Assembly: GCF_001316265.1 (NCBI RefSeq)
Contig: NZ_BBDN01000002.1
Location: forward strand, 1-64,000
From: Vulcanisaeta sp. JCM 16159
Lineage (GTDB): Archaea > Thermoproteota > Thermoprotei > Thermoproteales > Thermocladiaceae
Direction: 5' to 3'
DNA length: 64,000 nt
The notes beneath the pieces were generated by a model. That model did not search any database. It was given only the letters and a program-made list of their open reading frames with translations, and was not told the origin of the DNA. The position numbers and the translations under genes were made by a program. How positions within the stretch are numbered: the stretch's first letter is position 1; each line of letters opens with the position of its first letter. Positions 1 to 64,000 of this stretch are shown here, piece after piece.

Positions 1-1803
1 CTCGCCATGGCGCTCAGCCTGACACCCCAGAATGAGTCGCTCATCAATGCCCTACTCAACCCCTCAACAGCCCTGGCACTACCATCCCTGGCCAATGCAT
101 CTAGTGCTCATACAGGGCATGTTTTCACTACTTAATTCTGCAATGGCCTCCTCAATACCCTTATCGGCACTCACGGACTTAACGCCTACCTTGAATTGAG
201 GATCAATGCATATGTACTGTGGCCTCTCGCTGGCTGGTACGTATATCGTGGCCTCCCTCTCACTCAATTCAAACTTAAATATGTCGACCTTACCACTTGG
301 GTACTTAATCTCGAATTCTAGAGGTAATCTATAGATTGGGTATGAGTCATCTCCTTGGGCCTGGCTAATACTTAGTTTAACAAGTTTATTACCTGGGTCA
401 TAACTCCAGGAATACTTAATAACGGGGTGGCCTGATGAGTATACGAACTGGGTGAAGAACCAATCAAGCGGTTGCCCAGAGACCTCCTCAAGGGTCTTCC
501 TGAGGTCCTCCGTATCGGCATTACCGTGGGCATGCCTGGTTAGGTATAGATTTATGCCTCTCCTGAAGACTTCATCACCGAGTAGGTTACGGAGGGTGTG
601 CAGTACTAGGCTGCCCTTCTCATACGTATGCCTATCAAATACCTCCTCAGGGTCTCTATATAACCTCGTGACTATTGGCCTTGCGTACCTATTGCCATAC
701 TCATTGAGGTAATTCCTGAGGTTCTGGTAGAGCTCGTATAGGAACTCATCGCGTCCCTTGGCATGCTCCATATAGAGCGCTTCAAAATACGTGGCAAAGG
801 CCTCGTTAAGCCATATATTAGCCCAGTCCTTCGTCGTCACGTAATCACCAAACCATTGGTGAGCAAGTTCATGGGCGACCAAGCCATCTGATGTGAAGTC
901 CTCCATGCCTGGGCATGGGAACCTGGACCCTGGGCAATGGGCATGCTCATCGTGTAGCGTGGTGTCTGTGACTATCGTTACCGTGGTGTTCTCCATACCG
1001 CCATAAATGAATTCACTAACGGCAACATGCTTATAATTGGGCCATGGGTACTTAACGCCCGTGTACTCACTGTAAAACTTTATCATGTCACATGTCCTAT
1101 AGAAGCTAAACCTAGCCCTATCACCGTAACCCCTAGGCACGTAGTGCTCAATGATTACCCCATCACAATCCTCCCTAACAACCTCAAACTCGCCAGCCGC
1201 AAGGGCCACGAGGTATGCCGAGTGAGGCTTGTCCAACCGCCAGTGCCACAACACCTCATTACCCAGGTCCCTAGTCTCCACTAAAACACCGTTTGAAACC
1301 GCAGTCCAGGTCTTCGGAACTATTATCAATAACTCGCTTGTGAATTTAATATTTGGGTAGTCGGGTATTGGTATCCAGTAATGATTATCCTCACTCTCAC
1401 CTTGCGTCCAAACCATGGGCACCCTATCCCTGTAATGCTCGTCTGGCAGTACGAAGTAGAGGCCCTTCCTGGGCTTTGTTTCGTAACTCACCTGCACCAT
1501 GTGGCTACCTGGGTTAAGGTATACCCTCAGCGTCCTGCCATCATACTCAAACCTGGCGTCTTGCCCATCAACCTTAACCGACACTATCCTCATCTCTGCG
1601 GCGTCAAGCTCAATATAGCCCCTGCCTAGTGGTACATCGACATTATATTCCGCCAGCCCCTCTATTGCCTTCTCGTTAGCCTTAATCCTTACTTGAGCCC
1701 TTAGGTGTCTCAGGGCATAACCGTAGTGTCTGGGGAATTGAATCCTATAATCAGGGTATACGAAGTTCCTACCAATCAGGTAACCAGCCCTATCAAAGGA
1801 CAC
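1..1803 (-). CDS. M1-family zinc aminopeptidase, C-terminus cut by window edge
   Basis: Zinc-dependent aminopeptidase of the M1 (aminopeptidase N / tricorn-interacting factor) family, expected to trim peptides in the cytosol. The exopeptidase motif GGMEN lies near residue 265 and the zinc site HELAHQWFGD near residue 312, followed by NEAFATYFE that supplies the third zinc ligand. The N-terminal beta domain is present. A one-base shift near position 108 ends the open frame early at 79; in the next frame the sequence continues to the window edge as a helical HEAT-like tail (DALARDGSARAVEGL), normal for this family. The start at 1803 gives a normal N-terminus. The catalytic part is intact; only the tail is affected. 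Confidence 0.93.
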
Positions 1804-1843
1804 GTGGTATGGCGTTAAACGAAGTTAATATGCATTACCCAAT

Positions 1844-2083
1844 CTAGAAAAACCTCACCTTGAGGACCGAGAGCCTATACACCCTATTCTGCTCCTCAGA
1901 CCTGACGATCCTCTGCCCGAGCAGTGGGAATAACCTCTTCAATGTTAGGTAGCACTCCTCATCATCGAGTATGAACGTTATCACGGTTCCCACCGGCGCA
2001 TCGCGGAAGTTCTGTATGGCAAGTGTACTGCCGTATGGGCAACCAATACCCCTTAGGTCAACTGTCAATTCGCCAACCCTCAC
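1844..2083 (-). CDS. TusA-like sulfur-carrier domain protein
   Basis: Small 79-residue protein of the TusA/SirA fold. The sequence DLRGIGCPYG near the N-terminus matches the family signature around the sulfur-carrying cysteine (CPxP in classical TusA; here CPYG), followed by the typical hydrophobic strand and an LDDEEC segment. TusA proteins pass persulfide sulfur to tRNA thiolation, molybdopterin or sulfur-oxidation enzymes. The replacement of the second proline is unusual but seen in divergent TusA-like proteins. It sits 40 bases downstream of the M1 peptidase start, on the same strand. The thiI gene for tRNA thiolation is about 35 kb away. Specific partner unknown. Confidence 0.75.
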   Translation of the reverse strand: MRVGELTVDLRGIGCPYGSTLAIQNFRDAPVGTVITFILDDEECYLTLKRLFPLLGQRIVRSEEQNRVYRLSVLKVRFF

Positions 2084-2189
2084 AAGCAGTCAATGAGTAT
2101 TGGTATACTTTAGGCATAATGCACTGTGCATTTTTTTGCATAGGTCCCTATTACATGGCATTAATCTATTTTAGGTAAAGGCCTAGGGA

Positions 2190-2199
2190 GGATTTATAA
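2190..2199 (+). promoter_or_regulatory. TATA box for the 2226 gene
   Basis: The AT-rich element gatttataag ends about 27 bases before the ATG at 2226. This is the archaeal TATA spacing for a leaderless transcript that begins at the start codon. Confidence 0.55.
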
Positions 2200-2225
2200 G
2201 TCTCGGAATTAATAATAATAGGTTC

Positions 2226-2804
2226 ATGTCCGCAGGTAGGGACTTCATCAACCAGGTGATTATGGAGATTGAGAATTCAATCCTAAAACCCCTCGAGGAC
2301 ATTGAGAGCAGTGCCGAGGGGATTCTCGAGAACCTTTCGGAAAGCATTAATATCGAGAAGCCCAAGGTGATAGCCACGGTAAACCCCACGAATGAGTGCA
2401 TTGAGTACGTGGATAAGGATCAACAATGCCAAGTAATTACTGGTAAGTACTTCCCAGAGGAGTCAATAATACTCATTAATTACAGAATCGACATGAACAC
2501 ACTCCTCCACCTATTTGCCCATCACGTGCACGCTATTGAAATGGGTAGGGCTAAGTACGTTAGGGTTAGGAGACTCGAGGAGTTGAGACTTCCCTGGGAA
2601 TTGAGGCCTACCGAAATCGTTGCCATGTACAAGACAGCGCAGTTAGTGCGTATGCTTCAGCCCAGGGCCTGGAGGATCTATAACGAGGAGATTAAGCCCA
2701 GGATTAAGGAGATTGATGAGAAGTTCAACAGCGTGAGGTTTACGGTGAATTACATAGAGAGGCAGGTGGAGCACATACTGAGTAGTAGGAAGTCCATTCA
2801 ATAA
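2226..2804 (+). CDS. conserved hypothetical protein, possible metal-binding helix
   Basis: A 192-residue soluble protein that I do not recognise. It is charged and mostly helical. The stretch LLHLFAHHVHAIEMG near residue 97 holds three histidines and a glutamate spaced like a metal-binding helix, similar in style to metallopeptidase or hemerythrin-like helices, but no complete known motif is present. The C-terminal half (EEIKPRIKEIDEKF) looks like a coiled coil. The ATG at 2226 is supported by a TATA box at 2190-2199. It stands alone between the TusA-like gene and the acetyl-CoA synthetase. Intact frame. Function unknown. Confidence 0.7.
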   Translation: MSAGRDFINQVIMEIENSILKPLEDIESSAEGILENLSESINIEKPKVIATVNPTNECIEYVDKDQQCQVITGKYFPEESIILINYRIDMNTLLHLFAHHVHAIEMGRAKYVRVRRLEELRLPWELRPTEIVAMYKTAQLVRMLQPRAWRIYNEEIKPRIKEIDEKFNSVRFTVNYIERQVEHILSSRKSIQ

Positions 2805-2888
2805 TGTTTAGTAGGACTTGGTTAGTATTAATTATATATCTGAATATTGTCGTTTTATATTATTATAAAATAATACATTGTTGATAAA

Positions 2889-2898
2889 GCTTATAAAA
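2889..2898 (+). promoter_or_regulatory. TATA box for acs
   Basis: The element gcttataaaa lies about 25 bases before the ATG at 2923, which favours that ATG over the upstream in-frame TTG at 2878 and suggests a leaderless acs transcript. Confidence 0.5.
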
Positions 2899-2922
2899 CT
2901 CTATAACATAGTATTACCTTGT

Positions 2923-4927
2923 ATGTCAGTTACATGGGCTCTACCCTTTAAAGAGAAAATAATCCCCGAGATTGGGAAGGAGAGGGCAGTCGATCCCGAG
3001 GAATATAAAAGAATTCACCAGGAGAGTCTTAAGGACATTGAGGCCTTCTGGTCAAATATTGCCAGGGAACTCGAGTGGTTCAAGCCCTGGGATAAGGTAC
3101 TTGCCGCTGATCCGCAACCACCGTTTTATAAGTGGTTTGTTGGTGGTAGGTTGAACGCGTCGTACCTGGCACTGGATAGGCATGTTAAGGGCGGTAGGAA
3201 GAATAAGGTGGCCATTATTTGGGAGGGTGAGCCGGTTGACCAAAACGGTAATCCACTTGAGGTTCGTAAGCTCACGTATTATGACCTATGGCGTGAGGTC
3301 AATAGGCTCGCTACGTACTTAAGAACAAGTTCGGCCTTAAGAAGGGCGATACCATAGGTATTTACTTACCAATGATTCCCGAGCTCCCAATAGCGATACT
3401 CGCGGCTGCAAGGCTCGGCGTAATATTCACAGTAGTCTTCAGCGGATTCACGGCTCAGGCATTGGCTGACAGGCTTAATGATGCCGAGGCTAAGCTGGTG
3501 ATAACGGCTGACGGTGGTTATAGGCGTGGTAGGGTGATTAGGCTTAAGGAAATCGTTGACAAGGCCCTTGAGCAGTCACCCACGGTTAAGAACGTAATCG
3601 TCTACAGGAGGGTTGGGCTAAGTGACGTTAACATGGTTAAGGGCAGGGACTACTGGTGGCATGAGTTGATGAGTGACGTACCAGTAAACACATACGTTGA
3701 GCCAGAGCCTGTGGAGAGTGAGCACCCGCTATATATCCTATACACGTCCGGTACAACGGGTAAGCCCAAGGGCATTGTTCACGACACAGGCGGCTACATG
3801 GTACTACTCCACGCAACCATGAAGTGGGTATTCGACGCCAGGGAGGACGACATCCACTTCTGCACCGCGGACATCGGCTGGGTAACCGGGCATAGCTACA
3901 TAGTATTTGGGCCGCTCCTCGAGGGTATGACAACGATAATGTATGAAGGCGCGCCCGACTACCCAAACCCAGATCGTTGGTGGGCGATTGCGGAGAGGTA
4001 TGGAGCGACCATACTGTATACGAGCCCCACAGGCATAAGGACGCTCATGAGGTTTGGCGACGACTGGGTTAAGAAGCACGACCTTAGTACGATAAGGCTC
4101 ATCCACTCAGTTGGTGAGCCAATAAACCCAGAGGCCTGGAGGTGGCTCTGGAAATTAGCTGGCAGGGAGAAGGTGCCCTTCGGCTCCACCTGGTGGATGA
4201 CTGAGACGGGGGGCATATTAATATCCCATGCACCAGGCCTCGCCCTGGTACCACTTAAGCCGGGTACTAATGGGCCACCGCTGCCCGGTGTTGATGCGGA
4301 TGTTGTTGATGATAATGGCAACCCAGTACAACCGGGGCAGAGAGGTTATCTCGTAATTAAGAGGCCTTGGCCAGGGATGCTACTGACAATCTGGAAGGAC
4401 CCGGACAGGTACGTCAAGACCTACTGGAGTAAGTTTTCCGGAATGTTCTATGCTGCGATTACGCCGTTAAGGATGAGGATGGTTACTTCTGGATACTCGG
4501 TAGGGCTGATGAGGTGATCAAAGTTGCGGGTCATAGGCTCGGCACGTATGAGCTCGAGTCAGCATTAATACAGCACCCAGCAGTGGCTGAAGCATCTGTT
4601 GTAGGTATTCCAGATCCAGTGAAGGGTGAGGTTCCCGTGGCCTATGTAGTCCTTAAGCAGGGTTACCAACCCTCTGAGCAGTTGAAAGCCGAGTTGAATA
4701 ATACGGTTAGGGAGCTCGTGGGGCCAATAGCCGCGTTATCGAATGTATTCTTCGTGACCAAACTACCGAAGACTAGGAGTGGCAAGATAATGAGGAGGTT
4801 GGTTAAGGCCGTCGTTACAGGCCAACCGCTGGGTGATGTAACGACGCTTGAGGATGAGGCTAGCGTTGAGGAGGTTAAGAAGGCTTACGAGGAGTTTAAG
4901 GCAGAGCTTGAGAAACTTAGTAAATAA
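2923..4927 (+). CDS. acs: acetyl-CoA synthetase (AMP-forming), two frameshifts
   Basis: Acetate (or propionate)-CoA ligase that makes an acyl-adenylate from ATP and then the CoA thioester. The AMP-binding P-loop [18 protein letters not shown], the WWMTETGG motif and the C-terminal GKIMRRL lysine region are all present, and the total length (about 668 codons) is normal. The frame is broken twice: a base is missing near 3323 (restores [18 protein letters not shown]) and another near 4455 (restores [21 protein letters not shown]). Both repairs give perfect family sequence, so I read this as one gene with sequence errors rather than decay. Start at 2923 chosen from the TATA spacing and family N-terminus. 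Confidence 0.93.
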
Positions 4928-5026
4928 TGGTCGATAATAGGCAGGTTATTTGCTGGCCGTATTAACAGCAGTAATACCTCTTAATTTACATCCTACTCAG
5001 TTTTAATTAAGTGTTGATTTATAAGC

Positions 5027-5815
5027 GTGCAAGAGGTAAGGATAAATGTGGTTAACATAATTAAACCAAGGGTTGAGCTTGTGCTTATCTGGGGTAGTGA
5101 GGAGTTGGTTGCGGCAATGACTGACATTGTTTATAGGGCCTACTCCATTGAGGATGCGTTGAGGAGGGTTAGGGAGAGACCCGAGCTCGTGGCCAGGAGG
5201 ATAACGGGCTTCCTTAGGGATGGGCACCACAGCGTCCTTGAGTTCATGGGTGCGAGTTGGCTTGTTGAGGGTAGTAGGGCGTTCACGCATGAGCTTGTTA
5301 GGCATAGGGTGGCTAGTTATTGGCAGGAGAGCCAGAGGTACGTCGACTACACCAAGGGGCAACTACGCTATGTACTACCACCAAGCCTAGCCAGTGAGTG
5401 GACTGGTTATTTAGACGGTATGTCGCAGGCCTACATAAAGGCTAGGGAGGGATTGGCGCCCGAGGATGCCAGGTACCTACTCCCAAACGCAATGGCCAGT
5501 AGGGTCTGGGTTCAGATGAATGCCAGGGAGTTCTTCCTAAACTTCGTACCGCTTAGGACGGGGCTTGGGGCTTTTCATGAGATTAGGCTTATTGCTTGGT
5601 TGATGTTCGACTCGTTGATTGATAAATTCCCAATAATAGCCAAGTGGGTTTGGGATAACCTACCGAGGCTACACCCAGACTACTGCAGGGGCATTGACAA
5701 GCTAGGCGGTGCTTACGGGACGAGTGACTGCAGGGTAGTTAGCATTAAGGATGCATTCAACAAATGGGGAATAGAAATACCGAAGGGGATTGCCAGTCTT
5801 ATCTCTCAGTCTTAA
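5027..5815 (+). CDS. thyX: flavin-dependent thymidylate synthase ThyX
   Basis: Makes dTMP from dUMP with methylene-tetrahydrofolate (or the archaeal folate analogue), FAD and NADPH; it replaces ThyA. The signature RHRVASYWQESQR, fitting the ThyX RHRx7S motif, lies near residue 90, preceded by the FLRDGHHSVLEF block that also helps bind FAD and dUMP. At 262 residues the length is typical. It begins with GTG at 5027 and is uninterrupted. The 3' end overlaps the convergent flippase gene by 17 bases, so the two genes share their terminal sequence. No thyA gene is visible in the window. Confidence 0.95.
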   Translation: MQEVRINVVNIIKPRVELVLIWGSEELVAAMTDIVYRAYSIEDALRRVRERPELVARRITGFLRDGHHSVLEFMGASWLVEGSRAFTHELVRHRVASYWQESQRYVDYTKGQLRYVLPPSLASEWTGYLDGMSQAYIKAREGLAPEDARYLLPNAMASRVWVQMNAREFFLNFVPLRTGLGAFHEIRLIAWLMFDSLIDKFPIIAKWVWDNLPRLHPDYCRGIDKLGGAYGTSDCRVVSIKDAFNKWGIEIPKGIASLISQS

Positions 5816-7270
5816 TAAAAGGCGTAATTAATGGTCTCGCGAACCCTGGAACCTGATTAATTAAGGCCTTAGGTAATGGCTTAACTAGGTAGAGGGCCAT
5901 CAGCAGTATGGCCATGCTAATTAATTGAGCCAATGGCCAGGTAATTGGCGGATCTGGAATTGGCACAGCACAGGAGGAGACGATGGTTAGGATCAGGGAC
6001 AAACCAATAACCAACACATTAATGCTTCTGACACTCCACCGTTCACTAAACCAAAAGGCTATGAGCGTCAACATGTAAATTAGGTAATTACTGACTATGG
6101 CCATGTAAATCCCAAGGAAGTGAAGAAGCACGTAAGCAAGCACCCCAAGGCCAAGGCCGACGACATTCGCCAGTAATGCATACCAACCTCTACCAATTAC
6201 CCAGTAATATGACGCGTAAATACCGGCTATTACGGCTAATGGGGTATAACCAAGTAATACGGAGGCGTAGGGTATTGACTTAACGTACTCACCACTAATA
6301 ATGCCCATCATCGGCAGGGCAGGTAACGCGAGGACTATTAATTGAGCAAGCAGTGACGCAGCTATGAAGGACGGTATTGCATACTCACGGAATGCCCTAC
6401 CCACGTCAATGCCAACGCCAAGTCCCTGGGACAACCTGCTATTCATCACCGTGGACACGGCAGGGCCTAGGGCAGTCACGGCGTTGGCAATTGCGGCTGC
6501 CAATCCGTAAATACCCGTAAATCCAGGGCCAAGGTAAATGTAGACCAAGTACATAATTAAGTTGAAGCTCAGCGTACCCATGTAACCAAGTATCCATGAC
6601 TGAAACCCAAACTCCAGGAATCCCCTCACACCACGCCTTATCACGTCAATACCAAGTAGTGGATCTACCAAGCCCTTAACGATGCCCACATAATAAAGCA
6701 ACTGAGCCAATGAGCCCAGGAGTACGGATATAGCCAGCGCATAGACATTACGCATGACGATTATTAACAACACCTGGAACACCCTCATTACGAGCATGTT
6801 GATTGTAGAGCCCATGCCCTGGGACGCAACCCTACCCACTAACCATAGATAAAGTCCAAGGGCGCCAGCTATTGATTGTATGAAGACCGTGGCTATATAG
6901 ATATACGCGGTACCAAACAACCACCTTGGTATGCCATTACTCACATATAATGGGGTGGCCAGGGCAATCACTAGGCCATAGACGATGGCCATAATCAATG
7001 ACATTAGGATCATGGCTGAGAAGTAGGGCTTGGCATCACCGCCCCTGGCATACTTAATGGCGCCCTCCCTCGCGATTGCGCCTGATATACCCGGTATCGG
7101 TATCAAGGCACCTATTGAATTTATTATTGCGAATAATGCATTGTAATAACCGTACTGCGCCAGTGGTATGTACCTCGTTAAAACAACTATGTAGGCTATC
7201 GCCAATGCGTAGTTGGCCGCGGTGGTAGGTAATTAAGCACAATGGCGGTAACGGTACTCTCCTTAACCAT
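5799..7270 (-). CDS. polysaccharide flippase (Wzx/MATE-like), one frameshift
   Basis: Multi-pass membrane protein with about 12-14 predicted hydrophobic segments, of the MOP superfamily that flips lipid-linked sugars across the membrane. The long frame begins at 7205 and lacks the first helix. In another frame directly upstream an ATG at 7270 gives MVKESTVTAIVLNYL, which joins the main frame at about 7228 if one base is missing in the run ctaccaccgcgg, restoring LTRYIPLAQYGYYN after a complete first helix. I therefore extend the gene to 7270. It is divergent from rmlA and near rmlB, which fits export of glycan precursors. Confidence 0.82.
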
Positions 7271-7353
7271 TCACGAATCAGCCATACCCGGCATTTTAAA
7301 TATTATGGACGTTAATAATGACGCCATAAAATACTTTAAAATTAATCCCATAA

Positions 7354-7359
7354 GGAGGT
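7354..7359 (+). promoter_or_regulatory. Shine-Dalgarno sequence before rmlA
   Basis: GGAGGT five bases before the ATG at 7365 is a strong ribosome-binding site, unusual in this window where most promoter-proximal genes look leaderless. A TATA-like element, actttaaaat, lies at about 7333-7342. Confidence 0.55.
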
Positions 7360-7364
7360 AATTA

Positions 7365-8429
7365 ATGCCTATAAACGGCGTTATTCTCGTTGCCGGTGAA
7401 GGCACCAGGCTTAGGCCGTTAACGTATACGTTACCAAAGCCATTAATACCAATAATGGGTAAGCCCCTGGTCACAAGGATAATAGAGGGATTAATGAGTA
7501 ACGGCATTAGTAATATTTACGTGGTTGTCGGGCACCTAGGCTTCCTGTTTAGGCAGGCTCTCGGTGATGGGTCGGGTATGGGCGTGAGCATTAAATACGC
7601 CGAGCAGAGGGAGAGACTTGGTATTGCCCATGCAATACATAGGGCAATTGAGGAGGGCGCAAATGGTGAATTAATTGTTCATCTAGGCGATAATTACTTC
7701 GGCGAGGGACTGAACAGATTCATCCGTGAGTTTAGGGATGGTGATTATGACGTCTATGTGGTTTTAACAAAGCATAAAGACCTAACTAGGTTTGGAAATG
7801 CCGTGATTAAGGATGGCAAGATAGTAAGGCTCATTGAGAAGCCTAGGGAACCACCACCCAATAGCCTGGTGATGACCGGGATATACATGTTCAGGGACTC
7901 CAGGGATGTGGAGAGGGCCTTTAGCACGCTTAAGCCGTCGGCAAGGGGTGAGTATGAGATAACAGACCTAATTCAGTGGTTCATTGATAACGGCAGGAGG
8001 GTGGGGTACTCAGTGACCAATAGTTGGTGGAAGGACATGGGAACACCCCAGGACATACTCGACCTACTCTACCTAATGCTTGATGAGGCTAAGCAGAGGA
8101 TTGAGGGTGAGGTCAGGGGCGAGGTTAATGGTAGGGTCATTATAGAGCGAGGAGCAGTAATCGAGGGTAGGGTTCACGGACCGGCCTACATTGGGAGGGG
8201 TTCGGTGATTGGTAAGGATACGGTAATTGAGCATTACGTTGATGTCGAATCAAACGTCTCAATAAATGGCGGGAGCCTGAGTAGGTCATTAATACTTAAC
8301 GATGCATCACTCGAGTTGGGTAGGGCCAGGCTTATTGACAGTATTATTGGGCCTAAGTCCTTAATTAGGCTTTCCAATGGCGTGGTGAGGCTTATAATTG
8401 GTGAGGAAAATAGTATAGAGAGTGTTTAA
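7365..8429 (+). CDS. rmlA: glucose-1-phosphate thymidylyltransferase-type sugar nucleotidyltransferase
   Basis: Forms a nucleotide sugar (typically dTDP-glucose) from sugar-1-phosphate and NTP. The nucleotide-binding signature GEGTRLRPLTYTLPKPLIP is at the N-terminus, with LGDNYF for metal binding and EKPREPPPNSL for sugar binding. The C-terminal ~110 residues form a left-handed beta-helix (repeated I/V-x-G patterns), the long RmlA form found in archaea. The length of 354 residues is normal and the frame is intact. It converges with rmlB, the next step in dTDP-sugar synthesis; rmlC and rmlD are not in the window. Substrate specificity is inferred from family only. Confidence 0.9.
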   Translation: MPINGVILVAGEGTRLRPLTYTLPKPLIPIMGKPLVTRIIEGLMSNGISNIYVVVGHLGFLFRQALGDGSGMGVSIKYAEQRERLGIAHAIHRAIEEGANGELIVHLGDNYFGEGLNRFIREFRDGDYDVYVVLTKHKDLTRFGNAVIKDGKIVRLIEKPREPPPNSLVMTGIYMFRDSRDVERAFSTLKPSARGEYEITDLIQWFIDNGRRVGYSVTNSWWKDMGTPQDILDLLYLMLDEAKQRIEGEVRGEVNGRVIIERGAVIEGRVHGPAYIGRGSVIGKDTVIEHYVDVESNVSINGGSLSRSLILNDASLELGRARLIDSIIGPKSLIRLSNGVVRLIIGEENSIESV

Positions 8430-8467
8430 TTATTGCCAGGGCGTATCCTTAATGAAATACTCATCAT

Positions 8468-9402
8468 TTATAAGGGTCTCCACCACCACTCATTTTCCAA
8501 GTACCATTTAATAGTCATTCTTAACCCATCCTCCCAGTTAATTAATGGTTTCCAACCAAGTGATAGTATCTTATCACCCCTCATTAAGTACCTTCTATCC
8601 TGGCCCGGCCTATCACTCGTGAAGTGAATAAGGCTTCTAGCTTATTCAATAATTCAAGTATTTTCTCAACAACCTCTAGCACACTTCTTTCATTAAAGCC
8701 AGGTACATTATATATCTCACCAGGTCTACCCTTCTCAGCGACTAACCATATTGCTCTGCAGGTATCCTCTACATAAAGCCAATCCCTCCTTTGAGATCCA
8801 TTGCCATGCACAATAACTGGTAAGCCATGAACCGCCCTAATTATTGTCTTAGGTATTAACTTTTCTGGGTGTTGGCGTGGGCCATAATTGTTCGAAGGCC
8901 TAACAATGGAGGCATCTATATTGTATGTTCTCCAGTAAGCCATTAATAGCATGTCGCCGGATGCCTTAGTAGCGGAGTACGGATTACTTGGACGAAGTAC
9001 TGTATCCTCACTGGCAGGTTCTCTACCCTCTAGGTCACCATAAACCTCATCGGTAGATACATGAATAAGCCTCGTATCAATCCTCCTAACAACCTCCAAA
9101 AGTGTGTAAACACCATAAATATTTGTTCTAATGAATGGTTCAGGATCTCTAATACTTCTATCAACATGAGTCTCAGCAGCAAAATTAACAATGATATCAG
9201 GCTGAAACTCCCTAGCAACGCTAAACAGTTTATCCTTATCAACTATATCACCCCGAACAACCTTAACACTACTTGGTAAGTTCTCAGGGCGACCCGCATA
9301 GGTAAATGCATCATACACCATAACCTCATGACCTAAACCAAGAAGATACCAAACGAAATTACTTCCAATAAAACCAGCACCACCAGTAACTAAAATCCTC
9401 AT
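8468..9402 (-). CDS. rmlB: dTDP-glucose 4,6-dehydratase, one frameshift
   Basis: Short-chain dehydrogenase-fold enzyme that converts dTDP-glucose to dTDP-4-keto-6-deoxyglucose with bound NAD. The Rossmann motif GGAGFIGSN is at residue 7, the STDEVYGDLEG active-site segment near 120 and the YSATKAS catalytic Tyr-Lys pair near 144. The open frame stops early, at 8584; after a one-base shift near 8622 the sequence reads HFTSDRPGQDRRYLMRGDK and then LGWKPLINWEDGL up to a stop at 8468, exactly the family C-terminus. I therefore extend the gene to 8468. Together with rmlA it provides deoxysugar donors for the downstream glycan genes. Confidence 0.93.
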
Positions 9403-9520
9403 CTACGCATCGATGCTGTAGCACGTTTTTAAGGATTTCCAATTAAGGGATTAGTTCGGTAACATCAAGGCATAATAAGGTATTTATATTAAGCACGTCA
9501 TTGTTAATCAGGCGTGGGCT

Positions 9521-10168
9521 TTGGTTGATGTTATTACGATAATAGCCGTGGTGGTGAGTATCGCATCATCAACGGCATCCCTAGCCTACTGGCTCGGCAG
9601 GAAATTCGCGGAGGTAGAGTCTAGGTTTAGCCATGTTGATTTAAGGTTCAGCCAGGTTGAAGATAAATTCAATAGTATTGAAGAGAGGTTTAATAATGTT
9701 GAAGGTAGAATTAATGGAATTGAGAATAGGATCAATAAGATCGAGAATAGGATTAATGAGATTGAAAGTAGAATCAATGGGGTTGAGGGTAGGATTGGTA
9801 GTATTGAAGCTAGGATTGAAAGGCTTGAAAACGCGTTCACGCAGTTCTCTGAGGTTCTCATAACGGCATTGGAGACCAAGGGTATATCCACATGGACGGA
9901 GGCACCGACTCTCAGGGACATGGTGAAGACACTACTACCGGTGCCGAGGACCAAGTACTACACGTGGGAGGTCTATGAGAGACTTAGGCAGTTACTTGAT
10001 AAGGACCCGAATGAGTACACGATGGTGGATATCGAGCAGATGAATGAGATCGCAGATTTAATAGAGAAGGAGGGCTTTGAAACAAAGAGGAGGGACCTAA
10101 TCGAGTATGCCTGGAAACTAGGTATTACGCAATGGTTGCTAAGGTGGTCTTCGTATACCCAAAACTAA
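9521..10168 (+). CDS. membrane-anchored heptad-repeat coiled-coil protein
   Basis: A 215-residue protein that I cannot assign to a named family. Residues 4-25 form one membrane helix, residues 30-105 a near-perfect heptad coiled coil (repeats of the type IENRINEIESRI), and the last 100 residues a predicted globular helical domain with no motif known to me. The coiled coil is encoded by a visible 21-base tandem pattern at about 9655-9830. The start is a TTG at 9521 because upstream codons in frame offer no ATG. It opens the island of PaREP genes and ATPase that follows on the same strand; a decayed coiled-coil gene lies next to the second such set near 30.3 kb. Confidence 0.72.
   Translation: MVDVITIIAVVVSIASSTASLAYWLGRKFAEVESRFSHVDLRFSQVEDKFNSIEERFNNVEGRINGIENRINKIENRINEIESRINGVEGRIGSIEARIERLENAFTQFSEVLITALETKGISTWTEAPTLRDMVKTLLPVPRTKYYTWEVYERLRQLLDKDPNEYTMVDIEQMNEIADLIEKEGFETKRRDLIEYAWKLGITQWLLRWSSYTQN
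9655..9830 (+). repeat. 21-base tandem coding repeat
   Basis: About eight imperfect copies of a 21-base unit of the type gttgaggtaggattaatgg encode successive heptads of the coiled coil. The period is exactly seven codons. Copy number is likely to vary between strains because the units are similar enough for slippage. Confidence 0.6.
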
Positions 10169-10381
10169 GGCAACAGAAATAATGCTGCACCAGCCCTGGT
10201 GCTAAGCCGCCACTAACCTTCAGGTCCTCACAATAATTCAACCATGACATCACTAAATCCCTGCATAGTAGTCTCGACATACAATCAAGGAACTTAAGGT
10301 ACTGGAATTAGACGTGGACTGAAGAATACAAAGCATTAACACAAGGTAAGTATTTAAGGAGGTTAATCACTGCCTTAAACT

Positions 10382-10930
10382 GTGAATACCGAAGCCCTTG
10401 AGAAGCCTTTACCTAAGCCAAGTACAGAGGATTACGTAGCAGCCAGGCTACTTGAATCCCTAATTGAGGCTGGACTGGCCATTAAGTTCCTCAAGGATGG
10501 CCTCGTTAGGAATGCAGCCGGTAAGGCCTTCCAAGCATGGAGAGCATTTTTAGCAGCTCTACTAAGGTTTGAGTTAGATAAGTTAATTCAGACCACGAGG
10601 GCTGATGAGGAAAGGAGGTGGCTCATGGAGAGAGCAGTGCCTAGGGTACTAACAACGAGGATGGTTAGACTATCACAAATGCTTGAGGAGGTTGGTCACT
10701 ATGGAATATCCGCATGGACGGATAGGGCGTTGAACTTGCATGACTACCAGTACAACGGGCCAGACCCGGACATGGCACTGTCGAAGTACGGGAGTAGGGA
10801 GGAGGCTGCGGTGGCTGTGATGGGTCTCGTAAAGGAGTTGGCGAACAGAATCGAGAACCTAAAGCCGCGGGTAAAGTGGAACGATGAACTCGAGAACGCA
10901 CTAAACGAATTAAGGAAAGCCATTAAGTGA
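10382..10930 (+). CDS. PaREP1/PaREP8-type protein, subtype A copy 1
   Basis: Intact 182-residue helical protein of the PaREP1/PaREP8 group, a family expanded in Thermoproteales and often called HEPN-like; its function is not known. Diagnostic segments are VRNAAGKAFQAWRAFLAALL near residue 42 and LHDYQYNGPDPDMALSKYG near residue 120. It starts with GTG at 10382 (MNTEALEKPLPKP), a start shared with the copy at 12413. It is the only fully intact copy of this subtype in the window and is useful for judging the others (12413, 29985, 43361). It lies between the coiled-coil gene and an AAA ATPase on the same strand. Confidence 0.85.
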   Translation: MNTEALEKPLPKPSTEDYVAARLLESLIEAGLAIKFLKDGLVRNAAGKAFQAWRAFLAALLRFELDKLIQTTRADEERRWLMERAVPRVLTTRMVRLSQMLEEVGHYGISAWTDRALNLHDYQYNGPDPDMALSKYGSREEAAVAVMGLVKELANRIENLKPRVKWNDELENALNELRKAIK

Positions 10931-11104
10931 GCGGGGGATTGCGGTGACGAATTCATTGATAAAGCCTCACGTTGAGTAGGCTTATGGATTTAGTGACTTA
11001 ACGAATATGGAATAAGCACTCAAGCCGTTGCAAGAGCCATACTAATAACGACCCACAATTAACCAACATGCCTTAAATTCCCTCATGTAGGGAGCAACAC
11101 AGTT

Positions 11105-11134
11105 TAAGGCCTAAACACCTGTAGTTAGGCCTTA
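11105..11134. repeat. perfect 10-bp inverted repeat
   Basis: Arms taaggcctaa and ttaggcctta separated by 10 bases. It is the first of three palindromic elements in the 394-base gap between the PaREP gene and the ATPase gene (10931-11324), which otherwise holds no recognisable gene. Confidence 0.7.
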
Positions 11135-11162
11135 GTAGTTGCCTCATTGTTAAGTGATTTTC

Positions 11163-11195
11163 AACATCATTACTTCCCTATTGGGAAGTGATGTT
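11163..11195. repeat. inverted repeat with bulge
   Basis: Arms aacatc/gatgtt and acttccc/gggaagt around a four-base loop, with a three-base bulge on the 5' arm. As RNA this is a 13-pair hairpin. It could be a terminator-like or regulatory structure upstream of the ATPase gene. Confidence 0.6.
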
Positions 11196-11203
11196 TATGA
11201 GTG

Positions 11204-11215
11204 CGCATTAATGCG
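11204..11215. repeat. 12-bp perfect palindrome
   Basis: The sequence cgcattaatgcg reads the same on both strands. It lies 110 bases before the ATPase gene and could be a dimeric operator. Its function is not known. Confidence 0.5.
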
Positions 11216-11324
11216 TCCTAGTCCCTATACAACGCACTTGATGGATTTATGACTCATTGCATGCTTCATGAAATCCTTAATTAAGTTGGGAAGGGATAAA
11301 AGGCAGGCTTAGAGGATTAATATA

Positions 11325-12333
11325 GTGAGGAGGGTTAAGCTTAGTTTTGCTGATCGGCAAGTGGAGTTCGTTGATAGGGAGAGAGCCTTGAGCAGGTTAG
11401 GGATTGGGCTGAGAAGGGCACGTACCCCGTACAAGTGGTCTATGGCCCGGAGGCTGCGGTAAGACTGCCTGGTTATTGCAGTCGGTTGAGCTGCTCAGGG
11501 ATTATGGTTTTAACGTAATTTACGTTAATCCCATCGAGAGTACTGCCAGGGTAGAGCTGGGCGTTGATGACCTACGTGAGAAGGTTCTAGCCTTAATACG
11601 CGAGGCCATGGGCCAACTCGCCTGGGGTAAGGTCATTTGGGCTGTTATTGACATTGCCAGGGAGGCCCTTGAGGCTGGCACCCGTAGACTGGCAGTAATC
11701 GTCGACGACATCTTCCAAGCCATAGGCATTGACAAGGCGGCAATATACGTTAAGGGTCTCCTAGGCATTCTAGAACACCCGCCGGTCGAGTATGAGAGGG
11801 TGGTAGCAGTCGTGGCAACAAGTGAGGGATTAAGCCTACGCGAAATAGGACGCCATAATTGGGCTGAATTTAAACCAACCTGGAACATGGCTAAGGGGGG
11901 ATTCGAGAAACTCTACGAACAGATACCCGGCGGGAAACCGCCATTTAACGATGCTTGGCAGGAGACAGGCGGGAACCCGAGGATGCTCCTTAGACTGTAC
12001 AGGGCTGGTTGGAGCGTCGATGCCGTAGTAAGGGAACTCATTAGGGAGAAGGGCATAACGCCGCAGTTCATTAACAAATGGAGGACCTGGCTCAGGGGAG
12101 CCGTTGAGGACCCAGACGTGTTATGGAGCCCCGAAGCACCCGGGGAGTTAATTAATGAACTAATTAGTATGAACCTAATACTCTATAACCTCCATGATAG
12201 AGACCCATGGTTTTGGATAGACCAACCACCACCAAAGAGGGATCCCGAGCTGGGCATTGGCAAGTACGTGGCCTGGCAGACACCACTCCATAGGGAGGTC
12301 GTGAAAAGGGCGTTGGAAACGCTTGGAAATTAG
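11325..12333 (+). CDS. archaeal AAA ATPase (PF01637-like), two frameshifts
   Basis: Archaeal-type P-loop ATPase of the STAND/AAA kind often found in variable islands. The GTG at 11325 opens MRRVKLSFADRQVEFVDRE, typical of the family start. Two one-base shifts near 11402 and 11453 divide the P-loop region; when bridged they give VVYGPEGCGKTAWLLQSVE with a complete Walker A. The rest is open: Walker B-like LAVIVDDIFQ near 11700, a sensor region VAVVATSEG, and the GGNPRMLLRLY segment near 11965. About 335 residues, normal length. It is flanked by PaREP genes on both sides, same strand, which suggests a functional set. Confidence 0.82.
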
Positions 12334-12412
12334 GTTAATGACAGAAATTCAACGCTCACCCTCAACAACGCAATCTCAATAAGCATTTATAGGGAAAACC
12401 AGCAAGCAATCT

Positions 12413-12970
12413 GTGAATACTGAGCCATTGAAAGACCATTACCTAAGCCCACCGTGGAGTATTATATCAATGCCAGGTTACTGGAGGCTTTGGTTGAGGC
12501 TGATCTGGCTTTGCGGTTTCTAAACGAGGGATTGGTCAGGAATGCGGCTGGTAAGGCCTTTCAGGCTTGGAGGGCCTTATTGGCTGCCTTACTGAGGCTT
12601 GAGGTTAATAGGTTGGTTAAGGTTAGTGGGACCGAGGAGGAGAGACGGTGGCTAATGGAAAGGGCTGTACCGAGGGTTCCAACGAGTAGGATGAAGGCAC
12701 TGTCGCAATTGCTTGAGGAGGTTGGGTACGGTGATGCATCACTATGGACTGACAAGCGCTTAACCTGCATGATTACCAATACAATGGTCCGGATCCGATA
12801 TGGTGTTATCGAAGTACGGGAGTAGAGAGGAGGCTGCCTACGACGTAATCAAATTAATAAGTGGTATAATTAAATATGTAGAGACGATAAAGCAGAGGAT
12901 TAAGTGGAGTGAGGAGCTTGAAGGTGAATTTAAGGCATTAAGGGAGGAACTTGGTGCTAAAGCAGGGTGA
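12413..12970 (+). CDS. PaREP1/PaREP8-type protein, subtype A copy 2, three frameshifts
   Basis: Close paralogue of the gene at 10382. GTG at 12413 gives MNTEPL and, after a shift near 12435, RPLPKPTVEYYINARLLEAL; RNAAGKAFQAWRALLAALLR follows. Further shifts near 12757 and 12799 separate LNLHDYQYNGPDP and LSKYGSREEAAYDV from the main frame, after which it reads cleanly to a stop at 12970. Three shifts in one small gene could be decay, but each repair restores strict family sequence with no in-frame stops, so sequence error is equally possible. It follows the ATPase gene by about 80 bases. Confidence 0.72.
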
Positions 12971-13071
12971 GAAAAACCACCAGTGATGGTTTTAGTCTCA
13001 TTACCCAACTCAATCATGTCATCTCAGCAAGTCAATGCTTATTAACTCAACGTGGCCTAGGGAAAACCAAA

Positions 13072-14145
13072 ATGAGGATATGCATACTCGAGGAATTCAC
13101 AAGGCTCGGCGGCGGGCAGGTCTACGCCCTACAAATGGCCAGGGCATTAACGGAGCTTGGGCACTCCGTGGATTTCGTGATTGCCGGCGAGGTTAGGGTT
13201 GACCCTAAATACCCAGTGAGGCACGTAGACGTGGGTTTCAAGGCATCCTACGACCCAGTCTCACTACTCATTAACTACATGAACCATAGGAGGCTCAGGG
13301 GCTTACTAAGCAAGTACGTCAGCGACTGCGACCTAGTCATAAACAACCACCCAAACTACATACCCTATAGCAAGGGGCCAATAGTGCTCCACGGACTATC
13401 CTTCGTGGACTTCATAATCGATGAGAACGGGAACATAAAGAACCAACCACTCTTCTGGGTACTCTCCAGGATCTACAGGATATACGACGAATCATTCATG
13501 ATATACAACTCCAGGTACACGATGAACCTAGCCAAGAAACTACTACCAAAAATGGGCATAGAACCAAGCCTCGAGCACATACTAAGCCCACACTACACAA
13601 TAAGCACAGACAAGATACCGCAGAAGGAGGACTACGTACTAACCCTAGGAAGACTCGAGTGGAGCAAGGGCTATAGAGAATTAATGAAAATAGCGCCAAA
13701 AATAAGGAGGAGGATCATAGTGCAGGCAGGGCAGACTCAAGGGAATCAAGGGAAGTGATCAAGGCACTGAGGAGTGTGGGCAACATAGACGTGATGCCAG
13801 ACATAGACGAAAAAAACGAAGGAGGAACTATACAAACACGCATCGACATACCTACACCTAAAGCCCAACGAACACTTCGGAATAGCCGTACTAGACGCAA
13901 TAGCCACAGCAACAATACCAATAGTACCAAGGACGGGAGGGCCCTGGACAGACATAGTGGAGGAGGGGAAGTACGGACTTGGATACACAAACACCGAGGA
14001 AATACCACAACTAATAAGTAAGGCTGAGAATACGCTCGATAGAGAAAAGATATTCAAGAGCAGGGAGAGATATAGCCCAGAAAACTTCAAAAGAAAACTC
14101 ATGAAGGCATTGTCAATGGCGATACGCGGTAAGACTACGGAATAA
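13072..14145 (+). CDS. glycosyltransferase family 4 (GT-B), two frameshifts
   Basis: Retaining glycosyltransferase of the GT4 group. N-terminal MRICILEEFTRLGGGQVYAL is the usual glycine-rich start of the fold; the second half holds LTLGRLEWSKGYREL, LKPNEHFGIAVLDAIAT and the donor-binding glutamate region. The frame shifts near 13742 and again in a run of seven A near 13813; bridging gives HASTYLHLKPNEHFG. The likely start is the ATG at 13072, because the longer upstream frame has no family similarity. It opens the large glycan gene island (13-28 kb). Third-position bases drift from mixed toward A and C along the gene. Confidence 0.85.
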
Positions 14146-14210
14146 ACTTAGCGTGGATGCTGTGAATAATACTTAAATAATGACATTTAATATTGAAAAT
14201 ACCGTGCAAA

Positions 14211-16840
14211 ATGCGATTAATCAATAAGTACATCATTATTAATGAAGTCGAGAAAAGGAGGTCAATCATCAGATTAATCTCTTTACCATTATTAATTCAA
14301 TTCTACGTAATATTCACACTCGGCTACCTAAACATAACACCACAACTATATAATTACGAAGTAATACATACATCGGCAATAATATTCACGGCGGGGCTCC
14401 TTCTACTCCTAACACCAACAATAGCAAACCAAGTACGACAGGCAATAAACGACAAGTACTACGCAACAACCCTACTAATATTCCTGGCAATAACCTACGA
14501 ACTAACCTACCTAGCCACAGTACCACCATACTACGGACTAAGCCTAGGGGCAAGCCTAGACACGGCAACCTACCTACAATCCTTCGCCTCACTAACATAT
14601 TATAGGCAGTTCCTAGTGAGCTTCGCGGGACCATTCTTCAGCGTGCACGCATCACCAATACTACTCCTAATATACCCAATCTATGAGGCATACCCATCAA
14701 TATACACACTAATGACAATACAGGTAGTAATACTAATGCTACCAATGCCACTAATATACAAACTAGGCATGAAAATACTCAACAACCCAAAACACGCACT
14801 AGCCACAGCCCTACTCTACATACTATACCCATGGATAACAACCGCCTACGCACCATTCGAGGTAGTCACCCTGGCAGGCTCACTCATAGCAATGGCACTA
14901 ATAACAATGTACCTAAACGACAGGAGGGCCTACTGGGCATCACTAACCCTAGCCATGGCATCGATAGAGTACGTACACTATTCGGCATCGGACTAAGCAT
15001 ATACCAAGCACTAACGAGGGAATTCAGGAAACTAGCCATACCAACACTCATATACTCAATAGCATGGTTAATAACCGACTACTACCTAGTAATGTACTTC
15101 AGCGGCTGGACACACAACATATTCTCAAGCCTATACGGAGCAGCACTAAGCTCATTACTAACAAGCATAACAAATAAATTGCTTAGCCTCAAAGCAACTA
15201 GAACGCTGTCAATCGACCCATCACGCAATGGTATAGACACAATTAGTGTATTAAACAGTATAATTCAACAAGCCATTTCTCAATACGACATAAAGACCCA
15301 ATACGTAGTGGAGGTATTCGGCCCCTTGGCATTCATGAGCTTCCTTGAACCACAAACAATACTATTAATGCCCTGGCTAGCGGCATTACTAACAAACTTC
15401 ACACCATACTACATACCCAACGTATACTACACAATCCTAATCAGCGCAGTCGCACTACCAGCAACAATATGGGCACTAAGAAAACTAGGGACCGAAACAA
15501 GGAAAAAGGCATTAACGGCGCTACTGATAATAAACACAATAGCCGGACTACTCATGGGACCACTAACACCGCTCTCCGGGCTATACTACGGAAACACAAT
15601 ACCAAACTGGAACACACCAGTGGCCAACCAATACGACCTAGCCATGATACGACTAGCCAACTACATACCATGGAACGCATCGGTAGCCGTACCAGCCACG
15701 GCAGTCCCCTGGTACTCAATAACAAGATACGGATGGGGAAACCACGGAGTACCATTCTTCGGACCCAACAGCGATACTCAGTACGTGGTATACTCACCAC
15801 TAGTACAGACGGGCTACCCATACAGCACGGGAGGCAGTAATTATGAGCCGTACGCCTTTGATGATGGCGCATGGATACTGAAGGCAAACTATACGGGGCC
15901 AATAAAGGTGATCAACGGGTTCTACTACGAGAACACCTATGTAATAAACCCGGTATTGCCAGGTACGTGGCAATACCCAATAGCCCAAATACCACCAACA
16001 AACATAACAATACAAATAAAAACCGAGGCAAAACCACAACAGGCAATAGTATTACTAAACACAACACTACTAAAAACACAACTACAACAACCCCAGGGAA
16101 TAACCTGCGGAATAGGACCAGGAGAAATAGGAGTACCAGGAAATACCTACATCGCACAACCAATAACCATAAATGAAACCACAAAAATAAACACAATAAC
16201 AGTATTCACATCATACATAGGCGGCTTAGCCACAGCAGAATTAGCAATAACATCATCACCAATACCCAACCAAGAAAACACAATATACACATACACCTTC
16301 ACAACACCATGGTGGTGCTCACCACACTCCTGGGCAACACCAATAACAGCAAACCCAGGCATAACCCTAAAGCCAGGAATATACTACGTAATACTCACAT
16401 TCCCGATAGAGGGACAAACAGTATGTGAGCAAATACCAAACGCACCAAAGGCACTGCTCATAAACGCAACAACAGGACAAGTAATAAAGCAACTACCATG
16501 CACCCTAGGAACAATAATAACAACAAATGCACGAAGCAACTCCCAATTAATACTGCCAATAAATATAACAATCGATATATTAGGTAATGAAATCGGAATA
16601 AATGGAAGTCAGGAAATAATAATGAATATGGAAACAAAGAACATAGCATCACTATCATTAACAATAAATACGCCAGTGGTGGAACCTAACGTTCAATTAA
16701 TCATAAAATTAAAAATAACTACACAACACATTACGGAACAATCAACACCATGGTATTTAATACCGACAGCAGGATTAACACCAACATACCTATTACTAAT
16801 ATCAGCAATACCAATAATCTTTAAAAAGGAAAAACGGTAA
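14211..16840 (+). CDS. large multi-pass membrane protein with C-terminal outside domain (DUF2079-like), one frameshift
   Basis: About 875 residues. The N-terminal 450 contain roughly ten membrane helices, with VSFAGPFFSVHASPILLL and LLYILYPWITTAYAPFEV, the pattern of the DUF2079 membrane family thought to resemble lipid-linked glycosyltransferases. Residues about 480-840 are Thr/Asn-rich and beta-like with many N-glycosylation sequons, and one more helix (LTPTYLLLISAIPIIF) ends the protein, so this domain should lie outside. A one-base shift near 14970 separates helices 7 and 8. The coding strand is strikingly rich in A and C. It precedes an FkbM gene by only nine bases. A second protein of similar design is at 33009-35278. 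Confidence 0.68.
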
Positions 16841-16848
16841 CGCCAACA

Positions 16849-17694
16849 ATGAATATTAATTGCAAAAAGCCCAAAAGGCTCATAAAACACATCATTAAGT
16901 ATATATTCAATATCCGCGGAACAACATTAATGGACAACATTCAATTATTTACGAAAATACCCATAATAAATGGATTTAATTATATACTATATAGGTTAGG
17001 TATTCCACGTAATTTCTCATGCAAAAATAATTTAATATTAGTAAAATATCGTGATAAAATTTATAATAACTTAAAATTTTTAATTAGACCATGCAGCGGC
17101 GACTTAATATGATGTATTAGCTGAGGAATACGAACTACATAACTGGTTATTTTCAATACTTAACGAAATAAAGAACCCGATTATTATCGATGTTGGAGCA
17201 TATATAGGTAGTTATACCGTTAGGGCGTGTAAAAAGGCAAATCAAGTAATTGCAATTGAGCCCTAGAAAACGCCGTGTTCCTACTCCGTAAGAATGTAGA
17301 ACTTAATGATTGTAAAAATGTAATAATAGTGAAGAAGGCAATATGGAAAGAAAAAGGCATGGTTTTAATGAAACAAGTTAAGTTCAACGAAGGAGGATCA
17401 GCAATAAACCCTAGTGGTGATATTGTCGTTGAAGCAGACACTCTCGATAATATAGTAAAGGAATTAAGAATTGACCACATAGACTTACTTAAGATCGATA
17501 TTGAGGGTGCCGAAGCCGAGGCAATACATGGCATGAAAGAGACATTGCGGATAACCAGGTACTTAATGATTGAGTTGAGGTCAGGCACATTATGGATAAT
17601 TAATGAGCTAAATAAGCTAGGGTTTAAAGCAATTGATTGCGTAAACTATGGAACCATCATTAACGTGCTCTTTAGTAATCAGAGATTAGGTTAA
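16849..17694 (+). CDS. FkbM-family methyltransferase 1, two frameshifts
   Basis: SAM-dependent O-methyltransferase of the FkbM type, commonly acting on sugars. Rossmann motif IIIDVGAYIGSYTVR, then NVELNDCKNVIIVKKAIW and the family hallmark LLKIDIEGAEAEAIHG near the C-terminus. Shifts near 17105 and 17263 divide it into three frames; both repairs continue the family sequence. It starts nine bases after the membrane protein gene, so the two are likely cotranscribed. This gene opens a markedly AT-rich stretch (16.85-20.6 kb), which suggests acquisition from another source. It is the first of four FkbM genes in the island. Confidence 0.82.
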
Positions 17695-17718
17695 ATATTA
17701 TTAATATTTCATAGAACT

Positions 17719-18660
17719 GTGCTAACCTATGGATTGTTAATATTTAATAGGAATGATGTAAATGGCGTACTTCGCTTAACTACGTTGCTTAATAATGCCG
17801 TAGATGAGATCGTAATTATAGATTCATCAGATCCACCTGAGCATAAGAGACTAATGGATAAATTTACAAGGCGTAATTTAAAGAGGGCAGTAATATTTAG
17901 AGCTATACCGCTAGGCATGTAGAGCCACTTAGGATGTATGGATTAAGTAAGGTAAATACTGATTATGTATTACTCCTTGATACCGATGAGATACCCAATA
18001 TAAAACTTATTGAAAATTTACGGTATCACAATGAGTACGATGGATACGTAATTAATAGATATGAAGTAGTGCTTAAAATTGTGACGAAGCAGTTACGATT
18101 ATTTAAACGTAATAAAGTATTATTTAGAGGTATGATTCATGAAAGTCCAGAGGTATTGGGTCAAAGGTCTAGGCTTCCGGGTGACGAATACATATTACAC
18201 ATGGCGGGCAAACTTGATGCATTAATGCCTGGTTATGGTAGGTATATGGTGATAGAGTTATTTTCAAGGTATCCATATTTACTTAATAACTTATTAATTA
18301 GATCATTTCGAAGAGGGATCTATTATATGAATACTAATATTATCAATATACTTAATGCCATCTTAATACTTACGTATTATAAGGCAAGAAGCTTATTCCA
18401 ATTAAGAGATGCCGATATGTGGTTCCTTTATTTCATGAACTTATTTAAAGTATTTATGAATATTCCTAACAGATATCAAAAAAATATTGATTGATATTTC
18501 CCGAGAAATCTACGAGAGTGATGGTATTATTAATTATTTATGTCTAAATAATCCGAACACCGTTGAGTCATTAACCGAGACATATACGTGGAATCTACCT
18601 GGGCATAAAGTCTTTCAGTACCTCATACTTTATAGGTACAGGTATAAAAAAATGTGCTAA
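17719..18660 (+). CDS. glycosyltransferase family 2, two frameshifts
   Basis: GT-A fold glycosyltransferase. The N-terminal MLTYGLLIFNRND and VDEIVIIDSSD form the nucleotide-binding strand, and DYVLLLDTDEIPN supplies the DxD-type metal site. The frame shifts near 17918 (bridging gives VEPLRMYGLSKV) and in a run of seven A near 18478, after which ILIDISREIYESDG continues to a stop at 18660. Starts with GTG at 17719, 24 bases after the FkbM stop. AT-rich like its neighbours. The acceptor sugar cannot be told from sequence. Confidence 0.8.
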
Positions 18661-18665
18661 GAACT

Positions 18666-19940
18666 TCAAGGATGTTCTTGAGACCTTTCACCTAAAACCT
18701 CATGAATGAAGTCCAGGGTTTCCTGGGCAACGTTGTTCCAGGAACTATGCTCCTCAAGGAATTTCATGGTGTTTTCATCCTCATGTTCTGTGACGTACTC
18801 ATTCAAATCCATATTAATTAGTCTCCTTACCTCCTGAGCCATACTTCTTGTGTCATATTCATGAACGATATGTACAGGTCTTAATTTACCATATATTAGC
18901 CTTATTGCCGGTATATCATAAGCAACTACAGAAGTGCCTAACGCCAGTGTCTCTAAAATAACCAATGGAAATGAATCAACATGAGAAGGATATATTAGAG
19001 CCTTTGCATTTGCAACATAGCTATATAACTCATTAATGGTCTATAACCCATATACTTAACATTATTAGGCAAGCTATGTAGAAATTTATCCTTTATCCTA
19101 TCAGATATTGGACCGAAAACTAAAACGTCAATATTATCTAGGTATTTGGCTACCTTGATTAAATCCCACATGCCCTTAGCTGGGGTTAACCTTCCAAAGA
19201 ATACTGCGTAATTCCTTTTATTATGAATGTTGCGATAATTATAAATTAGGTCCTTATCAAAGGCATTACCATAGCGATAAACCCTTAGCTTAACCCCATA
19301 CTTGCCGGCTAATTTATCAATACCCGAGTAATAAATAGGTACCTGCGAAACGGACGCTATGCCTCGAAGTAATCCGCTCTTCATAGCTACTTCATAAATA
19401 GCTTTAGTAAGCCTATGTTCCAGGAATACGTATGAATCCTCAAGCAAACCATAAACACCATCAACATGTCTATAACCCCTCCCAAACCATTTAAGAGTTC
19501 TAAACGGTTCATTATGAAGGACCTTTATGATGGGAACGCTTAGCTTCCTAGCGAGGTATAGAGCATATACGAGAGACGTGCCGCTTTCATGAATATCTAA
19601 TATTATATCAAACTTAATATTATTATACTTTAAATCATTAATCATTTTATCGAAAATAAATTTACAAGAAATTTTATTATTAATTAAAAAACTTGAAAAG
19701 CTCTACTATTATCTTTAATGCATCATCAATATAATTAGGGCATACTTCCTGAAGGCGATAATTAATATCATGAACCCATAACCCATAACCCCTAACTTCA
19801 TTTAATGAACTAAGCGTAAAATGAAATGGTTCCTCAAGTATTAAAATATCATGTCCATATTTACTTAATATTCTTAATATTTCAACTGCATGCTTACGCG
19901 CACCACCAGGTAGACCGTCAACAATAGCGAGTATATTCAT
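18666..19940 (-). CDS. glycosyltransferase family 4, two frameshifts
   Basis: GT-B glycosyltransferase. MNILAIVDGLPGGARKHAVE is the N-terminal glycine-rich loop; AVFFGRLTPAKGMWDLI and, after a shift near 19020, LYSYVANAKALIYPSHVDSF then LVILETLALGTSVVAYD form the donor-binding domain. The second shift lies near 19665 in an AT-rich run. About 424 residues when bridged, a normal length. The gene ends only six bases from the stop of the GT2 gene on the other strand. AT-rich, like the rest of this block. Confidence 0.83.
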
Positions 19941-19982
19941 AAAATAACTTAAGCCCTATATTAAATACAAGGGATTTAAATA

Positions 19983-21063
19983 TTACTCGATAATTGAATC
20001 GTATGAAAGCATACTCGGTATTACCTTATGAAAGCCTAAATACCCATACATTAAAATATATGAAGTAAGTTCGTTCAAATTAACTTTAATATATGGAGCC
20101 CTGTATAAGGAAAGCTTAGTCCCTATTTTTGGCATAATAATCTTAACTAATTTCTCTCCATGCTTAAAGCCATAAATGTAAAAACAGAATTTTCCATCTA
20201 TTGCTTTACATAAGGCATAGCTTGAATAAATTAATTCATTAAGTATTAAATTTCGTAATTTGTAATACTTTGTAAATATAATTTTAGATAATATAGGATA
20301 ATTCCGTGTCATATAGTAAAATCCCATCGTTATTTTTGATTCTGTTATGCCTGTAGTTTTTCCACCATAATGAATTCCTGTCTCAAAGGGAACATACATT
20401 ATCCTATATCCTCTATTCCAAAGAATTAAACCCAGTAAATTATCATCCAAATAAAGAAAAGTCTCACTAATAAACGGCTGACCCCAGGGACATGAATTCT
20501 TAACAGCATCGACTCTAACAACCATGTATGAACCATCGGCATAAGTAACGTAATGAGGCTTATCAATTCCATAGCACTCATCAAACCTTAATTTATTGCA
20601 TATAAGTCCAAATCTCCAAATCTCATTACCATAACCACCTACGGAATTAATTATCTTACTCCTGTAATCAATATACGTTAGTCCACTTGTGGCTGCTATT
20701 TTTTTCGTCTCCTTCCATGTGCTCTATCATTTTTGCTAGGGATTCTGGTGTGGGTATTAGGTCGTTGTTTGCGAAGGCCACGTACTTCGAATCCGGGTCC
20801 CTGGTCTCCCAACCAATGTTCATACCACCAGCATAGCCCAAATTCCTATCATTGCGGATTATCCTCACCCTAACACTACTCGGTTTATGCCCCTCAATGA
20901 ATTTCCTAATACGCTCAAAACTACCGTCCGTGGAGGCATTATCAACAACAATCAACTCGTAATCGTTAAAGTCAAGGTTAAGGAAAGACTCGAGACTTCT
21001 CAAGGCAATGTCGATGAAATTCATACTATTGTAATTAAGCCAAACAACAGAAACCCTAACCAC
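19983..21063 (-). CDS. glycosyltransferase family 2 (rhamnosyltransferase-like), one frameshift
   Basis: GT-A glycosyltransferase of the WbbL/rhamnosyltransferase kind. VSVVWLNYNSMNFIDIALRS, ELIVVDNASTDGS and NLGYAGGMNIG are the diagnostic motifs, and VAFANNDLIPTPESL gives the metal-binding NDD. A run of seven A (T on the plus strand) near 20702 shifts the frame; the bridging segment continues IAATSGLTYIDYRSK and reaches GSYMVVRVDAV, the usual acceptor-side region. About 360 residues. The N-terminal third has near-average composition, while the rest is AT-rich, a sharp change within one gene. Confidence 0.84.
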
Positions 21064-21104
21064 GTTATGCTAATTGTGGGTTGCCTTTTAAGGTGTATGT
21101 TCAT

Positions 21105-22346
21105 TTATAACGTGTATGTTGTTAGGTCTTTATAGAATCTCTCCCACATAATCTGTGTCTCATTAAGGTAATTATCAACAGTCTTGTAGCCGTTAATTAC
21201 CAAGCTTCTTCTAAGCTCCCTATCCCTAATCACGGTCTCAATAGCCCTTAACACAGAGTTCACTGTTGGATTTACAATTAATGAGTTATAGCCGTGGATT
21301 AAGTACGGGTGTTTATTCAACTTCCTATTGGTAATAACTACTGAACCCGCATCCATGCACTCCCATGGTATTATTCCCGAGTGTAGGTTAAACATGAAGT
21401 ATAGGCACAAGTCAGACTCCTCATAAATCCTCAATAACCTTTCAGTATTAACCCAACCAAGGCTAACGCCATAATTACCAGGTGCATAACCACCAACGAA
21501 GTACGTGATTATTGATGGGTATAACCTCCTCAACTCCTTAACAACTCCATAAACAAGCTCAGGCGCATTCCTAGGTGCATACCTATAGTAAGTGAACACC
21601 TTCCTGACCTCACCCAGATTGCTTGGGTCCTTCCTTGCTTTAACTCTCAGGAATGTGTATGGTACTTGGAAGCACGGCATGATCTTACTATACCAATCCT
21701 TAATGACTGGGTCATTGGTAAGGCCTATGTAACCAAAAGAATAAGTTAACTCCGCAAAGTACCTATCCATACCGGCTGGGTAAAAGAAACCCTCCTCATC
21801 CTGTATGAAGTACATCTTTGCATCAACATTATTCATAAAGAGCAGTGGGTATGCAGTAGTCCAGTAGGTCGCTATGCCAAGGGTCGTGTGAGGCAACGAT
21901 TCGACATCGTTAAGCCTATTGATAACATGAACCTTACTGTCACCTAAATCGTAAAACTTAAGAGCATTCGTGAAGATACTAACCTGCTCACTTTTAATAT
22001 TGTCGAATAGCGTGAAGTGAATCTCAATACTCTTTGAGGATAAGAATTTAGCCAATGCAATTACCTGCCTAGGACCAGCACTCGCATCTTTTGGGAAAAA
22101 CGGCGCTAGTATGTTAGCACTATCTATCTTACGAGGAGCATTACTTAACCACCTAAGGTTTAACTCACGAATTTTATTAAAATCGACGGAATCCAAAGCA
22201 TCGAAGATCTCAATAAGTGGAGCCCTCATACTCTCCTGGGAATAGGCAATACTATACCGAGAATAACCAATCAATCCTTTAAGCCTTGAAGACCTAGCTA
22301 TAATTGGTCCCCCAAGCTTTCTAATGATATTAATAATATCCACCAT
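21105..22346 (-). CDS. GT4 glycosyltransferase, WsaF-like rhamnosyltransferase
   Basis: Intact 413-residue protein. The sequence AYPLLFMNNVDAKMYFIQDEE, then FFYPAGMDRYFAELTYSFGY, is characteristic of the WsaF-type rhamnosyltransferases that elongate surface-layer glycans; LYFMFNLHSGIIPWECMDAG is the donor-binding region with the conserved glutamate. The N-terminal 90 residues are poorly conserved helices. It follows the GT2 gene upstream on the same strand with a 41-base gap. The rmlA/rmlB genes in the window would feed such an enzyme, though rmlC/rmlD are not visible here. Confidence 0.82.
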   Translation of the reverse strand: MVDIINIIRKLGGPIIARSSRLKGLIGYSRYSIAYSQESMRAPLIEIFDALDSVDFNKIRELNLRWLSNAPRKIDSANILAPFFPKDASAGPRQVIALAKFLSSKSIEIHFTLFDNIKSEQVSIFTNALKFYDLGDSKVHVINRLNDVESLPHTTLGIATYWTTAYPLLFMNNVDAKMYFIQDEEGFFYPAGMDRYFAELTYSFGYIGLTNDPVIKDWYSKIMPCFQVPYTFLRVKARKDPSNLGEVRKVFTYYRYAPRNAPELVYGVVKELRRLYPSIITYFVGGYAPGNYGVSLGWVNTERLLRIYEESDLCLYFMFNLHSGIIPWECMDAGSVVITNRKLNKHPYLIHGYNSLIVNPTVNSVLRAIETVIRDRELRRSLVINGYKTVDNYLNETQIMWERFYKDLTTYTL

Positions 22347-22409
22347 ATCAACTCAACGTTTAAAGATAAAAGTATTAAATGCATTACTTCTCAATGAAGA
22401 AAAGGCCTG

Positions 22410-22559
22410 TTGGATTTCTACTTTTATGCACGTCAATTGCTATGGGGCTTAAGGATAATATTCCATGATGGAATTAGGAAGCTCCTAAAACTGCTGGGGC
22501 TAGGAATAATGCACGCGTTAATAAACCAAGAGGGATACATTAATAAAGAGATACTTTAG
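22410..22559 (+). pseudogene. orphan C-terminal fragment, glycan gene remnant
   Basis: A short frame of 49 codons (DFYFYARQLLWGLRII, then HDGIRKLLKLLGLG and a stop) that has no start region. It looks like the last part of a larger gene, most like the amphipathic tail of a glycosyltransferase, but I cannot name it. It lies in the 224-base gap between the WsaF-like gene and the second FkbM gene. Confidence 0.35.
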
Positions 22560-22570
22560 TTAGGTTGGCA

Positions 22571-23402
22571 ATGAGTGATATTCGTAGATATTTTGAAGTA
22601 ACACGAGCACTGGGCTTGAGGATTGTCATTCATGAAGTCATTAGGAGGGTTTGAAAATACCCTATTACTATAATGGTTTGAGAATAACCAATGACCTTGA
22701 TTTTCACGCATTAATTAATGTTAAACGCTTGGGTTACGGACTTACCCCGGTAAATAATGACATCTTACTAAAGACCCCATATGGAACCCTCTATGTCCCC
22801 TATAATTCCTCAATATTAAGTGGGTTTGAGAATTTAATAAGATGTATTCAGCGTTAAATGTTAAGGATAGGGTTGTGCTTGATGTTGGCGCGCTTCTTGG
22901 TGAGACGGCGCCGTACTTCATTGGTAAAGGTGCAAGGCTTGTTTATGCGTATGAGCCGGTAACGCTATTTTACGAGTACTTAGTTAGGAATGTTGAGTTG
23001 AATGGTGTTAGTAATGTTGTTAGGGCTGTGAATGCTGGGTTGTGGTTTGAGGATGGTGAGTTTTGCCTTGATGTTAATAAGCCTGGTCATGGTCTTTGGA
23101 TTGAGGGTTATGAATGTTCTAAGCCAGGGCTTTACAGGGTTAAGGTTCTTAATATAGCTAGGGAGTTTGGGAGGGTTTATGATGAGGTGGGTAACTTCGT
23201 TGTTAAGTTTAATTGTGAGGGTTGTGAGTACTCAATACTCACATTGCCATGTGATATTATTAGTCATGCTGATGAGTATGTTATGGAGGTTCATGGCGCG
23301 CCATCACCGATAAAAGATAAATTAAGTAGGTGTGGTTTCGACATGAATGTGGTGTCTTCAGGTACGTACTCAATAATTCATTTCCGAAAAGCTTTAAAGT
23401 AA
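22571..23402 (+). CDS. FkbM-family methyltransferase 2, two frameshifts
   Basis: SAM-dependent methyltransferase. VVLDVGALLGETAPYFIGKG is motif I, VYAYEPVTLFYEYL motif II, and VVKFNCEGCEYSILTL the FkbM hallmark with a CEGCEYS in place of the commoner IEGAE. ATG at 22571 (MSDIRRYFEVTRAL) opens the gene; shifts near 22651 and 22838 split the N-terminal part. Strongly rich in G and T on the coding strand. Nineteen bases separate it from the carbamoyltransferase gene, so the two are probably one transcript and may modify the same sugar. Confidence 0.84.
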
Positions 23403-23421
23403 TTAACCACTGCATGCATTA

Positions 23422-25224
23422 ATGACTGTCGTCATTGGTTTTAATTGGCCTGTGGAGCATGATCATTCTGTTGCTGTGGTTGTTGATGGTGAGTTGGTCT
23501 TTGCCAGTGAGGAGGAGAGATGGACTAGGCATAAGCACTCGATTGATGAACCGCCGATTAATGCGCTTGTTCAAGCCCTCAAATTCCTAAAGAGTAAGTA
23601 CGGCCTTTCACCCAGTGATGTTGATGCCTATGCCGTTAATTACGAGCCGAGGCTTTATAGGCGTGTTGATAGGGCTTATTGGCTTAGGCATGTTATAATT
23701 AATGGTGTTAAGTATGGTTATTATGATGGTGGTGAACTTGGCCTAGCCATTGACTACCTAAGGTCCAGGGTTAATCTAGATAATTACCTCAAGTACGCTT
23801 ACTACCTAATTAGGTACTCGATTAGGAAGGCTGGTTTTGACGCGCCGATTAACATTAAGGTAATCCCAGTTGAGCATCACCTAGCCCACGCAGCCTCAGC
23901 CTACTACTTCAGTGGCTTCGGCAATGCGTGGTACTGACAGTGGATGCATATGGTGAGATTGATTCAACGGTTATTTGGAGAGTCAAGAATGGTGAGTTTG
24001 AGAAATTATTGGCAATACCAGCTTATTATGGTTCGCTAGGTGCATTATGGGATTATGTTTCACAAAATCTGAACTTTAGGTCATCATTCCTCGAGGGTCC
24101 TGGTAAGGTTATGGGCTGGCGCCGTATGGTTCGCTGGATAAGGATGTTTATGGCAGGTTTCTCGACGTTTTTGACCTAGATAACAAGGACTACCCATACA
24201 TATTAAGGGATAGGTTTAAGATGAATAATTATGGCGGTGATGTACATAGTGGTGTTGCTAATCAACATATGAGGATTGCCGATTTCATAACTGGCGGTAT
24301 CATTGATTGGGATCCTCGTGGTGAGCTTGATAAGAGGGCTGTGAATATTGCTACGCACTGCAGAAGTTTACTGATGACGTCATGCTTCGTTTGGCTGAGT
24401 GGGCTAGGAGCCATGTTAATGAGCAGTACTTGGCCTTGGCCGGTGGTGTGGCCCTTAATGCCAAGGCTAACATGGCCATTCATTACTCGAAGTTATTCAG
24501 TGACATGTTCATATTCCCGGCGGCCAATGACGCGGGGACCACAGTCGGAGCCGCGGCATACGTCTATGAGCATGTGCTCGGTGGTAAGATGAAGAATAGT
24601 AGACTAAGGACTGTTTACCTTGGCCCTGAGTATAGCGATGATGAGGTGAAGAGGGTTGTTGAGCGTAGCCGTTTTGAGGCTCATTACATTGGTGATGATG
24701 TTAATGAGGTTGCGGACTTGGTTAGTAAGGGCTTCATAGTTGCTTGGTACCAGGGCCGTGCGGAATTGGGTCCAAGGGCCCTTGGCAATAGATCAATTGT
24801 TGCTGACCCTAGGAGGACTGACATGTGGAAAGCAGTCAACAGTATTAAGGGTCGTGAGTGGTGGAGGCCGTTGGCTCCATCGCTACTTGTTGAGGACATG
24901 GGTAAGTACTTCATTGACCCAGTCCCGCACCAATTCATGATACTGATGTTCAGGTTTAGGGATGGGATGAGGGAGGTTGTCCCAGCCGTGTATCACGTTG
25001 ATGGGACTGCAAGGCCACAGACAGTGGCTAAGGACGAAAACCCAACCTGGTACGAACTCATAAAGGCATTCAAGGACTTAACGGGGGAGGGCATTGTACT
25101 AAACACAAGCTTCAACCTAGCAGGAGAACCACTAGTCGAAACACCACAAGACGCAATAAAATCCTTCGCAATAGGAGGACTAGACGCAATATACATACAG
25201 GGCTGGCTAATCAGGAAGAGGTAA
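23422..25224 (+). CDS. NodU/CmcH-family O-carbamoyltransferase, three frameshifts
   Basis: Transfers a carbamoyl group from carbamoyl phosphate, through a carbamoyl adenylate, to a sugar hydroxyl. The N-terminal Kae1/actin-like ATPase part shows IGFNWPVEHDHSVAVV, EEERWTRHKHS and HHLAHAASAYYFSGF; the C-terminal YrdC-like part shows GRAELGPRALGNRSI and LNTSFNLAGEPLVETPQDAI. Shifts lie near 23930, 24117 (restores MGLAPYGSLDKDVYG) and 24357 (restores LQKFTDDVMLRLAEW). About 600 residues, normal length. The third codon position is G/T-rich for most of the gene and A/C-rich in the last 150 bases. A remnant of a second copy is at 27703-27801. Confidence 0.92.
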
Positions 25225-25228
25225 GTTT

Positions 25229-26246
25229 ATGAGTGTGTTTGCATTTAATAGGTTTGTTGGTGCGTATGAGTTCATTAAGTACTCGTATTATTATTTTAAT
25301 AATTGGTTTAGTGCCTTCATTGATTACCTAAGGGGGTGTTATTTCATCAACGTTAAATTTAGAGACGGTCCTCAATTTTACTTAGATAGCTTGTTTATGA
25401 GGAGTTAATTAATTTGAGTCTAGTCTTATACGTAATTTTCAAATTAACCCAGACGGTGCTTGCATATTAAATAGTAATGTTAATTGCGACATTAACTCAG
25501 ACCTGGAGACAGCGATCAAACTTAGTAAGTTGGGTTGGAGGTTTGGTAAAAATTATTACTTTAAGGATTTTGGGAATTTCATTATTAAATTTAGGCATCT
25601 CTCTACTCCATCAATAATCGAAATTTTTGAGTACAACATCTATGATGTTGGTATTGATGGTGACGTTATTGACGTAGGTTCAAACATAGGTGATTCAGCG
25701 GTTTACTTCGCATTAAGGGGTGCAAGGCGTGTTGTAGCTCTTGAGCCAGTAAGGACGGCTTATCTGGAGTCTTTAGTTAACCTTAAATTGAACGGGATCG
25801 CCAATAAGGTCATAGTTCTAAATAGGGCATTAAGTAATACGTATAAAGTTATTAAGATTCCAAGGATGGGCTTAATAAGTTCTGGTCATTATACAGATTA
25901 TGGTAATAATAGGCTGGTAATGAGGTTAATCAATAAGTTATTACCGTGCGATTTAGGTCATCAATACGTTGAAACGATTACACTAAAGGATGTTTTTGAC
26001 CTTATCGATGAACCGTATTTACTTAAGTTTGATTGTGAGGGTTGTGAGTACGATGTTATACTCAATGATTATGAGTATGTGAGGTTATTTAAGAAATTAA
26101 TAATTGAGTATCACTCAGGCATTACGGGATTAAGTAAGGATGTACTAATCAATAGGTTGAGTAAGGACTTCAAATGCTACATAGACCCAGGCCTCAGCAT
26201 GAATATCGAGGAAATAGGACTAATAAAATGTATCAGGAAGAACTAA
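25229..26246 (+). CDS. FkbM-family methyltransferase 3, two frameshifts
   Basis: SAM-dependent methyltransferase. GDVIDVGSNIGDSAVYFALR is motif I, VVALEPVRTAYLESLVNL motif II, and LLKFDCEGCEYDVILNDY the FkbM hallmark in the CEGCEY form shared with the copy at 22571. ATG at 25229 (MSVFAFNRFVGAYEFIKYS) starts five bases after the carbamoyltransferase stop. Shifts near 25395 and 25434 interrupt the N-terminal domain; the remainder is open. Probably part of the same operon as the two preceding genes. Confidence 0.83.
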
Positions 26247-26553
26247 AGTACATTATTGATGGTGGTGATGTTATGCTTATTGAGAATAGTGAGGGTAGTA
26301 ACCTGGAGGTCTTTAAGCCATGATCGAGGGTGGTGGGTTAAGGTTTATGGGCGTGATTAAGCCGAGCATTGATGATGTTGCTGAGGCACTGGCAATAAGG
26401 CTTAGGGCTAGGAGGTCAAGGTTTAGGTACATATCATGGAATCTAACACTAATGAAGTACGCCTTGATGATTGGTGGCAAAGTATCAGGGAGTATAAGTA
26501 GGGTGCTTGACGATAGGAAATTCTATGTAATATGGAGTAAAAAGCCGATGTGA
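26228..26553 (+). CDS. unknown small protein in glycan operon, one frameshift or two short genes
   Basis: An ATG at 26228, inside the last codons of the FkbM gene, opens MYQEELKYIIDGGDVMLIE and runs to a TGA at 26323. A second frame starts at 26320 with MIEGGGLRFMGVIKP and runs to 26553. If one base is missing near 26318 they form one 108-residue protein; the ATGA overlap also fits two coupled genes. I do not recognise the family. The C-terminal half is basic (RLRARRSRFRY). Its position suggests a role in the same glycan pathway. Confidence 0.45.
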
Positions 26554-26777
26554 TAAGCTAATCTAATTCTGTCGGAAGATTGATGATTGTAATCATTATT
26601 CTTGAGACTAATAGCAATATGTTAAAAGTGATGGGTAGTTTATCAACTGTTCTTTAAAAACATAGCTTAAATGATGGGCAATTAATGAGAATAAGAAAAT
26701 TAGCGATTAGGTTCTGCGAATTAAATGGTTAGTGCCAGGTTGCATTAATGGACATTACTCAGAGATAATTATTGCAT

Positions 26778-27558
26778 TTAAATATACCTAAGTCTTATGT
26801 ATGCCATGTCTTTCACATGGTTTAAGTGCTTAATCCTGACCGGTCTGTAGCCGTAGTCACTTAGGTAGTTTATTACGTCGATTGTTCTGACCTGGTCTGT
26901 GTGGACCTCAATGATAAGCTTATCAATTAGCCCCTTACTTAGTGTGCTCCTCGAGCCCATTAGTACCCTCATTTCATAACCCTCAACATCAATCTTCATA
27001 ATGTCTATGCGGTCAATAACCTTACCGAAAAATGCCTAGACCTACTCAGCACGTGGTCTAAAGTCACGACAGGTACATCATAATACTTAACTAAACCAAG
27101 GTTACCAATTTGGTTCTTAGTTAAGTGATCCTTGATGAGTGATGATGCCTCGACATTACTCCTCGGTATGTAAAGCCTTGCAATGCTTATCGAATCCCCG
27201 AGCGCGTATGGCAATGCCCTAATGTTCCTAGCCCTATTTAACTCAATATTACTCCTTAACCACCTATAAGTCTCTGGGTTTGGCTCAAAGGCTATGACAA
27301 GTCCATCATCGCCGATAAGCTCGAGGCCCACAGTGAGTATATACCAATGTACGCACCAGCATCAACAACGACATCACCCTTAGCCGGTGTGAAGTCTCTA
27401 TGAAGTGAATACTCCATTCTGTCGAACATGTCTGGTATGTTTATGTTAAGTGTGTCGAGGTCATTAATGAAGACTTTAACACCAAGGGGTAATGCCATAA
27501 TTGGGTGTTTGATTAGGCCATGGGTGATTAATGGTTCGATTAATCGTGCCCTAAGCAT
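26778..27558 (-). CDS. FkbM-family methyltransferase 4, about three frameshifts
   Basis: SAM-dependent methyltransferase on the opposite strand from copies 1-3. VVVDAGAYIGIYSLWA is motif I, GLVIAFEPNPETYRWLRSN motif II with NIRALPYALGDSIS, and MKIDVEGYEMRVLMGS the FkbM hallmark. The frame is broken near 27320 and 27005, leaving three open pieces in the right order. Of the four copies this one is closest to the general FkbM consensus. It marks the right end of the methyltransferase/carbamoyltransferase group. Confidence 0.82.
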
Positions 27559-27702
27559 AAATCATCACCAAACCTAATAACCTGGGGGAGACTCCTTAAA
27601 AGAGTCCTAACGAAATTAATCACATAGGCATATAGTGCATGCGAAGACCGCATTATTAAGCCCAACACATGCCATTATCATAGAGACATTAATACAGCAC
27701 GA

Positions 27703-27801
27703 GAACCACTAGTCGAGACACCAAGCGATGCATTGAAATCCTTCGCCCTAGGAGGACTAGACACCACGTACATGCAGGGTTGGCTTATTAGGAAGAGGTG
27801 A
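27703..27801 (+). pseudogene. C-terminal remnant of a second NodU/CmcH carbamoyltransferase
   Basis: Thirty-two codons plus stop that match the last residues of the carbamoyltransferase at 23422-25224: EPLVETPSDALKSFALGGLD then MQGWLIRKR and a stop. The nucleotide match is also close (agaaccactagtcga shared). Nothing upstream resembles the rest of the enzyme. It is the end of a former second copy, left by deletion or by recombination between duplicated modules. Confidence 0.75.
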
Positions 27802-27902
27802 TGGTTAGCTGTGTTTATGTTTGTTGTGTTGTAGGTGTCTTAAGTTTCTTGTTATGGTGTGTATTGGTGATGCTGGGTTGGGTGTTTATTTGCCTTGTTT
27901 TG

Positions 27903-28397
27903 TTAGTATTTTTGTGCTTCTTGTACCATCTTCTCTATGTCTGGTAGTCTCTTCCTCACGTCCTCGGGGTCCAGCTTCGTCTCGTGGAATCCCCAGACGT
28001 GTAGGTAATTGGCGGTGTCCCATGAGTGTCTGACCCAATCGCCGAGTGTCCTCGATATTGTCAGTACGGCTTTTTCAAGATCCGTAACCGTCCACCTACC
28101 CCTGCCCTCAACCTTATCCAGCACGTCCCGTAGATCGTAGTACTAGGCGAGGGCCTTAATAACCTCCTCAGCAGCCTTATACAACTTCTCACTGGCCTGC
28201 ACCGGGTCCCTATCAACCAACTCCCTACCCTCGTCTAGGTACTTCATTGTTAACTCGAGTCTGGTCTTCATGGTTGTTTCTGGGTCGAGTCTTAGGGTTT
28301 TAATTATCGTCGTTAGTATTAATTCCTCAATGTCGATCCCACTCCTTGTCGCTTCGTCGTAGAGTGTCTTCGGTATTTCGATGTCGACGGTGCTCAT
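27903..28397 (-). pseudogene. PaREP1/PaREP8-type gene, subtype B copy 1, in-frame TAG
   Basis: Helical protein with DPVQASEKLYKAAEEVIKALA, then YYDLRDVLDKVEGRGRWTVT and LHVWGFHETKLDPEDV, nearly identical in pattern to the gene at 46242. Both halves are in one frame, separated only by a TAG codon near 28143 where the other copy has glutamine (CAG). This is a single C-to-T nonsense change, not a shift. N-terminal MSTVDIEIPKTLYDEATRSG resembles an antitoxin-like strand-helix. Either a recent pseudogene or a translated readthrough; the first is more likely. Confidence 0.78.
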
Positions 28398-28674
28398 GCT
28401 TTAAATCCTCATCTCATTACTTGGTTTTCATTAATTCCTTATCCATGATTCATCAATACTTGTGCGCCAGGTTCCTGAGAAGTCTTGGGTGCGTCAGGTA
28501 ATTAAGGTATTAAGGTGGCTGCCTTGGTTTTGTTTGTGGTTTTTAGTGGGGTTAGGCTTGAAGTTAACGGGTGGAGGTCCAGGGCTGCTGGGTAGACTCT
28601 ATGGGACTAATTGGGATGCGGGTATTATGATGAGGTGGTTAATTAGGGAGGGGGACGTAATGCCGTGATTCGTT

Positions 28675-28944
28675 GTGAGGTGGCGTACTTGGCTTGGGAA
28701 GGACCAACAAGCCATAGTCAGTAAGGCTATTGAGTACAATGTACCAGTAATATTCATTGACCCGAAAAGCACGTTAAGAACATGCCCAAGGTGCGGTTCT
28801 AAGCTGGAATACATTCACAGGCTAGCCCACTGCCCAAGGTGCGGATTCACCGCCGATAGGGATGTGGTCGGAACCATGAACATCCACTCACGTGCTTTAA
28901 AAGCGCGTGTGGGAACGCCAGGGCCACCCCAAACGCTCCTCTAA
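28675..28944 (+). pseudogene. tnpB: TnpB (IS605-type) C-terminal remnant
   Basis: About 90 codons of the zinc-ribbon end of a TnpB/OrfB protein: AIEYNVPVIFIDPKSTLRTC, PRCGSKLEYIHRLAHCPRCG and DRDVVGTMNIHSRA, with the four zinc cysteines and the last catalytic aspartate. The RuvC core upstream is missing; bases 28400-28670 hold only scrambled traces. No TnpA is present. TnpB proteins are RNA-guided nucleases of IS200/IS605 elements, but this copy cannot be active. It sits against an ATPase gene that has lost its first half. Confidence 0.85.
28889..28909. repeat. 21-bp near-perfect palindrome at the tnpB end
   Basis: cacgtgctttaaaagcgcgtg has matching arms with one mismatched pair. It overlaps the end of the tnpB remnant, where IS605 right-end hairpins normally lie, and may be such an end. 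Confidence 0.4.
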
Positions 28945-29072
28945 TGAACAATGAAGCCGAGGGAGGGGAGAAACAAGGGTGAAGAGATGAAGAACACAAC
29001 GAAAAGCACCCTAAATCAACGAAAAACAACGAACAGGCCCAAACCCTAGTTTGTGTGATGTGTAGGGACGTA

Positions 29073-29975
29073 GTAGGCGGTGGCGCGCCCCTCTACGGCA
29101 GGGCAGGGTTCAGGCTGAGGATTAGTGAGTTAGAGCTCTGGTACATACCCATGTTCTACCATGGCTAGGTAGGGAGGATTGGGTAAGGGTTTATGCACTA
29201 CTTGGTGGTGTGTCTCACTATCACGCATTGGTTGGCGAGGTTGGGGAATTGACGACTTAATTAGGAGGCTCTTTCTTGAACCGGGGGCGTCGCTTAGGGA
29301 CGAGGTCATCTTCCTACTTAGGGAGGAGTTCAGGGATTACACGACGTACTACAGCATCCTTAAGGCCATGGCCCAGGGAGCCACGGGTCCCTTGGAAATA
29401 ACGAACGTAACTGGAATACCCAGGCAACACGTTGGTAAGTACCTGCACGTGCTTGAACAGCTGGGCCTTATCGAGAGGGGGCGGGTATTATTCACGAGGA
29501 GGGGTATTTATAGGGTTAGGGATAGGGTATTATCCACCTGGTTCAGATTGATAGAGCCAGTCATTACATCGGGTATTACCGACCAACGGAGGCCCTGAGG
29601 CTAATTAAGGGTGGGTTGGAGATGCATGTTGCCGAGGCGTTTGAGGAGGTTGCTAGGAAGTACGTGGAGTCACTACTGGCCAGGGGCTTGATTAGGTATG
29701 GTGAGCTGGGCAGGTTTGTGCATAAGGGCATTGAGGTAGACCTGGTGGCCATAGACCACGCCAATAGGGTTGCTTACCTATTCGAGGTCGAGTGGAGCGA
29801 CCTAAGCGAGGGCGACGTAAGGATTTTAATACGCGAACTAGAGGTTAAGGCAAGGCAAATACCACTAGAGGGCTATGAGTACAGGTTCCACGTGATATTG
29901 AGGAGCTATGAAGGGCTTAAGCTAACCAACGCGGATGTTGTAACCATAGGCGACATGTCATTCGTGGCTGAATAA
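29073..29975 (+). pseudogene. archaeal ATPase remnant, 5' truncated (DUF234-type C-terminus)
   Basis: The first recognisable part is GAPLYGRAGFRLRISELEL, the start of the region after the AAA core in archaeal ATPases; the P-loop domain is absent, apparently lost where the tnpB remnant begins. After shifts near 29165 and 29240 it continues EDWVRVYALLGGVSHYHAL, then IDDLIRRLFLEPGASLRDEV with a winged-helix segment, and after 29580 the DUF234 nuclease-like end MHVAEAFEEVARKYVESLL to VEVDLVAID-like residues. It cannot hydrolyse ATP as it stands. A decayed PaREP gene follows on the other strand, the same pairing as at 11-13 kb. Confidence 0.78.
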
Positions 29976-29984
29976 TGCGGTGTA

Positions 29985-30268
29985 GGTTAAGTATTGTTTT
30001 ATTAATGCATTCTCAAGCTCGTTGCTCCACTTAATCCTTGGTTTTATTGCTTTTATGTACTTGAGTATGCTGCTTATCAGCTTGACTATGTCGTAGGCAG
30101 CCTAATCCCTATCCTTAAACTTCGATAATGCCATGTCCAGGTCCAGCTCATTGTATTGATGACCATGTAGGTTGAGGGTCAATGATGGTTACGAAGGATA
30201 ATCCTCCATACTCAACCTTCTCTAGTATTAGCATTAGCCTTACTAGTCTCGTGATTAGAACCTTAGGC
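29985..30268 (-). pseudogene. PaREP1/PaREP8-type subtype A remnant (copy 3)
   Basis: Reads KVLITRLVRLMLILEKVEYG, then LNLHGHQYNELDLDMALSKF in the next frame, then AAYDIVKLISSILKYIKAIK and PRIKWSNELENALI. These match the C-terminal two thirds of the intact gene at 10382. There is an in-frame TAG near 30103 where other copies have GAG (REEAAYD), and frame damage near 30200; the N-terminal half is missing. A true decayed gene rather than a sequence error. Confidence 0.75.
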
Positions 30269-30530
30269 GCAGCTTCTCCAGGTTATGGGCACTCTCTACC
30301 CAGTGGCCTATGTCTACTTTAAGTTCATTAGTGGACTTTGAAGGCTCCTTGATCCTCTTGTTCATCTCATCAAGCTTTTATTGAGTTTCTGGAAGACGCG
30401 CCTTTCACGTAGTTAGCCAATGCCTTAATGGCGTCAGTAATAGCCTTTAGCTCCTCAATAGTCCTCTTAACAGCTCTCCGTACTCTCCTCAAGTTTGCCT
30501 AAGGTCTATTTACCTCGCGCGGTTACTTCA
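30255..30530 (-). pseudogene. decayed coiled-coil gene fragment
   Basis: Traces of a charged helical protein: IEELKAITDAIKALANYV, then KLDEMNKRIKEPSKSTNELK and HWVESAHNLEKLRLRF followed by a stop, with two shifts between. The heptad-like pattern resembles the coiled-coil protein at 9521 in style but I cannot show homology. It abuts the PaREP remnant. From 30530 to 30745 I see no gene. Confidence 0.4.
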
Positions 30531-30745
30531 ATGGGGGTATTAAATGGCTTTTATTGAATTGACTAGTTTAATACTCATGGATTTGCGAAGTAGGGTTTTC
30601 GGGATGACTAGTGCGTGGTATTAGTCTTCATGGACGTTTAGGCTTTGGTGTCTTAAAGTGGGTCAATTAGGGTTGGCTAGGGGGGATTGCTATGGGTAAT
30701 TGGTGAGTAGTACTTATTAATGCTGTCTTTATCGTGTCTTCTTGC

Positions 30746-31644
30746 ATGATTAATATATCTGGTGATGTTGCTCGTAGGCTTTTGGAGTTGAGTGATGCCA
30801 TTGGTGTTAGTCCCAGTGATTACGTTAACATGCTCCTCAGCTCCTCACAGAGGCCTAGGCGTATTGATCTCATGCCCCTTAGGTTTAAGGCCAGGGTTGC
30901 TGAGGTTGTGGCTGAGGCTGCCTCGAGACCTTCAGTAGGCCCCTGGTTGTTTGGAGTGGTGGTAAGGATAGTACTGTGGTTCTTCATATTGTTAGGAATG
31001 TGGCTAGTAGGTTGGGTAAGTCGTTTGACGTTGTCTTCATTGATCATTTCATGCATTTTGATGAGACTATTGAATTCATTAATAAGGTGGCTGGGGAGTG
31101 GGGCCTTAGGCTTTTCATCAAGGGTAATGATAGGCTTAGGGCTTTAAGTACGGTGACGTGGTTAGGGTTAATGAATTGGATCTTAGGGATAGGGAGGAGT
31201 TGCTTAGGATTGGTTACTCCAAGCCCGAGTTCACCTTCAGCCTGAGCAACATTGCTGCTAACCACCTCCTCAAGACCGTGCCACTTCTCGAGTTCATTAG
31301 GGATGGACAGTACGACGGTGTCTTCATTGGTATTAGGTGGGATGAGAACCCGGCGAGGGCTGGTGAGGTATTCTTCAGTAGGCGTGAAAACCCACTGCAC
31401 ATCAGGGTCCACCCAATATTGCCCTTTACTGAGAGGGATGTTTGGGACTACACACTAAGCAATAAACTACCCATTAATCCATTGTATTATAGGGGTTTTA
31501 GGAGTATTGATGATAAGTATGAGACAAAGCCCACTGGCAGTAAGCGGCTTGGGAGCAGGATCTTGAGCTACGCCGGAGAGGGCTGGGAGGGCTCAGGATA
31601 AGGAGGGTATTATGGAGTTGCTTAGGCGTTATGGTTACATGTGA
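30746..31644 (+). CDS. CysH-like PAPS reductase/sulfotransferase-domain protein, about four frameshifts
   Basis: PP-loop ATPase-fold protein of the PAPS reductase group (PF01507). Bridging shifts near 30955, 31140 and 31545 gives VVWSGGKDSTVVLHIVRNVA (the PP-loop SGGKDS), FDVVFIDHFMHFDETIEFI, GVFIGIRWDENPARAGEVFF, and a C-terminus ERAGRAQDKEGIMELLRRYG, a motif typical of the archaeal members. ATG at 30746 or GTG at 30734 could start it. It overlaps the sulfatase-superfamily gene by a few bases. Members may reduce PAPS or carry out other adenylation chemistry; no other sulfate-assimilation gene is in the window, so I do not claim assimilation. Confidence 0.8.
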
Positions 31645-31646
31645 CC

Positions 31647-32941
31647 ATGATGAGGAGGCCGAACGTAGTTATTCTAGTCATTGACACGCTTAGGGAGGAT
31701 TACAGCCAGGGCCTGGAGAGGCTTGGGGATCTCGGCTTCGTGAGGTATGAGAATGCCATTGCAGCGGCGCCATGGACACTGCCAAGCCACGTAAGCATGA
31801 TCACCGGCTTATACCCAAGCCAACACCAGATACATGAGGCGTATAACGTAGGTCTTGAGGAGTTGGTTAATATATCGAGGGAGGGTATGCAGAGGTTAGG
31901 CTATGGTGTGTTGGGTGAGCTTAGGGATTATGGGTATGAGACGTATGTAATTAGTGCAAATCCGTTTGTATCGCAGGACTTTGGGTTTAAGGCTATGAAT
32001 AATATGCTAATACCTGGTAGGCTCTATTCTCTATTTCACTTTAGGCTTTACAATGTGTTGGTTCATGAGTATGGTAGAGATAGTATTAGGACTTTTTTTT
32101 GGGTCTCCTTAATCGTGATAATGTGAGGGACGCCTTGGTTAAGATTGGTCACTCACTTAGGTACTATATTGATGTTTTTTTTGAATGGACTTAAACTGCT
32201 TGATTTGACAATGGAGAAGGGCTCTAGGACTATGGTAAAGATTTTGAATGGGCTTAAACTTAGTGAGCCCTTTTTCATGGTTGTTAATATGATGGAGGCC
32301 CATAGTCCTTACTTTCCCAATGATTTCAATGATAAGCTTTATAATGGTGCCATTGCTGATTGGATTCTTGGTCGTGGTGTTAGTGATGGTTATTTACGTG
32401 AGTTGAGGTTTAGGTACGGCATCCACGCTAGGTATGCCGTTGACAGGGCTATCGAGATTGTGCGTGCCTAAGCCGTTACCTTGACAACACGCTTTTCATC
32501 GTAACGTCAGACCACGGGGAATTACTTGGCGATGGAGGCCTCGGTCACGGGTACTTCGTGAAGGACGGCCTATTAAGAGTCCCACTATGGATAAGGTGGC
32601 CAAATTGGTTCAAGGCGCCAAAACAGACAAAACCGTTAATAAGCCTAACAGAGGTACCATCAATAATTAGGATGGTTATTAATAATAATGGTATTCATGA
32701 GGTTGGGTCAAGCATAGCAATAACAGAGAGCTTTGGATTAACGCCCTTCCATAAAATAGACATTAAATCCCTAAGCCATCATGAATTAATGAAGCACTTC
32801 AGCCATAAAATCAGGGTATATACAGGCAAGTGCGTCTTCACGTATAATAAGAGCATGGACTTGGTCGAAGAGTCTAGTTGCGAGGATTCCATCATTAAGA
32901 GGATAATTAATGTGGTTAGGCCGTATACCATGTCGGAATAA
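31647..32941 (+). CDS. sulfatase / alkaline phosphatase-superfamily hydrolase, about three frameshifts
   Basis: Metal-dependent hydrolase of sulfate or phosphate esters. VVILVIDTLREDYSQG gives the first metal aspartate; PWTLPSHVSMITGLYPS is the nucleophile region; FFMVVNMMEAHSPYFP and VTSDHGELLGDGGLGHGY carry the other metal ligands. The nucleophile position holds Thr in TLPSH where true sulfatases have Cys or Ser (CxPxR), so a phosphatase or phosphotransferase is possible. Shifts lie near 32095, 32180 and 32470. About 430 residues. Coupled to the CysH-like gene by an overlap at atgtgaccatg. The coding strand changes from G/T-rich to A/C-rich at about 32.5 kb. Confidence 0.84.
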
Positions 32942-33008
32942 GCTATGATGGGGAATATGAACTTTCGTGAGTGTTACGGGAAGGGGAAGGCGTGATTGTT
33001 TTTTTGTT

Positions 33009-35278
33009 TCAGGTTAATGATGAGATTATTGTGATGATTAAGCCAATGATAAACAATACGCCGAAGAATCTAAGTATTACTGGACCATAGAATTGCGGCG
33101 CCATGTTTGTGAAACCCAGGGCCCAGACTACGTAGAATAATAGCATTAGGACTAGACCGAGGATTAGCAATGCCCTCCTCATCCTTTGCCTAATCCTTAA
33201 TCCCGGCATTAGTGGTAATGCAGCGGCTACTGGTAGTGCCGCCAGACTTATTAACAATGACTCGTCCGGTCTCTCGAGCGCCTTTATTATTATTGGCACT
33301 GGGCAGTACGTTGGCTCTAGGGACTTTATTAATACGGGGCCTATGGTTATGTTCGTAGGTAATACGGGTACATTCGTTGTTATTAATAGGCTTATTGAAG
33401 AATTAATCCAATGGGTTACTGTAATCACATCCCTTAATTCATAGGTACCACCACTGGTTACGTTCATGCCTACTGATTGATTTGCTATGCTCATTGATAT
33501 AGTCAGCCATGTGGATGCTGTTTTATTCGTTATGTACATTATTGCGTATGCTGGTACATTACTTGGATAGTTAAATGCGGTATTGCCACTGATTATTTCC
33601 ATGCCCGAGTCTCTTGTAACGTATAGGATAAGCGGCTGGTCTGTTAATACGTCTATTTCGTAAATTCCCGGTGTAGTATTTACATTTAAATCAAAGGCTA
33701 TTGGGTATGGTTTCATGCCCTGTGTAATTGACGGTGCCTCGGCGGTTGAGCTGTAATTACTTGCCCGTTCCTAAGTATTGACATTAATAGAATTGCTGGT
33801 TGGTCTGTGTATGATACTCCATAGATAATCACTTTGTTAACGCTCCCTGTAAAATTAAGTCTCAGGTTAAAGGTTATCGTAGAACCTGCGCTTATTGGTA
33901 ATACAGTGCTCGTGAGTGGTGTTGCCGTAACCTGGGGTATTTGTGATAAATTTATTATTGTGGTTATTGTGTAGGTGCCTGGCGGTATTACTATCTCACT
34001 GGTATTTATCGAAATAATGCCTTGGTTGAGCCCACTGGGTATTGTTAACGAGTAGTGATTCTCCGTATAATTTATTGCATTAGTAATTAATTGATTCGGT
34101 ATTATTTCGTAATCATTTATTGCCAATGGGCCTACGTAGCATTAATCACTAGTTGGTAATCACCACATATTGCGTATATACCGTTTACTTTATTCACAGG
34201 TGTTATATAACCTATGGCCTGCCTGCCGGATTAATGGCTATTAGGGAATATGTTGGAAGTATGGTGTTATTGATATAACCATCTGGTGTAAGTGATGTAA
34301 GGCTGTAAATATCGACATAATTCTTAATCAATGGTTCCCAGTTAATACCTACCTGCCCGATTCCCTGATACGGAGGCCACATTGGTGATATTGGTGATGT
34401 TAATACCGTCATCATTATCGCCACGGCAAACGTTAATACTGCCAATTTACCCTCGCGTAACCTACCGAGAACCTCAACAAGCGTTATTATGAGGATTGCG
34501 GGAACAACAGCCACAAAACCAACGCCTCCGAGTACCGTAGCTACTAGGCTGGTATGGCTGTGCCCAGGGTGGCCAGTTGGATGAAGGAGGTTGTTGATAA
34601 TAGGTAGATGACTTGGTTAAGTACTACTTGCGTTGTTATTTCATGAATTATCGAGTATGCGCCGGCTATCCAGTAGTAGGTGAATGCTGCCAGGCCTATG
34701 GTCATCACGTACTGACTCGACTCATTAAACTCCCTCTTAATGAACCAGTGGGTTATTGGGACCAATACGTTGAGTAGGTTGGTGACTGGGCTTAGGAATG
34801 CCATCAATGCCGAGAGGGTGGCACTGACGAGCCTATTATCCCTATCAATGTGGTGGTACATGGCTATGGCCAATGCCGTTGATAATGCCTGCGGAAGCCA
34901 GGGATTGGTCATTAAATTGATGAGCGAGGCATTAACTATTGATGTGAGGACTAGGAGGAGGGTGAAGCCCATTTCCAAATCCCTAGCCCTACTTAATCTA
35001 TACGTGTAGATTGCGATTAATGAGTTTGTGATTACTATGAGGAGTGCTATGAAGATTGGTAGGTAACCGCTCATCACCAGTGGGCCAAGTAATAGGCTTT
35101 GACCAAGATCGTTAGCGTCAATGCTTGATAGACCCATGGACTTCAAGATCAATTCCCCAAGGCCGTAGTAGTGACCGCTCCCATTAAATAATTGTAACCA
35201 AACGTAAATAACCTCAACCATGCTCACTATGTACGTTACTACTCCAATCAATGGCTTAATTATTAATTCGCGTTTCAT
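33009..35278 (-). CDS. large multi-pass membrane protein with outside beta domain, about three frameshifts
   Basis: Four pieces in order make about 755 residues: eight to ten membrane helices (GVVTYIVSMVEVIYVWLQLF to FVAVVPAILIITLVEVL), a long Thr/Asn-rich beta-like region with sequons, and three C-terminal helices. Shifts are near 34545 (bridges SLVATVLGGVGF), 34200-34130 and 33715. No enzyme motif is visible. The design matches the protein at 14211-16840, and its C-terminal YVVWALGFTNMAPQFYG resembles the N-terminal YVIFTLGYLNITPQLYN of that protein. A role in surface glycan assembly or anchoring is inference from position. Confidence 0.62.
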
Positions 35279-35310
35279 GAATAATTAATGAAGATAATAA
35301 CGGTAACTCT

Positions 35311-35637
35311 TTAATGCTTTACCTCAATGGAGCGTAGGCAGTGCCTAATACCAATTATTAAGTATATTAATTCATTAATTACCTCGCCAAGGGACTTGCC
35401 ACTACTCATTATTGTGATTGGCATTTCAATCCTTAACTCATCACCAGTAGCTTTAATCATTAATTGATTAAGCACGGGATCACCCCTCACGTAGCTCATT
35501 AATACATCCAGTATCTCGCTGAGTTCATTAACCCTTATTATGCATGGCACGTAATTAACACCATTAATTACATACTTACCATAGTCCATGTCGCACTCAA
35601 CGTGGATGTCACCCTCATCCCTAATGAGTGTGCTCAC
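35311..35637 (-). CDS. hypothetical protein divergent from psmB
   Basis: A 108-residue soluble protein beginning MSTLIRDEGDIHVECDMDYG if the GTG at 35637 is used. A longer reading to 35751 would run into the psmB coding region, so I prefer 35637, which also lies about 22 bases from a TATA-like element on this strand. Mixed strand-helix pattern, two cysteines, no motif I recognise. It is divergent from the proteasome beta gene with only 52 bases between starts. Confidence 0.6.
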   Translation of the reverse strand: MSTLIRDEGDIHVECDMDYGKYVINGVNYVPCIIRVNELSEILDVLMSYVRGDPVLNQLMIKATGDELRIEMPITIMSSGKSLGEVINELIYLIIGIRHCLRSIEVKH

Positions 35638-35655
35638 ACTAATTGCTGCTGGGTA

Positions 35656-35667
35656 TAACTTTTTAAA
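35656..35667. promoter_or_regulatory. shared bidirectional TATA element
   Basis: The element aactttttaaag is nearly palindromic and lies about 25 bases from the psmB ATG at 35690 and about 20 bases from the GTG at 35637 on the other strand. One AT box may serve both divergent leaderless genes. Confidence 0.5.
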
Positions 35668-35689
35668 GGGAATGCCCATTAATTGCTTG

Positions 35690-36307
35690 ATGTCATCAAT
35701 TGAGGAATTAATAACGGGGACCGCGGTTGGGATTAAGGCGAGCGATGGCATTGTGCTGGCTGCCGAAAAGAGGGTTGCCTATGGATTCACCATGTTCAGT
35801 AGGTCTGGTAAGAAGGTGTTTAGGGTTAATGACAGCATTGGCATCGCCTCAATAGGCATACTAGCCGATATGCAGGTCCTCACCAAGATAGCCAAGGCAT
35901 ACATGTCACTCTACGCACTTGACACTAAGACTAGGCCGAGCATTAGGTCCGCGGCCAAGCTTCTCTCATACGTGTTATTCTCCAACAGGGTATTTCCATA
36001 CTTCGTGGAGGTGTTGGTTGGCGGTGTCGATGACGAGGGACCTCACCTCTTCATAATGGATGCACTCGGTTCATTAATTGAGGATGATTACGCAGCAGTG
36101 GGTACAGGCACGAAATTGGCCATTGCCATACTCGAGAGTAATTACAGGCCTGGTATGACCGTTAAGGAGGCCAGGGAATTAGCAATTAAGGCGATAAACC
36201 AGAGCATTTCAAGGGACCCAGTCTCTGGGGATGGCATTGACATACTAACAATAACGGGCAATGGCTCAACCGAAGAGACAATTCCGTTGCAACCATTGCG
36301 ATTATAG
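35690..36307 (+). CDS. psmB: proteasome beta subunit, ATAVG-type paralogue
   Basis: 20S proteasome beta subunit. After a short leader SSIEELITG the mature part would begin TAVGIKASDGIVLAAEKR, with the lysine at VFSRSGKKVF-like position 31-32 and the C-terminal GSLIEDDYAAVGTG and SGDGIDILTI segments. Crenarchaea encode two beta subunits: one with TTTVG that is fully active and one with A/G-TAVG, whose activity depends on its partner. This is the second type. The ATG at 35690 fits the TATA spacing; an in-frame ATG at 35672 is the alternative. The frame is intact. Confidence 0.9.
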   Translation: MSSIEELITGTAVGIKASDGIVLAAEKRVAYGFTMFSRSGKKVFRVNDSIGIASIGILADMQVLTKIAKAYMSLYALDTKTRPSIRSAAKLLSYVLFSNRVFPYFVEVLVGGVDDEGPHLFIMDALGSLIEDDYAAVGTGTKLAIAILESNYRPGMTVKEARELAIKAINQSISRDPVSGDGIDILTITGNGSTEETIPLQPLRL

Positions 36308-36435
36308 GATACGTACCTGGATATTTATTTTACCTCTTATCGTCATTACCCATCCACAATTGCCTCGTTAGTTTGATGTACCTGGTCATAAATATATTGC
36401 TTTTTAATTAGATTAAACAATTGAGGGGCATACGG

Positions 36436-36948
36436 TTATTTTGCCTTTTCCTCGTATAAGGTTCTGAAGATATTTACTGCAAATGCATTGTCTATGCTGA
36501 GGTAACTAATGAGTATGATATAGAACTGAAATAGTAAGCCTGCTGAAAATGCCCTTATTAGGAAGAACTTGGCTGATTCATCATCACAGATCCTACGTGC
36601 CTCCATTGCCTGGAAGGCGGAGATTAGGCATAAATACCGGAGTTGACGTCATACTTAACAAAATTCATTAATGGCCCATCCAAATACCTCACAAATGCAT
36701 CCTCTATTTGACTGGTTTGTTCAGTCTCCTTAACCGCCTTTTGAACCAATATAAGCTTATTCAACGTATCATTTACATCGTTTATAAGCTCCGGGAATAA
36801 CCTGGCCATTGAGTCAATTGCATTTTTTTGTTATCTTATTGTAGTTCTTCTCCGCGCATTCTGTCATTTTAACAGTCAAGCCGTACTTAATTAGTTGCGA
36901 AACTTTTCTCAACTTATTGATTGCTTCTGTATTATTAGCGGATGCCAT
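36436..36948 (-). CDS. hypothetical membrane-tailed protein, two frameshifts
   Basis: Three open pieces join into one protein of about 170 residues: MASANNTEAINKLRKVSQL, then after a run of seven A near 36825 AIDSMARLFPELINDVNDTL, and after a shift near 36635 SAFQAMEARRICDDESAKFF followed by LIRAFSAGLLFQFYIILISY, a hydrophobic helix. It ends EEKAK at 36436. Mostly helical with a C-terminal membrane segment. I do not recognise the family. It stands alone between psmB and the RNA genes. Confidence 0.55.
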
Positions 36949-37293
36949 TAAGAATGTAAGATGTGAAGAGGTTTTTAAGTATTATGTAATTGAAATAGTA
37001 ATAGTAAGTTAAGAAACAATAATGAAAACCACCGAGGTATTATTATATTAACATAGTATGGAATAATAAATTAGTGATACCTAAGAACTGAATGATTAAA
37101 CAATACATGGTTACACTAATGACTTAATCAATATCAATGAAGATGTGCCCCGCCCTGGAGGAGCCCAGCCTCATTGGTGGGTCAACCCCAACTCGGCCGG
37201 CCCACGCCGGCGGGACTACTCATTAGTAATAAGGGATGCTTTAGTACCTTTTTACCATAAAGACTTAAGAACCACTTATACGTATATCTTCGT
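36949..37293. other. intergenic region with RNA genes
   Basis: About 345 bases without a protein gene, AT-rich except for the 73-nt GC-rich element at 37144-37216. The stretch 36960-37140 holds no reading frame or motif that I can support; the C/D box RNA begins at 37294. Confidence 0.6.
37144..37216 (-). ncRNA. candidate 73-nt GC-rich structured RNA ending in ACA
   Basis: A GC-rich island (about 70% GC) in an otherwise AT-rich 345-base gap, which in hyperthermophiles often marks RNA genes. On the minus strand the ends pair perfectly over seven bases, gucccgc with gcggggc, including one G-U pair that would be an A-C mismatch on the plus strand; this picks the minus strand. The closing stem is followed at once by ACA, as in H/ACA guide RNAs. 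Inside are stems guggg/cccac and either gagg/ccuc or cugg/ccag. It lacks a T-loop, so it is not a standard tRNA. Confidence 0.5.
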
Positions 37294-37347
37294 GGGTGAT
37301 GTGCCTCCACGGGACTGAGAACCTGATGAAGTTGGTCTTTACTGATT
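37294..37347 (+). ncRNA. C/D box sRNA (2'-O-methylation guide)
   Basis: All four boxes are present in the right order: C (gtgatgt, 37296-37302), D' (ctga, 37315-37318), C' (tgatga, 37324-37329) and D (ctga, 37342-37345). Both guide spacers are exactly 12 bases, the preferred archaeal length, and the D'-C' gap is five bases. Such RNAs work with L7Ae, Nop5 and fibrillarin. Guides are gcctccacggga (before D') and agttggtcttta (before D). The targets cannot be found without rRNA and tRNA sequences. Confidence 0.78.
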
Positions 37348-37488
37348 TAGTGCTTTTGTGTTTCATGGTTCGCATTACCAATCATGGGTAACGTAATCAG
37401 TTATTGAGCAAGGCTGCATTGGTGACGCCAAGTGTCGTTCACTTGAGGTAGATTTTTATTCATGGGTGTTTTTACCTATAATTGCTGT

Positions 37489-38724
37489 ATGGCGTTGATA
37501 TTGGTTAGGTACGGTGAGGTTGCGATTAAGGGAGTGGGTACGAGGTCCAGGATGGAGGGATTGCTCATGCATAATATACTTAGTGGTTTGAGGGGCATTG
37601 GTATTAGTGCTAAAGCCATAAGGTCCCAGGGTAGGTTGTTTGTTGAGGTGCCTGATGATAGGGTTAAGGAGGGTATTGACTTGATTAGTCGGGTTTTTGG
37701 TGTTAAGTCCTTATCTCCTGTTAGGGCTTATGTGTTTAAGGAGTTGAATGACATAGTAAATGCGGCGGTTAAGGAATGGAGTGACTTAGTTAGGGGTAGG
37801 AGGTTCGCGGTTAGGGTTCACAGGGTTGGTTCGCATAACTTCACCTCAATGGACGTGGCCAAGGCCGTTGGTGCCGCGCTTAAGCCATTTAGTGCTGGTG
37901 TTGATCTTGAGAGGCCCGATATTGAGTTATTCATTGAGGTTAGGGGTGATAATGCGTACCTATTTACCGAGGTGATTAATGGCCCTGGCGGGCTACCACT
38001 TGGTTCTGAGGGTAGGTTGCTGGCGTTGATATCGGGTGGCTTTGACTCGCCGGTTGCCGCCTGGTTCATGATGAGGAGGGGTTCCTACATAGATGCGTTG
38101 TTCTGCTCCCTGGCTTACCCCATCGATGTTATTAACTTCCTCAGGGTTTCACACGCCCTATTCAGTAGGTGGTCAATTGGTTATGACCCGAGGCTATTCA
38201 TAATTGATTGCTCGCCATTAATCAGCGAGTTTAGGGCCAAGGCTAACCCACACATGTGGAGCGTGCTGTTTAAGAGGGTTCTTTATGAGGTAGCATCCAG
38301 GGTTGCCAGGTCAATAGGCGCGTTGGGGTTAGTGACCGGTGAGTCGCTTGGTCAGGTTTCGTCGCAGACCCTACATAACCTAATGGCTATTGAGCACGGC
38401 ATCGACATACCAATCTACAGGCCGTTGATTGGCCTTGATAAGGATGACATAATGGATTATGCCAGGAGGATTGGGACTTACGAGGAGTCAATGAGGACTG
38501 AGGAATTCTGCGCGATATTCTCCGAGAAGCCGAGGACGAGGGTTACAATTGATGAGTTGGATAGTGAGTTTAGAAAGCTCGATCAAAGCCTCATCAATAA
38601 CTTACTTAATAGCATTGTGACCCTGAGGGCCAGTGCGGCTGGTAAGGTCATTGATGGGTTGATGCTTGGTGCCAGCGATGTGGAGATTGATCACGTGCCG
38701 AGAATGCCGTGGTCATTGATCTAA
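37489..38724 (+). CDS. thiI: ThiI, tRNA 4-thiouridine synthase
   Basis: Adenylates U8 of tRNA before sulfur transfer, and may also serve thiazole synthesis. The N-terminal ferredoxin-like/THUMP part runs from LVRYGEVAIKGVGTRSR; the PP-loop ALISGGFDSPVAAWFMMRRG is near residue 185; TGESLGQVSSQTLHNL follows. ATG at 37489 fits the family start. The frame stops at 38724 just where a C-terminal rhodanese domain begins in another frame; a one-base change near 38712 would join them (VPENAVVIDLRSRGEYEA), giving the ThiI-rhodanese fusion known from E. coli. The downstream endonuclease V gene is coupled. Confidence 0.92.
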   Translation: MALILVRYGEVAIKGVGTRSRMEGLLMHNILSGLRGIGISAKAIRSQGRLFVEVPDDRVKEGIDLISRVFGVKSLSPVRAYVFKELNDIVNAAVKEWSDLVRGRRFAVRVHRVGSHNFTSMDVAKAVGAALKPFSAGVDLERPDIELFIEVRGDNAYLFTEVINGPGGLPLGSEGRLLALISGGFDSPVAAWFMMRRGSYIDALFCSLAYPIDVINFLRVSHALFSRWSIGYDPRLFIIDCSPLISEFRAKANPHMWSVLFKRVLYEVASRVARSIGALGLVTGESLGQVSSQTLHNLMAIEHGIDIPIYRPLIGLDKDDIMDYARRIGTYEESMRTEEFCAIFSEKPRTRVTIDELDSEFRKLDQSLINNLLNSIVTLRASAAGKVIDGLMLGASDVEIDHVPRMPWSLI

Positions 38725-38939
38725 GGAGTAGGGGTGAGTATGAGGCGTGGCATTACCCAGGTGCTGTAAATGTGGATGTTGATAGGTTGGTGAGTATGGC
38801 GGAGGCCATGGGTAGGGATAGGGTCTACGTACTATACTGCAGCAGGGGCCTTAGCAGCAGGTGGGGTGCGCTTGAGCTTAGGAGGTTGGGTTTCAGGGCA
38901 TTCTCCATAGACATCGATAGGCTGAGGAGGTTGTCATGA
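38709..38939 (+). CDS. rhodanese domain, probably the C-terminal domain of ThiI
   Basis: MVIDLRSRGEYEAWHYPGAV and the active-site loop YCSRGLSSRWGALEL (Cys 44) are typical rhodanese features; it carries a persulfide. It is only 76 residues and overlaps thiI by 16 bases in another frame. Read as one protein it matches the E. coli ThiI layout, where Cys456 of the rhodanese domain hands sulfur to U8. A free-standing protein from the GTG at 38709 is the alternative. Confidence 0.8.
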   Translation: MVIDLRSRGEYEAWHYPGAVNVDVDRLVSMAEAMGRDRVYVLYCSRGLSSRWGALELRRLGFRAFSIDIDRLRRLS

Positions 38940-39706
38940 GGGTGTCTAGGGGGCCTAGTGAGGGTTACGTGAAGTCCAGGGTGCCCAGGGGATTCCACCT
39001 TGAGACTGCCAGGAGTATCCAGAGGGCATTGGCGAGTAGGGTTGTTGAGGAGGACTTAGTCAATATCGATAATGTTGACTTAGTATCAGGAGTTGACGTG
39101 GCGTATATTAACCATGGTGATGTGGAGATAGGGGTTTCAGTTGCCAGTACCTACTCCCTGGGTAGGTCGTCGATTATTGAATGGAGTTGTTGGGTTGGTC
39201 CGGTGACTTTCCCTTACGTACCAACACTACTATCCTTCAGGGAGTTAAAGCCTGTGGTGAATGCCTACCTTAGGTTGAGGAATAAGCCTCAGGTGGTCCT
39301 CATTGATGGTCACGGTAGGGCACACCCATATAGGCTTGGCATCGCCAGCCACTTCGGCGTGTGCATGCGTGTACCCACTATTGGTGTTGCTAAGTCATTA
39401 CTATACGGTAAGGTGGATGGGGTTGAGGGACCAATACTTGACATAGGCACAAACGAGGTTATTGGCTGGGCAATCCAGTGCGCGCCGAGTAGGCCAACCT
39501 ACGTCAGTGTTGGTTATGGGATTTCGCTGAGGAGCGCCGTTAACCTTATCAAGAGGTTGTGCGTGGGTTCTCAAATGCCAATACCAATACTTCACTCGCA
39601 CAACATGGCCAATAACCTAAAGAGGAGGATTACGAAAAGATTAAGTGAGAGATTAATCGAGGAATTGAATAATGAATGTAAGTCATCAATGGGAAACTAC
39701 CTTTGA
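38936..39706 (+). CDS. nfi: endonuclease V
   Basis: Cuts DNA (or RNA) one base 3' of deoxyinosine, part of repair of deaminated adenine, important at high temperature. VSGVDVAYINHGDVEIG supplies the first metal aspartate, FPYVPTLLSFRELKPV the catalytic glutamate, and VLIDGHGRAHPYRLGIASHF the second aspartate with the PYRLGIASH signature; VGVAKS-type lysine follows in PTIGVAKSLL. The ATG overlaps the stop of the rhodanese frame by ATGA. The 30-residue C-terminal tail is basic and helical. Frame intact. Confidence 0.94.
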   Translation: MRVSRGPSEGYVKSRVPRGFHLETARSIQRALASRVVEEDLVNIDNVDLVSGVDVAYINHGDVEIGVSVASTYSLGRSSIIEWSCWVGPVTFPYVPTLLSFRELKPVVNAYLRLRNKPQVVLIDGHGRAHPYRLGIASHFGVCMRVPTIGVAKSLLYGKVDGVEGPILDIGTNEVIGWAIQCAPSRPTYVSVGYGISLRSAVNLIKRLCVGSQMPIPILHSHNMANNLKRRITKRLSERLIEELNNECKSSMGNYL

Positions 39707-39713
39707 TTCGCCA

Positions 39714-40232
39714 TCACCACTTCTCGCCGAGCTTCTCAGGTATTAGTAATTTCTGTCTCTCAATAAAGTATGTCCTAGCATCCCTAATCATTGAGTCGAT
39801 GACCTGCGGATTAGCCCTGGCCTTGGCAGAGTCCAGTATTGCCTTGGCAGTATCCACGAGCCTTAGGTCATACTCAACCAGCTTCTCCAGGTTCTCGGGA
39901 AACACCTTAAACCTATCATGCATACCAGCATCACCGGTTGGTGAGCCCCAGACCTCGGCTATTAAACTCCTTAGGTCACTTAGCACTGTCTCGTACTGCT
40001 GTATTAATGGGTCGAATGGGTTATTACGTGCCACCTCCTCCTCAGCCCTCTGAATGAAGTTAAGGGCTTCCTCGAGCATTGAGGCCACGGTCTTCCTAAC
40101 GAGGAAATCATCCTGCCTAATCAAGTCCTTAACCTTATAACCCCTAAACCCAGGCACCATTAATTGCAATCGCTCTAATGGACTTAACGGGGACTCCGAA
40201 ATTGGTGGTTTTGCTTCATTACCCGAGGACAT
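39714..40232 (-). CDS. conserved crenarchaeal protein, PGFRGYK type
   Basis: A 172-residue soluble helical protein. The opening VPGFRGYKVKDLIRQDDFLV is a pattern found in a group of archaeal proteins with no assigned function, often near SPFH-domain genes; one such gene is 1.3 kb away. Predicted long helices (RKTVASMLEEALNFIQRAEE, LRLVDTAKAILDSAKARANP) suggest a bundle. It is convergent with endonuclease V with only seven bases between stops. Intact. Confidence 0.62.
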   Translation of the reverse strand: MSSGNEAKPPISESPLSPLERLQLMVPGFRGYKVKDLIRQDDFLVRKTVASMLEEALNFIQRAEEEVARNNPFDPLIQQYETVLSDLRSLIAEVWGSPTGDAGMHDRFKVFPENLEKLVEYDLRLVDTAKAILDSAKARANPQVIDSMIRDARTYFIERQKLLIPEKLGEKW

Positions 40233-40286
40233 TGATCATCTATCCATGCTCAATTTTATAAACCTAGCTTGGTAATTGAATGGGAA

Positions 40287-40607
40287 TCAGCATTCAACTC
40301 CTACGACATCCTTACACGAATTAAGCAACTCCCTGTATAGATGTGTTAAAATCCTGGCAGCCTTAATCTTAGTATCCAATGCCTCGAGCAACTCGTAATA
40401 GGCTCTCCTAAGTATTTCCCTAACATCCTCGGGTCTTGTCTTCAGTGATAATTCAAAACTAACGGTGTGGCACACAACCTTAACAATTGGTTCCTCAACA
40501 CACCCCGTCAACCTGATAATCACCTTACCCTCATCAACCCTAAACTCAGGAACTAGATTTAAACTGGACAGAATCCAGTTACTGCCAATTGGTGTTACGT
40601 CAGGCAT
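40287..40607 (-). CDS. hypothetical protein
   Basis: A 106-residue soluble protein with a beta-rich N-terminal half (VIIRLTGCVEEPIVKVVCHT) and a helical end (REILRRAYYELLEALDTK). Three cysteines, one in the last residue pair. No family recognised. The spacing of 54 bases to the next gene on the same strand suggests a shared operon with the PGFRGYK protein. Confidence 0.55.
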   Translation of the reverse strand: MPDVTPIGSNWILSSLNLVPEFRVDEGKVIIRLTGCVEEPIVKVVCHTVSFELSLKTRPEDVREILRRAYYELLEALDTKIKAARILTHLYRELLNSCKDVVGVEC

Positions 40608-40680
40608 GGTGTATTAGTAAATTCATTATTACCTTTAAAGCAATACACCTAGGAGAATTCCCATGATTTAGTTAGCATCA

Positions 40681-41034
40681 TTAGTCATGCAATAATTCTT
40701 TAACTCTATTAGTAATCAAACGCCTAACCTCGGTGGGGCTTAAATCCCTTCCTTCAATTATTTTCCTACCGTTAATTATTAACGCAGGTAAGTCAAATAT
40801 TTCGTACTCCCTCAATTCATTGATTATTGGCATGAATTCAGCAGGGCCTTCACCGCCAAGTAGCATTCCGCGTATTACGTCGATATACTCCCTACTAATC
40901 TTTACTGATACGAATCTAATAATGCCATTACTAAGCCCTAATTCGCTCATTGTTTCCTTAATAACTCTCTTAATCATTTCTAAGTATCTATCATCCTTAC
41001 CCTCGATCATGTAGAGCTTAATGTTTATTATCAT
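40681..41034 (-). CDS. thioredoxin-like fold protein without CxxC
   Basis: A 117-residue protein ending in IFDLPALIINGRKIIEGRDL SPTEVRRL-like order, that is, the cis-proline/beta-strand/helix pattern of thioredoxin-like domains (PALIINGR then a terminal helix). The active-site CxxC is absent, so no redox role is expected. The N-terminal part (LYMIEGKDDRYLEMIKRVIK) resembles the first strand-helix of such folds. Its role is unknown; it lies in a run of small minus-strand genes. Confidence 0.5.
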   Translation of the reverse strand: MIINIKLYMIEGKDDRYLEMIKRVIKETMSELGLSNGIIRFVSVKISREYIDVIRGMLLGGEGPAEFMPIINELREYEIFDLPALIINGRKIIEGRDLSPTEVRRLITNRVKELLHD

Positions 41035-41089
41035 TCAATTACTAATTAACAATTAATTACTAATAAACCCTACCCTTCATTGAAAATAA

Positions 41090-41512
41090 TTAACCAAACC
41101 GAGCAGCCAAATACCCACCTATGGCCCCCGCAAGTATGTTCACCGCAATGAAAATACCGATCTTAGTCCTACTCCAGAGAGGGCCTGGGTACATGTCGAA
41201 TAATAGGCCCAGTATTGCCACGGCAATTATAACATAAATAACGGTCCTCTGGGCAGGTCTGAAGTAAATATTGTAGCTCATCATTTCCTCAGACCCATAT
41301 GGTTTTGCGAATAATATGAGTAGCCCGTAGAGGACGAGAATCAATACCAGGGATAACCAGTAACCTCTGATTAATGCCCATATTGGGCTAAGGACAAGTG
41401 GTGTTGGGTAGAATACGTTGGCCAGTGCCTCAAGTATTAACGTAACCACTGACACAAAGAAGGCATAACCAACACCAGCCACCGCATTATACCTAACCTC
41501 CCTCGTCGACAT
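41090..41512 (-). CDS. four-helix membrane protein
   Basis: A 140-residue protein with four predicted membrane helices (AFFVSVVTLILEALANVF; YWLSLVLILVLYGLLILFA; VIYVIIAVAILGLLFDMY; IGIFIAVNILAGAIGGYLA). No motif that I can assign. It is divergent from the SPFH-domain gene with 56 bases between starts. Confidence 0.6.
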   Translation of the reverse strand: MSTREVRYNAVAGVGYAFFVSVVTLILEALANVFYPTPLVLSPIWALIRGYWLSLVLILVLYGLLILFAKPYGSEEMMSYNIYFRPAQRTVIYVIIAVAILGLLFDMYPGPLWSRTKIGIFIAVNILAGAIGGYLAARFG

Positions 41513-41533
41513 TAATTTTTCAATTTAGCAATA

Positions 41534-41545
41534 AACTTTATAAAT
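41534..41545 (+). promoter_or_regulatory. TATA box for the SPFH gene
   Basis: actttataaatt ends 24 bases before the ATG at 41569, the spacing of a leaderless transcript. Confidence 0.5.
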
Positions 41546-41568
41546 TAAACTAACAATTTAATAGCGAT

Positions 41569-42277
41569 ATGTCGATAAGGCTCAGGTAATATCCACAATT
41601 GATGAGAAGGGAATTGATCAAATGGGCCCGGACGACTTAATAGTGAAGTACCACTCCGTGGATGTTAGGACCAGGTCGAGGCTCATCGTATACTCAAACC
41701 AGAAGGCTGTGGTCAGGATACAGGGCAGATACAGGGCGTCTTTGACCCGGGCGCGCATGATCTTCAAACACCCGCTAACCCAATATCCCAATTCTTCGCC
41801 AAGTTCCAATACGCGGGTAATGTGCCTTGGGAGGTCGAGGTACTCTTTGCAAGTACGGCGAGGCATGAGGCAAGGAGTGAGGGTATCACCCAGACGAAGG
41901 AGTTGGTCCCAATGAGGTATCAAGTGGCCTATTACTTCATGATTACCGATCCCGTCAAGTTCATAAACGCAGTACAGTTCAGCGGCTTTAAGTACACGGT
42001 TGAGGACTTCAAGAACTACGTATCACCAATCGTAGACCAAGCAGTTAGCCAAGTACTTAACCTAGTCTCACTAAATGAGGTCTATGCCAATCTGCATAAG
42101 GTCACTGATGCCGTAACGGCAAGTCTCAGGTCATTCCTAGACGAGGTCGGTGTTCACCTAATCACATGTAGGATTGTCAGGCTAGAGCCTGAGGATGAGA
42201 CTATGAGGAGGGTAGTGCAGTTCATGGCCCTTGGGCTTGACGTTAACACCGCGATTAGGCTAGGCTCGCGGAGATAA
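41569..42277 (+). CDS. SPFH/band-7 domain protein (COG4260-like), two frameshifts
   Basis: Begins MSIRLR and, after a shift near 41590, VISTIDEKGIDQMGPDDLIV KYHSVDV in register with SPFH proteins of the virion-core/COG4260 type. A second shift near 41735 leads to GQIQGVFDPGAHDLQTPANP, then VPWEVEVLFASTARHEARSE and VQFSGFKYTVEDFKNYVSPI. The C-terminal helix region ends TMRRVVQFMALGLDVNTAIR. About 235 residues. SPFH proteins form membrane-associated rings that organise proteases or other partners. The next two genes follow without gaps, so the three form a cassette. Confidence 0.72.
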
Positions 42278-42468
42278 TGGCCCAGAGGAGTGATCCTGCG
42301 GCCACGAACATGATGCTTGGGGTGCCCTACTACCCAATATACATACTGCCCACGGCCGGGATGCCAAGTGGTCTACCACAATTAATGGTACCGCCGACAC
42401 AGCAGCGCCAACAGTCGCAGCAAGGTGGTTCAAGTCAATCAAGTGACTTTGAGATTAGTGGGGGCTAA
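42277..42468 (+). CDS. small Gln/Ser-rich protein downstream of SPFH
   Basis: The ATG shares its first base with the SPFH stop (taatg). Its 63 residues are a hydrophobic Tyr/Pro-rich stretch (MMLGVPYYPIYILPTAGMPS) and a disordered Gln/Ser tail ending SDFEISGG. It resembles the flexible C-terminal tails of COG4260 proteins, so it may be a detached tail of the upstream gene or a separate small subunit. No shift is needed to explain it. Confidence 0.5.
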   Translation: MAQRSDPAATNMMLGVPYYPIYILPTAGMPSGLPQLMVPPTQQRQQSQQGGSSQSSDFEISGG

Positions 42469-42477
42469 TGATTGGTT

Positions 42478-43344
42478 ATGAGCCATAGCGTCTTAAAAAG
42501 CCTTGGGACTTACAAGAACTCTGAAATAATCCTTGAAGAGGTAAGGATTGATAATCTATCATGCTTCATAAACCTATCAACACTCAATCAAGGGAAGATC
42601 CCCGAAATACTCATTGAACTAAGCACCGGCTGTCATCACTATAACGCAATGATTAGGGTGACTAGGAAGTTCATGGAATTATTCGGCGTGGAGACGGCTA
42701 GAATAACGGCGGTTAGGCTAGCTAGGGCGCTGGGTATTGAGGATTACGAGGCAGTTGAGCGTGGGGACATTGAATTAAGGATAAGGAGGAAGCCGAGCCA
42801 TTACCCAGAGTGGGTTAGTCAAAACATTGATTCCGTAATTAATGCATTCAGCGAGGTACTGGCATCACTCGGCATAATTAATCAATCAATGATCGCTCAA
42901 CCCCCAGTTACTCAGTCGCAGCGGGAGGTTACGCAAACACCAGTAATTACTTCTCAGCCGGTCACTACGAGCACATTAGCGGCTAGTGTGATTAGGACCT
43001 ACGGTAGCGTCGGTAATCAAAACCTGGTGTTACGGTCACTGGGTGGGAATACCCACGTTGAGCTGTGTCTTGAGAGGACGGGTGGTTGTAAACCATTGGT
43101 CACGGTAAGGGCTAAACCACTCGAGGTGGTAATACATGAGGACGCTGTGAAGGCTTTTGGTGAGAATAGGGCAATCGAGTACGCCACTTGGCTCGCCAAC
43201 GCCCTCTACATCAGTAATTACGAAATAAACGAGACGGGTAATGAGGTAGTGCTTAGGTCGAGGGAGGGTGCGGATAATGCATTAACCAAGGACTTGGTCA
43301 GGGTTATGGATATAATAGCAAGTAAGTACCTAAGTAGGGAGTAA
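42478..43344 (+). CDS. protein with two tandem copies of an unknown domain
   Basis: About 288 residues: domain 1 (about residues 5-110), a Thr/Gln/Pro linker (PPVTQSQREVTQTPVITSQP), and domain 2 (about 185-288). The domains align: LKSLGTYKNSEIILEE with LRSLGGNTHVELCLER, FMELFGVETARITAVRLARA with AVKAFGENRAIEYATWLANA, and GDIELRIRRK with NEVVLRSREG. I do not know this domain. ATG at 42478 preferred over the TTG at 42472. The last gene of the SPFH cassette; probably soluble. Confidence 0.6.
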   Translation: MSHSVLKSLGTYKNSEIILEEVRIDNLSCFINLSTLNQGKIPEILIELSTGCHHYNAMIRVTRKFMELFGVETARITAVRLARALGIEDYEAVERGDIELRIRRKPSHYPEWVSQNIDSVINAFSEVLASLGIINQSMIAQPPVTQSQREVTQTPVITSQPVTTSTLAASVIRTYGSVGNQNLVLRSLGGNTHVELCLERTGGCKPLVTVRAKPLEVVIHEDAVKAFGENRAIEYATWLANALYISNYEINETGNEVVLRSREGADNALTKDLVRVMDIIASKYLSRE

Positions 43345-43360
43345 ATTAAGGAAATCAAAA

Positions 43361-43843
43361 TTAATTACGGCTTTCTCTGGCTTGCATGATCAATTCCTTA
43401 GCCCTAGCTATGAACTTGGCAATTACCTGTCTGGCAATTTCATCACTCGTTATCTTACTAATAACGCTGGTCGGGTCTGGCCCATTGTATTGATACTCAT
43501 GCATCACCAGGGCGAGTGATGTTAATTCGACAATGTCGGCACTCCTCTCGGTTAATTTACTCGCAACTTCCATAAGCATATTCGTAGGCATAACAGCGAG
43601 TACTCAATCGTTCCTCGAAACCTTAACGTTACGGCTAACCCTCTTATAACCTGCGAAATTAAATAAATCCCTATTCCTAGTGGCTAAGTACGATAGGTAA
43701 GACTTCCAGGCCTGGAAAGCCTTGCCTGCGGCGTTTCTAAGTAATCCATCATTGAGGAACTTCTCGGCCATTCCTATTTCGGCCTTAGCTTCCATGAGCC
43801 TTGACTTACCTATCTCATCTAGGTTAAGCTTTATTTCAATCAT
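43361..43843 (-). pseudogene. PaREP1/PaREP8-type gene, subtype A copy 4, in-frame TGA
   Basis: MIEIKLNLDEIGKSRLMEAK starts at 43843, followed by LLRNAAGKAFQAWKSYLSYL and, in the same frame, VLAVMPTNMLMEVASKLTER and LVMHEYQYNGPDP. A TGA codon near 43605 separates the two halves without a frame change, in the position of an expected tryptophan (TGG). One G-to-A change would explain it. The gene is otherwise clean, so this may be a recent loss, readthrough, or a single consensus error. Confidence 0.74.
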
Positions 43844-43950
43844 TTTTACATAAGAATTGACTATTGAGGGCCTTAAAAGGTATTGGTTTTTAATATATAA
43901 TTGCACTTTTCCTGGGAAAATCTTAAGTAAATACTCCATGAAGTAGGATA

Positions 43951-44730
43951 ATGCCAATGAAGTTGAGCATTAATAATTTGATTGTTGGTTATGGAAGTAG
44001 GATAATCATTAATGGATTGACCGTGGAATTCAATGAAGGTAGAACAGTCATACTGGGTCCAATGGTTCGGGTAAGACGACATTGTTAAGGCCATTGCCGG
44101 TGTGTTAAAGCCGTTAGGCGGCTCAATAATGCTTGATGGTAAACCGTTGCATGGAGGTGACGTGGGTTACATTAGTCATGCAAGTGGACTTGATCCTAAC
44201 ATGACCGTGCGGGAAACCTGGAGTTTTATGCCGAGGTTAAGGGCGCTAATAACTTAGATGAGGTAATTGATAGGCTTGGTATCAGGGGTTTATTGAATAC
44301 TAGGGTGGGTTCCCTGAGTAATGGTCAGAGAAGGATTGCTGAGGTGGCCATAGCCATGTTGGGTGATCCTAGGGTTTATGTGCTTGATGAACCAACGGAT
44401 GGGCTTGACGTGAACTTCGCAGGTAGGGTTAGGGAAATTGTGAAGAGTTTACACGGCATTATTATATACACAACGCACATAATGGCCGAGGCCCTTGAAT
44501 TGGCTGATGGCTTATTAATTATGAGGAATGGCAAGATGGTTTTTCACGGAGATGTTTCCAGGCTTAGTGGTGTTATGAGGATAGTGGCTAGGAGAGAGCG
44601 TGAGACTAGGATTATTGAGGCTGGTGTGAATGAGTTAAATAGCGTTATGAGTAAGTTGAGGTCTGAGGGGTTCAATATACTAGAGGTTAGAAACTCCGTA
44701 ATTGATGAGTTACTGGGTGGTAGTGAATGA
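43951..44730 (+). CDS. ABC transporter ATP-binding protein, three frameshifts
   Basis: ATPase of an ABC-2-type exporter. Walker A, restored across shifts near 44067 and 44090, reads LGPNGSGKTTLLRAIAG; the signature is VGSLSNGQRRIAEVAIAMLG and Walker B VYVLDEPTDGLD, with the switch histidine in YTTHIMAEAL. A third shift near 44218 sits in the helical domain (VRENLEFYAEVKG). About 260 residues. The permease gene follows with a four-base overlap (atga), so they form one transporter. The substrate is not evident; ABC-2 pairs of this size often export drugs or lipids. Confidence 0.88.
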
Positions 44731-45520
44731 TTAAGGCATACCTCAGGAGGGCGTGGAGTGTGGGCAGGACTTACTACCTTATAACGTTAATGGTCTTATT
44801 ACTGGCACCGTGTTTGTGGCCGCTCAGTTTGATTACATAATAATTACGGTTAATCCCAGGAATATTCATGGTGTTAATATGCCGTGAGTGAGGCCGTAAC
44901 CTTCACAAGGGTTTTAATGCTAATTATTTTAATCGGCATTGTTTCCATGATGGTATCCCTATTATCCGCCACTATCGTACTTGGCACGATACAGGCGGAC
45001 ATGCAGAATGGCGTTTTCGAAGTACTGTTTGGTAATGGCTTAAGCGATAAAGAGCTCATTAAGGCCCTCTACATCGTTGGATTAGCATCATTTGCGGCAT
45101 TTTACTTACTTGCCGAGGCCATGGTGTAATACCACTGTGGCTCACGGCCCCTAATGTAGTAAACACATTATTAATGGCCGTATTGCTGACCCCACTTGGT
45201 GTTGGCTTATTCACTACTGGGCTTAGCGTGCTAATTGGGCTCTCAAAGCAAGGTACTTCAAGATATCCACGGGTATTGGGTCAACAAAGAACCTAGCCTT
45301 CACCCTCGTTTCACTTCCCAGCATTATAATCCTATTTTCAGTGGTTATACCTGTAATCATGATAACGCCTAACGCGACTTCATACCCAGCGACGCTCCTG
45401 CAGCTATCGAACTTTGCCTTAACCGTAGTGTCAATTGCAATGGCCTTAACATCAATACCCATTGCATTAAGGACACCGGTTAATAGGGTTGGGTTGATAA
45501 CCAGGGGTGAGGAACCGTAG
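44727..45520 (+). CDS. ABC-2 transporter permease, several frameshifts
   Basis: Membrane partner of the ATPase at 43951. Pieces in order: MIKAYLRRAWSVGRTYYLIT, then TVFVAAQFDYIIITV, the long piece VTFTRVLMLIILIGIVSMMV to IVGLASFAAFYLLAEAM, and a C-terminal LQLSNFALTVVSIAMALTSI ending at 45520. About six helices and an N-terminal basic start (RRAW) typical of ABC-2 permeases. Shifts near 44808, 44883, 45125 and 45225 make exact boundaries uncertain. Confidence 0.75.
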
Positions 45521-46149
45521 TCATAATTTAATGATTAGATAGTTAATGCCTAGGTAGGCTAGGAAGAATGGTATTAGTACGAGGTCTGTTATGTCAATTC
45601 CAGCCGCCTCAATGGCCCACAGTGTTCCCAAGCTAAAGAGAAGGGCTGAAAGTACGTACTTCAGGTGCGGTAACCTAATCCTGGCAATCTGGTCCTTAAT
45701 TACTGCCGTGAGGATAATTACTATGCTGCGGCCGATAAAGTGCCTATGAGTTGATGAGTAACTCCTTGGTATTAATGCGATGAGCACCAGGCAGCCTCAA
45801 AGGCCTCTATGGCGGATACCGTAAACACCACGGCTAAATCCCCACGCTCCTCCTCACTACCCTTGCCCTTCCCGCTCCTCTTGAATGATCTACGCGCGCT
45901 CCTCAATAGCCTATACCCGAAGTAGAACAGTATTATTGCTGAGGCAGCTAGTACGTAGTTGAGTGGTAGGTAAATGATGTACTTACCAACGGTGAATGTA
46001 GGCACTAGCACCAGGAGTACGCCGGCTATCGCGTAAAGTACTGGCTTAAAGCCCCTGTAAATTCCCTGGTAAATAGCCGTGACTGCACCGGCCTCTGAGA
46101 GCTCGAGTAGGCTTATACCGAATGCCGCAAAGAATATTCCGAAGTCCAC
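45521..46149 (-). CDS. COG4280-like integral membrane protein, one frameshift
   Basis: Six to seven membrane helices. [20 protein letters not shown], the helix with a conserved Glu, LYFGYRLL-type segments and a repeat of the Glu-containing motif in [20 protein letters not shown] are the features of COG4280. A one-base shift near 45780 divides it. The last helix [19 protein letters not shown] also matches the family. Function unproven; ion transport has been suggested for related families. Its stop abuts the permease stop on the other strand. Confidence 0.72.
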
Positions 46150-46241
46150 GGAAGCACCACAATCACGCCGGTTTTAAGTATTTCTCATTCACTTATAATT
46201 ACACAAAGTTATATAATTCACTTAGGCATGATATAGATATA

Positions 46242-46756
46242 ATGACGGAGGAAGTGATGATACCAAGCATAATTGCTGAGGAATTGAAGAAGAGGGGGCT
46301 TAATCCCGAGGATGCTGTGCTTGATGCGTTAATGAAAGTAATCAACCTGGACCCAAGCGCCATGATCGAGGCGAGGATAGAGCTTGCAAATAAATACTTA
46401 ATTGAAGGTAAGGAGTTAATCGAGAAAGATCCAGTGCAGGCAAGCGAGAAGCTTTACAAGGCTGCTGAGGAGTGCGTTAAGGCTCTGGCTCAATATTACG
46501 GCCTAAGGGATATACTGAGTAAGGTAAATGAAAGAGGTAGATGGACCGTTACGGAGTTAGAAAAGGCTGTTGAAGCCATAAGTGAGAGACTTGGTGATTG
46601 GTTTGGAGAAGCGTGGGACAGGGCATGGCACTACATGTGTGGGGCTTTCACGAGGCGAAGTTAGACCCCGAAGCCGTGAGAATTAGATATCCGTATATTG
46701 AGAGAATCGTGAACGAGACCAACAAGATTATAAAAATGAAGTCCGAACAAACATGA
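46242..46756 (+). CDS. PaREP1/PaREP8-type protein, subtype B copy 2, one frameshift
   Basis: Helical protein of about 171 residues with DPVQASEKLYKAAEECVKAL, RDILSKVNERGRWTVTELEK and, after a one-base shift near 46631, HVWGFHEAKLDPEAVRIRYP. The frame starts with ATG at 46242 (MTEEVMIPSIIAEELKKRGL), a strand-helix start like that of the copy at 27903. Comparison with that copy shows glutamine at the codon where 27903 has TAG. TATA-like tatataattc lies about 30 bases upstream. Function of the family unknown. Confidence 0.8.
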
Positions 46757-46799
46757 ACAATTGGGAAATACGTATAAGCATAAGGCGGATAACACTATC

Positions 46800-47174
46800 A
46801 TGCCGAGTTATAAGGTTATTAATGACATCACGAAGGTACGTGAGGAACCACTAAGTATCAGGGGTGCCGTGGGTGTATACACCCAGTGGCTTGTGAGTAA
46901 GGACGACGGCTCTAAATACGCTGTAAGGAGACAGGTGGTTAAGCCTGGCGGTAAGGCGCCACTACATAGGCATGCTTATGCGGAGACCTTTATAGTACTG
47001 AGGGGTGTTGGGAGAATGACTGTGGATAACGACGTCATTGACATAAAACCAGACATGTGCATATTCGTAAGGCCAAACACGTCACATTCGATAATGAATA
47101 TTGGTAATGAAGACCTGGAGTTAATAACAATAATATCCTATGAGGATGACATGAGCATAGATGTTCTTGAGTAA
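46800..47174 (+). CDS. cupin-domain protein
   Basis: Small beta-barrel protein of 124 residues. The first cupin motif is PLHRHAYAETFIVLRGVG (HxH and E metal ligands) and the second PNTSHSIMNIGNEDLE. Cupins bind a metal and serve as isomerases, dioxygenases or sensors; no finer call is possible. The ATG at 46800 fits a TATA element (cgtataagc) about 26 bases upstream and the start of the domain, so I prefer it over the longer reading from 46761. Confidence 0.85.
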   Translation: MPSYKVINDITKVREEPLSIRGAVGVYTQWLVSKDDGSKYAVRRQVVKPGGKAPLHRHAYAETFIVLRGVGRMTVDNDVIDIKPDMCIFVRPNTSHSIMNIGNEDLELITIISYEDDMSIDVLE

Positions 47175-47223
47175 TTAACATCGAGCTTAAGTTTAAGGTT
47201 TATTATTAGAAATTGAACAGATA

Positions 47224-47235
47224 CGTTTAAATATT
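47224..47235 (+). promoter_or_regulatory. TATA box for the three-gene membrane cassette
   Basis: The sequence cgtttaaatatt ends about 22 bases before the ATG at 47257 and is the only promoter-like element before the three coupled genes. Confidence 0.5.
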
Positions 47236-47256
47236 CTAATTACTTTCAATTTAATA

Positions 47257-47535
47257 ATGAGTGAGCCAGTACTTGAACTCAGGCCTGCTACGGCTATGAG
47301 TGAGGTTGGGAAGATGGTGCTCGCAATGATTGTCACTGGTGCATTATGGTTTATGTTTGGTTATTTAGCACCACTGCAATATCACATACCACTATGGGAG
47401 TTCGTATTAATTCAATTATTCTTTGCCTTATTCATAGTGCTCGAGGTTTGGCAGTTAATTAAAAGCGTTAGGGAAAGAGGAAAATACATTAAGGACTTCA
47501 TACTCTATAAGACTACGTCTGGTTCACAACAGTGA
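47257..47535 (+). CDS. two-helix membrane protein, cassette gene 1
   Basis: A 92-residue protein with helices MVLAMIVTGALWFMFGYLA and WEFVLIQLFFALFIVLEVW and a basic inside tail (KSVRERGKYIKDF). No family recognised. The next gene overlaps by four bases (GTGA), so the two are translated together. Confidence 0.62.
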   Translation: MSEPVLELRPATAMSEVGKMVLAMIVTGALWFMFGYLAPLQYHIPLWEFVLIQLFFALFIVLEVWQLIKSVRERGKYIKDFILYKTTSGSQQ

Positions 47536-47837
47536 AGGGGGATGAGGTCACAATACCCATTGAGGACTTTAATCCATGTGTAACTGACTATGCGCCGCCA
47601 TATAGGACACAGCCAGGGCGATACTCAGTAGGGACGTATTATCCAGGCAGGGTGTGGTTAAAGATAAGCCACTATGGTGAGGATTACATACTTCATATTG
47701 ACACGGAACAGTGTAGAAAGCTTAATACGGTGCTCAGTACCGATTACAATAAGCCCAAGATTGACTGGTGTGGTGGGAGGGTCGTCAAGGACATGGGTAA
47801 GTTAGGCAGGATTGAGAGACCAAGCCTAGCCTGCTAG
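47532..47837 (+). CDS. small soluble Cys-containing protein, cassette gene 2
   Basis: A 101-residue beta-rich protein: TIPIEDFNPCVTDYAPPYRT, YPGRVWLKISHYGEDYILHI and DTEQCRKLNTVLSTDYNK, with four cysteines in all including the last residue. No motif I can name; the cysteines could bind a metal. Starts with GTG overlapping the stop of gene 1. Ten bases separate it from gene 3. Confidence 0.55.
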   Translation: MKGDEVTIPIEDFNPCVTDYAPPYRTQPGRYSVGTYYPGRVWLKISHYGEDYILHIDTEQCRKLNTVLSTDYNKPKIDWCGGRVVKDMGKLGRIERPSLAC

Positions 47838-47847
47838 GGTAATTATC

Positions 47848-48609
47848 ATGAGTATTATTGTTTCTGGTCCCTATGGTGGTGGTAGACCAGGCGCGTTGGT
47901 TAAGCTTGGCCTTGCTCTAATCCTCATTGGACTTGTTGTAATGTTAATATCAGTGGAGGTTCATGACTGGATTTACTTCTACGGTTCTCTTTGGCTTCTT
48001 GTCATGCCTGGTGTTGGAACCCTTATCTATGCCTATAGAGGTTATAGAAGTGCTGAGAGAAGGAGGGAGTATGTTGAATCACATAATGCAATTTGGGGAT
48101 TTAACAACGCATTGGTCACCCCTAGCAAGAGTTTTAGGTCTGGTGAGGTCATTTACACAATATTCATTGCAATAATCACGTTCGTAATACTGGGGGCAAT
48201 TACTACTGACATCATGCATGGTAGGTTCATGCTCAGCGATACCGTTATCCTCTTAATCCTGATTGGCTTATACATACCATATTACCTCATAATTAGGAGA
48301 GTTAGGAGAGCACTCCAGGCTAGGAGGAATGAGATTAGGGATATCCTACTATATAGTGATTACATGCATATCACAACTGCAACTAACGAATCACTGGACA
48401 TACCACTCAGCGAAGCCATAATCTGCATTGCTGGGCTAAATATTCCTGGCATGATATTTGGTATGACGAGTTACGATGCATTCAAGGTTAAATATAATGA
48501 TAGGGTATTAAAGCTCACATTGCCTCATGGTGCTGGGAGTGAGCTCATTAACGTGCTCAAGGACAAATTAGGGCTTGAGATTCACACGTGCAATTACCTG
48601 GGCATTTAA
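47848..48609 (+). CDS. four-helix membrane protein with PH-like tail, cassette gene 3
   Basis: A 253-residue protein with four membrane helices (LGLALILIGLVVMLISVEV; FYGSLWLLVMPGVGTLIYAY; TIFIAIITFVILGAITTDI; VILLILIGLYIPYYLIIR) and a C-terminal beta-rich domain (RDILLYSDYMHITTATNESL to LTLPHGAGSELINVL) that resembles a membrane-bound PH-like domain in layout. No family recognised. The last gene of the coupled set; it converges with the MNT gene and overlaps it by four bases. Confidence 0.6.
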   Translation: MSIIVSGPYGGGRPGALVKLGLALILIGLVVMLISVEVHDWIYFYGSLWLLVMPGVGTLIYAYRGYRSAERRREYVESHNAIWGFNNALVTPSKSFRSGEVIYTIFIAIITFVILGAITTDIMHGRFMLSDTVILLILIGLYIPYYLIIRRVRRALQARRNEIRDILLYSDYMHITTATNESLDIPLSEAIICIAGLNIPGMIFGMTSYDAFKVKYNDRVLKLTLPHGAGSELINVLKDKLGLEIHTCNYLGI

Positions 48610-48962
48610 ATAATCCTATAGATGTCGATGAATTTACTGTACCATTCATTGTATGCCTTTCTACTGACCGCGTGAAACTCAAATACCATGAGTGCTTCAT
48701 CACCAACCTCTTTAATGATATTCATGATCAATTCCACGTACTTATGCGGGTCATCACCATACACATCAGATATTATCAGGACATCAACGTCACTATCAGG
48801 CTTGAAGTTACTACGTACATAACTACCAATGAGCATTAATTCTGCATTGGGGTCGAGCCTGAGCACCACGTCTTTAATTCTGTCTAGGTAATAATCAATG
48901 TTACTGAGAATTCTATCCCTAATCCTCTTAACATCGATCAGCAAATCTACGAGAGTAGGCAT
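48606..48962 (-). CDS. MNT nucleotidyltransferase (HEPN-MNT type)
   Basis: Minimal nucleotidyltransferase of 118 residues. The signature LIGSYVRSNFKPDSDVDVLI carries the GS and DxD residues that bind nucleotide and metal. In HEPN-MNT toxin-antitoxin pairs the MNT partner inactivates the HEPN ribonuclease by adding AMP to it. Its expected HEPN partner upstream survives only as a fragment (48949-49067). The ATG at 48962 overlaps the end of that fragment, the usual coupled layout. Confidence 0.85.
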   Translation of the reverse strand: MPTLVDLLIDVKRIRDRILSNIDYYLDRIKDVVLRLDPNAELMLIGSYVRSNFKPDSDVDVLIISDVYGDDPHKYVELIMNIIKEVGDEALMVFEFHAVSRKAYNEWYSKFIDIYRII

Positions 48963-49067
48963 TTATCCACCTCATCGAACTCATGAGCTATATTAAGTGC
49001 TCTCTACGCATCATCCTTGCTAAACTTTGACTTAGGAAACTCATTACTCCGATTACTCAGTACCACA
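48949..49067 (-). pseudogene. HEPN-domain C-terminal fragment with in-frame TAG
   Basis: About 36 codons: SNEFPKSKFSKDDA, a TAG, then RALNIAHEFDEVDKCLLS and a stop that overlaps the MNT start. The pattern is the C-terminal helix of HEPN partners (acidic DDAxxAL, then a helix). The rest of the domain is missing. The TAG stands where a charged or Glu codon is expected. Confidence 0.5.
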
Positions 49068-49068
49068 C

Positions 49069-49834
49069 CTATTTAACTATGCCCTTTGGGAACCAACCAC
49101 TCTTAGTCCTGACCAAGCCCCTCTCCTCAATGTACCTCCTCACCCTATCCCTAATGTCATCAAAGATTCTTGAATCACCGCAAAGCACCTTACCATCAGT
49201 TACGGCATCGAGTATCACCATAGAACTCTCAAGAACCTCATTTAACCTACTCAATGGCAACCAAACCACCTGCCCAATATCCCTCACCTCAATCCTATAA
49301 TCACCAGTGGGTATAACAACCATCAAATCCCAATCACTCAACGGAGTATTATCACCCCTAGCCCTGGAACCAAATAAGACTACTACTAAGGACTTACGGC
49401 ACAACTCATCAAGCACCTCCCTAAACCTAACCTCCCTCTGCCTAGTAATCTCATTAAGTGCCTCCAACCACCTGCTGTACATAATCCCACACCACGTCCA
49501 TACACCTAACGGCCTCCTCAGCTCCCACCTCCTGTAATCGTTAATCCTGGCATCTGGGTAGCGCGCCTGGACGTAGTGTTGCTCAAGTAATTCAGCGCAC
49601 CTAGTAACTTCCTGAGGTGCCTCCTTACCCAGGATCTTCATTAGGTATTGAAGTAACTCAGATGTTGAGTGAGTGATTGGTCGTGAACCACCAATCTTAA
49701 TGAGCAATCCCTTGATCAATAGCTCAACGGACTGCTGGGCAAAAAAATGCAGCTGAGTCAAACCTGTTATTCGCTAAGTCCTCCCTCGCATAATCCCTAA
49801 ATCTCCTCGCTTTATTAAGCCATGGCTCCGCCAT
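49069..49834 (-). CDS. HEPN-MNT fusion protein, one frameshift
   Basis: One chain carries both halves of a HEPN-MNT pair. HEPN part: after MAEPWLNKARRFRDYAREDL and a run of seven T near 49745 that shifts the frame, FFAQQSVELLIKGLLIKIGG then AELLEQHYVQARYPDARIND. MNT part: VVVLFGSRARGDNTPLSDWD with the GS and DxD residues. The C-terminal region (RRYIEERGLVRTKSGWFPK) is basic. About 255 residues. In this layout the enzyme domain can modify its own HEPN domain. The RxxxxH of active HEPN is not clear here, so activity is uncertain. Confidence 0.8.
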
Positions 49835-49873
49835 TAAATTATGGGTAATGTATTATGAGGACGCTATTAAGGT

Positions 49874-51308
49874 TTATCTCGTCACCTTCGTCGACATTAT
49901 CATCACTATGAATGCCGTGATTGAGGCTATCACGAAGGATAGTACGAAGGATTCCTTACCAGGTACCTCATAGAATATGGGCATGCCATTTAGGTAGTAG
50001 GCGAGTAGTGGAGTCCTATAGGTGGTCTCTAGAGAACCCGCGATCACCGGGCCTAGCGTATTGCCCATGAGCCTCATGGCAGTGTTAGTGCCAGTCATTG
50101 TGGCCATCCTTTCCCTAGAAGCTGATGATATTAATAACGTTATCCTGGTCACGGTCATGCCGGCTATGCCCACCATGCTTATGATCATCACGATTATCGT
50201 GATCATTAACTCGTGTATGTAAACCGTGGCCGCCATCAGCAAGCCTCCAATTGCTGCTATTCCAGACGTTATGATTAACACCCTTCTATAACCGACGGCG
50301 TTCATTAGGATGCCGTATAATGGACCTGCAAAGAGCATTATTAAGGCTATGGGCGCCAGTGTGAGGCCTGTCCTTAGTATTGTCATGCCATAACCAATGG
50401 CTTAGGCAATTCAAACATATACACAAGGGCTTGGAATGACAGGAACATACCAAAGCCGGCGACGAAGGACGAGAGTAGGGGCACCGCTATGTTGGGGTTT
50501 GCGAAGTCGCCTATGTTTATTATTGGGTTCTGCGTGGACAGTTCATGATTAATAAATAGGAACAATATGGCCAACCCAAGTGCAATGCCAAGCCAGAAAT
50601 CCTCCGATAACCAACCCCAGGTCGGAGCTTCTGTGAATGAGTAACCAATTATTACGAAGGACATTGCCAATAGTGCCAGGCCTACATAATCAATGCTTTC
50701 GCTAACTCTTGCCTCGGACTCGGGTAATACCAAGTAGGCCATGAGTATTAGCACGGCTAGTATTGGCAATGCCGTCTCGTACGCGAACTGCCAGGAATAA
50801 TACTGGCTAGGTATGCGCCTATTGGTAATGCTACGGCAGCCCCAATCGCGAATGTTGATGCAATGATTCCCTGGGCAACAGGCCATTCCCTAGGCGGCAG
50901 TTTCTCCCTAAGCAATGTATAGCCAATAGGATTTATGCTAAGTCCAATTCCCTGAATGGTCCTGAGCATTATTAGGATTGGGTATGTCGGCGCCATGCTC
51001 GTGAAGAACACAGCAACAAAGTAGATAATCAATGTAATTAGCAATACCTTCTTTCTACCGTAACTATCAGCCAACTTACCAAGGATTGGTGCGAGGGCCA
51101 GACCAGCCAGCGTCTCCGAGGACAAGACCCACGAGACCTCTGACTCTGTTATGCCGTATTGCCTTTCTATGGTTGGTAGGGATGGCATGACAACCATCTC
51201 CACGTACATCGCAATTATCGATATAGACGCGAGAACGGCGAGGTATCTCAACGCATCGGAACTCAATCTAATGCCGCCAAGGTTTCTTAGCACGTAAACC
51301 GATATCAA
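49874..51308 (-). CDS. MFS transporter (DHA2-like drug exporter), two frameshifts
   Basis: Proton-driven efflux pump with 12-14 predicted helices. LGKLADSYGRKKVLLITLII is the family loop 2-3 motif (GxLaDrxGrkxxl). Shifts near 50803 and 50393 split it into three frames; they are bridged by YSWQFAYETALPILAVLILM and FELPKPLGYGMTILRTGLTL. The middle shift lies in the extended loop after helix 6. About 475 residues. It stands alone before VapBC. Confidence 0.85.
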
Positions 51309-51496
51309 TACTGATTAAAAATCTAACTCACGACCTTACCAAATGCCTCTTATCGGAGTCTCAGTTTCTTTATGTGTTCATGGCATTTAGTCATTTACTG
51401 CATCGCCACGGCTTAATGCAGTCCCGGTATTAGCACTAGGTAATCCATGCATGGTATACTAATAGGTTTATTAATTGGTATACCTACACCACCTTA

Positions 51497-51730
51497 ATGT
51501 CTAGTGTCGTTAGTTTTAAGGTTAGGAGGGAAATTAAGGAGAAGATGGAGAGGTTTAAGGACAGGGTTAACTGGGCTGAGGAGTTGAGGAGGTTTGTTGA
51601 GGAGAGGATTAGGGAGTTGGAGGCTGAGGAGAATATTAAGCGTGTCGTTGAGGAGCTCGAGAAGATACCAATAAGCGTTCCCAGGGGATTCTCGGTGAGT
51701 TCGGTGAGGGAGGACCGTAATAGTGATTGA
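51497..51730 (+). CDS. vapB: VapB-type antitoxin
   Basis: A 77-residue protein: MSSVVSFKVRREIKEKMERF gives the ribbon-helix-helix strand and helix of a DNA-binding antitoxin; RRFVEERIRELEAEENIKRV is the second helix, and the tail PRGFSVSSVREDRNSD wraps the toxin. It overlaps vapC by eight bases and should repress this promoter. Confidence 0.85.
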   Translation: MSSVVSFKVRREIKEKMERFKDRVNWAEELRRFVEERIRELEAEENIKRVVEELEKIPISVPRGFSVSSVREDRNSD

Positions 51731-52121
51731 TGCATCGGCATTAACGGCCTTCATACTTAAAGAACCTGGTTGGCAGTCATTAATTGGTTATTTCATGAAC
51801 TCGGTCTCTGTTGATCATGTAATTAAGGAGGTTATGAACGTAATTTGGAAGGTGCAAATTAGAGGGATTATTACTAAGGAGTACTCAATCAAGCTTCGTG
51901 ACATATTAATGTCGTTAATTAGCAAGAACATTATTATAGAGCCTGAGGAGAAGTACGTCGATAAGGCATTCACGATAGCGATGGATAATAGAATAACCAT
52001 ATACGACGCGTTATACGTAGCATTAGCAATAAGCAGGGGCTTACCTCTTTTAACGCTCGATAATAAACAGGGAGAGGTTGCGAGAAGGATAGGCATTAAT
52101 GTAGTGATGCCATTTCAATAA
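51723..52121 (+). CDS. vapC: VapC-type PIN-domain toxin
   Basis: A 132-residue ribonuclease toxin. MIDASALTAFILKEPGW gives the first acidic residue, VSVDHVIKEVMNVIWKV the Glu, ITIYDALYVALAISRGLPLL the DxxY pair, and LTLDNKQGEVARRIG the last Asp. All four active-site residues are present, so it should be active unless bound by VapB. Starts with GTG inside the vapB end. Confidence 0.88.
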   Translation: MIDASALTAFILKEPGWQSLIGYFMNSVSVDHVIKEVMNVIWKVQIRGIITKEYSIKLRDILMSLISKNIIIEPEEKYVDKAFTIAMDNRITIYDALYVALAISRGLPLLTLDNKQGEVARRIGINVVMPFQ

Positions 52122-53587
52122 TCACCTCCTTAGCTGCCTTATTGGTGGTATTGTATTTAAGTGCGTTATTTCGTCTGGTATCGCCTTATTAATGGCTATC
52201 TCCCTATATATGTAGGCCGAGGGCCTCCAGTACTGCTTCTTAGTGGCATAATCGACGTAGAGTAGGCCAAACCTCATGCTGAAGCCTGAGGCCCACTCGT
52301 AGTTGTCAGTCAACGACCAGTGCAGGTAACCCCTAACATCAACTCCATCACTCAGGGCCTATGCACTTGGTAAATGTGGCTGACTAGGTAATACGGCCTT
52401 AAGTAATCGGTCGAATCTGCAATCCCATTCTCAGTAACGTACATGGCAGGTGATACCTCCTCCAATACTTTGTCAATACATCGTACAAACCCTCTGGGTA
52501 GAACTCCCAGCCGAAGTCACTACATGGCCTATTGTCAGGGCTTACGGAGTTCCTTTCGCAGTAATGCCCATAACCAGGGACTATTGTATATGAATTATCG
52601 TTGGTGAGTTTAACCACGACCCTTGAATAATAATTAACGCCAATCCAATCAAGTTTATTCCTAAGATCTTCCCTGACCTCACCATATAAGTTACCGTGAA
52701 TGACCGCATCAAAGAATAACCATCTGGCGTCTCGTTCAGCCAATTCCACGGCTTTATCATCTTTATCTGTTAGTGGAGTGAAGGAGTTATTTGCGTATAT
52801 AAGTCCAACAGGTTTCTTACTAATTGACTTGATTGCATCATAAGCCTTGCATGAGCTTGAATTAAATTAATTAAGGCCTTCACCGCCAAGAGAGGACTTA
52901 GATAACCAGGTGGAAACCCCCACTTAACATTGATGTAACCATTCCAAGCAACCACATTCGGCTCATTCATTGTTGAATACATATCGACTAAATCATCAAG
53001 CTTCCAAGCCACGTAGGCTGCGAACCTCGCAAAGTTAATCGCCGTCTTAATATCGAGCCAACCAATGGGTCCAGAAAGATCACCTCTCCTGACCCTTATT
53101 GGGTCGTGAACCCACAGCGGTAACGGCCAGTGATAAAGGTTCAGTATGAAGAATATGTTCCTATTCTTCAAATCATTGAAGATCACCCTATAGTGTTCAA
53201 TGGCAGCCTTATTAGCCGCCTCATCGAGTCTCCTTAGGTCGCGTTCATCAACATCAACCTTGATTACCCTATCGTCAACTACTTCAACATTACCACTGGG
53301 AGGCTCCGGCATTGGTTTCGGGAATACCCTGGACCACTCAACATTGATCCTGGCAATGTCGAGCCCCATCCTAACGGCATTATCATGAAAAACCCTGTAT
53401 AGCTCCAATAGCCAGGCCCATTCTCTGGCAAGTCACCACTAACGAGACCAGACATTATGTTATCCCCATCATGAACCCAAACCCACCAATCACTATTTTG
53501 ATCCTCATCACCTGGAACACCCATCTCATGCTGAAAACCGGCCTGAGACCAGCCAAACCTGAAGCCTTTGGGAAATGATAGTGTCAC
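52122..53587 (-). CDS. GH1 beta-glycosidase (LacS-type), about four frameshifts
   Basis: Retaining beta-galactosidase/beta-glucosidase of family GH1, like the Sulfolobus enzyme. [19 protein letters not shown] at the N-terminus, [19 protein letters not shown] with the acid/base Glu, and [19 protein letters not shown] (nucleophile Glu, found by bridging a shift near 52455) are diagnostic; [19 protein letters not shown] completes the site. Other shifts lie near 53405, 52758 and 52360. About 488 residues, the normal length. The substrate cannot be set from sequence, but a role in glycan turnover fits the surroundings. Confidence 0.9.
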
Positions 53588-53738
53588 GTATCTAACTTAA
53601 TCTTGGATTATTTTTAGGAGTTACTATATTACTATGCAAGTAATTGCCTTGATAATTTTCAGGTTTTAACCATGAGTAGGGTTTGGTCTACGGGAAAACT
53701 GCGGTAATCATTAAATGATTAACAGGTAAGTTCTTCGT

Positions 53739-54515
53739 GTGGAGATAACGGCCTTAATTATCAGTACCACTAGGTCTAGGGTTCCATTGCTTAAGCACGC
53801 TATTTCTTCAGTGATAAACCAAACAAGGAAACCCGATGAATTAATCGTTGTTATGTCATATGAGGACAGGGAGATTAAGGACTTAGTTAATCCATACGGT
53901 TTTGTAATCCACAATGCAAGCACCAGGGTAGGCCCAATGTGGGTCAGGGGCATTGAGGAGTCGAGCGGTGACGTTATTGCGTTCCTTGACGATGATGATG
54001 AGTGGCTGCAGAATAAGCTTAGTCATGTAGATGAGGCATTCAGTAAAATTGCTGGGCTTGGTCTTTACCATAACCTATTTCAATTCATTGATACTAACGG
54101 GAACGAGCTACATTACCATGAATTACCTGCCTATTATCGCTCAATGATCCTTGAAAGAAGCGTCATTATTAGGGACAATGCCGACTTATACATGCGTTCC
54201 AGTGTCAATGATTGGCTAAATGCTAATTACTGGTCATTATTTTACAACACATCAAGCTTGTCAGTGATTAAGGACGCATTAGCCCGTAGGCTTGAACTCA
54301 TTGAAAGCATTAATCTATACTCAGATGCCCTATTCTTCATACTGGTACTAACTCAATGCTATGCCGTGCTTCATGACCCAATTATCCTAACCAGGTACAG
54401 AATTCATGGAGAACAAACATCAAGGAAAGTCCTAAATGGCGAACTTATGGGCATGGCCGCTAAAGACCACGAATTATTTAATAGAGTAATTAAGGAATAC
54501 AATACCTGTAGGTAA
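53739..54515 (+). CDS. glycosyltransferase family 2
   Basis: Intact 258-residue GT-A protein. ITALIISTTRSRVPLLKHAI and SSVINQTRKPDELIVVMSYE form the nucleotide-binding region, and GDVIAFLDDDDEWLQNKLSH the DxD metal site. The C-terminal half ends with TRYRIHGEQTSRKVL, the usual acceptor-side segment. Starts with GTG at 53739. It is outside the main glycan island, between the GH1 gene and a surface protein gene. Confidence 0.88.
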   Translation: MEITALIISTTRSRVPLLKHAISSVINQTRKPDELIVVMSYEDREIKDLVNPYGFVIHNASTRVGPMWVRGIEESSGDVIAFLDDDDEWLQNKLSHVDEAFSKIAGLGLYHNLFQFIDTNGNELHYHELPAYYRSMILERSVIIRDNADLYMRSSVNDWLNANYWSLFYNTSSLSVIKDALARRLELIESINLYSDALFFILVLTQCYAVLHDPIILTRYRIHGEQTSRKVLNGELMGMAAKDHELFNRVIKEYNTCR

Positions 54516-54546
54516 TCTACGGATGCCGAGTTAGCACATAACGTAA

Positions 54547-54557
54547 TGCTTATATAC
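54547..54557 (+). promoter_or_regulatory. TATA box for the 54581 gene
   Basis: tgcttatatac ends 23 bases before the GTG at 54581, which supports that start and a leaderless transcript. Confidence 0.5.
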
Positions 54558-54580
54558 ATTAGTACTATCGTGTCATAATC

Positions 54581-55102
54581 GTGATCAACAAGAATGAATT
54601 CACTAAATACGTAGTTATAACAATACTAATGGCGATAACCATAGTATCGATAACGTCACTAGCATCACAAAACACAACACAGGTAAATGTAACAATCCAG
54701 GGTGTAGGTCCTTTACGCAATGCCTCAATTACGTACATGGAGTTTGTCCAGTCATATACGACCCAGATGCTCCATGCCTACGGCACAACTACCACAAATA
54801 ATGAGGGTATTGCCGTAATTCCACAACCACCACCTCCATTACCAGGTAAGGGGGATATTATCACTATCACGATTAACGCGACAATAAATGGAGAAACCAT
54901 CTTCAAAACATACAATTTTTACTTAACAAACGAGAACTTCACAAACCAAATAAACATAACAATACCAATGCCTAAAACAAATAGCCCGACAGGCAATACC
55001 AATTATGGCAATCAGAGCATGTTCTTGATAACCGTAATTATAGTAATAATTGTCGTGTTGGTAGCGATAATAATTATATTAATGAGAAGATCGAGGCAAT
55101 AA
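54581..55102 (+). CDS. secreted, membrane-anchored Thr-rich protein
   Basis: A 173-residue protein with an N-terminal signal-like helix (YVVITILMAITIVSITSLAS), an outside Thr/Asn-rich beta-like domain with several N-x-T/S sequons and a Pro run (PQPPPPLPG), and a C-terminal anchor (FLITVIIVIIVVLVAIIIIL) followed by RRSRQ. It is probably a glycosylated surface protein. No family recognised. Confidence 0.65.
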   Translation: MINKNEFTKYVVITILMAITIVSITSLASQNTTQVNVTIQGVGPLRNASITYMEFVQSYTTQMLHAYGTTTTNNEGIAVIPQPPPPLPGKGDIITITINATINGETIFKTYNFYLTNENFTNQINITIPMPKTNSPTGNTNYGNQSMFLITVIIVIIVVLVAIIIILMRRSRQ

Positions 55103-55224
55103 ATGATGCGTAACTATAAGATTCAAATTAAAAATATCAATTTTCTTTATTTAATTCCTCTGTCCAGGTACTACTTATGGAAATACCACCTCACTTCTCG
55201 CCTCCCTTGTTGTAGGCCTTGGCA

Positions 55225-56062
55225 CTATTGGATATGCAAATACTCAATCCCAGGCCTATTCGCCCTGGCCTGTGGGTATAGCGTCATTAATTCATAAACC
55301 TCAGGCGGCACATCGGTCGATACCTTAAGCCCCATTTCCCTTAGCTGCTCCACGGTTATTGGGTAATCATGAGTGTAATAACCACTCACAAGCTTATCAG
55401 CTATTTGCTGCGCCCTTTCATCACCAACCTTATCCCTTATTAACTCAATGACCAGCTCCTTCACCTGGCGAATAGCTTATCAGCCATGTCCGCAAGTATT
55501 AATGTTTGGTCATCAACTTATCCCTACCCTTAATCTCAACTGCCCTAAGTATTGATGGCGCGGGTAAGTAGGTTCCACCAGGTCCGCCTAGCTGTGGGTC
55601 TAATGGTCCAAGTACTGCGTTTGGGTCCATTATTATTTCATCAGCTGCCAGGGCAATTAATGTGCCTCCGCTCATGGCGTAGTGAGGTATTACTACGACC
55701 TTCTTAGCCGGATGTGACTTAAGGGCTTTGGCGATTTGTGATGCCGCAAGTACGAGACCACCCGGTGTGTGTAGTATGAGCATTATTGGCATGTTGGGTG
55801 GGGTCGTCCTGATAGCCCTTATAATGGCCTCCGAATCCTCAATATCTATGTACCTATAAATTGGGACGCCGAGCAAACCAATCCTCTCCTGCCTGTGTAT
55901 CATAGTTATTACCCTAGATCCATACTTACGCTCCATCAATGCAATGAGCCTCAATCTCGTATGCTGTAACGACCTCATTGATAGCCACGGTGATAACATC
56001 GCTATGAAGAGGAGTACCCAAAAGAGATAACCAAGTATGTCGGTGTATATATCGAGTATCAT
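55225..56062 (-). CDS. SDH-type membrane serine protease (SppA/ClpP clan), one frameshift
   Basis: Membrane-anchored protease-like protein of the SDH proteinase/COG0616 group. After one helix (ILGYLFWVLLFIAMLSPWL) the ClpP-like domain shows RQERIGLLGVPIYRYIDIED, LILHTPGGLVLAASQIAKAL and HYAMSGGTLIALAADEIIMD, where the Ser in SGGT is the nucleophile; PNAVLGPLDPQLGG follows. A shift near 55515 leads to the C-terminal helical end (MADKAIRQVKELVIELIRD). Start ATG at 56062 or the upstream ATG at 56110. Possible role in degrading signal peptides or membrane proteins. Confidence 0.85.
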
Positions 56063-56170
56063 CATAAAAATACTATTGATGATTATTAAAAATGTTACTA
56101 GGCATTTCATGGCAATAGTGATATAATATTTTTAATTTAATTCTAATTACTAATCTACGGGATCTACCAA

Positions 56171-57239
56171 ATGGGTAAGTACTCATTGATGATGGGTAGT
56201 GAGGCCCTGGTCCGTGGCGCCATTTACGCAGGCGTTAGATTTTATGCAGGCTACCCAATAACACCAGCAACCGAAATTGCTGAGTACATGTCCCAGTTAT
56301 TGCCGAGGGTTGGCGGTATCTTTGTGCAGACCGAGGATGAATTGGCAGCCATAAACATGGCAATAGGCGCCTCCGTGGCAGATTGGAAAGCCATGGTCGC
56401 AACTAGTGGGCCGGGCTTCTCACTCATGCAAGAGGGTATTGGACATGCTATTAATGCCGAGGTACCGTTATTAATCGTTGATGTCCAGAGGGGCGGTCCA
56501 TCGACTGGCCAACCAACGATGCCATCGCAGCAAGACGTCTTTCAGGCCAGGTATGGCTCTCACGGGTCCTACGAGATAATAGTCCTAAGTCCCGCCAATG
56601 TTCAGGAGTTGCTCTATTTAACAATAGATGCGATTAACTTATCAGAGCAATACCGCACACCGGTGATATTACTCACGGAGGAGGTCACTGCGCACCTGTG
56701 GGAGAAGATCTACGTACCAGACCCTGGAGAATACCCGGTGCTACCCCACGTCACACCACCTACGCATGGTGATGAGGAGGTTCCTACTCGAAAGTCAGCT
56801 TCATGATGAGAGGGGCTATAACGTGGCCAATGATCCTGAACTATCGGCTAAGGCATTGTGGCGATTGATAAGGAAGATTAGGGATGATGTGGATAAGATA
56901 TCGAGAATCGAGGTTAAATATGTGGAGGATGATCCCGAGGTCTTTATAGCGTCCTACGGATGTACTGCGAGGTCGGCATTGGCGGCCGTTAAGATGCTTC
57001 GGCGGGATGGCTATAAAGTCGGCTTTCTACGGCTTGTGACTCTCTGGCCATTCCCAGAAAACGCCATTAAAAACGCCATGAGGGGTGCGAATACGGTCAT
57101 TGTGCCTGAGATGAATGCTGGTTATATGGCCAACGAGTTCAGGATGCTCGGCTTAAGTGCTGTGCCTATTCCAAAGCTTGGTGGTAAAATGCCGACGCCA
57201 GAGGAAATATACAATGTCGCCAGGGGTGTTACCTCATGA
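56171..57239 (+). CDS. korA: 2-oxoacid:ferredoxin oxidoreductase alpha subunit, one frameshift
   Basis: Alpha subunit of a TPP enzyme that oxidatively decarboxylates a 2-oxoacid to an acyl-CoA and reduces ferredoxin. GYPITPATEIAEYMSQLLPR is the pyrimidine-binding YPITP motif, and MVATSGPGFSLMQEGIGHAI the following conserved segment. A shift near 56770 (in gtgatgaggaggttcc) separates the C-terminal third, VFIASYGCTARSALAAVKML to VPEMNAGYMANEF. The substrate, 2-oxoglutarate or another, is not settled by sequence. It starts the cluster korA-korB-(small)-ferredoxin-korC. Confidence 0.9.
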
Positions 57240-57887
57240 ACCCACTCATTCAGAAGTACCTACGCAGTGAGTATACCCAGGGTAGGAGGAGGACTATATT
57301 CTGCCTGGCTGTGGCAATGGCATAATACTTGGATACTTCATTAGGGCGATCGATGAGTTAAAGCGGGAGGGTAGGTTTGATGATTCCAAGCTATACATAG
57401 TGACGGGCATTGGGTGTTCAGGTAATATACCAGTACCGCTTAAGTACAACATCGTGCGCGCACTCCATGGTAGGGCATTATCTGTTGCCACGGGTATAAA
57501 GCTCGTAAGGCCCGATAGCGAGGTCGTGATATTTGCCGGTGATGGTGACTTACTATCGATTGGAGGCAACCACTTAATACATACGATAAGGAGGAATGTC
57601 GGCATAAAGGTGATCCTCGTCAATAACATGCTCTACGGTATGACCGGAGGTCAGGTAGCCCCAACAACGCCCATGGAGGCTATAACCCACACAACACCCT
57701 ACGGTAACCCAGAACCACCACTTGACGCCTGCAGGTTAGCAGTATCACTTGGCGCCACGTACGTAGCAGGTGGGCAGTGCCACTAGCTAAGCAGTGCATT
57801 CAGTCAATTAAGGAGTTATTACTTCATAGGGGCTTCGGTCTACTTGAATGTCTATCCCAATGCCCTGTTTATCAGGCAGGTATGTAA
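57236..57887 (+). CDS. korB: 2-oxoacid:ferredoxin oxidoreductase beta subunit, two frameshifts
   Basis: TPP-binding beta subunit. After MNPLIQKYLRSEYTQG and a shift near 57304 the motif FCPGCGNGIILGYFIRAID appears (CPGCG cluster ligand and TPP site), then VTGIGCSGNIPVPLKYNIVR, VIFAGDGDLLSIGGNHLIHT and YGMTGGQVAPTTP, which bind Mg-TPP. A second shift near 57775 leads to VPLAKQCIQSIKELLLHRG and a stop at 57887. About 217 residues, slightly short for the family. The ATG overlaps the korA stop. Confidence 0.9.
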
Positions 57888-57913
57888 TTGGCATTGATAG
57901 GCCGTCAAGGATC

Positions 57914-58072
57914 ATGGATTACTTCCTAAAGATAACCGTGGTATCCAATGAGTCGAGGTATGGAGATAAAATAACCATTGGCAAGTTCGCGGATTACGAA
58001 AGACCAACCTATGAGGAAATTATGTGGAGTATGGTGAGTAAGGTGAGGGAGGATGGTGATCACGAGACGTAA
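57914..58072 (+). CDS. small unknown protein in the kor cluster
   Basis: Fifty-two codons from ATG 57914: MDYFLKITVVSNESRYGDKI, then TIGKFADYERPTYEEIMWSM. Acidic and basic, no cysteine. Its frame reads open upstream to 57848 without a start, so it could also be part of a longer product. It lies between korB and the ferredoxin gene and overlaps the latter. No family recognised; perhaps an assembly or regulatory subunit. Confidence 0.4.
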   Translation: MDYFLKITVVSNESRYGDKITIGKFADYERPTYEEIMWSMVSKVREDGDHET

Positions 58073-58301
58073 ATCAGTTGTGGTGAGGATTGATGTGGAT
58101 AAGTACCTATGCAAGGGCTGTTACATCTGTGTTGATAAGTGCCCAACGAAGGTCTTTGAGGTATCCAATATCGTTGGTGATTACGGGGCATTCTTACCCG
58201 TGGCTAAGTACGTGGATAGATGCGTTGACTGCGGAATCTGTGAGCTCTACTGCCCTGACTATGCAATAACAATTATCAGGGGTGGTGAGAGTGAGGCTTG
58301 A
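58053..58301 (+). CDS. korD: 2x[4Fe-4S] ferredoxin subunit
   Basis: Eighty-two residues. CKGCYICVDKCP and CVDCGICELYCPD are two complete CxxCxxCxxxC sets for [4Fe-4S] clusters. It passes electrons from the korB site to external ferredoxin. The ATG overlaps the small upstream gene, and the downstream gene overlaps its end, so the set is translationally coupled. Confidence 0.9.
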   Translation: MVITRRKSVVVRIDVDKYLCKGCYICVDKCPTKVFEVSNIVGDYGAFLPVAKYVDRCVDCGICELYCPDYAITIIRGGESEA

Positions 58302-58899
58302 GGTTAGGTTTGCCGGCTTTGGTGGTCAAGGCGTGATTACGGCTGGCAGGTTATTGGCATTAATCGTGATAGAGACCGACCCAAGCTTATACGTGGTCTA
58401 CAGCCCATCGTATGGCTTCCAAACCCGTGGCGGTGATGCTTTGTCAGACGTAATAATCAGTGATGAGGAGATAGACTACCCAAAGGCTAGAAAGTTAGAC
58501 CTGGCGTTCCTACTCACACAACCGGCATATAACAAGTACTGTGGCTATGTTAAGGATGATGGACTTATAGTCATTGATGATCACGTTGATAAGGGCGGTA
58601 AAACGCAATGTAGCGGTAAGAGATACCGTGAATTAAGCATAATAACTAATGCAAGGCTAATGGGCAGTGACGTCTTTGTGTCAGCAATAATCCTAGGCGC
58701 ATCAATAAACTACCTAAGCAACACCGAACTACTAAGGGGTAAGTTATCACTAGAGTACTCAAAAAGAGTGATTACTAACTACTTCAGGGAAACATTAATA
58801 AGTAGGAGGATGGGGATCGAAGAAATAATTAATAAGAATGTCAAAGCGATGGAGATCGGTTATAAAATGATGCAGACAAATTCGTTTAATTTTAAATAA
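58282..58899 (+). CDS. korC: 2-oxoacid:ferredoxin oxidoreductase gamma subunit
   Basis: Intact 205-residue POR-gamma type subunit. LEVRFAGFGGQGVITAGRLL is the opening motif (GGQG), and YSPSYGFQTRGGDALSDVII the CoA-binding-side segment. GTG at 58282 or 58288 starts it. It completes a four-subunit KorABCD-type complex with the genes at 56171-58301. Confidence 0.9.
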   Translation: MVRVRLEVRFAGFGGQGVITAGRLLALIVIETDPSLYVVYSPSYGFQTRGGDALSDVIISDEEIDYPKARKLDLAFLLTQPAYNKYCGYVKDDGLIVIDDHVDKGGKTQCSGKRYRELSIITNARLMGSDVFVSAIILGASINYLSNTELLRGKLSLEYSKRVITNYFRETLISRRMGIEEIINKNVKAMEIGYKMMQTNSFNFK

Positions 58900-58922
58900 G
58901 CCCAAGCTTATTTGCATAAATA

Positions 58923-59363
58923 TCAATCGGCACCGTAATACTCCTCAGACTGCTTTGGCATTGCCAACTCAGCCATCCTCGATATTATCCTATCTTCACA
59001 AATAACATCATCAGATGTTAATACACCACATGGATTACCCTCATCATCAACCACAAGCAGGTACTTAACGCCATACTCACTCATCAACAAGGCAGCCCTA
59101 TAAATGCTATCACTTAACTTCACAGAAACTAACCTATTATACGAACAGCATTGATCAATGCTCACGTTTAAGCTATCCGTCTTTCTTACCGTTCTTAATA
59201 TATCATTAGCAGTAACGATACCCATGACCTTGCCCTTATCATCAGTTACTATCAAGTAATCAATGTTCTCTCTAACCATTAATTCAATGGCATCCTTAAC
59301 AGAGGTATTTGCATTAATGGTTATTCCCTTCCTCCTGAGTACTTTGTCAACAGTAGTACTCAT
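58923..59363 (-). CDS. double CBS-domain protein
   Basis: A protein of two CBS domains (MSTTVDKVLRRKGITINANT ... VTDDKGKVMGIVTANDILRT and LVSVKLSDSIYRAALLMSEY ... VVDDEGNPCGVLTSDDVICE) that together form a nucleotide-binding (adenosyl) module, commonly an energy or ligand sensor. ATG at 59363 is 25 bases from a TATA box on this strand (59384-59396). About 146 residues, intact. The partner it regulates is not evident. Confidence 0.88.
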   Translation of the reverse strand: MSTTVDKVLRRKGITINANTSVKDAIELMVRENIDYLIVTDDKGKVMGIVTANDILRTVRKTDSLNVSIDQCCSYNRLVSVKLSDSIYRAALLMSEYGVKYLLVVDDEGNPCGVLTSDDVICEDRIISRMAELAMPKQSEEYYGAD

Positions 59364-59383
59364 CAGGGCAATGAGTAAATGAT

Positions 59384-59396
59384 CAATATATAAAAA
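59384..59396 (-). promoter_or_regulatory. TATA box for the CBS protein gene
   Basis: On the minus strand tttttatatattg lies about 25 bases before the ATG at 59363, so the transcript should be leaderless; this supports the shorter start. Confidence 0.55.
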
Positions 59397-59519
59397 CTTC
59401 AATGAATACCCTACTCACACTGAGCGAAGGCTTTATAAATATAATAGGTTAATATACAAATGCATTATAACAAGTATCAATATAATTATGGTATTATTAA
59501 TACATTATTTAAATTAACT

Positions 59520-61096
59520 TTAGCTAAGTATATTCTTTTTCAGTTCTTTCTTATCAATTTTGCCCGTACTCGTTAACGGAATCTCCTTAACGAAAATTAC
59601 ATCATCAGGCATCCACCACTTAGGTATCCTGCCGGCATCAACCTCTTTATTTAATGCCTCATATATTTGCTCCTTCGTTAAGTTATAGCCCTCCTTGGGC
59701 TTTATAATGGCTATAGGTCTCTCACCCCACTTCTCATGCGGCCTTCCAATCACAGCCACCAAGTCAACGCCAGGTATGTTTGAAATAATGGCCTCGAGAA
59801 CGCTTGTTGGTATCCATTCTCCACCGCTTTTGATTACATCCTTAAGCCTATCAAGTATTCTTAATCCACCGTCATTAAGTATCATTCCAACATCACCAGT
59901 CCTGAACCAACTACCCACATAACTCTCCCTGGTCTTTTCAGGTCCTTGTAATACTCATATGGTAACCATGGAGCTCGCAACCAAACCTCACCAAATTGGC
60001 CAGGGCTCACATCCTTACCTGTTGCTGGGTCGACAATTCTTACCTCGACAAAGGGTACGGGGTGCGTTGTTAATCTTATGTAGTCGAGGAATTTATCTAT
60101 TGAATTATAGTTCTTGGGGGCTATTGAGATTGACGTGGCAAGCATGTCAGTTCCTCCATATATGGATGAGAAGCTAATACCGAGCTCATGCATCTTCTTA
60201 GTGAGTCCACTAGTTATTGGCATACCACCAACCAACGCCTTTAATCCACGTAATACATTAGTCTTACCCATCTTTTCAGCCGTGTCAATAAGCATGTACA
60301 TCATAGTAGGTACGGCATTTACCCAAGTAACTCCTTCAGCCTCAATAAGTTTTAATGCCTTATCAGGTGTGAACCTGCCCATTAATACATACTTATCGCA
60401 TAGGTATGGTGCATGAATGAAGCTACCCCATGAGTGAATATGGTAAAATGGTATAAATGGCATTATCACATCACCCTGATGTAGGCTAGCCGGCGTATTA
60501 TACATGCTAAGTTGGTATGCTATAGCCAATGCGCCATGTACAAACTTCTCATGAGTATACCTAACGGCTTTGGGGAGACTCGTTGTGCCTGATGTAAATA
60601 ATATTGAGTAAAAGTCCCTTCCAGTAATCTCAATCTCGGGTTCCTTGGTAGCTTTGGTATTAACTAGGTCATTATAGCAATACTTTGTATTGCACTCAGG
60701 GTCCAGTCCTATAGTCCTATCCTTACTTACTAATGTGCTTAGCGCCCTAAAGTCACCGGAGTAAAACAGCCACTCCGTATCGGCCATCTTGATCGTATAC
60801 GCTATTTGGTCAGGCGGTAATCTTACATTCACTGGGTAAATTATGGCGCCAATCATAGCCGCTGCGTAGTGGAGCTCAAACATCGGTAACGTATTCCAAT
60901 CGGCAACACCAATAACCGTGCCCTTACGAATACCCAATGATAATAATGAATTGGCCAACGAAATAATGCGTTTATACGCTTCGCCGTAACTAATCCTATT
61001 GTCTTCCCAAACTATCTCAGTTTCAGGCACAATATCGCAGCTCTCTTTATAACATTGTTTACCGTAAACCCAATACCGAAGCCCTCCATTCATCAT
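59520..61096 (-). CDS. acyl-CoA ligase (fatty-acid type), one frameshift
   Basis: AMP-forming ligase of the long/medium-chain acyl type. SILFTSGTTSLPKAVRYTHE is the AMP P-loop, IYGGTDMLATSISIAPKNY and WFRTGDVGMILNDGGLRILD the later core motifs, and TSTGKIDKKELKKNIL the catalytic C-terminal lysine. A one-base shift near 59925 separates the two pieces (ESYVGSWFRTGDVG follows). About 525 residues. Start ATG at 61096 overlaps the end of the acyl-CoA dehydrogenase gene, which suggests coupled translation and shared use of the acyl-CoA product. Confidence 0.9.
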
Positions 61097-62744
61097 CACC
61101 CCTCCTCAATATTTATTATCCTTTTACCTAAGTCATATGAACCAACTTTATAACCACTCTGCAAATACTTCTCAAGATATAACTCAGCCACCAGCGCATA
61201 CCTATCAATTCCCAATCTTTCTGCAATATGTGTTAGGATTATCACGGCAATTGCATGCCTAGTAGTGATAGTATATCCTTAGCCCTAAACTCAACCTCCA
61301 ATGGACTTAATGACGTAGCCGTCTGTAACGTACTCCTTATAACATTCATCGCCGCCTCAGCAGTATTGTGGTATGCCTTGATCTCGGCTACGATATTCTC
61401 AAGGTCATTGAGCATTGCAATATGTGCGTTTTTCTTGGTCATCGCCTCTAGCATATCCAATGCCTGTATATTGCTCGTACCCTCCCAAATAGGCGTTATC
61501 AAGGCCTCCCTATGCCACCTCTCAATTGGATACTCACTCAGGAACCCAATGCCGCCGTGCAACTCCATGGCAAGTCTAGTTACGTATGCCGCAGCGTCCG
61601 CCGTGACATTCTTAGCAATGTGGGTTAGTAATCTGGCATAGTGGTAGTGTTCACTGTATGGTGGTTTATCACGCCATGATTTATCAAATTCATTCACAGC
61701 CTTGAAGACCAACGCTGTCGCACCCTCTATAGTCACCTCCATATCCATCAAGTCCCTAATCACCAATGGATGCTCGATGAGCAACTTACCAAATGCGCTC
61801 CTCTTATTGGCATACTCATAAGCCTCCAGGTAAGCCTTTCTGGCAACACCAACAGCGCCAATAGCGTTGGCAAGCCTTGAAACCATTAAATCTTCCATTA
61901 TATAGTAAATGCCATTGCTTAAGTCGCCGATGAGGTACGCCTCAGTACCGTGAAACTCAACCTCACCGGTGGGTACTGAGTTCGTACCACTCTTCTCCTT
62001 TAACCTCCTAACTATGAAGTTAAGGTCCCCCTTCGAATTTAGGCGAGGAACGGCAAACAACGCCAATCCCTTAGCCCCAGCTCTACCACCCTCCGGTCTC
62101 GCTGATGTCAATGCAATGTCGGCCAACCCAACCCCACTGGCGAAGTACTTATCGCCGTAAAGCCTCCATAAATCACCATCTCTTTTGGCAATCGTAGCAT
62201 TAGCACCTAGATCGCTGCCTCCCTGCACCTCCGTGAACCACGTGGCGCCGAAATTAATTGGGCGCTCATCGCCAATCAGCCTCGGTATGTACCTCCTCAG
62301 TTCATCATTACCATACTTATATAGTGCGTATGCCGTCTGGATTGTTATGGTGATTATACAGTAAAGACCTGGGTCTGATACTAGGAACCCCATTGCGTAG
62401 TGTTCATGCCAACTACCGCCATGATATGGAGGCTTGTTTATGCCGAAATCGAGCACCAACTTCTCAATAGCCCATCTCTCAACCGGATTCAGCCAAACCC
62501 TATCGACCCTATTACCATTGATATCCCACATAATATGCCTAGGTCTCGAAACCTTATCCACATAATCAGTAATTTCAAGTAAATCACGGCCGGCAAAAAT
62601 CCCTAATTCACTAAAGGAAGGAACCTTACCAATAAAATACTGGAGAAACCGCTGTAATGGCTTATCAATGTCATAAACATTCATACCATAGATATTGGAC
62701 AGAAAACCATACACGTCTATATTGTTTTCGAGATAATTTGACAT
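61096..62744 (-). CDS. acyl-CoA dehydrogenase, one frameshift
   Basis: FAD-dependent dehydrogenase of the AidB-like large form: ATWFTEVQGGSDLGANATIA is the FAD/substrate motif, YASGVGLADIALTSARP- type and AIGAVGVARKAYLEAYEYAN follow, and the C-terminal part shows RWHREALITPIWEGTSNIQA (catalytic region). After a shift near 61255 it continues AIAVIILTHIAERLGIDRYA to a stop at 61096, adding about 50 residues. The overlap with the ligase gene is at the tga/atg. About 550 residues. It introduces the double bond in acyl-CoA breakdown. Confidence 0.9.
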
Positions 62745-62826
62745 ACATTATTATTTAATATAATTCTCTTATAAAGTTTACCTTTATTATAGTGCATAAG
62801 CAAATATATACTTTATATTGAAGATA

Positions 62827-63423
62827 TCAACAGCTACACTCAGGATTTAATATCCTCTCAAGTATCCTATTTACCTCATTAATTACATAACTAGGTATCT
62901 TACTATCTACCCATAGAATATATCGTTTAGCTATAAAATCAGCAATGCCCATTAGGGCGAAGGAAAGCACCTCTGGTCATATCTAGCTATCTCATTCCTA
63001 TTCATAGCTTCTACCAACCTCATGGAATATCTTTCAGAAAGTTTCATGTAATGCCACTTATAAATTTCAATATTATTCGATTCAGCCTCTATTAATATTT
63101 TATAAAGATACTGATTATGGTACATCCAATCAAAGAACGCTTCAAACCCCCTCTTCTCTATTGATACCCTATTAGAAAGTCCTGAGGTACTTAATGTTAA
63201 GTAGTGTCTCATATCCTTATTTATTCGTTTAATGAGTTCTACCAATAACTCATCCTTATTATTAAAGTAGAAGTAAAAAAAAGCCCATGTGATACGCCAG
63301 CCCTCGATGTTATTTCATCAATTGACGCATCGTTAAATCCTTTCTCAGCTATTACGGCTATGGCAGCACTTAATATCTTATTTAATGACTCCTCTCCCTC
63401 TTTGTTTTCGGAGAATACTTCAT
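62827..63423 (-). CDS. TetR-family regulator, several frameshifts
   Basis: The DNA-binding part is readable after bridging shifts near 63390 and a run of eight T near 63285: LNKILSAAIAVIAEKGFNDA, SIDEITSRAGVSHGLFF then YFNNKDELLVELIKRINKDM, which is the TetR helix-turn-helix. The ligand domain follows, with MYHNQYLYKILIEAESNNIE, and ends after a shift near 62970 with EVLSFALMGIADFIAKRYIL. Start ATG at 63423. It is likely to control the acyl-CoA genes downstream, as FadR-type TetR regulators do in Sulfolobus and Thermus. Confidence 0.78.
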
Positions 63424-63469
63424 GTTTTATTTATCAATAAAACAACGCAATTTAAATTTTGCAAGAAAA

Positions 63470-64000
63470 TTATTTAACGCGTTGAAGCACCGTGGCACCC
63501 CATGTCCAACCAGTTCCCGCTGCAACCAAAACTATGATACTACCCTTTCTGACTTTACCGCTTTGTTCCGCTAACCATAATGATAAGAATGGGTCCACAG
63601 CCTGCATGTGCCCGTAATTCTCAAGGTAAATCGATTTATCAGAAGACACGCCTAATTCTCTTAGTATTCTATCATGGAATGACCTCTTCATATGAAGTAT
63701 TGCAAAATAATCAACATCATTTATGGTAAGGCCACTTCTCTCCAGGGCATTCTTTATAACATATAAGAAATTCCTTAATGAAATCTCCTCAAAGCTCTTG
63801 TTAAAATCCTCATTCCTATTAACCTGTAGTAAATATCCCTGGTTATAATCATTTATGAATCTCTCACCAAGCCTTTGATACACAACATTAGAGAATCTTC
63901 CATCAGTTATTATTGAGCTTTCAAGAACTTCGTACTTTCCATCAACATTACTCAACAAAACCGCAGCGGCCCCGTCCGAGAAATCATACATGAATGTTGA
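63470..64000 (-). CDS. ketoacyl synthase III-like protein (thiolase fold), 5' end outside window
   Basis: C-terminal part of a thiolase-fold condensing enzyme: DYFAILHMKRSFHDRILREL holds the catalytic-side His, and YLENYGHMQAVDPFLSLWLA the Asn/His region of FabH-like enzymes (NYGHMQA). KGSIIVLVAAGTGWTWGATV ends it, the usual glycine-rich C-terminus. The N-terminus with the active-site Cys lies beyond the window edge, so activity cannot be judged. Could take part in fatty-acid or isoprenoid acyl chemistry with the neighbours. Confidence 0.78.
   Translation of the reverse strand, partial: STFMYDFSDGAAAVLLSNVDGKYEVLESSIITDGRFSNVVYQRLGERFINDYNQGYLLQVNRNEDFNKSFEEISLRNFLYVIKNALERSGLTINDVDYFAILHMKRSFHDRILRELGVSSDKSIYLENYGHMQAVDPFLSLWLAEQSGKVRKGSIIVLVAAGTGWTWGATVLQRVK

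Follow-up and report, generated by a model that had tools for sequence, protein, structure and literature searches.

sR201 is one of two canonical, non-shortened H/ACA guides of Pyrobaculum (PMC4652768) and is represented in Rfam by RF02801 (PyrR201, Pyrobaculum H/ACA sRNA 201). It is a single hairpin with a K-turn, the pocket strands GGCGU and CUCCA, a lower stem of about 6 bp and an ACA box. The same order also contains the shortened Pyrobaculum H/ACA-like RNAs sR203-sR210, which are K-turn hairpin guides without a lower stem (PMC4652768). The Pyrococcus RNAs HgcG/Pab40 (RF00064) and HgcE/Pab105 (RF00060) have the same architecture and differ by carrying other guides and more than one hairpin. 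Among the rRNA positions relevant here, the tip of 16S rRNA helix 31, near the P site, bears m1acp3-pseudouridine 930 in Saccharolobus solfataricus (PMC11698992), with acp3U910 as the corresponding position in Haloferax (PMC2584109), and Nep1, which methylates the pseudouridine at this site, recognises the motif C/UUCAAC (PMC9508554).

The locus described here lies within the first 64,000 nucleotides of contig NZ_BBDN01000002.1 of Vulcanisaeta sp. JCM 16159, the stretch of DNA that was analysed and that we call the window. A sequence-only reading had singled out a structured RNA candidate on its minus strand, with the correct sequence and coordinates and in a genuinely GC-rich island (GC of 0.74, with noncoding flanks at 0.34-0.40). 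Read along the minus strand from 37216 to 37144, the element is GUCCCGC CGGCGU GGGCCGGCC GA GUUGGG GUUGA CCCACC AAU GA GGCUGGGCUC CUCCAGG GCGGGGC ACA, and its parts and surroundings are as follows.

37144 to 37216, minus strand: H/ACA guide sRNA of 73 nt, read as an orthologue of sR201 (PyrR201) from covariance models, RF02801 and covariation
37210 to 37216, minus strand: 5′ strand of the lower (closing) stem, GUCCCGC; pairs with 37147-37153 over 7 bp, 7/7 positions showing compensatory changes across the order
37204 to 37209, minus strand: 5′ guide strand of the pseudouridylation pocket, CGGCGU; GG(C/U)GU in 30/30 homologues, complementary to 16S ACGCCG
37195 to 37203, minus strand: upper (“GA”) stem, 5′ strand GGGCCGGCC; both-side changes in 7/9 pairs
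37193 to 37194, minus strand: K-turn, 5′ GA; present in 29/30 homologues
37176 to 37192, minus strand: apical hairpin (C-helix of the K-turn), GUUGGG-GUUGA-CCCACC; both-side changes in 5/5 counted pairs
37171 to 37175, minus strand: K-turn, 3-nt bulge AAU and GA; UGA in 30/30 homologues
37161 to 37170, minus strand: upper stem, 3′ strand GGCUGGGCUC, one base bulged; pairing and covariation
37154 to 37160, minus strand: 3′ guide strand of the pocket, CUCCAGG; CUCC(A/G) in 30/30 homologues, complementary to 16S UUGGAG
37147 to 37153, minus strand: lower stem, 3′ strand GCGGGGC, partner of 37210-37216
37144 to 37146, minus strand: ACA box, 14 nt 3′ of the pocket-closing pair; from the sequence and homologues
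37240 to 37253, minus strand: AAAAAGG-TACTAAA, a putative archaeal BRE/TATA promoter lying about 24-37 nt before the start of the RNA
about 37293 to 37348, plus strand: C/D box sRNA divergent from the H/ACA gene, with D′ guide GCCUCCACGGGA; boxes and D′ guide conserved in the genus

The element is unusually stable, with a minimum free energy of −44.7 kcal/mol (z = −3.0) that one of 200 dinucleotide shuffles equalled, and its fold ranks first among the 17,130 overlapping 73-nt segments of both strands of the whole window. BLASTN found matches to it in nine other genomes of the genus. A covariance model built from ten genus members (R1) recovered homologues from every one of the 12 genus genomes and, across the order, from 32 of 45; in the order's other family the E-values were 1e-4 to 5e-2. 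A second model (R2), in which the canonical H/ACA structure was imposed, was used to align 30 homologues; the window RNA scores 96-97 bits with the two models. In the R2 alignment, both-side changes occur in 19 of 21 pairs, 89.7% of paired cells can pair (71.9% when shuffled, 39-62% when the partner is slid), and covariation reaches 0.497 against 0.191 in shuffles, none of 500 attaining the observed value; the absolute figures lean upwards because the alignment was fitted to the structure model. A hand alignment restricted to the genus also contains replacements of C-G by G-C, G-C by U-G and G-C by A-U. Compensatory changes, whose absence the sequence-only reading had named as grounds for dropping its proposal, are thus abundant. 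Base composition, and nothing more, speaks for a chance hairpin in GC-rich DNA, and we regard this explanation as vanishingly improbable given the z-score, the top-ranked fold and the order-wide homologues with compensatory changes. Weak model matches were also obtained in other families of the order or class (G026:C7:68733-68805, E 0.004; G051:C87:1501-1569, E 0.008), and these are possible distant sR201 homologues.

The conserved structure displays the full anatomy of an H/ACA guide, which bears out the proposed class of RNA. All seven pairs of the predicted closing stem form (37216-37210 with 37153-37147), one of them U-G, and ACA stands straight after the stem as had been noted. The distance from the pocket-closing pair to ACA is 7 + 7 = 14 nt, within the 14-16 nt expected for an ACA/ANA box, and the box is in place in 28 of 30 homologues, being AAA in one and displaced in another. 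On its 3′ side the K-turn is an R-A-U bulge plus GA across homologues and, with the opposite GA, forms a putative L7Ae site, while the lower stem, internal pocket and upper stem are the elements in which the covariation described above is found. K-turn, pocket and ACA spacing all agree with the canonical H/ACA model of PMC4652768. The upper stem of the window RNA has 9 pairs and 2 G-A, hence 11 layers with one bulge, or 10 if the first pair opens. The bulged 11-layer form is found in most of the genus and lies inside the published range of 8-11, off the optimum of 10; two homologues (L009 and L010) have 8 + 2 = 10 layers. The minus-strand assignment, for which the U-G pair was suggestive, is settled by conservation because the K-turn, the ACA box and the upstream TATA/BRE-like box all read on that strand. 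An RNAalifold fold in which the pocket strands pair GG:CC was replaced by the canonical structure of R2; this pairing is likely the fold of the free RNA. Compared with R1, R2 gives most distant homologues higher scores and a few loci on the Thermoproteaceae side slightly lower ones. Two homologues (L002 and L003, from genomes G002 and G008) have GGG added to the G run ahead of C-ACA, which would shift the ACA by 3 nt. The insertions are likely homopolymer assembly errors because both genomes are large yet only 67% complete.

Rfam 15 returned no match to the window locus at gathering threshold, and this had first suggested novelty. The best Rfam match of the window RNA is RF02801, with 27.7 bits (E 0.0015 over the 93 bases searched) and below the gathering cut-off of 49, and by Rfam's curated threshold the RNA is not a member of that family. 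The scores of its homologues overturn the impression of novelty: the genus-built model retrieves loci in two genomes that both exceed the RF02801 cut-off (G031, 93.7 bits; G033, 61.5 bits), L052, a homologue found in a different genus within the same family, reaches 39.6 bits, and the guides GGCGU and CUCC are shared. Because homologues pass RF02801, the best Rfam match of the window RNA is RF02801 and the guide strands are identical, the element is best read as an sR201 orthologue; it is almost certainly an H/ACA RNA of the sR201 type. The RNA is therefore not new in the sense first claimed. It differs from Pyrobaculum sR201 in having one more upper-stem layer and a bulge, a 7-bp GC lower stem and other stem sequences. 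Nor does the suggested kinship with the shortened Pyrobaculum RNAs hold, the window RNA being a full canonical hairpin with a covarying lower stem of 7 bp. To HgcG/Pab40 and HgcE/Pab105 its Rfam similarity is weak (12.9 and 10.7 bits, respectively), with no evidence of orthology. A structured RNA of another class, such as a tRNA-like RNA or split tRNA half, a riboregulator or a terminator with convergent H/ACA resemblance, might be imagined from a GC-rich hairpin with a 7-bp closing stem, all the more as relatives in the order carry odd tRNA genes. This is very improbable in view of the RF02801 homology and the complete covarying H/ACA anatomy. As for a tRNA or split tRNA half, ARAGORN called no tRNA gene in the element, which lacks a T arm, as the sequence-only reading had remarked.

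The pocket strands are constant in all 30 homologues while the surrounding stems vary. We compared the guide strands of each of ten genomes from five genera with the 16S and 23S rRNAs of the same genome (16S of G033 being partial). A strict first scan with a 2-nt spacer gave inconsistent rRNA matches only, on both strands and in the flanks, and a site with a 3-nt spacer was adopted instead. This recurrent match, 16S UUGGAG-U-CA-ACGCCGG, is present in 10/10 genomes with 6 pairs 5′ of the spacer and 5 to 8 pairs 3′ of it; around U930 in the window genome the count is 6 + 7, and the spacer there is UCA, 3 nt, in place of the expected 5′-UN-3′. No rRNA site of comparable quality with a 2-nt spacer was found in 16S and 23S of the ten genomes. 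The chance of such a match in a single genome is about 0.02 (22 of 1000 shuffled rRNAs, 38 of 2000 shuffled guides) in a test that permitted spacers of 2 and 3, the 3-nt spacer having been adopted post hoc from motif listings. Recurrence and guide invariance add to this figure and are not independent of it, because the 16S site is itself invariant. The predicted target uridine, U930, lies at the helix 31 tip and corresponds to E. coli 966, an equivalence drawn by eye from conserved flanks; at the position of the Nep1 recognition motif, 16S of the window genome reads GUCAAC. Two 16S genes are unusually long (L073 in G031, 2213 nt; L072 in G012, 1679 nt), which indicates insertions, presumably introns, and in both the predicted target site is uninterrupted.

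On complementarity, U930 is a likely target of pseudouridylation. The guide may instead serve another uridine, in a tRNA, an mRNA or elsewhere in rRNA, with an incidental or secondary match to helix 31, a reading that draws on the single-genome chance of about 0.02 and on published rules under which a 3-nt target spacer is an unfavourable anomaly and unproductive (PMC4652768). We consider this reading unlikely: the same 16S site is matched in every genome compared across the five genera, nothing else in this otherwise rapidly changing RNA is as constant as its pocket strands, Saccharolobus is known to carry a modified pseudouridine at this position (PMC11698992), and a genome-wide pattern search for 2-nt-spacer targets outside rRNA gave counts equal to control. 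The spacer may also be a normal U-C with a bulged A in the 3′ duplex, because the guide U can pair with either A. As the 3-nt arrangement is conserved across the order, either it works or the target is something else. A canonical single-hairpin sR201 orthologue with its own promoter and 16S U930 as target is, as a whole, a likely explanation of the locus. That sR201 and its orthologues across the order start the synthesis of the helix 31 m1acp3-pseudouridine through a conserved non-canonical spacer, of 3 nt or bulged, contrary to the productive-fold rule, is a proposal to which we give an even chance.

In the mechanism that we envisage, the sR201 gene would be expressed by itself from a TATA/BRE promoter of its own, giving a transcript of about 73 nt. 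In 29 homologues the sequence preceding the RNA has an A+T content of 0.90-1.00 at −24 to −27 and is purine-rich at −31 to −36, and we infer that this box and these purines sit where an archaeal TATA/BRE is expected if transcription begins at the stem. The K-turn would be the binding site of L7Ae, and Cbf5-Nop10-Gar1 would assemble on the lower stem and ACA. The 5′ guide CGGCGU and the 3′ guide CUCCAG would then clasp 16S 5′-UUGGAG-U-CA-ACGCCGG-3′ and present U930 to Cbf5 for conversion to pseudouridine, which would be the first step towards m1acp3-pseudouridine, ahead of methylation by Nep1. The same modified nucleotide occurs at the equivalent P-site position in eukaryotes. There, the H/ACA snoRNA of the 18S m1acp3-pseudouridine site (yeast snR35) would act at the corresponding rRNA position and is a functional analogue only. 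Nep1/EMG1 (165.6 bits) and Nop10 are both encoded in the window genome. The cbf5 gene of this genome (L107; G000 contig C8 8569-9490, minus strand) is split over three frames with short overlaps, probably by assembly errors, consistent with the 63% completeness of the assembly at 2.25 Mb.

The H/ACA gene is flanked by a proteasome-subunit gene and a ThiI-like gene, identified with Pfam, both of which stand beside the RNA in most genus members. The proteasome-subunit gene directly adjoins the H/ACA gene in most genus members; here the two are separated by about 840 bp of low-GC DNA (36308-37143). The neighbouring C/D box sRNA, already suspected from the sequence, is real by conservation and lies on the plus strand: its boxes C, D′, C′ and D and its D′ guide GCCUCCACGGGA recur in the genus, with best Rfam scores of 19.5-21.8 bits, below gathering. 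The earlier description of the region as a small RNA locus is right for that reason. The D′ guide has an 11-bp match to 23S 855-866 and predicts 2′-O-methylation in 23S CCCCGUGGAGGC (855-866); no clear rRNA target was found for the D guide.

The locus is an additional member of the known sR201 family with a plausible target assignment. Annotation at gathering threshold misses sR201 outside Pyrobaculum and its close relatives, because Rfam 15 gives no gathering-level match at the locus despite order-wide conservation. Aligned across the order, the guide strands point to a single rRNA site, the uridine of P-site helix 31. If this assignment is true, it would name the guide for the first step of helix 31 m1acp3-pseudouridine synthesis in the order, and would provide a natural setting in which to test whether guiding across a 3-nt target spacer is productive.
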